Shown here: in pieces, positions 1 through 22,262 of the stretch
Layout of the letters: every line of letters begins with the position of its first letter
Numbering within the stretch: the first letter of the stretch is position 1
Virus record (IMG/VR): IMGVR_UViG_3300021373_001317
Coordinates: 1 to 22,262 of that record
Source: a virus
Length of the DNA stretch: 22,262 nt
Reading direction: 5' to 3' (one strand)
The notes under the pieces: model-generated
Told to the model about the DNA's origin: nothing
The model's input: the letters and a program-made list of their open reading frames with translations, nothing else
Database searches by the model: none
Made by a program: the position numbers and the translations under genes

Positions 1-569
1 GTGTTCCACCATCATATATCGGTGGACAAGAAGACGGCGGCTCATCATACAATGATGGTCGTGTTGGCACAGCAATGATTCAAGAATTCCGCTTCACTAA
101 ATTCTGTGAAAGACTACAAGCACTTATCGTAGAAGAACTTGACCGTGAATTTAAGATGTTCTTGAAACATCGTGGGGTTCAAGTAGAAAGTTCACTATTC
201 TCACTTAACTTTAACGTTCCGCAAAATTTTGGTAAGTTCCGTCAAGCAGAAGTAGATCAAGTAGCAATGAATGTGTTCTCAACAGTAGCAGATGTTCCTT
301 ACATGAGTAAGCGTTTTGCACTACAGCGTTTCTTAGGTCTTTCAGAAGATGAAATCATTGAAAATGAAAAGCAATGGCGTGAAGAAAATGGTCAAGATGA
401 TGCACTAGCACCAGCAGACGATACACTGAAAGGTGTAGGTGCAGCACCTAGCCCAGAAGGCTTCGGCGGCGATGATGATTTTGACTTTGATGACACTGAT
501 ATGGATGATACAGAAGATGGATCACCAATCTCAGGAGCAGAAAACGCTGAAAATGACGAAGAAGTATAA
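1..569 (+). CDS. 20: Portal vertex protein gp20, C-terminal part (5' end outside window)
   Basis: The reading frame is open from the first bases of the window (codons start at base 3), so this is the 3' end of a longer gene and the first internal ATG at 75 is not the start. The visible part begins with a Gly/Ser-rich stretch. It continues with the helical tail typical of T4-type portals: a FTKFCERLQ segment, a region ending near NFGKFRQAEV, and a SKRFALQRFLGLSEDEI segment before a Glu-rich helix. The last ~55 residues are a strongly acidic Asp/Glu tail. In T4 the portal forms the dodecameric ring at one capsid vertex, nucleates head assembly and is the DNA channel. The gp67-gp21-gp22-gp23 order downstream supports the call. 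The stop codon lies inside a late promoter box. Confidence 0.85.
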   Translation, partial: VPPSYIGGQEDGGSSYNDGRVGTAMIQEFRFTKFCERLQALIVEELDREFKMFLKHRGVQVESSLFSLNFNVPQNFGKFRQAEVDQVAMNVFSTVADVPYMSKRFALQRFLGLSEDEIIENEKQWREENGQDDALAPADDTLKGVGAAPSPEGFGGDDDFDFDDTDMDDTEDGSPISGAENAENDEEV

Positions 570-572
570 ATA
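565..572 (+). promoter_or_regulatory. Late promoter box TATAAATA overlapping the gp20 stop
   Basis: An exact T4-type late promoter box. Bases 3-5 of the box are the TAA stop of the portal gene. It ends only 5 bases before the ATG of the next gene, so a transcript from it would begin at or very near the start codon. Confidence 0.6.
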
Positions 573-577
573 CTACT

Positions 578-805
578 ATGAGATATACAGATTTAACAGA
601 AAACTATTCTCCTGAGGAGGATAAGTCAAATCAAAGAGAATTAGGCGATACTCGTAAAGACCGTCTAACTCTTATCCACCTATCAAAACTTCGTAAAATT
701 CGTGAATATCGCAAGTATCAGCAAGGTGTTCGTACTCAACAAGTACAGCGGCAATATGCAGCGGGTGGCGGCGAAGGTGGCGGCGAAATGGGCGGCGATC
801 TGTAA
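578..805 (+). CDS. Small basic protein between portal and prohead core genes (T4 gp68 position)
   Basis: A 75-residue protein. Residues 24-50 form a Lys/Arg-rich helix (DTRKDRLTLIHLSKLRKIRE and onward), and the last ~14 residues are Gly-rich with acidic residues. It lies between gp20 and a gp67-like gene, where T4 encodes small prohead-core proteins, so a role in core assembly or portal binding is plausible but inferred from position only. I recall similar RKxRLTLxHLxKLRKIRE proteins beside gp20 in marine T4-like phages, but cannot verify this here. There is no clear ribosome-binding site before the ATG, and the late promoter box is just 5 bases upstream. No other in-frame Met or alternative start is close. 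A terminator hairpin follows at 857. Confidence 0.7.
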   Translation: MRYTDLTENYSPEEDKSNQRELGDTRKDRLTLIHLSKLRKIREYRKYQQGVRTQQVQRQYAAGGGEGGGEMGGDL

Positions 806-856
806 TTAACTAGTAAGTTAAGTTTATAAAATCACTTACTAAATATCTCTACTACC

Positions 857-886
857 AAAAAGCGGCTAAAAAACAGCCGTTTTTTT
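857..886 (+). terminator. Rho-independent terminator after the small basic gene
   Basis: Stem CGGCT/AGCCG (863-867 with 875-879), extended outward by a G-U and A-T pairs, followed by seven Ts (880-886). It closes the gp20 transcription unit before the next late promoter. The rest of the 806-1000 gap holds the 916 promoter and a weak 5-bp leader hairpin (955-959 with 970-974); I see no gene in it. Confidence 0.8.
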
Positions 887-915
887 GCTTTTCCACATAT
901 AACTCATATTTTAAC

Positions 916-923
916 TATAAATA
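916..923 (+). promoter_or_regulatory. Late promoter TATAAATA for the gp67-21-22-23 unit
   Basis: Exact T4-type late box in intergenic DNA, 77 bases before the ATG at 1001 and 30 bases after the preceding terminator. No further terminator is seen until 4869, so this promoter probably drives the whole core-protease-scaffold-capsid block. Confidence 0.8.
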
Positions 924-1000
924 CTTTTGAAACAAGAGTGTTTCTACAACCCTTGCCACTTAGAATGACGTGGCTTTTAACCTAGATAAGGAGACTTATA

Positions 1001-1882
1001 ATGTCAAGAAGCAAACTAGAACAAGTACTAGAACTTCTTATCAACGAGGAGCGTGAAGCAGCGGAAGAGCTACTACACGATTTTATCGTAGAAAACGCTC
1101 GTCAAATCCACGAAGAACTTCTAAACGAAAGCGATGAAGTTGTAGAAGAAGACCTTGAGGATCTAGACGAGTCAGAAGAAGACCTAGAAGAGTCAGAAGA
1201 AGAACTTGAAGAAGGTTCACTAGACTTAGATGATGACGAAACATCAGACGAAATTATGTCAGATGAAGAAGAAATCGAGTCAGAAGAATTCTATGACGAA
1301 GATGAAATGGACGATGAAGAAGCAGTTGACGACCTAGAAATGGGCGACGAAGACGGCGACGAAGGCGACATGGAAACACGTGTAGATGATCTAGAGTCAG
1401 CACTAGCAGAACTAGAAGCAGAATTCGAAAAAATCATGAACGGCGAAGAAGCAGATGCAGAAGAAGAAGATGATGCAGAAGCAGAAGACGACATGGAAGA
1501 ATCATTTGAGCTAGAACTAGAAGAATCAGATGACGATGAACTAGACGAGTCAGAAGAACTAGACCTAGACGAATCAGACGATGACGCAGAAGATGAAGAT
1601 AAACTAGATGAATACGTTTCACCAGTATCAGCATCAACAGGCGACAACGGCGTACAGACAAAATCAACAGTAAACGCAAATCCAAAGCGTCCTGGCGATG
1701 AGTCATCAGCAGCACCAATCAAAACACATGATGGTAACACATCAGGTGGTAAAGGTGATGCGCCAAAAGATATGTCAACAAAGAACGTTAACGTATCAGG
1801 CAACAAAAAATCACCAGCGATGTCAAAACAGACAGCGAAACCAGGTGATAATGGTGTAAACACAAAGTCAATTACATCATAA
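1001..1882 (+). CDS. 67: Acidic prohead core protein, gp67-like (extended)
   Basis: A 293-residue protein. Residues 1-42 are a helical segment (LEQVLELLINEEREAAEELL, later ENARQIHEELL), similar in pattern to the N-terminus of T4 gp67. Residues ~45-205 are an extreme Asp/Glu run with few other residues. Residues ~206-293 are a Ser/Thr/Asn/Gly/Lys-rich, probably disordered tail with two related NGVxTKS segments. T4 gp67 is only about 80 residues, so this is a much longer version. In T4 the protein is an abundant internal core component cut to peptides by gp21. Position before gp21, acidity and N-terminus support the call; the tail is unassigned. The start has an AAGGAG site. Codon use is strongly A-ending, as in gp23. 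Confidence 0.7.
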   Translation: MSRSKLEQVLELLINEEREAAEELLHDFIVENARQIHEELLNESDEVVEEDLEDLDESEEDLEESEEELEEGSLDLDDDETSDEIMSDEEEIESEEFYDEDEMDDEEAVDDLEMGDEDGDEGDMETRVDDLESALAELEAEFEKIMNGEEADAEEEDDAEAEDDMEESFELELEESDDDELDESEELDLDESDDDAEDEDKLDEYVSPVSASTGDNGVQTKSTVNANPKRPGDESSAAPIKTHDGNTSGGKGDAPKDMSTKNVNVSGNKKSPAMSKQTAKPGDNGVNTKSITS

Positions 1883-1905
1883 GTTAAACTTATTTGGAGA
1901 AACCA

Positions 1906-2535
1906 ATGACCGTTCTTATTGAAAGATTATCACACAATCAAGCGAATGTGAAATCACGTATCGTTGAAGGTGAGAATGGTGAAAAGAATATGTTCATGGA
2001 AGGCATCTTTGTCCAAGGTGGCGTTAAGAATGCTAACCAACGAGTATATCCGGTTTCAGAAATTGCTAAGGCAGTGGAAAGTGTTCAGAAGAAAATTTCT
2101 GACGGTTTCCCAGTCCTTGGTGAATGTGACCACCCACCAGAACTAACAGTCAACGTAGACCGTGTGTCACACATTATTGAAAATATGTGGATGGATGGTC
2201 CTAACGGCTTTGGTAAACTTAAAATCGTTCCTACACCAATGGGCAACATTATCAGAACACTAATCGAGTCAGGTGCTACACTAGGTGTCTCATCTCGTGG
2301 TTCAGGTGAAGTTGGCAGCAACGGTGAAGTGAGTAACTTTGAGATTGTCACAGTAGATATCGTAGCACAGCCAAGCGCACCAGAGGCGTATCCAAAGGCG
2401 ATCTACGAGGGACTAATGAATATGCGTGGCGGCTACCAAACATGGCAGCTGGCACAGGATGTACAAAATGACAAGGCTGCACAAAAGTACTTGTCACAAG
2501 AAATAGTAAAGTTCATTCGTGAACTTAAACTGTAA
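1906..2535 (+). CDS. 21: Prohead core protease gp21
   Basis: A 209-residue serine protease of the T4 gp21 type (herpesvirus-assemblin-like fold), which cleaves core and capsid proteins during head maturation. Family blocks are visible: NANQRVYP (42-49), GECDHPP (72-78) with the likely catalytic His76, GVSSRGSG (127-134) with the catalytic-region Ser pair, and VDIVAQPSAPEAYP following with an Asp. I chose the ATG at 1906 because GGAG lies 6 bases upstream; an in-frame TTG at 1894 lies 5' of that site and is unlikely. It lies between the acidic core protein and the scaffold gene, exactly as in T4. The C-terminal ~25 residues are helical. Confidence 0.93.
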   Translation: MTVLIERLSHNQANVKSRIVEGENGEKNMFMEGIFVQGGVKNANQRVYPVSEIAKAVESVQKKISDGFPVLGECDHPPELTVNVDRVSHIIENMWMDGPNGFGKLKIVPTPMGNIIRTLIESGATLGVSSRGSGEVGSNGEVSNFEIVTVDIVAQPSAPEAYPKAIYEGLMNMRGGYQTWQLAQDVQNDKAAQKYLSQEIVKFIRELKL

Positions 2536-2551
2536 AACAGGAGAAGCAACA

Positions 2552-3667
2552 ATGGCAACAGAAATCCTTGCTAACCTTCTAGAGTCGGGCACACTAAGCG
2601 AAGAAGCTGGTGCGGCTATTAAAGAGGCGATGGAAGCAAAACTAAATGAAGCAAGAGAGGAAATCACAGCCGAGTTGCGTGAGGAGTTCGCACAGAAATT
2701 TGAACACGATAAAGGTATCATCGTTGAAGCTATGGATAACATGCTAAATGAAGCAATCCGTACTGAAATGGAAGAGTTCAAAACAGACCGTGAAGCTCTA
2801 ATCGCAGAACGTGTTGCGTATAAGAAAGCAATTTCTGAACACGCAAAGATCCTTGAAAAATTCATTACTTCTCAACTTGCAGCCGAGGTTAAAGAACTAC
2901 GTGATGACCGTGCAAAAGTAGCAGAAAATCTAGAAACGACAAAATCGTTTGTAGTGAAGCAACTTTCACGTGAACTAGCGGAGTTCCACAACGACAAGCG
3001 TGAATTAGTAGAAACTAAAGTACGCATGGTAGCAGAAGGCAAAGAACTTCTTAATAAAACAAAAGAATCATTTGTCAAGCGTTCAGCAGAGCTAGTAGAA
3101 AATACAATTTCAAACGCTCTACGTTCAGAACTAACTGCGCTTAAAGAGGACATTCAAGCAGCCAAAGAAAACGAATTTGGTCGTAAATTGTTCGAAGCAT
3201 TCGCAGGCGAATTCATGTCTTCACAACTAAACGAAGGCACAGAAGTAGCAAAAGTGAACAAAAAGCTAAACGAGACTGCTAACAAGGTTGCAGAACTAGA
3301 AGCAGTGATTGCTGAGAAAGAAGAAGCTATTGCAGCAGCGAAAAAGACACAGCGTGTAATGGAAGATCGTATGAACCGTAAGGAAGTACTAAGTAATCTT
3401 CTAAAACCACTAGCTGGTCAGAAGCGTGAAGTAATGGCAGACCTACTGGAATCAGTAAAAACTTCAAACCTAAAAACTGCATTCAAAAAATATCTACCAG
3501 CAGTTTTGAATGAAAATGTTACTGCAAAAGCAGAAACAAAAGAAACCCTAACAGAAGGCAAAGTCACAGAAAAGACTGGCAATCGTGAAACAATGACTGA
3601 ACAAGCGAAACCAGAATCAGATGATGCCGATATTGTCGTGCTACGCAAATTAGCCGGCCTTAAGTAA
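2552..3667 (+). CDS. 22: Prohead scaffold (core) protein gp22
   Basis: A 371-residue, nearly all-helical, highly charged protein with long coiled-coil potential (residues ~25-170 and ~235-285), as expected for the T4 gp22 main scaffold that forms the prohead core and is degraded by gp21. A conserved-looking ENEFGRKLFEAFAGEF block lies near residues 212-227. The C-terminus ends in the hydrophobic DIVVLRKLAGLK motif. The ATG at 2552 is preceded by CAGGAG; the longer in-frame TTG at 2519 overlaps gp21 and has no such site. It sits directly between gp21 and gp23. Glu-ended sites of the (L/I)xE kind occur, but I did not assign cleavage points. Confidence 0.9.
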   Translation: MATEILANLLESGTLSEEAGAAIKEAMEAKLNEAREEITAELREEFAQKFEHDKGIIVEAMDNMLNEAIRTEMEEFKTDREALIAERVAYKKAISEHAKILEKFITSQLAAEVKELRDDRAKVAENLETTKSFVVKQLSRELAEFHNDKRELVETKVRMVAEGKELLNKTKESFVKRSAELVENTISNALRSELTALKEDIQAAKENEFGRKLFEAFAGEFMSSQLNEGTEVAKVNKKLNETANKVAELEAVIAEKEEAIAAAKKTQRVMEDRMNRKEVLSNLLKPLAGQKREVMADLLESVKTSNLKTAFKKYLPAVLNENVTAKAETKETLTEGKVTEKTGNRETMTEQAKPESDDADIVVLRKLAGLK

Positions 3668-3693
3668 TTAAACAGGATACAGGAGATAGAAAG

Positions 3694-4845
3694 ATGTCAA
3701 ATCTTTTTGAAAACTGGGATAACACACGTGACGCACTTCTAGAAGGTCTAGAAGGCACAAAGCGTGATGTTATGTCATCAGTACTAGAAAACACAAAAGT
3801 AGCTCTAAACGAATCAGCTACAGCAGGTGCTACACAGGCAGGTAACATTGCGACACTAAACAAAGTGATCCTACCAGTTATCCGTCGTGTTATGCCAACA
3901 GTTATTGCAAACGAAATCATCGGCGTTCAGCCAATGACTGGCCCAGTTGGTCAGATCCACACACTACGTGTACGTTATGCAGATAACGCAGGTTCAACAA
4001 CAGCAGGCTCAGAAGCACTATCACCATTTGATATTGCGAAGTCATACTCAGGTAACGGTACGCAAGCGCCGCTATCAACAGCATCAATGGAAGGTACAGC
4101 GGGTAACCGTATGTCAATCCAAGTTCTAAAGCAAACTGTTGAAGCGAAAACACGTAAGCTATCAGCACGTTGGACTTTTGAAGCAGCACAAGATGCAAAC
4201 GCAATGCACGGCCTAGATATCGAAGCAGAAATCATGGCAGCACTTGCAATGGAAATCACAGCAGAAATCGACCAAGAGATCCTAGGCTCACTAGAAAACC
4301 TAGCGACTCAAGGTGCAGCATTCGACATGAACGGCACATTCACAGGTCAACCAACATTCGTTGGCGACCGTCACGCAGTTCTAGCGACACTAATCAACCA
4401 GCAAGCAAACCTAGTAGCACAGCGTACACGCCGTGGTGCAGCTAACTGGGCAGTGATTTCACCATCAGCACTAACTGTTCTACAGTCAGCAACAACATCA
4501 GCATTCGCACGTACAACAGAAGGTACATTCGAAGCGCCAACAAACACAAAATTCGTAGGTACTCTAAACGGTACAATGCGTGTATATGTAAACACATATG
4601 CAGCAGACGATGCGCCAGTACTACTAGGCTACAAAGGCCAAGGCGAAATCGATGCAGCAGCATTCTATTGCCCATACGTACCACTAATGTCATCAGGCGT
4701 TGTAGTTGACCCAGCAACATTCGAACCAGTAGTATCATTCATGACACGCTACGGTTACGTTGAGCTAACAAACACAGCATCATCACTAGGTAACGCAGCA
4801 GACTATCTATCAAAGATTGCAGTTTCAAACCTAGCATTCGTATAA
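3694..4845 (+). CDS. 23: Major capsid protein gp23 (precursor)
   Basis: A 383-residue precursor of the T4 gp23 family, the hexameric shell protein. Family segments include LPVIRRVMPTVIANEIIGVQPMTGP in the first quarter (read as LPVIRRVMPTVIAN then EIIGVQPMTGP), the PLSTASMEG area, and the late MTRYGYVELT segment. It is shorter than T4 gp23 (521 aa), closer to compact marine relatives. The N-terminal ~40 residues look like a removable propeptide: LNE at 38-40 followed by Ser41 fits the T4 protease rule (L/I)xE, giving a ~343-residue mature chain (inference). AGGAG precedes the ATG. Codon use is extremely biased; almost every Leu codon after residue 15 is CTA. A strong terminator follows. Confidence 0.95.
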   Translation: MSNLFENWDNTRDALLEGLEGTKRDVMSSVLENTKVALNESATAGATQAGNIATLNKVILPVIRRVMPTVIANEIIGVQPMTGPVGQIHTLRVRYADNAGSTTAGSEALSPFDIAKSYSGNGTQAPLSTASMEGTAGNRMSIQVLKQTVEAKTRKLSARWTFEAAQDANAMHGLDIEAEIMAALAMEITAEIDQEILGSLENLATQGAAFDMNGTFTGQPTFVGDRHAVLATLINQQANLVAQRTRRGAANWAVISPSALTVLQSATTSAFARTTEGTFEAPTNTKFVGTLNGTMRVYVNTYAADDAPVLLGYKGQGEIDAAAFYCPYVPLMSSGVVVDPATFEPVVSFMTRYGYVELTNTASSLGNAADYLSKIAVSNLAFV

Positions 4846-4868
4846 TTTTTACGAATAGTAGTGATACG

Positions 4869-4897
4869 AACCCGGGAGTTAATTCTCCCGGGTTTTT
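4869..4897 (+). terminator. Strong terminator after gp23
   Basis: Perfect 8-bp GC-rich stem CCCGGGAG/CTCCCGGG (4871-4878 with 4885-4892), loop TTAATT, extended outward by two A-T pairs and followed by TTTTTC. It closes the head-gene unit. Confidence 0.92.
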
Positions 4898-4918
4898 CTT
4901 TGCCTAAACTGTAAATCC

Positions 4919-4926
4919 GATAAATA
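4919..4926 (+). promoter_or_regulatory. Late promoter variant GATAAATA for fibre gene 1
   Basis: One-base variant of the T4 late box, located between the gp23 terminator and the ATG at 4959 (32 bases between). The same G-initial form recurs before four other genes in the window. Confidence 0.7.
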
Positions 4927-4958
4927 GACATAACACAATCTAACTTGGAAGATACAAT

Positions 4959-7900
4959 ATGGCAGAACAATTGAAATTTGGTGATAGATTATTTCTAGCA
5001 GGCGAAAAGGTTATATTAGATAATGCAACTAATTCACCTATATTAGAGGCTAGAAATGGTGAATTAATTATTGGTTACAATAAACTTGATGCACAAGCTA
5101 AAGACCATCATGTTTTAATCAAAGGTGACTTAACAGTTGAAGGTACTATGACTAGTCTTCAAACTGTTGATACTATTATTAAAGATAATATTATTGTACT
5201 TAATGAAGGTGAAACTGGAGATGGAGTTTCTGCTATCCGTTCTGGTATCGAAGTTGACAGAGGCACACTAGATAACGAAACATTTACTTTTAGTGAAGAA
5301 GGTTGGCTAGGTTCAGGTGGTGTAGATATTGCTATTGATGCAGTTAGACCATCTTGGTTGTCATCTACTCTGTCACTAACTGATGATTTATCTGCCGAAA
5401 ATATCTATGCTAGAACTAGCTTGACCGTTAATGGCGATTTGCATGTAACAAATGATGCTAATATAGACAATGATGCTAATATAGACAATGATATTAATGT
5501 TGGTAACGATGCTAATGTAACAGGGAATGTAGAGGTATTAGGTCATATTACTGCGTCTAGTGCAGAAGAACATCAAATAGGTGACTTTACGTTCAATCAA
5601 AATGTAATGTCAGTAACGTCAGAACAAATGGAAATTCGTTCTCCGGGCGGCATTTCATTTTATCCAGACTCAGATAATAGTAATCCTGTTCCTCAGGGCG
5701 GTGATAAAATTGTTTGGTTGCGTGATGGCGCTAAACTTGTATTTGAGGGAACGATACCAGACGATTACGAAGTAAAACTTCAAGCAACAGATATCACAGA
5801 CGATAGAGACATCATTCTTCCAGATGAAAGCGGTACGCTTGCTCTACAAGAATGGACTACACGACAAATTGATGCTCTAACTACAGACGACATTGAAGAA
5901 GGTTCTAACAATCTTTATTATACAGAACAGAGAGTGGATACAAATTTTGCATCTAAATCAACTGATGACCTTACAGAAGGTAGTAATCTATATTACACTG
6001 ACGATAGAGTGCAAACAAAATTAGGAAATGTCTCAGGTCACATTCTTCCAGACACAGATGTTACATATGATATTGGTAGTCCAACAAATCAGTTCCGTTC
6101 ATTATATCTAAGTGGACAGACAATCTATATGGATGGTGTAGAACTAAGAGTAGACGGTACGACAAATAACTTTAGTATTACAAGTGTAACTGGAGAAACG
6201 GTTGTAACTGAAAACTTTGCAACAGAAGCATATACACAGGCATACGTAACTCAAGCACTTGCGGATGCGGTAGTCGATGGATCTATTGACTTAGCTGGTT
6301 ATGCAACAGTAGATGAAGTGAACACAGCAATCGCTGGTATTGGTCCACACTTTAGTGGATCATACAATGATTTAACTGACAAACCAGTTCTATTCGATGG
6401 TGACTATACATCTCTAACAAATAAACCATCTCTGTTTGATGGTGACTACAACTCTCTAACTAATCTACCTACAATTCCAACAGTACCGACTGCTATTAGC
6501 TCATTTACAAATGACAGTGGTTATGCTTTACAGACTGAATTGTTCTCGGGTTCTTATAATGATTTAACAGATAAACCAGTTCTGTTTGATGGTGCTTATT
6601 CATCACTGACTGGTACACCAACAATTCCAGCAGACTTATCAGACTTAACAGATACAACAAATCTATTATCAACTGATTTTACAGGTTATGCTACAGAAAC
6701 TTTTGTAAACACTGCAATTTCTAACTTAGTAGATACTGCTCCTGCAACACTAGACACACTAAATGAACTAGCAGCAGCACTTGGTGATGACGCTAACTTC
6801 TCATCAACAATAACTGCACAAATTGGCACGAAAGCAGATTCATCTACTGTTACTAACTTACAAAATGTGTTAACAGCAGAAATTGGAACAAAGGCGACAG
6901 CCGCAGATTTAGCAACAGTTGCAACAACAGGTTCGTATACCGATCTATTCAATACACCGACGATCCCAACAGTTCCTACAAACGTGTCTTCATTCACAAA
7001 CGACAGCAACTATCTGACGCCATCAACATTAGTTACAGATTTTGGATTATTGACTGATCCGCAGATTGCAGGTGTAGGTTCTAATGTAAACGCTACTATT
7101 ATAAATGTTTCGTCATTTAACAATGATGCAGGTTATCTAGTTTCATCTGATTTACATGCAGTAGCAACAAGCGGATCATATAACGATTTAACTGATAAAC
7201 CGACACTGTTTGATGGTCAGTATTCATCACTAAGTGGTACACCAACTATTCCTACAAATGTATCAGAGTTTACAAACGACAGTGACTATGTAGAAACATC
7301 AGAACTACAAACAGTAGCATTCAGTGGTCTTTATAATGACTTGCTACTAAAACCTGCACTGTTCTCGGGTTCATATGATGACTTGACTAACAAACCTGCA
7401 CTATTTACAGGTTCATACACTGACCTAACAAATAAACCAACATTGTTTGATGGTGCATATTCTTCGTTGAGCGGCGCACCTGTATATCTATCAGACTTTA
7501 ATAATGATGTTGGATATGCAACACAGACATATGTTAACAATGCTATACCAACAAACCATATGGTTAATGATGCAGATAATACTGTTTCGGGAAGTCAAAT
7601 TCCAAGTATAGATAACACATATGACTTGGGTAATACTACAAACCAGTGGAAGACAATTTATGGTCATACTGTAGAAGCAACGTATGCAGACCTTGCTGAA
7701 AGATATGCAGCAGATGCTCCTTACGATGAAGGTACTGTTCTTGTATTCGGCGGCGAAGCAGAAGTAACAGCATGTAAGATGGACACGGACGTGCGTGTAG
7801 CAGGTATTGTATCAGTAAATCCTGGACTTAAACTAAATAGTAGTGCGGGTAATTCAGAAACACATCCGTATATTGCTCTTAAAGGACGAGTGCCATGTAA

Positions 7901-8063
7901 GGTAATCGGACCAGTTAAGAAGGGTGATTTACTAGTGACATCTGATACACCTGGATATGCAAGATCCGTTTTGGGTGTAGATATGGGACATGCAGTTCTA
8001 GGTAAATCACTGGTAACTGATCTGTCAGGCGGCGAAAAACTTATTGAGGTTTTCGTAGTTTAA
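4959..8063 (+). CDS. Modular tail fibre / virion surface protein 1 (1034 aa)
   Basis: A repeat-built fibre protein. Residues ~54-120 hold the common phage-fibre module (GDLTVEGT, DNIIVLNEG, SGIEVDRGT). Residues ~300-350 carry two EGSNLYYT-type repeats. Residues ~365-400 carry a VTYDIGSPTNQFRSLY module. Residues ~461-845 hold many SYNDLTDKPxLFDG / SFTNDSGY repeats, interrupted by a TLNELAAALGDDANF segment. Residues ~880-900 repeat the YDLGNTTNQW module. Residues ~905-1034 form the YADLAERYAADAPY C-terminal domain, also present in the protein at 12082. Such modules are typical of trimeric beta-rich fibres contacting the host surface; receptor and attachment point are unknown. Its codon use is visibly less A-biased than gp23 or the other two fibres. 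Confidence 0.85.
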   Translation: MAEQLKFGDRLFLAGEKVILDNATNSPILEARNGELIIGYNKLDAQAKDHHVLIKGDLTVEGTMTSLQTVDTIIKDNIIVLNEGETGDGVSAIRSGIEVDRGTLDNETFTFSEEGWLGSGGVDIAIDAVRPSWLSSTLSLTDDLSAENIYARTSLTVNGDLHVTNDANIDNDANIDNDINVGNDANVTGNVEVLGHITASSAEEHQIGDFTFNQNVMSVTSEQMEIRSPGGISFYPDSDNSNPVPQGGDKIVWLRDGAKLVFEGTIPDDYEVKLQATDITDDRDIILPDESGTLALQEWTTRQIDALTTDDIEEGSNNLYYTEQRVDTNFASKSTDDLTEGSNLYYTDDRVQTKLGNVSGHILPDTDVTYDIGSPTNQFRSLYLSGQTIYMDGVELRVDGTTNNFSITSVTGETVVTENFATEAYTQAYVTQALADAVVDGSIDLAGYATVDEVNTAIAGIGPHFSGSYNDLTDKPVLFDGDYTSLTNKPSLFDGDYNSLTNLPTIPTVPTAISSFTNDSGYALQTELFSGSYNDLTDKPVLFDGAYSSLTGTPTIPADLSDLTDTTNLLSTDFTGYATETFVNTAISNLVDTAPATLDTLNELAAALGDDANFSSTITAQIGTKADSSTVTNLQNVLTAEIGTKATAADLATVATTGSYTDLFNTPTIPTVPTNVSSFTNDSNYLTPSTLVTDFGLLTDPQIAGVGSNVNATIINVSSFNNDAGYLVSSDLHAVATSGSYNDLTDKPTLFDGQYSSLSGTPTIPTNVSEFTNDSDYVETSELQTVAFSGLYNDLLLKPALFSGSYDDLTNKPALFTGSYTDLTNKPTLFDGAYSSLSGAPVYLSDFNNDVGYATQTYVNNAIPTNHMVNDADNTVSGSQIPSIDNTYDLGNTTNQWKTIYGHTVEATYADLAERYAADAPYDEGTVLVFGGEAEVTACKMDTDVRVAGIVSVNPGLKLNSSAGNSETHPYIALKGRVPCKVIGPVKKGDLLVTSDTPGYARSVLGVDMGHAVLGKSLVTDLSGGEKLIEVFVV
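5451..5486 (+). repeat. Exact 18-bp tandem duplication within fibre gene 1
   Basis: The 18-base unit AATGATGCTAATATAGAC occurs twice head to tail, followed by degenerate third and fourth copies. It encodes NDANID twice, then NDINVG and NDANVT. Being in frame, gain or loss of a unit would change fibre length without breaking the protein. Confidence 0.9.
6351..7475 (+). repeat. SYNDLTDKPxLFDG repeat array in fibre gene 1
   Basis: This stretch encodes about ten copies, in several clusters, of an approximately 13-residue unit of the form GSYNDLTxKPxLFDG, with interleaved SFTNDSGY-type units. Copies are clear at 6351-6450, 6546-6620, 7170-7240 and 7323-7475. The repeats are protein-level and diverged at the DNA level, so this is a fibre shaft rather than a DNA repeat element. 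Confidence 0.8.
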
Positions 8064-8107
8064 GACTGCCAAAAATTAACTATAAATTAAATTAATCCCT
8101 AATTGTC

Positions 8108-8115
8108 GATAAATA
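8108..8115 (+). promoter_or_regulatory. Late promoter variant GATAAATA for fibre gene 2
   Basis: Late box in the 124-base gap between fibre genes 1 and 2, 72 bases before the ATG at 8188. It is flanked by a 6-bp inverted repeat (AATTGT 8101-8106 / ACAATT 8115-8120). I see no terminator after fibre gene 1. Confidence 0.7.
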
Positions 8116-8119
8116 CAAT

Positions 8120-8175
8120 TAGATAATACTGATCCCCTAACCGGTATTGTCTATAACAAATCGATTTTTATAGAC
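8120..8175 (+). promoter_or_regulatory. 5' leader with two mutually exclusive hairpins before fibre gene 2
   Basis: Hairpin A pairs 8120-8130 with 8143-8153 (11 pairs including two G-U, 12-base loop). Hairpin B pairs 8149-8156 with 8168-8175 (8 pairs, 11-base loop) and ends immediately before the GGGAG ribosome-binding site at 8176-8180. Both use bases 8149-8153, so they cannot form together in full. With transcription starting near 8121, hairpin A would sit at the extreme 5' end of the mRNA. Confidence 0.45.
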
Positions 8176-8187
8176 GGGAGAATTAAT

Positions 8188-11100
8188 ATGGCAGCATATG
8201 CAATCCAGTTCCGTCGTGGTACAACGACACAACATAACTCATTCACAGGTCTATTGGGTGAGGTTACAGTTGATACAGACAAGAAAACACTTGTCGTACA
8301 CGATGGTTCAACAACAGGTGGTTTCCCACTGGCACGTGAAGGCGCAGCTTCAACAGCTTCGACAGGTACATTCACATCAAACGTGACAGTAGGCGGCACT
8401 TTCTCAGTAACATCGACGGCATCATTTGGTGATGACGTTACAATTACTGGTGACCTAGGAATGACAGGTCACATTATTCCATCAGCGAATATTACATACG
8501 ACCTAGGTTCATCGACAATGATGTGGCGAGACATCTACGTTGGTCCTGGCTCACTTTATGTTAATGGTAAAAAAGTTATCGAAGATAACTCAGGTACAAT
8601 TCAGATTACAACTGATGCAAACCAAAACCTTAAAGTAGAAACAACTGGTACAGGTACTCTACAACTGTCATCTGGTGCAGGTATCGCAATTTCAGGCGAA
8701 CTTAATGCATCAACAGGTGACCTTCAAGTTGGTGATCACATCGACATGAATTCAAACCGTATCAAAGAAGTATCAGCTCCAGTAGATGGTACAGATGCGG
8801 CGAACAAAAACTATGTTGATACAACAGCAGCATCAGCAATGACTGGTGGTACAAATGCTCTATCAGCAACAACAGGTTCGTTCTCAGGTAACGTTGCAAT
8901 TACTGGTAACCTAACAGTTCAAGGTACAACTACAACAGTTAACTCTGAAACTATCTCACTAGCAGATAACATCATTGACCTTAACTCAAACATGACATCT
9001 GGTACTCCAACAGAGAACGCAGGTCTACGTATCCTACGTGGTGACGAAGCAGCGGTTCAAATTCGTTGGAACGAGACATCAGACGAGTGGGAATTCACAA
9101 ACGATGGTTCAACATATAAATCACTAGATGATCTAGGTAACAACGACACTGACGAACTAGCAGAAGGTTCAACAAACCTTTACTACACAGACGCACGTGT
9201 AGATGCTCGTCTAGCATCAGGTGCTTTAACATCAATCGACACAGGTAACTTCTCTGTTTCATCATCAGGCGCAACATTTGACGTTGACATGTCATTCTCA
9301 AATGGCTCAACAAACGTGTTCGTTATTGATGCATCAACAGGTAATACAACAATTGGTGGTACAACTGTAATTTCAGGTGGTACAACAATCAATAACACAT
9401 TTGATGTTTCAAATGATGTAACTTTCTCAGGTGATAACCTATTCACTATCGAAAACTCATCATCAACATCAGTGTTTGCGGTTGATGTAACAAACAACAC
9501 AACAGAAATGAACACTGCACTAACAGTGAACAATGACGTTGTAATTGCAGGTGACAATAACTTCACAATCAATTCATCAACATCATCAACAGTGTTTGAT
9601 ATTGATGTAGCAAACAACACAACGCTAATCGGCGGTGCGACAACAGTTAACAACGACTTTGCAATCACAAACTCATCATCTACAAACGTATTTGATGTGG
9701 ACGTGACAGCAAGCACATTTAACATTGCACTAGACGCAACATTCAACAACACAGTTAACGTTGCTAACGACTTTACAGTAACAAACTCATCATCAACAAA
9801 TCTATTTGATATTGATGTAGCAAACACAAATCTAGCAATTGACCTAGATATGACTGTAAACAACTCAGCGACATTCAATAACAATATCGCAATCAATAAC
9901 TCATCATCAACAACACTAGTTGACATCGATGTAGCGAATGCGACATATGCTATTGATATGGACCTAACAGTTAATAACTCAGCAGTGTTCAACAACAATC
10001 TAACAATCAACAATAGCTCATCAACAGCTATGTTTGATATTGATGTTACGAATGCAACAGCAGTGTTTAACACAGACCTAACAGTTAATAACGATGTAAA
10101 CATTGTAAACTCATCATCAACTAACGTATTCGCAGTTGACGTGACAAACACAACATTCGATATTGACCTAGCTCTAACTCAGAACAACACATCAACATTC
10201 AATAACGATATCACAATCAACAATACATCATCAACACAGATGATTGCGATTGATGTAACAAACGCTACATACGATATCGATATGGATCTAACTGTAAACA
10301 ACGCAACAGTAGTTAATAACAACCTAACTGTTAACAATACAACAGCAACAACAGCTATCTTTGATATCGATGTTGCAAACACAACAGTTGATATTGATGC
10401 GTCACTAACAGTGTCAAACAACGTTACATTCGATAATGATATCACATTCAACATTGATAACTCATCATCAGTAACAGTGTTCTCAGTTAATGGTTCAACA
10501 GGTGCGACAACAATCGCTGGTGCTCTTGCAGCAGGTTCAGATGTTACTATCGCAGGTAACCTAACAGTTTCAGGTACAACTACAACAGTTAATGCTGAAA
10601 CAATCAATCTAGCGGACAACATCATCCTACTAAACTCAAATGCAACTGGTACTGCTTCACAGAACGGTGGTATTGAGATTGAGCGTGGTGATAACCTAAA
10701 CGTTCAGTTCCTATGGGATGAAACAAACGACCGTTGGACTGTAGGTGCTGAATCACTATACTCAGCAGGTGGCTTTATCGGTGATCTAACAGGTGATGTT
10801 ACAGGTACAGTTTCAGACATCTCAAACCACGACACTGGTGATCTAGCAGAAGGTACAAATCTATATTGGACAACTGCACGTGGTAATGCAAACTTTGCAA
10901 CAAACCTAGCAGCAGCAGATACAGATGACCTTTCAGAAGGTGCAGCAAATCTTTACTATACAACTGCACGTGTGAATTCAGCATTCGATACACGTCTTGC
11001 AACAAAAGATACGGACAACCTATCAGAAGGTTCAACAAATCTTTATTACACAGACGCACGTGTTCGTGCAGCTATCTCAGCATCAGGTGATCTAGCATAC

Positions 11101-11964
11101 AACTCATCAACAGGTGCGTTCTCATTTACTGAGCGTACAGATGCAGAAGTACGTGGTCTAGTATCAGCATCAGGTTCACTAGCATATAATGCATCAACAG
11201 GTGTGTTCTCATTCACAGAACGTACAGATGCAGAAGTACGCGGCCTGATTTCAGTTACAGATGCAGGCGGTGATGGTTCACTGGCATATAATGCATCAAC
11301 AGGTGTTATCACATATACTGGTCCATCAGCATCAGAAGTACGTGGTCATCTTTCAGCAGGTGGTGATCTGGCATACAACTCATCAACAGGTGTGTTCTCA
11401 TTCACAGAACGTACAGATGCAGAAGTACGTGGTCTAGTATCAGTAACAGATGCGGGTGGTGATGGTTCACTATCATACAACTCAACAACAGGTGTTATCA
11501 CATATACTGGTCCATCAGCATCAGAAGTACGTGCGCACTTCTCAGCAGGTACAGGTATCTCAATTACAAACGGTGTAATTGCAAATACACAATCTGAGGA
11601 TTATGTGTCATCAGCAACATTCAATACATCAACAGGTGTTCTATCACTTGGTCGTGTACAGGGTGGTACTGTAACTGTTGATCTAGATGGTCGCTATATG
11701 CAAGCATCAGAGTTCTCAATGACACACTCAGGTATCTATGTTGTAACAGCATCAGATAACACAGGTAACACTGGTTCAGCACATGCAATTACAGCAGCAA
11801 CACTGGGCTTTGATCTGAGCGGTAAAGAATTCTATCAAGTATTCCTAAACCGTCAGCTACTAAGACCAACTGAGTATACTGTAAACTCATCAAACGGTAC
11901 AATTACATTCACATCAGACGTTCTAGCAGAAGACGATGAAATCGAAGCAGTAATGTATGGTTAA
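8188..11964 (+). CDS. Modular tail fibre / virion surface protein 2 (1258 aa), Mtd_N-like N-terminus
   Basis: The largest protein here. Residues 1-50 (AIQFRRGTT, GEVTVDTDKKTLVVHDG) resemble the N-terminal fold of major tropism determinant/fibre proteins. Then come a GHIIPSANITYDLGSSTMMW module (~92-112), the GNLTVQGTTTTVNSETISLADN module (~240-310), an EGSTNLYYTDARV repeat (~325) and about ten NSSSTxxFDIDV repeats (~371-775). A second GNLTVSGTTTTVNAETINLADN module follows (~790-865), then three further LYxT-ARV repeats (~881-958) and five LAYNxSTGVFSFTERTDAEVRG-type repeats (~965-1125). Residues ~1185-1258 end in an FLNRQLLRPTEY beta domain. GGGAG precedes the start. Codon use is strongly TCA/ACA/GCA-biased, suggesting high expression. 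No reverse transcriptase or template repeat is present, so it is not shown to be a diversified protein. Confidence 0.85.
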   Translation: MAAYAIQFRRGTTTQHNSFTGLLGEVTVDTDKKTLVVHDGSTTGGFPLAREGAASTASTGTFTSNVTVGGTFSVTSTASFGDDVTITGDLGMTGHIIPSANITYDLGSSTMMWRDIYVGPGSLYVNGKKVIEDNSGTIQITTDANQNLKVETTGTGTLQLSSGAGIAISGELNASTGDLQVGDHIDMNSNRIKEVSAPVDGTDAANKNYVDTTAASAMTGGTNALSATTGSFSGNVAITGNLTVQGTTTTVNSETISLADNIIDLNSNMTSGTPTENAGLRILRGDEAAVQIRWNETSDEWEFTNDGSTYKSLDDLGNNDTDELAEGSTNLYYTDARVDARLASGALTSIDTGNFSVSSSGATFDVDMSFSNGSTNVFVIDASTGNTTIGGTTVISGGTTINNTFDVSNDVTFSGDNLFTIENSSSTSVFAVDVTNNTTEMNTALTVNNDVVIAGDNNFTINSSTSSTVFDIDVANNTTLIGGATTVNNDFAITNSSSTNVFDVDVTASTFNIALDATFNNTVNVANDFTVTNSSSTNLFDIDVANTNLAIDLDMTVNNSATFNNNIAINNSSSTTLVDIDVANATYAIDMDLTVNNSAVFNNNLTINNSSSTAMFDIDVTNATAVFNTDLTVNNDVNIVNSSSTNVFAVDVTNTTFDIDLALTQNNTSTFNNDITINNTSSTQMIAIDVTNATYDIDMDLTVNNATVVNNNLTVNNTTATTAIFDIDVANTTVDIDASLTVSNNVTFDNDITFNIDNSSSVTVFSVNGSTGATTIAGALAAGSDVTIAGNLTVSGTTTTVNAETINLADNIILLNSNATGTASQNGGIEIERGDNLNVQFLWDETNDRWTVGAESLYSAGGFIGDLTGDVTGTVSDISNHDTGDLAEGTNLYWTTARGNANFATNLAAADTDDLSEGAANLYYTTARVNSAFDTRLATKDTDNLSEGSTNLYYTDARVRAAISASGDLAYNSSTGAFSFTERTDAEVRGLVSASGSLAYNASTGVFSFTERTDAEVRGLISVTDAGGDGSLAYNASTGVITYTGPSASEVRGHLSAGGDLAYNSSTGVFSFTERTDAEVRGLVSVTDAGGDGSLSYNSTTGVITYTGPSASEVRAHFSAGTGISITNGVIANTQSEDYVSSATFNTSTGVLSLGRVQGGTVTVDLDGRYMQASEFSMTHSGIYVVTASDNTGNTGSAHAITAATLGFDLSGKEFYQVFLNRQLLRPTEYTVNSSNGTITFTSDVLAEDDEIEAVMYG
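9300..10510 (+). repeat. Ten-copy NSSSTxxFDIDV repeat array in fibre gene 2
   Basis: Encodes about ten units of roughly 30-45 residues, each with an NSSST motif, a FDIDV-like strand, a TxxIDxDLTVNN strand and an NNxxI strand. Copies differ in length and sequence. At the DNA level units share words such as AACTCATCATCAACA, so homologous slippage is possible. Likely a repetitive beta shaft. Confidence 0.85.
11081..11560 (+). repeat. Alternating TERTDAEVRG / TGPSASEVRG repeats in fibre gene 2
   Basis: Five consecutive units starting with LAYNxSTG or LSYNSTTG. Three carry FSFTERTDAEVRG and two carry ITYTGPSASEVR. The last two pairs are near-identical in DNA over tens of bases, indicating recent duplication. 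Confidence 0.85.
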
Positions 11965-11972
11965 TAAAATAA

Positions 11973-12052
11973 TCTAGTCAATGTGGGAGGGTTAGACATC
12001 CCTCCCACAGTTTCATAGTGAAACATAGGACAGAGAGGTCCTTCGTACTAGA
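11973..12052 (+). ncRNA. Predicted four-way-junction structured RNA between fibre genes 2 and 3
   Basis: Four helices can form together in 80 bases. P1 is TCTAGT/ACTAGA (11973-11978 with 12047-12052). P2 is a perfect 10-bp helix, TGTGGGAGGG/CCCTCCCACA (11982-11991 with 12000-12009). P3 is GTTTCA/TGAAAC (12010-12015 with 12019-12024, loop TAG). P4 is AGGAC/GTCCT (12027-12031 with 12038-12042). P2 and P3 abut with no gap, so could stack. There is no T-run after P2, so it is not a normal terminator, and the arms do not match tRNA. The AAGGAG site of the next gene lies about 20 bases downstream. Function is unknown; it may be a separate RNA, a processing site or a leader element. Confidence 0.45.
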
Positions 12053-12081
12053 AAGCTCAACTTAAACTAAGGAGACACAAA

Positions 12082-13410
12082 ATGTCATCACGTAAAATTC
12101 GAGTAGGTGGTCTACTGAAAAAAGCATCAGAAATCATCTCACGTACAAAAAAATACAAATACAACAAATCAGGTTCACTAGTTGAAATTACAACATCAAC
12201 TCCACTTGGAGATGATGAATTTAAAGTTTCAGGTTCAAAATCATCACTACGCCGTATTGCTGATCTAGAACGTAACGTTACGCTTCTAATTAACAAACTA
12301 GCAACTATTGATACAGAATCAGACATTAACTCAGCAAACACTGACGACTTTGATCAGTGGGTTACAGATACAACAGCGTTTACAAAAGATGTTACACTTG
12401 GTCGTTCAGGTTCAACATCATGGTGGTCAGGTTCATCAACAGCTACACGTGTAGACGTTGACGGTCACCTATACATCAACAACGGTATTACTCTTGGTTC
12501 AACAGCAGAAGAAGTTATCACAGACCTAGTAGGCGGTTTCTTCTCAGGCACAGAAACAGGTATCTCAGTAACATATAATGACTCAGGCGACAATGTAACA
12601 TTCTCAGTTACAGATGCACCAAAGTGGAGAACAGCACGTACTCTATCACTAACAGGTGATGTTTCAGGTTCAGTATCATGGGATGGTTCAGCAAACGCTT
12701 CACTATCAGTAACAATTGGTGATGATTCACACAATCACACAATTTCAAACGTTGATGGTCTACAGTCAGCACTAGATGCTAAAGCGACACCAGCTGATAT
12801 CACAACAGCAATCAACAACCTAGTTGACGGTGCGCCAACAGCACTAAACACACTAAATGAACTAGCGGCTGCACTAGCAGACAATGCTTCATTCTCAACA
12901 ACAGTTACTAACTCAATCGCAACAAAACTACCACTAGCAGGTGGTACAATGTCAGGTGCGATTAACATGGGCGGTAACGACATCACTAACGCTGGTGTAT
13001 TCTACGGTGTTTCAACAACAGCACGTTATGCTGACCTTGCAGAACGTTATGCAGCAGATGCTCCATACTCAGAAGGTACAGTTGTAGTATTCGGCGGTGA
13101 AGCAGAAGTAACAGCTTCAACATCATTCGCACAGCGTTCAGTAGCAGGTGTTGTTTCAACAAAACCAGCTGTTATGATGAATTCAGAAGCAGGTAACTCA
13201 CAAACACACCCATATATCGCACTACAAGGTCGTGTTCCAGTAAAAGTAACAGGCACAGTTAAGAAAGGCGACATTCTTGTTGCTTCTGACGTTGCAGGTA
13301 CAGCTACAGCATGGACAAATGACGATGCAGACCCACGTATGACAGCATACGTTGGTATCGCTATCGCAGACGCAGTAGACGGTTTCGTGGAAGTAAAAGT
13401 AGGTAAGTAA
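12082..13410 (+). CDS. Modular fibre / virion surface protein 3 (442 aa)
   Basis: Residues 1-50 are Lys/Arg-rich (SSRKIRVGGLLKKASEII). A short helical segment near residues 55-75 (SLRRIADLERNVTLLINKL) suggests a trimeric coiled coil. Residues ~195-235 hold a DGSANASLSVTIGDDSHNH fibre motif common in tail fibres. Residues ~250-275 hold TALNTLNELAAALADNASF, shared with fibre 1. Residues ~312-442 form the YADLAERYAADAPY domain shared with fibre 1 at clearly high identity. There is no late promoter in the 117-base gap before it, so it is probably co-transcribed with fibre gene 2 through the structured RNA at 11973-12052. AAGGAG precedes the ATG, codons are strongly A-ending, and a terminator follows. 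Its exact place in the virion is unknown. Confidence 0.82.
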   Translation: MSSRKIRVGGLLKKASEIISRTKKYKYNKSGSLVEITTSTPLGDDEFKVSGSKSSLRRIADLERNVTLLINKLATIDTESDINSANTDDFDQWVTDTTAFTKDVTLGRSGSTSWWSGSSTATRVDVDGHLYINNGITLGSTAEEVITDLVGGFFSGTETGISVTYNDSGDNVTFSVTDAPKWRTARTLSLTGDVSGSVSWDGSANASLSVTIGDDSHNHTISNVDGLQSALDAKATPADITTAINNLVDGAPTALNTLNELAAALADNASFSTTVTNSIATKLPLAGGTMSGAINMGGNDITNAGVFYGVSTTARYADLAERYAADAPYSEGTVVVFGGEAEVTASTSFAQRSVAGVVSTKPAVMMNSEAGNSQTHPYIALQGRVPVKVTGTVKKGDILVASDVAGTATAWTNDDADPRMTAYVGIAIADAVDGFVEVKVGK

Positions 13411-13431
13411 TTCTTATTACATATCTTTCAG

Positions 13432-13459
13432 AAAGGGAGCGGCAACGCTCCCTTTTTTT
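13432..13459 (+). terminator. Terminator after fibre gene 3
   Basis: Stem AAAGGGAGC/GCTCCCTTT (13432-13440 with 13447-13455), loop GGCAAC, merging into a run of seven Ts. It ends the fibre block, immediately before the next late promoter. Confidence 0.9.
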
Positions 13460-13461
13460 AT

Positions 13462-13469
13462 CATAAATA
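13462..13469 (+). promoter_or_regulatory. Late promoter variant CATAAATA for the ParB-like gene
   Basis: Late box variant starting 2 bases after the preceding T-run and ending 22 bases before the ATG at 13492. It is the only C-initial copy in the window. Confidence 0.6.
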
Positions 13470-13491
13470 TAATAGAATGTGAGGACTTAAA

Positions 13492-13980
13492 ATGACAAAT
13501 GAAATTTCTTATTTTGGTGGTAGAATAAAAGAAGAATTTAAATTATATGATTACGTTGAAAATCAAAAACAATATAATCTTCCCGCACCAGACGATGACA
13601 GAATGAATAAACTTAAAGTAGAGTTTGTTCCTTTTCATCAATTAAAAATTACACAGAAACAAAAAGATAGTTTTAGTCCAGAACACGTTATAGATATCGT
13701 AGAAAACTTTCATCCTGCACTACTTAGACCTAGCGGTGTAGCAAAATATAACGGAGATTATATTTTATGGGACGGACATCATAGTGCTACTGTGTCACTA
13801 TGTATGGGTATGCAAGGTGCCATATGTATGGTATATGAATGTGACACAATTGATGAAATTAATGATATTCTAACATATGACACTATTGAAAGTTTTGATA
13901 AAAATCAATTACTAGATATGATTGATTGCTCAGACGATTTACGTGAAGAAATCCTTAAGCGTTTCAACCAAGGAACGTGA
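13492..13980 (+). CDS. ParB/sulfiredoxin-fold-like protein of unknown role
   Basis: A 162-residue protein. The central region (about 40-115) resembles the ParB N-terminal/sulfiredoxin-like fold: a VEFVPFHQLKI strand opening, a segment ending ENFHPALLRPSGVAKYNGDY, then ILWDGHHSATVSLCMGMQGA. The DGHH at residues 94-97 sits where family members have a G-H-Q/H-R type motif; the usual Arg is replaced by Ser. ParB-like domains in phages occur as CTP- or ATP-dependent DNA-binding or nuclease-like modifiers, but no helix-turn-helix partner domain is visible here, so function is open. AGGA precedes the ATG. The last 42 bases overlap the 3' end of the opposite-strand gene. The call rests on one motif. 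Confidence 0.55.
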   Translation: MTNEISYFGGRIKEEFKLYDYVENQKQYNLPAPDDDRMNKLKVEFVPFHQLKITQKQKDSFSPEHVIDIVENFHPALLRPSGVAKYNGDYILWDGHHSATVSLCMGMQGAICMVYECDTIDEINDILTYDTIESFDKNQLLDMIDCSDDLREEILKRFNQGT

Positions 13981-14634
13981 TGAGTTATCATCTTTATTCT
14001 CATCGACCCATTCAGGAAAACGTTCAAATAATTTTTTCCATTGATGCATTTCGTTGTATAAATCAGTAATCTTTACAGCATACTCGCTATTACTGTTTAT
14101 GCCATATTCATCTCTAATTGTTTTAACTCTGTTCTTACACTCACGTATATCTTCAATATCTTTGTCGATGGCAAGTAGTATTCTTTCAAAACTTTCTGGT
14201 TTTGAAAACTTATTGATAAGAAACTTGTGATGTTCGTTTTTAGATTTACCATCATACAAAAACATAATCTCTTGTAGGTCATAGTATAACGCTTTTACAG
14301 GGTTAATAGTTTCCCTATATCTTTCCATCACTTCTTTAATCTTAAAATTCTCATCTAATGTTGCTAGATTTTCTAAAACAGATGACGCTACTAGATTTAC
14401 TTTTTGCCTATTAGAAGTTAAACGCTTTTGATACATTGCTTTTACTTTGGCAATTACAGCATCTACTACACGTCTGTCATCGTGGGTTAATCCTTTTTTA
14501 AGGTACTCTAAATGCCCAGGAGATGAGTTTACAATATCCATACGTAGGTTATCCGAAACGACACCACGTTTCAGATATTCTTTACAATCACGAATAAATC
14601 GCTGTTTTCGTAAATCTATAATTCCATCTACCAA
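13939..14634 (-). CDS. Hypothetical helical protein, TTG start
   Basis: A 231-residue, charged, mostly helical protein without membrane segments or Cys-rich motifs. I do not recognise a family. The reading frame has no ATG until residue 32. A TTG at 14634 with GGGAG 7 bases upstream is the likely start, and a late promoter sits 19 bases ahead of it. The 3' end overlaps the convergent ParB-like gene by 42 bases. The C-terminus contains an MHQWKKLFERFPEWV segment and ends with a short hydrophobic DFFT. It lies downstream of the gp14-gp15-Nudix operon on the same strand, so it could also be reached by read-through. A late, possibly virion or assembly role is inferred only from its promoter. Confidence 0.7.
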   Translation of the reverse strand: MVDGIIDLRKQRFIRDCKEYLKRGVVSDNLRMDIVNSSPGHLEYLKKGLTHDDRRVVDAVIAKVKAMYQKRLTSNRQKVNLVASSVLENLATLDENFKIKEVMERYRETINPVKALYYDLQEIMFLYDGKSKNEHHKFLINKFSKPESFERILLAIDKDIEDIRECKNRVKTIRDEYGINSNSEYAVKITDLYNEMHQWKKLFERFPEWVDENKDDNSSRSLVETLKDFFT

Positions 14635-14653
14635 AGAACTTCTCCCACTATAG

Positions 14654-14661
14654 TATTTATA
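14654..14661 (-). promoter_or_regulatory. Late promoter TATAAATA (minus strand), overlapping the Nudix stop
   Basis: Exact late box on the minus strand. Its bases 3-5 are the TAA stop of the Nudix gene, the same geometry as at 565-572. It lies inside a 6-bp inverted repeat (CACTAT 14646-14651 / ATAGTG 14659-14664). It serves the TTG-started gene at 14634. Confidence 0.7.
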
Positions 14662-15082
14662 GTGTACTGATTATATTTCTAATCAGCTTTAATTTGTTTT
14701 TGTTAAAGAGTGTTCTTCTAGTCCCCGGATGTAATGGCTTTGGAAGATAGCTAGTATGTACCCAACTATAACCTCCGCTTTCTGAATTTAATTTTGGAAT
14801 GAATTCTTTTTCTACTAGTACTACGAATGTATAATAACTAAAGGTTTTATCTCTGGAATGATACTGGTCAAGAGGATAAACTTTTATAATATCTTCTAGT
14901 GGATTCAGATTTATTTCTTCTTTTAATTCTCTTAGTAACCCTTGTGATACATTTTCATCTATTTCAACTTTACCACCAAATAGTCCCCAATTTCTTGGAT
15001 AAGAACTTTCAGTTGAACGCTGTTGTAATAGAATTCGTTTAGTGTCTTTAGCAAGAATACACGCACCTGCTGCCTTTATCAT
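14657..15082 (-). CDS. Nudix hydrolase
   Basis: A 141-residue single-domain Nudix hydrolase. The Nudix box spans residues 37-59: Gly37, five residues, Glu43, seven residues, then REL-KEE (the metal-binding RE..EE core). The usual Gly after EE-x is replaced by Asn. An N-terminal AAGACILAKDTKRILLQQR strand and WGLFGGKVE lead into the box, as in MutT-like proteins. Likely substrates are nucleotide-diphosphate derivatives (oxidised dNTPs, NDP-sugars, dinucleotides or capped RNA); none can be chosen from sequence. Its ATG overlaps the gp15 stop in an ATGA junction and GAAGGTGG upstream gives a ribosome-binding site, so translation is coupled to the neck/tail operon. An accessory enzyme with late timing is unusual. 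Confidence 0.88.
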   Translation of the reverse strand: MIKAAGACILAKDTKRILLQQRSTESSYPRNWGLFGGKVEIDENVSQGLLRELKEEINLNPLEDIIKVYPLDQYHSRDKTFSYYTFVVLVEKEFIPKLNSESGGYSWVHTSYLPKPLHPGTRRTLFNKNKLKLIRNIISTL

Positions 15083-16473
15083 TCGCCACCTTCATCTACT
15101 AGCTCAAGTCTCCAATAACCACCTTCGTATATACCCTGATATGTATCACTCCATGATCCATTTTCAAACTTGAATTGTTGTAGGGTAGTGGTATTTGTCA
15201 CATATGCACGTCTATCAAATTCGCTTGCATCAAAAGATGTTACCCATTCGCTGCCATTATATTCTATAATGTCGTTTTCACCTATATCAACATTAAAATA
15301 GTTTGTGTTATCGTTATCTACCTGTGTTGCGCATAGGTATCTTTGTCCTAGTGCTGGCATTGGGAAATTATTAAATCCGGGTCTTGCGGTATTTGGATTT
15401 ATAATTCTATCAACGGCTGCAATAGTATTCGTTGGTAATGTGTCTCTATCCAATTCAAATGAAAGTAATGTAGGATCATCTGTTGTTGATAACGTACCAA
15501 TAACATCAGCATTCAAGTCTTCTAATTCACCGTGATATTTTAATCTCATACGAGAAACACCATCGTGTAACATACCATAGTTTGATAGAACCTCTTCCCA
15601 AGTTCTTTCATTGTCCCAGTTGCCGTTTTCCAACACTTTAATGAATATATTTCCACCATCTTCATATACGTTTACTGCATAGTTACCCGGTGTTACAACG
15701 ACACTCGACTGTCTTTCTAAATCTCTAAAGAATTCAAATGCATCTGGATCATAATCAAGTGTGTCTAAATCCGTGTATTGATAGATATTATGAATAATAT
15801 TTCTGATTACATTTTGTCTTGTAACTTGTGCTGGTGGGTTAATCCAAATAGGTATCTGAAAAAACAAACTAGCAATATCAATTTGGTCTTCTATGCCAGC
15901 TGGTATGCCACGACTTGTCCACTGAATATCTGTTAACTCAACGGTAGTGATAGTTGTCCAATCGATTGGGTTGTCATTCTGTTGAATTTCTAATGCAGGA
16001 TTGAATAGAACTAGCATTTGTTCCATTAGTTGTAGTTTTTGATCCGTATTACTTGTCCATACATCTACCTGCATGTTAAGCAAGTAAGGGACTGGCATAA
16101 GACGCCCTACGCTATACTTAGGTCCTGTCTCGTTAGTATATGAGCTAGTTTCTGGATTCCAACGTCTTTCATTGACACTTACGCTATCAGTAAAGAATGG
16201 TTCCTGTACTCTTGCTCTATCTGGCTGAACACTTTGTATCCAACATGCAATAAATGGAGCAGAGTTTACAATGTTTTCTGAATTGTTTTTAAGAACAGTA
16301 GCAGCCATACGTGATACATCACCGTAACGTGCTGGAACTCTGATATAATAATCAGATACACCATCGTTCATCTTCTTACCTGTTTTGACAGAAAAGCCAC
16401 TGAACATACGTACAAACTGTAGAACGTATCTTCTTATTTGTTCGTCATAAAAATGTGATTGTTTAACTGTCAT
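15079..16473 (-). CDS. 15: Tail terminator / sheath stabiliser gp15, with C-terminal extension
   Basis: A 464-residue protein. The N-terminal ~235 residues match the T4 gp15 family pattern: QIRRYVLQFVRMFSGFSV near the start, YYIRVPARYGDVSRM (~43-57), then VGRLMPVPYLLNMQVDVWTSN (as VGRLMPVPYLL and NMQVDVWTSN) and QLMEQMLVLFNPAL. In T4, gp15 (272 aa) caps the completed tail and stabilises the sheath before joining the neck. The remaining ~210 residues are an added region with YFNVDIGENDIIEYNGSEWV and FENGSWSDTYQG segments, resembling extensions seen in marine T4-like relatives; function unknown. The start overlaps the gp14 stop (TAATG), so the two are translated together. Confidence 0.85.
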   Translation of the reverse strand: MTVKQSHFYDEQIRRYVLQFVRMFSGFSVKTGKKMNDGVSDYYIRVPARYGDVSRMAATVLKNNSENIVNSAPFIACWIQSVQPDRARVQEPFFTDSVSVNERRWNPETSSYTNETGPKYSVGRLMPVPYLLNMQVDVWTSNTDQKLQLMEQMLVLFNPALEIQQNDNPIDWTTITTVELTDIQWTSRGIPAGIEDQIDIASLFFQIPIWINPPAQVTRQNVIRNIIHNIYQYTDLDTLDYDPDAFEFFRDLERQSSVVVTPGNYAVNVYEDGGNIFIKVLENGNWDNERTWEEVLSNYGMLHDGVSRMRLKYHGELEDLNADVIGTLSTTDDPTLLSFELDRDTLPTNTIAAVDRIINPNTARPGFNNFPMPALGQRYLCATQVDNDNTNYFNVDIGENDIIEYNGSEWVTSFDASEFDRRAYVTNTTTLQQFKFENGSWSDTYQGIYEGGYWRLELVDEGGE

Positions 16474-17471
16474 TATTCATCTACCTTAGGTCTAACTGCT
16501 TTTGAAAGATTGACTTTAGAAGTCACTTCTGTTCCGTCATCAAGTACAACACGTCCATCATTGTTGATAAACTTATGATGCAGAGCATGTCCTACTTCCC
16601 AAGCACCGTCATCGTCTTCAATCTTATACCATTTATTATCACGGTATTGGAATAATCTTGCTGGGTTATAGTCTACACGTAAGAAGTAAGCATCATCATC
16701 AGGTGATTGAGGGAAGCGTGTACCGCTCTCTACAGTAGCATAGTCTACATCATCAGGATGATCTGACTGTTCAGCATATTGTAGATTGTTTGTTCTGTAA
16801 TCGTAATACTTTCCCGGAACGTTTTGTTGCGCTTCTTCTACGATAGCATCATTGATTTGAAGTTCTTTATTGTATGTAGATAAGATATTTTTCAAATCGT
16901 CAGCTTCTTCACCAGTCCCAAAGATATCTGAGTACTCTTGTGTATCTTGTAGTTGCTTACAGCGAATACGCCAAATATGTGGCCACCATCCTGGATCAAA
17001 ACCTTCGCTTGCTTTAGAGCCTTCTTGTACAACCCAATACTGATTAACTGCGGCTGCGTCTTCATCTAGTAGCAAATCATCTCTCATATGAGGAAGTTCA
17101 ATAACATCACCCGTCATAAGTTTACGACCTATACGTTCTACCATGTCGTTAAGATGTACAGTAAAGATGTTTTGATCCGAACCCAAGAACATACCAAACT
17201 GTGACAAGTCAAAGTCTTGGTCACTCACAGTGTAAGCACCACGTAGTTCGTAAACTGTTGTCTCATAACGTCTATCACGATTCTCCATGAATAGCAAGTC
17301 CTGAATAGGAGGGTTTGCTGGGTCATAGTTTGGATCGTTTTCGTCAACTGAACCTATATATTTGTGAACTAGTAGGGCAGTACCACCATGCTCAAAATGA
17401 GCCTTTACCATCTTATCGATGAATTTGTAGTCATTACCTTTACGTGGGTTCCATAAACTTAATCTTGGCAT
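16473..17471 (-). CDS. 14: Neck protein gp14, with C-terminal extension
   Basis: A 332-residue protein matching T4 gp14-type neck proteins over its first ~210 residues: HFEHGGTALLVHKYIGS near residues 29-45, QDLLFMENRDRRYETTVYEL, LSQFGMFLGSDQNIFTVH, then MTGDVIELPHMRDDLLLDED and VNQYWVVQEG. gp14 and gp13 form the collar joining head and tail. The last ~110 residues (FPQSPDDDAYFLRVDYNPAR then LFQYRDNKWYKIED) are an added beta-type region also known in marine phage structural proteins. AAGGA precedes the ATG, and a GATAAATA late box lies 24 bases upstream. It is the first gene of the minus-strand operon gp14-gp15-Nudix. Confidence 0.8.
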   Translation of the reverse strand: MPRLSLWNPRKGNDYKFIDKMVKAHFEHGGTALLVHKYIGSVDENDPNYDPANPPIQDLLFMENRDRRYETTVYELRGAYTVSDQDFDLSQFGMFLGSDQNIFTVHLNDMVERIGRKLMTGDVIELPHMRDDLLLDEDAAAVNQYWVVQEGSKASEGFDPGWWPHIWRIRCKQLQDTQEYSDIFGTGEEADDLKNILSTYNKELQINDAIVEEAQQNVPGKYYDYRTNNLQYAEQSDHPDDVDYATVESGTRFPQSPDDDAYFLRVDYNPARLFQYRDNKWYKIEDDDGAWEVGHALHHKFINNDGRVVLDDGTEVTSKVNLSKAVRPKVDE

Positions 17472-17481
17472 GTTTTTTTCC

Positions 17482-17510
17482 TTGACTTATTACTGTATTT
17501 ATCATATAGT
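17482..17510 (+). promoter_or_regulatory. Sigma70-like early promoter for the 2OG oxygenase
   Basis: TTGACT (17482-17487), 17-base spacer, TATAGT (17505-17510), giving a predicted start near 17517 and a ~19-base leader to the ATG at 17536. The minus-strand late box of gp14 (17496-17503) lies inside the spacer, so the two promoters overlap on opposite strands. Confidence 0.65.
17496..17503 (-). promoter_or_regulatory. Late promoter variant GATAAATA for the gp14-gp15-Nudix operon
   Basis: Minus-strand late box ending 24 bases before the gp14 ATG, within a 64-base divergent intergenic region and overlapping the plus-strand sigma70-like promoter. Confidence 0.7.
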
Positions 17511-17535
17511 TATAATTAACGTACGGAGAAAATAA

Positions 17536-18222
17536 ATGTTAAATGACGGAACAGTAGTGCTACGGGGAGTAATTAACCCAGTAACTATAGCACAATTTAA
17601 ATTGTGGGCGACAAACCCAGAAAGATATCATCGTGGCAATGGTGTAGATGGTAATTATTATAGCGAACACGATGGTAAACGTGAATATGACGTGTGGTGG
17701 ACTACACAACCTCCAAAAGAAATGTGGGTGCCGTTAGTTGTACAACTTCAAGATCCAATCACACATTTGTTCGGACACAAGAACTGGGATATTCATGTAG
17801 TAGATTGTATTACGACCCGTCCAAGTTCCAACAAAATTTACGCACACATTGATACCCCATATCGTTTTCAGGAATTCTCACAGATAGACGAATGCTTGGG
17901 AGTACAGATTATTATTCCGCTAGATGACTTTACGTTAGAGAATGGTGCAACAGCATACTTACCCGGATCGTCTTTAGAAAAGATTGATTACATGGACTTA
18001 GAACTTCATAGAGACTCATATAACATGAGATTGAAAGAAGAAGGACAGCAATTCTTATCAAAGCCTGGTGATGTTTTGATGTATGATGGCCGCACTTTAC
18101 ATTCCACAATGCCAAATAAATCAACAGAATTTCGTTCAGCATTGTTGATTAATGCTCTAAAATCTGATATCATTGACCGTGTCCAAGAACTTGACAAAAA
18201 CACTGATTTCGTCAAAAAGTAG
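17536..18222 (+). CDS. 2-oxoglutarate/Fe(II)-dependent oxygenase (phytanoyl-CoA dioxygenase-like)
   Basis: A 228-residue enzyme with the facial triad and co-substrate residues of the PhyH-like family: His104-Ile-Asp106 in YAHIDTPYR, distal His189 in DGRTLHSTMPN, and Arg200 in EFRSALLINAL to hold 2-oxoglutarate. Between them, GVQIIIPLDDFTLENGATAY (122-141) with LPGSS is the characteristic beta-core. These enzymes hydroxylate small molecules or protein/nucleic-acid side chains using O2 and 2-oxoglutarate; the substrate here is unknown. Marine T4-like phages often carry such genes. GGAG precedes the ATG. It is divergent from gp14 and has a sigma70-like promoter, suggesting early expression. No membrane or signal segment is seen, so it is cytoplasmic. 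Confidence 0.85.
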   Translation: MLNDGTVVLRGVINPVTIAQFKLWATNPERYHRGNGVDGNYYSEHDGKREYDVWWTTQPPKEMWVPLVVQLQDPITHLFGHKNWDIHVVDCITTRPSSNKIYAHIDTPYRFQEFSQIDECLGVQIIIPLDDFTLENGATAYLPGSSLEKIDYMDLELHRDSYNMRLKEEGQQFLSKPGDVLMYDGRTLHSTMPNKSTEFRSALLINALKSDIIDRVQELDKNTDFVKK

Positions 18223-18229
18223 AAAAAAC

Positions 18230-18257
18230 TTGACATTTCTCGTAATTATTGTATTAT
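18230..18257 (+). promoter_or_regulatory. Sigma70-like early promoter for the 423-aa unknown gene
   Basis: TTGACA (18230-18235), 16-base spacer, TATTAT (18252-18257). It starts 8 bases after the oxygenase stop and ~30 bases before a strong AGGAGG site. This is the best host-like promoter in the window and there is no late box here. Confidence 0.75.
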
Positions 18258-18287
18258 GATTCGTAAATAGAGTTTGTAGGAGGACTC

Positions 18288-19559
18288 ATGGCAGTGGCAA
18301 CTAGAAGAAAAATGACAAGAGCAAAAGTGACGAAGAAGCCGACAAGAGCAAGAACGCCAAAATTTGTTGACGAAAAATATACAGGACCAGAACCAGACTG
18401 GACTTATGCGGAAGATATGACCGCAGAAGAATATTACCGTGAACGTTGTCGTACAGGTTTTTATTATAATTATTTCTATACGACAAAAGATGGTAAACCT
18501 TGGGTACTTTCTTGGATGAAAGATAACGGCTATACAAAAGAACAAATTGCTGCGGTGAAAGCAGTACCAGATAGTTGGGTTTCTATTGCAGTAGCAGGTT
18601 ATTGTCGTGCGCTTTCTAAAGGTATGCCTGTTAATCACAAAGGTCTTCCTGAATACCTAGAAACTCTTCCTGGTGTTGGGAGTAAAGCAATGACAGATGC
18701 GGATGCGTATGTTAAAGAAAAACTCGCAGAAGTCATTGAACGTGGCAAGACAATCAAACAAGAAAAAGAAGTAGAAGAAAAGAAAAAAGACATTCCAAGA
18801 CCAAGCATTCAACAGTTGTTGCGTGAAAAAGCAGTTGAAATGGCAAGTGAGATTGATGAATTTGTAGATAAGTTTGATTACAAAACAACAACTCTGAAAT
18901 CTTTTGACCCTCTAAAACTTCTTCGTAAAGTTGAAGCTAAAGGTAACCACGCCAAAACAATCAAATCATTCTATCAGTTAGAGTGGGAAGAATACGATGA
19001 ACTTCTAAACCCACCAAAGCGCATGACAGCAGAAAAGAAAGATGATTATGAACAACTAAAAGAAGGGTATGCACATCTAAAAAAGGCTGAAATCAAAGCG
19101 GCATATCAGATGTATCAAAACATTTTAGATGCATGTGACATGCTTGTACAAGAGGGTAAAGTCAATCGTGCTCCTCGTAAGAAAAAGCCAATGAGTAAAG
19201 ACAAAATTGTTGCTAAGGTCAAATACTGTAAACAAGATACAGCAACTAAGTCAGTGTCTATCAAGCCTATTGATGTACTAGATGCCTCCGCAGTTATGGT
19301 TTATAATGTTAAAACTCGTAAACTTGGTATCTATTATCCAGCAGAGTATCAGAGTTTGACATTCAAAGGAACTACGCTTGTTGGCTTCGATGAAAATAAA
19401 AGTGTAGCAAAAACAATGCGCAAACCTGCTGAACAGGTGTCACAGTTTAAGAAAGTAACGAAGCGTTCTTTACAAAAGACGTTTGATGAAGTGAAAAGTG
19501 TTGAAACAAAAATGAATGGTCGTTTTAATGAACAGACTTTAATTTTAAAGGTTTTCTGA
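18288..19559 (+). CDS. Hypothetical protein with basic N-terminus, probably early
   Basis: A 423-residue soluble protein I do not assign to a named family. Residues 1-25 are extremely Arg/Lys-rich, suggesting nucleic-acid contact. Residues ~40-115 hold an aromatic-rich segment (ERCRTGFYYNYFYTTKDGKP then WVLSWMKDNGYTKEQI). Residues ~123-150 include GLPEYLETLPGVGSKAM, which looks like a helix-hairpin-helix-type LPGVG turn but is a single short match. Residues ~155-300 are helical and charged, and the last ~120 residues look more beta-rich (KLGIYYPAEYQSLTFKGTT). AGGAGG gives a strong ribosome-binding site and a sigma70-like promoter lies upstream. It sits among late genes but appears to be expressed early. 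The stop overlaps a late box for the next gene. Confidence 0.75.
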   Translation: MAVATRRKMTRAKVTKKPTRARTPKFVDEKYTGPEPDWTYAEDMTAEEYYRERCRTGFYYNYFYTTKDGKPWVLSWMKDNGYTKEQIAAVKAVPDSWVSIAVAGYCRALSKGMPVNHKGLPEYLETLPGVGSKAMTDADAYVKEKLAEVIERGKTIKQEKEVEEKKKDIPRPSIQQLLREKAVEMASEIDEFVDKFDYKTTTLKSFDPLKLLRKVEAKGNHAKTIKSFYQLEWEEYDELLNPPKRMTAEKKDDYEQLKEGYAHLKKAEIKAAYQMYQNILDACDMLVQEGKVNRAPRKKKPMSKDKIVAKVKYCKQDTATKSVSIKPIDVLDASAVMVYNVKTRKLGIYYPAEYQSLTFKGTTLVGFDENKSVAKTMRKPAEQVSQFKKVTKRSLQKTFDEVKSVETKMNGRFNEQTLILKVF

Positions 19560-19565
19560 TAAATA
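19558..19565 (+). promoter_or_regulatory. Late promoter variant GATAAATA for the 148-aa gene
   Basis: The box overlaps the TGA stop of the preceding gene (19557-19559) and lies 51 bases before the ATG at 19617. Confidence 0.68.
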
Positions 19566-19616
19566 GTAGTAGAGGGCGACGGCTCTTTATAACTCAATCT
19601 CCGGGAGACACATAAC

Positions 19617-20063
19617 ATGGCAAGAAAAGCATTTCACTATATGGAAGTAACATTTCCACAAAATGTACTTGACGAGAACTCAGGCCTTATGCCTATCGGC
19701 ATTATGAAGAAGTTACTAGATGATTATATCGCAGAAACAGATTCAAAAGATGGTAAGGTTCTGAAAGAATTCGTATTTAACGGAATTCAAACGTTTGAAT
19801 GGAATGATAACGTAGGTGCGTATGCATTTGAATTCATTAATGAAAGAAATAGAAACACATATTTTACTGCTAGAAAATCATTTGATGCATGGTTAGCAGA
19901 AAAGGGCGTTCAAACATCATATAAACTGTCACATGACATTCCACTTGATCTAGTGCCACAGCTAACAGATGGTAATTATGAAGAAAATACATACTACAAT
20001 ATGGCTAAAAACTTCATTATGTTTGATATTCCAACATCAAGAGGCTTTGCAACACAAGCATAA
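19617..20063 (+). CDS. Hypothetical 148-aa late protein
   Basis: A compact soluble alpha/beta protein without a family I recognise. Visible features are a VTFPQNVLDENSGLMPIGIM segment near the start, a FNGIQTFEWNDNVGAYAFEF strand pair, and a C-terminal NFIMFDIPTSRGF. GGGAG precedes the ATG. It has its own late promoter and terminator, so it is a single-gene late unit immediately before a gp13-like neck gene. A structural or tail-completion role (for example an equivalent of T4 gp3) is possible from position and size, but I see no sequence support for naming it. Confidence 0.78.
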   Translation: MARKAFHYMEVTFPQNVLDENSGLMPIGIMKKLLDDYIAETDSKDGKVLKEFVFNGIQTFEWNDNVGAYAFEFINERNRNTYFTARKSFDAWLAEKGVQTSYKLSHDIPLDLVPQLTDGNYEENTYYNMAKNFIMFDIPTSRGFATQA

Positions 20064-20075
20064 TAATTAAATGTT

Positions 20076-20099
20076 AACCCACGCTTCGGCGTGGGTTTT
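20076..20099 (+). terminator. Terminator with TTCG tetraloop after the 148-aa gene
   Basis: Perfect 9-bp stem AACCCACGC/GCGTGGGTT (20076-20084 with 20089-20097) closed by a very stable C(TTCG)G loop, ending in TTTT. The T-run is short but the hairpin is strong. Confidence 0.85.
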
Positions 20100-20116
20100 C
20101 CATATCTGGAACTTTT

Positions 20117-20124
20117 GATAAATA
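20117..20124 (+). promoter_or_regulatory. Late promoter variant GATAAATA for the gp13-like gene
   Basis: Late box 21 bases before the ATG at 20146 and 17 bases after the terminator. It is half of a 9-bp inverted repeat, TTGATAAAT (20115-20123) / ATTTATCAA (20138-20146), whose other half runs into the start codon. Confidence 0.7.
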
Positions 20125-20145
20125 CTGTATATTGGAGATTTATCA

Positions 20146-20898
20146 ATGCCTAAAAATCGTAATAAAGTAAGAAATGACGTAATCAAAGAAATCAGACTGT
20201 TACTTGGTGACGGCATGATTGATATTGAATTGGACCCAGAACACTATGATGTAGCACTTGACGTTGCTATTTCTAAAGTTCGTCAACGTTCTGAAAACTC
20301 AGTAGAAGAAGATTTTTATGCACTAGAACTAAAAGAAGATGTAGCAGAGTATTCACTTCCAGAAGAAATTATTGAAGTGAAACAAATCTGGAATCGTTCT
20401 TTTGGTAATGGTGTATCTGGTGGCGTTGATATGGATCCATTTGAATTAGCATATGCTAACTCTTACTTTATGGTTAACAATCATATTGGCGGTGCAGCAA
20501 CTTACGATATGTTCGCACAGTATAGAGAGACAATCAATCGTGTAGCAGCTACAGAAATTCAATATATTTGGAATCCGGTTACAAAGAAAATAAAACTACT
20601 GCGTAGAATGAGAGCGGATCAGGTTGTTCTACTACACGTTCACCTAGAGCGCAATGAAGAACAATTGATGGTAGACCCATATTTGAAATCTTGGATTCGT
20701 GATTACGCATTAGCATACTGTAAGCGTATGTTAGGCGAAGCACGTGGTAAGTTCTCGGCACTACCTGGCGCACAAGGTGGTGTAACACTTAACGGTGCAG
20801 AAATGAAAGCAGAAGCAGACGCACTGATTGAGAAACTAGAATATGACTTACAGAACTTCACAGACGGTTCTGCCCCTCTAGGTTTCATCATCGGCTAA
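20146..20898 (+). CDS. 13: Neck protein, gp13-like
   Basis: A 250-residue protein resembling T4-type gp13 neck (head-completion) proteins, as seen in marine relatives. It has an N-terminal helical segment (VRNDVIKEIRLLLGDGMIDIEL then a DVALDVAISKVRQRSENSVE stretch) and a central SLPEEIIEVKQIWNRSFG region. The C-terminal block SWIRDYALAYCKRMLGEARG is followed by KFSALPGAQGGVTLNGAEM and a final helix. gp13 forms the collar with gp14, which is encoded ~3 kb away on the opposite strand here, whereas T4 has them adjacent. GGAG precedes the ATG. Assignment to gp13 rather than another connector protein is by family resemblance from memory. Confidence 0.6.
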   Translation: MPKNRNKVRNDVIKEIRLLLGDGMIDIELDPEHYDVALDVAISKVRQRSENSVEEDFYALELKEDVAEYSLPEEIIEVKQIWNRSFGNGVSGGVDMDPFELAYANSYFMVNNHIGGAATYDMFAQYRETINRVAATEIQYIWNPVTKKIKLLRRMRADQVVLLHVHLERNEEQLMVDPYLKSWIRDYALAYCKRMLGEARGKFSALPGAQGGVTLNGAEMKAEADALIEKLEYDLQNFTDGSAPLGFIIG

Positions 20899-20924
20899 CT
20901 GCTACATTTTAGCGCACTTATAAT
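20898..20924 (+). promoter_or_regulatory. Possible sigma70/middle-type promoter for the alternative oxidase
   Basis: A perfect -10 TATAAT (20919-20924) without a recognisable -35. ACTGCTACA (20898-20906), 12 bases upstream, partly resembles a T4 MotA box (WWTGCTTYA) at the right distance. No late box is present in this gap. Speculative. Confidence 0.3.
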
Positions 20925-20960
20925 CTCAAAAATCTATACTATATTAGAATAAGTAGTATT

Positions 20961-21569
20961 ATGGAACATTATACCCCCAAAACAGTAGGCGACAATATAG
21001 CACTTTATATCACAATGCTGCTACGTTGGTTTGCCGATACATTTTTTGCTAAACGATACGGACATCGTGCCGTAGTACTTGAAACTGTAGCAGGTGTTCC
21101 GGGCATGGTAGCTGGTATGTGGAATCACTTACGCAGTTTGCGTAAGATGCAACCAGATGAACGTGGTTGGATAAAGACGCTATTAGAAGAAGCAGAAAAT
21201 GAGCGTATGCATCTTATGATTTTTATTGAGATTGCAAAACCAAATTTGTTTGAGCGTCTACTAATCTTGTTTACTCAGTTTGTATTCTGGCATTTCTATT
21301 TTATTCTTTATGTGTTTTTCCCTAAGGTTGCTCATAGAATGGTAGGTTATTTTGAAGAACAGGCTGTAGTAAGTTATACACAATATTTGGAACAGATTGA
21401 CAGTGGTGTTATTGAAAATATATCTGCGCCGAAGATAGCAATAGACTATTACAACTTATCACCAGATGCAAGACTACGTGATGTAGTAATTGCAGTTAGA
21501 GAAGATGAAAGAGGACACAGTGAAGTTAATCACGGAATGGCTAACACGCTTATTGAAGAAGAAAAGTGA
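20961..21569 (+). CDS. Alternative oxidase (ubiquinol oxidase, non-protonmotive)
   Basis: A 202-residue di-iron membrane-associated quinol oxidase of the AOX family, which passes electrons from quinol to O2 without pumping protons. All expected ligands are visible: Glu41 in LETVAGVPG, Glu81-x-x-His84 in ENERMHLM, Glu132 in YFEEQA, and Glu183-x-x-His186 in EDERGH. Tyr139 in VVSYTQYL matches the catalytic tyrosine. Hydrophobic helices at ~100-120 fit the monotopic membrane surface. It resembles the proteobacterial/mitochondrial type more than plastid PTOX, and lacks an N-terminal targeting extension. No good ribosome-binding site precedes the ATG. In infection it could keep respiration or redox balance running when the cytochrome chain is limiting (inference). 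It is first in a cluster of small genes. Confidence 0.93.
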   Translation: MEHYTPKTVGDNIALYITMLLRWFADTFFAKRYGHRAVVLETVAGVPGMVAGMWNHLRSLRKMQPDERGWIKTLLEEAENERMHLMIFIEIAKPNLFERLLILFTQFVFWHFYFILYVFFPKVAHRMVGYFEEQAVVSYTQYLEQIDSGVIENISAPKIAIDYYNLSPDARLRDVVIAVREDERGHSEVNHGMANTLIEEEK

Positions 21570-21690
21570 TCTTAAAGAGTTTGATGTTCGTATAAGAAAA
21601 GACAGCGAACAAATGACAGATGTTGAAAAGATGGATCGTGGCTTCAACGGAAAAACGTATACAATTAACGGAATAGAAAATGACTTTTGA
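21520..21690 (+). CDS. Small ORF overlapping the alternative oxidase 3' end
   Basis: An open frame that continues past the oxidase stop and ends RGFNGKTYTINGIENDF. A GTG at 21520 with GAGG 5 bases upstream gives 56 residues. An ATG at 21505 (61 residues) and an ATG at 21613 (25 residues) are alternatives. The N-terminal part lies inside the oxidase gene in another frame, so its composition is constrained by that gene. The 11-base overlap with the next small gene argues for coupled translation. Product unknown, highly charged and soluble. Confidence 0.42.
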   Translation: MKLITEWLTRLLKKKSDLKEFDVRIRKDSEQMTDVEKMDRGFNGKTYTINGIENDF

Positions 21691-21799
21691 TGCGATTATA
21701 TTTTTCACAGCAACATATGGTTGGTTCTTGGGCATGATACTGTTTGCGTGGTATATGGAACCTAAAAAGTCTGGAGGCAATACAGGAGTAAGACTATGA
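21680..21799 (+). CDS. Small single-span membrane protein (39 aa)
   Basis: A 39-residue protein: MTFD, then a hydrophobic segment of about 20 residues (IIFFTATYGWFLGMILFAWY), then a short basic tail with EPKKSGG. This is a clear one-pass membrane protein. The start follows an AACGGAATAG region giving a modest ribosome-binding site and overlaps the preceding small ORF. The stop overlaps the next ATG (ATGA), a normal operon junction. Its placement just behind a membrane-bound oxidase raises the possibility of a partner subunit, but this is inference from position only. Confidence 0.65.
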   Translation: MTFDAIIFFTATYGWFLGMILFAWYMEPKKSGGNTGVRL

Positions 21800-21960
21800 A
21801 GCCTAATACACAATTTAATTTATCAGTAAGAGATTTAGAACTTATTGAGCAAGCATTGCTTAGTGTAGAACAAACACAAGAAGTACGTGCGTTATTGGGT
21901 AAACTTCATAATCAGAAAAACTGGTATCGTCCAAAAGATGGTGTCTACATTGGCGGCTAA
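21796..21960 (+). CDS. Small conserved-looking phage protein (54 aa)
   Basis: A 54-residue soluble protein: an LSVRDLELIEQALLSVE helix, a VRALLGKLHNQKNWYRP segment and a terminal GVYIGG. Marine T4-like phages have similar short proteins with an LLGKxHNQKxWYxP motif as far as I recall; no function is known to me. GGAG lies 7 bases before the ATG, which overlaps the previous stop by 4 bases (ATGA). Confidence 0.75.
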   Translation: MKPNTQFNLSVRDLELIEQALLSVEQTQEVRALLGKLHNQKNWYRPKDGVYIGG

Positions 21961-21968
21961 ATAGCTGT

Positions 21969-22262
21969 ATGGAATTTCTACTTAAAGCAATAATCTCAGG
22001 TATACTCGTTGCGAGTGTAAGTATGATAGCACAACGAAGTGCTACTATGGCTGCATTATTAATGGGTATACCTTTTACCGCCTTTCTCGCAATGTTTTTT
22101 ATGTATTTCTCTGGCACAGACGCAGAAACATTTTCTAAGTTTTCTTTCGAAACTATATATTTTGTCTTGACATCCTTAATATTTTTTGTTATATTCGGAT
22201 TAACGATTAGTCATATCGGCTTTTGGTATTCTATGTTATTAGGATCTGCCGTGACTATCATT
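21969..22262 (+). CDS. DUF3147-like membrane protein, cut by the window end
   Basis: An open frame of 98 codons running off the right edge, starting 8 bases after the previous stop. It is strongly hydrophobic with at least three membrane helices (~5-22, ~28-46, ~62-82) and a fourth beginning at the edge. The pattern KAIISGILVASVSMIAQRSA, then a MGIPFTAFLAMFFMYFSGTD segment and a later GFWYSMLLGSAV, matches the small inner-membrane DUF3147 family of proteobacteria. The family has no established function. With the oxidase and the 39-aa protein it makes a membrane-directed gene cluster. Confidence 0.65.
   Translation, partial: MEFLLKAIISGILVASVSMIAQRSATMAALLMGIPFTAFLAMFFMYFSGTDAETFSKFSFETIYFVLTSLIFFVIFGLTISHIGFWYSMLLGSAVTII

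Follow-up and report, generated by a model that had tools for sequence, protein, structure and literature searches.

Late transcription in phage T4 takes place with gp55, gp33, and gp45 at the promoter TATAAATA, which occupies positions -13 to -6 from the start (PMC2988020 and PMC1524935). The late box of the locus analyzed here would lie at the same distance from its predicted start, and relatives of the phage encode a gp55 homologue, the difference from T4 being that the first base of the box is mostly G in the present phages. Certain genes of the T4-like phages RB49, S-PM2, and Syn9 have been described as possessing an early as well as a late promoter, with σ70-type early promoters and NATAAATA late promoters close to each other or overlapping, as at the present locus (PMC2984593). 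In these phages, both promoters serve the same gene, resulting in a middle-like pattern, whereas in our case each promoter serves a gene of its own, the two being on opposite strands. Early and late promoters also compete, at the early-to-late transition, within the short A2c/A2b-A3 control region of phi29 (PMC3100819), but phi29 relies on the host sigma factor with p4 and p6 as repressor or activator, whereas the two promoter classes considered here differ by their sigma factor and no such regulator is apparent in the window. Overlapping divergent promoters, proposed to act as a genetic switch, are likewise found for the conjugation genes of pLS20 (PMC4207663), although this is a case of plasmid regulation with DNA looping and not an early/late pair of a phage. 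We found no description of an opposite-strand interlock of σ70 and gp55 promoters in T4-like phages, in a search that covered parts of these articles and little of the subscription literature. The site is a conserved variant of overlapping promoters that are already known.

The stretch of DNA analyzed, referred to as the window, is a viral fragment of 22 kb; the late sigma factor is known from its relatives and not from the fragment itself. The site is located in a 64-bp gap between two divergent open reading frames starting at 17471 on the minus strand and at 17536 on the plus strand. The former (16473–17471, minus strand) is the first gene of the late operon and codes for a virion structural protein in a gp14-like position (phrog_11591, E=1e-84), about 40% identical to a structural protein of PA5oct that was detected by mass spectrometry. 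It is followed on the same strand by genes for a gp15-like tail sheath stabiliser (15079–16473; PF16724) and, in third position, a Nudix hydrolase (14657–15082; PF00293). Judged by the gp14-like protein, the nearest named relatives belong to the jumbo phages, PA5oct and Atu_ph07 among them (about 40% identity), and the 29-base early/late promoter site recurs across a large marine family of jumbo phages. The plus-strand gene (17536–18222) encodes a 228-residue 2OG/Fe(II) oxygenase of the PhyH family (PF05721, E=1e-16), the sequence of which contains candidate metal and 2OG residues (HID...H...R). The window also harbors, at 20961–21569, a gene for a phage-borne alternative oxidase (AOX; PF01786, E=2e-80), which is a probable auxiliary metabolic gene.

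On the plus strand, the hexamer TTGACT (17482–17487), a 17-nt spacer (17488–17504), and the hexamer TATAGT (17505–17510) make up the predicted early promoter of the oxygenase gene, which conforms to the σ70 type in having TTGACA-like and TATAAT-like hexamers 16 to 18 nt apart. The late box of the gp14-like/gp15/Nudix operon, GATAAATA, is read on the minus strand (17503–17496) and lies entirely within this spacer; it conforms to the T4 late type, for which a (T/N)ATAAATA box is sufficient and a -35 is not needed. The first-pass annotation had described this interlocking of two promoter classes, which is borne out by the sequence and, as detailed below, conserved in related phages. The two promoters share a footprint of 29 bases on opposite strands. 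The predicted early start (17517, plus strand) is 7 nt past the -10 and the predicted late start (17490, minus strand) is 6 nt past the box, so that initiation would be divergent from positions 27 bp apart, with the early -35 falling inside the late transcript, at approximately positions +4 to +9. The base at the late start is a minus-strand A in 57 of 60 loci; that at the early start is an A in 53 of 60 relatives and a T in the window, in which the -10 is also weaker than that of many relatives (TATAAT). The conservation of a purine at both predicted starts counts in favor of a pair of promoters at this site. The oxygenase gene has a Shine-Dalgarno sequence, GGAG, at 17525–17528 on the plus strand, and the first two bases of TTGACT in the window also belong to the Shine-Dalgarno sequence of the gp14-like gene. 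A plus-strand TATAAT at 17511–17516 was considered as an alternative -10 and discarded, being neither associated with a fitting -35 nor conserved.

Taken alone, the plus-strand match to σ70 (10 of 12 positions) is unremarkable. A consensus scan of 9.3 kb revealed 31 promoter-like sites, versus 37.2 ± 6.4 in shuffled sequences, and has no power to tell a single site from chance. Two more strong σ70-type sites are present in the window, TTGACA-16-TATTAT and TTGACA-17-TATATT, at 18230–18257 and 22167–22195; one of them is upstream of a phrog_11903 gene at 18288. The case for the late box is stronger: almost every NATAAATA site of the window is located upstream of a gene, and GATAAATA is enriched in the sense orientation in the 80-nt upstream windows of two related 342-kb genomes (sense to antisense ratios of 31:5 and 37:5).

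Cultivated phages gave no match by DNA similarity or by searches with the oxygenase protein, and no gp14/oxygenase junction was found in any of them. The comparison therefore rests on IMG/VR contigs, in which relatives were gathered by protein similarity, the motif not being used. This provided 65 distinct upstream regions, including 60 distinct gp14-like/oxygenase junctions with a divergent oxygenase gene and enough sequence for a column test, in which changes per site were inferred on the gp14 tree. The late box had undergone no change and was invariant in the 60 junctions. The number of changes per site was 0.67 for the -35 TTGACT (0 to 2 per column), 2.33 for the -10, 4.67 for the spacer outside the late box, and 11.65 for downstream DNA, the median for 39 fourfold sites of gp14 being 11. 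Fourfold sites drawn at random 20,000 times never attained the conservation of either hexamer or of the box. The distance between the -35 and -10 was 17 nt wherever both hexamers were kept, with variable letters in the spacer. Loci selected by the pattern were at gp14 in 101 of 116 cases, and most of the other 15 resemble coding matches. The possibility of a composite promoter repeated throughout the genomes was rejected, since the exact pattern occurs once each in G001, G002, G004, and G005, with a variant in G003. The comparison with relatives is decisive and, on this basis, we consider that the two promoters are real, very likely functional, and that their overlap is strongly conserved.

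It could be objected that only the late promoter works, the conservation of TTGACT being due to its place in the leader of the gp14 mRNA and the TATAAT-like hexamer being a chance AT-rich stretch. In keeping with this objection, TTGACT overlaps the Shine-Dalgarno sequence and leader of gp14 in the window, and an isolated match of 10/12 is no more than chance would yield. However, the -10 is outside the late transcript and yet conserved at the exact spacing, which led us to reject a chance AT-rich stretch. In the clade of the L090–L106 type, the Shine-Dalgarno sequence is located elsewhere (TGGAG or AAGGAG closer to the ATG) and AAGTCAA is nonetheless kept, a motif that is found in no other late leader of the window. 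In addition, the two hexamers decay together: the -35 and -10 have both degenerated in L061/L062 and L092, all three of which have a plus-strand TATAAATA. In PA5oct, in which the upstream gene has the same direction and is not divergent, GATAAATA is present and TTGAC is absent. The retention of AAGTCAA when the Shine-Dalgarno sequence moves, the joint decay of the hexamers, and the absence of TTGAC in PA5oct indicate that the plus-strand promoter is functional, and we regard the activity of the late promoter alone as very improbable. One locus, L020, combines a TTGCAT -35 with an intact -10, and its oxygenase promoter may be weak.

The early and late labels are sound by homology because relatives encode a gp55-type sigma factor and because σ70-type sites precede replication and late-sigma genes. 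The sigma factor was found in two 342-kb relatives with T4 gp55 as the query and was confirmed as phrog_12791; its gene is itself located behind TTGACA-17-TATAAT. In G001, sites of the type TTGACN-16..18-TANNNT precede genes for SSB, a DnaB-type replicative helicase, ligase, exonuclease, GTP cyclohydrolase, and the gp55-like sigma factor, a baseplate-hub gene being an exception. The assignment of the oxygenase promoter to the early class fits this genome-wide distribution, and the gp14-like protein, by its family match, is a virion protein, in line with the late class.

We propose, with a probability of roughly 0.72, that the locus is a divergent early/late gene pair with both promoters on the same DNA, in which timing depends mainly on sigma supply and the overlap results from packing. 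RNA polymerase with the host-type σ70 would start transcription of the oxygenase gene near 17517 on the plus strand; once the gp55-type late sigma factor is made, polymerase carrying it would start the gp14-gp15-Nudix operon on the minus strand, near 17490. With the spacer between the -35 and -10 taken up by the late box, and the early -35 just within the late transcript, binding of one holoenzyme likely excludes the other. This mutual exclusion, which we infer from the geometry and from known polymerase footprints, had been anticipated in the first-pass annotation. The order of expression would be set chiefly by which sigma factor is present. Since late holoenzyme is absent until the late sigma factor is made, the further proposal of that annotation, that early transcription of the oxygenase gene excludes the neck genes, adds nothing. 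By our own arithmetic, two promoters and typical leaders placed side by side need about 94 bp, and the gap is 48 to 64 bp in G001, G002, and the window. The gap is thus too short for both promoters side by side and the overlap is forced. The overlap would have arisen because two promoters, each with its leader, had to fit into about 64 bp, and would then have been maintained by selection acting on each promoter separately.

A rival view is that the overlap was itself selected as a switch, late polymerase occluding and shutting off the early promoter and early polymerase delaying late transcription. The register is invariant in nearly all of the 60 loci, the overlap is kept in a clade with more room between the genes (about 100 bp), and a similar overlap exists at the late-sigma gene, where shut-off would amount to negative feedback. 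The fixed register can, however, be explained by common descent and a separate constraint on each promoter; with a gap too short for both promoters, conservation of the overlap is no proof of a switch. Furthermore, other divergent early/late pairs of the same genomes do not overlap, the promoters being 1 to 45 bp apart where intergenic gaps are 86 to 128 bp, and the two promoters of the late-sigma pair stand apart in G001 and G002. Finally, 24 of the 60 relatives have an additional late promoter ahead of the oxygenase gene, a plus-strand TATAAATA located 21 to 56 nt from the start of the gene and accounted for by three parsimony changes on the tree. Late shut-off of the oxygenase by late polymerase, as originally proposed, is therefore not general. 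The physical early-to-late switch of the first-pass annotation is retained as regards interlock, exclusion, and conservation; that these amount to a dedicated switch is possible in view of the sequences, and in our estimation quite unlikely. A further possibility is that all of these phages express the oxygenase at both early and late times, in the window from a weak plus-strand late box, TATAATTA (17511–17518), which is one mismatch from TATAAATA. The perfect plus-strand boxes of the 24 relatives speak for this reading, which we nonetheless hold to be very unlikely: TATAATTA is not conserved in relatives, columns 17512–17515 changing as often as fourfold sites, and the leader that it would give is short, about 12 nt. 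In our preferred reading of a packed pair ordered by sigma supply, late occupancy would probably also help, in a passive manner, to keep the oxygenase promoter silent in lineages with no second late promoter, such as that of the window. The locus offers a cleanly conserved case in which competition between polymerases could by itself play a part in the passage from early to late expression.

One of the 15 pattern-selected loci outside gp14, L201, is the junction of the late-sigma gene with a virion gene (phrog_12050). Gathering late-sigma relatives by protein provided 63 distinct loci. A minus-strand ATAAATA and the top-scoring predicted promoter of the late-sigma gene overlap in 51 of the 63, an approximate fraction since the promoter was picked by score. 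This overlap of late-sigma and virion-gene promoters is found in distant relatives, the late box and the early promoter being separated in G001 and G002. It differs from the site of the window in that the early promoter is of the extended -10 type and has the box over its -35 position. In 40 of 40 loci picked only for a TGTGCTATTAT-like -10, TATTTATT (minus strand, AATAAATA) is invariant at -23 to -16 from the -10. The interpretation of TATTTATT as a plus-strand promoter element of the late-sigma gene was weakened by analysis of G006, in which the composite occurs once and the distribution of AATAAATA is that of a late box (9 sense versus 2 antisense). The position of the late box over the predicted early promoter in most relatives (L392–L471 and L201) suggests possible negative feedback on the late sigma factor, as the same geometry would let this factor limit its own synthesis. 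More broadly, opposite-strand interlock might be a recurrent, selected device by which polymerase carrying the late sigma factor occludes early promoters at virion-gene junctions, including that of the late-sigma gene. We put this forward tentatively, as rather unlikely; if true, it would provide shut-off of early genes without a repressor and negative feedback on the late sigma factor.

Additional arrangements were observed in the two genomes G001 and G002. A baseplate-hub gene is preceded by TTGACA-17-TATAAT, with an opposite-strand GATAAATA between promoter and gene in both genomes (L240:2978-3058 in G001; L253:7237-7318 in G002). An early-type promoter with a 16-nt spacer and a conserved core, TTGACA-n-CGAATC(A/G)TG-(C/T)TATATT, is repeated about 10 times per genome (L226–L243 in G001; L244–L261 in G002), mostly before small open reading frames, and possibly defines a separate early class. 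In G001, a palindromic late box, TATTTATAAATA (L226:3125-3136), reads as TATAAATA on both strands between two divergent open reading frames and is a candidate bidirectional late promoter.
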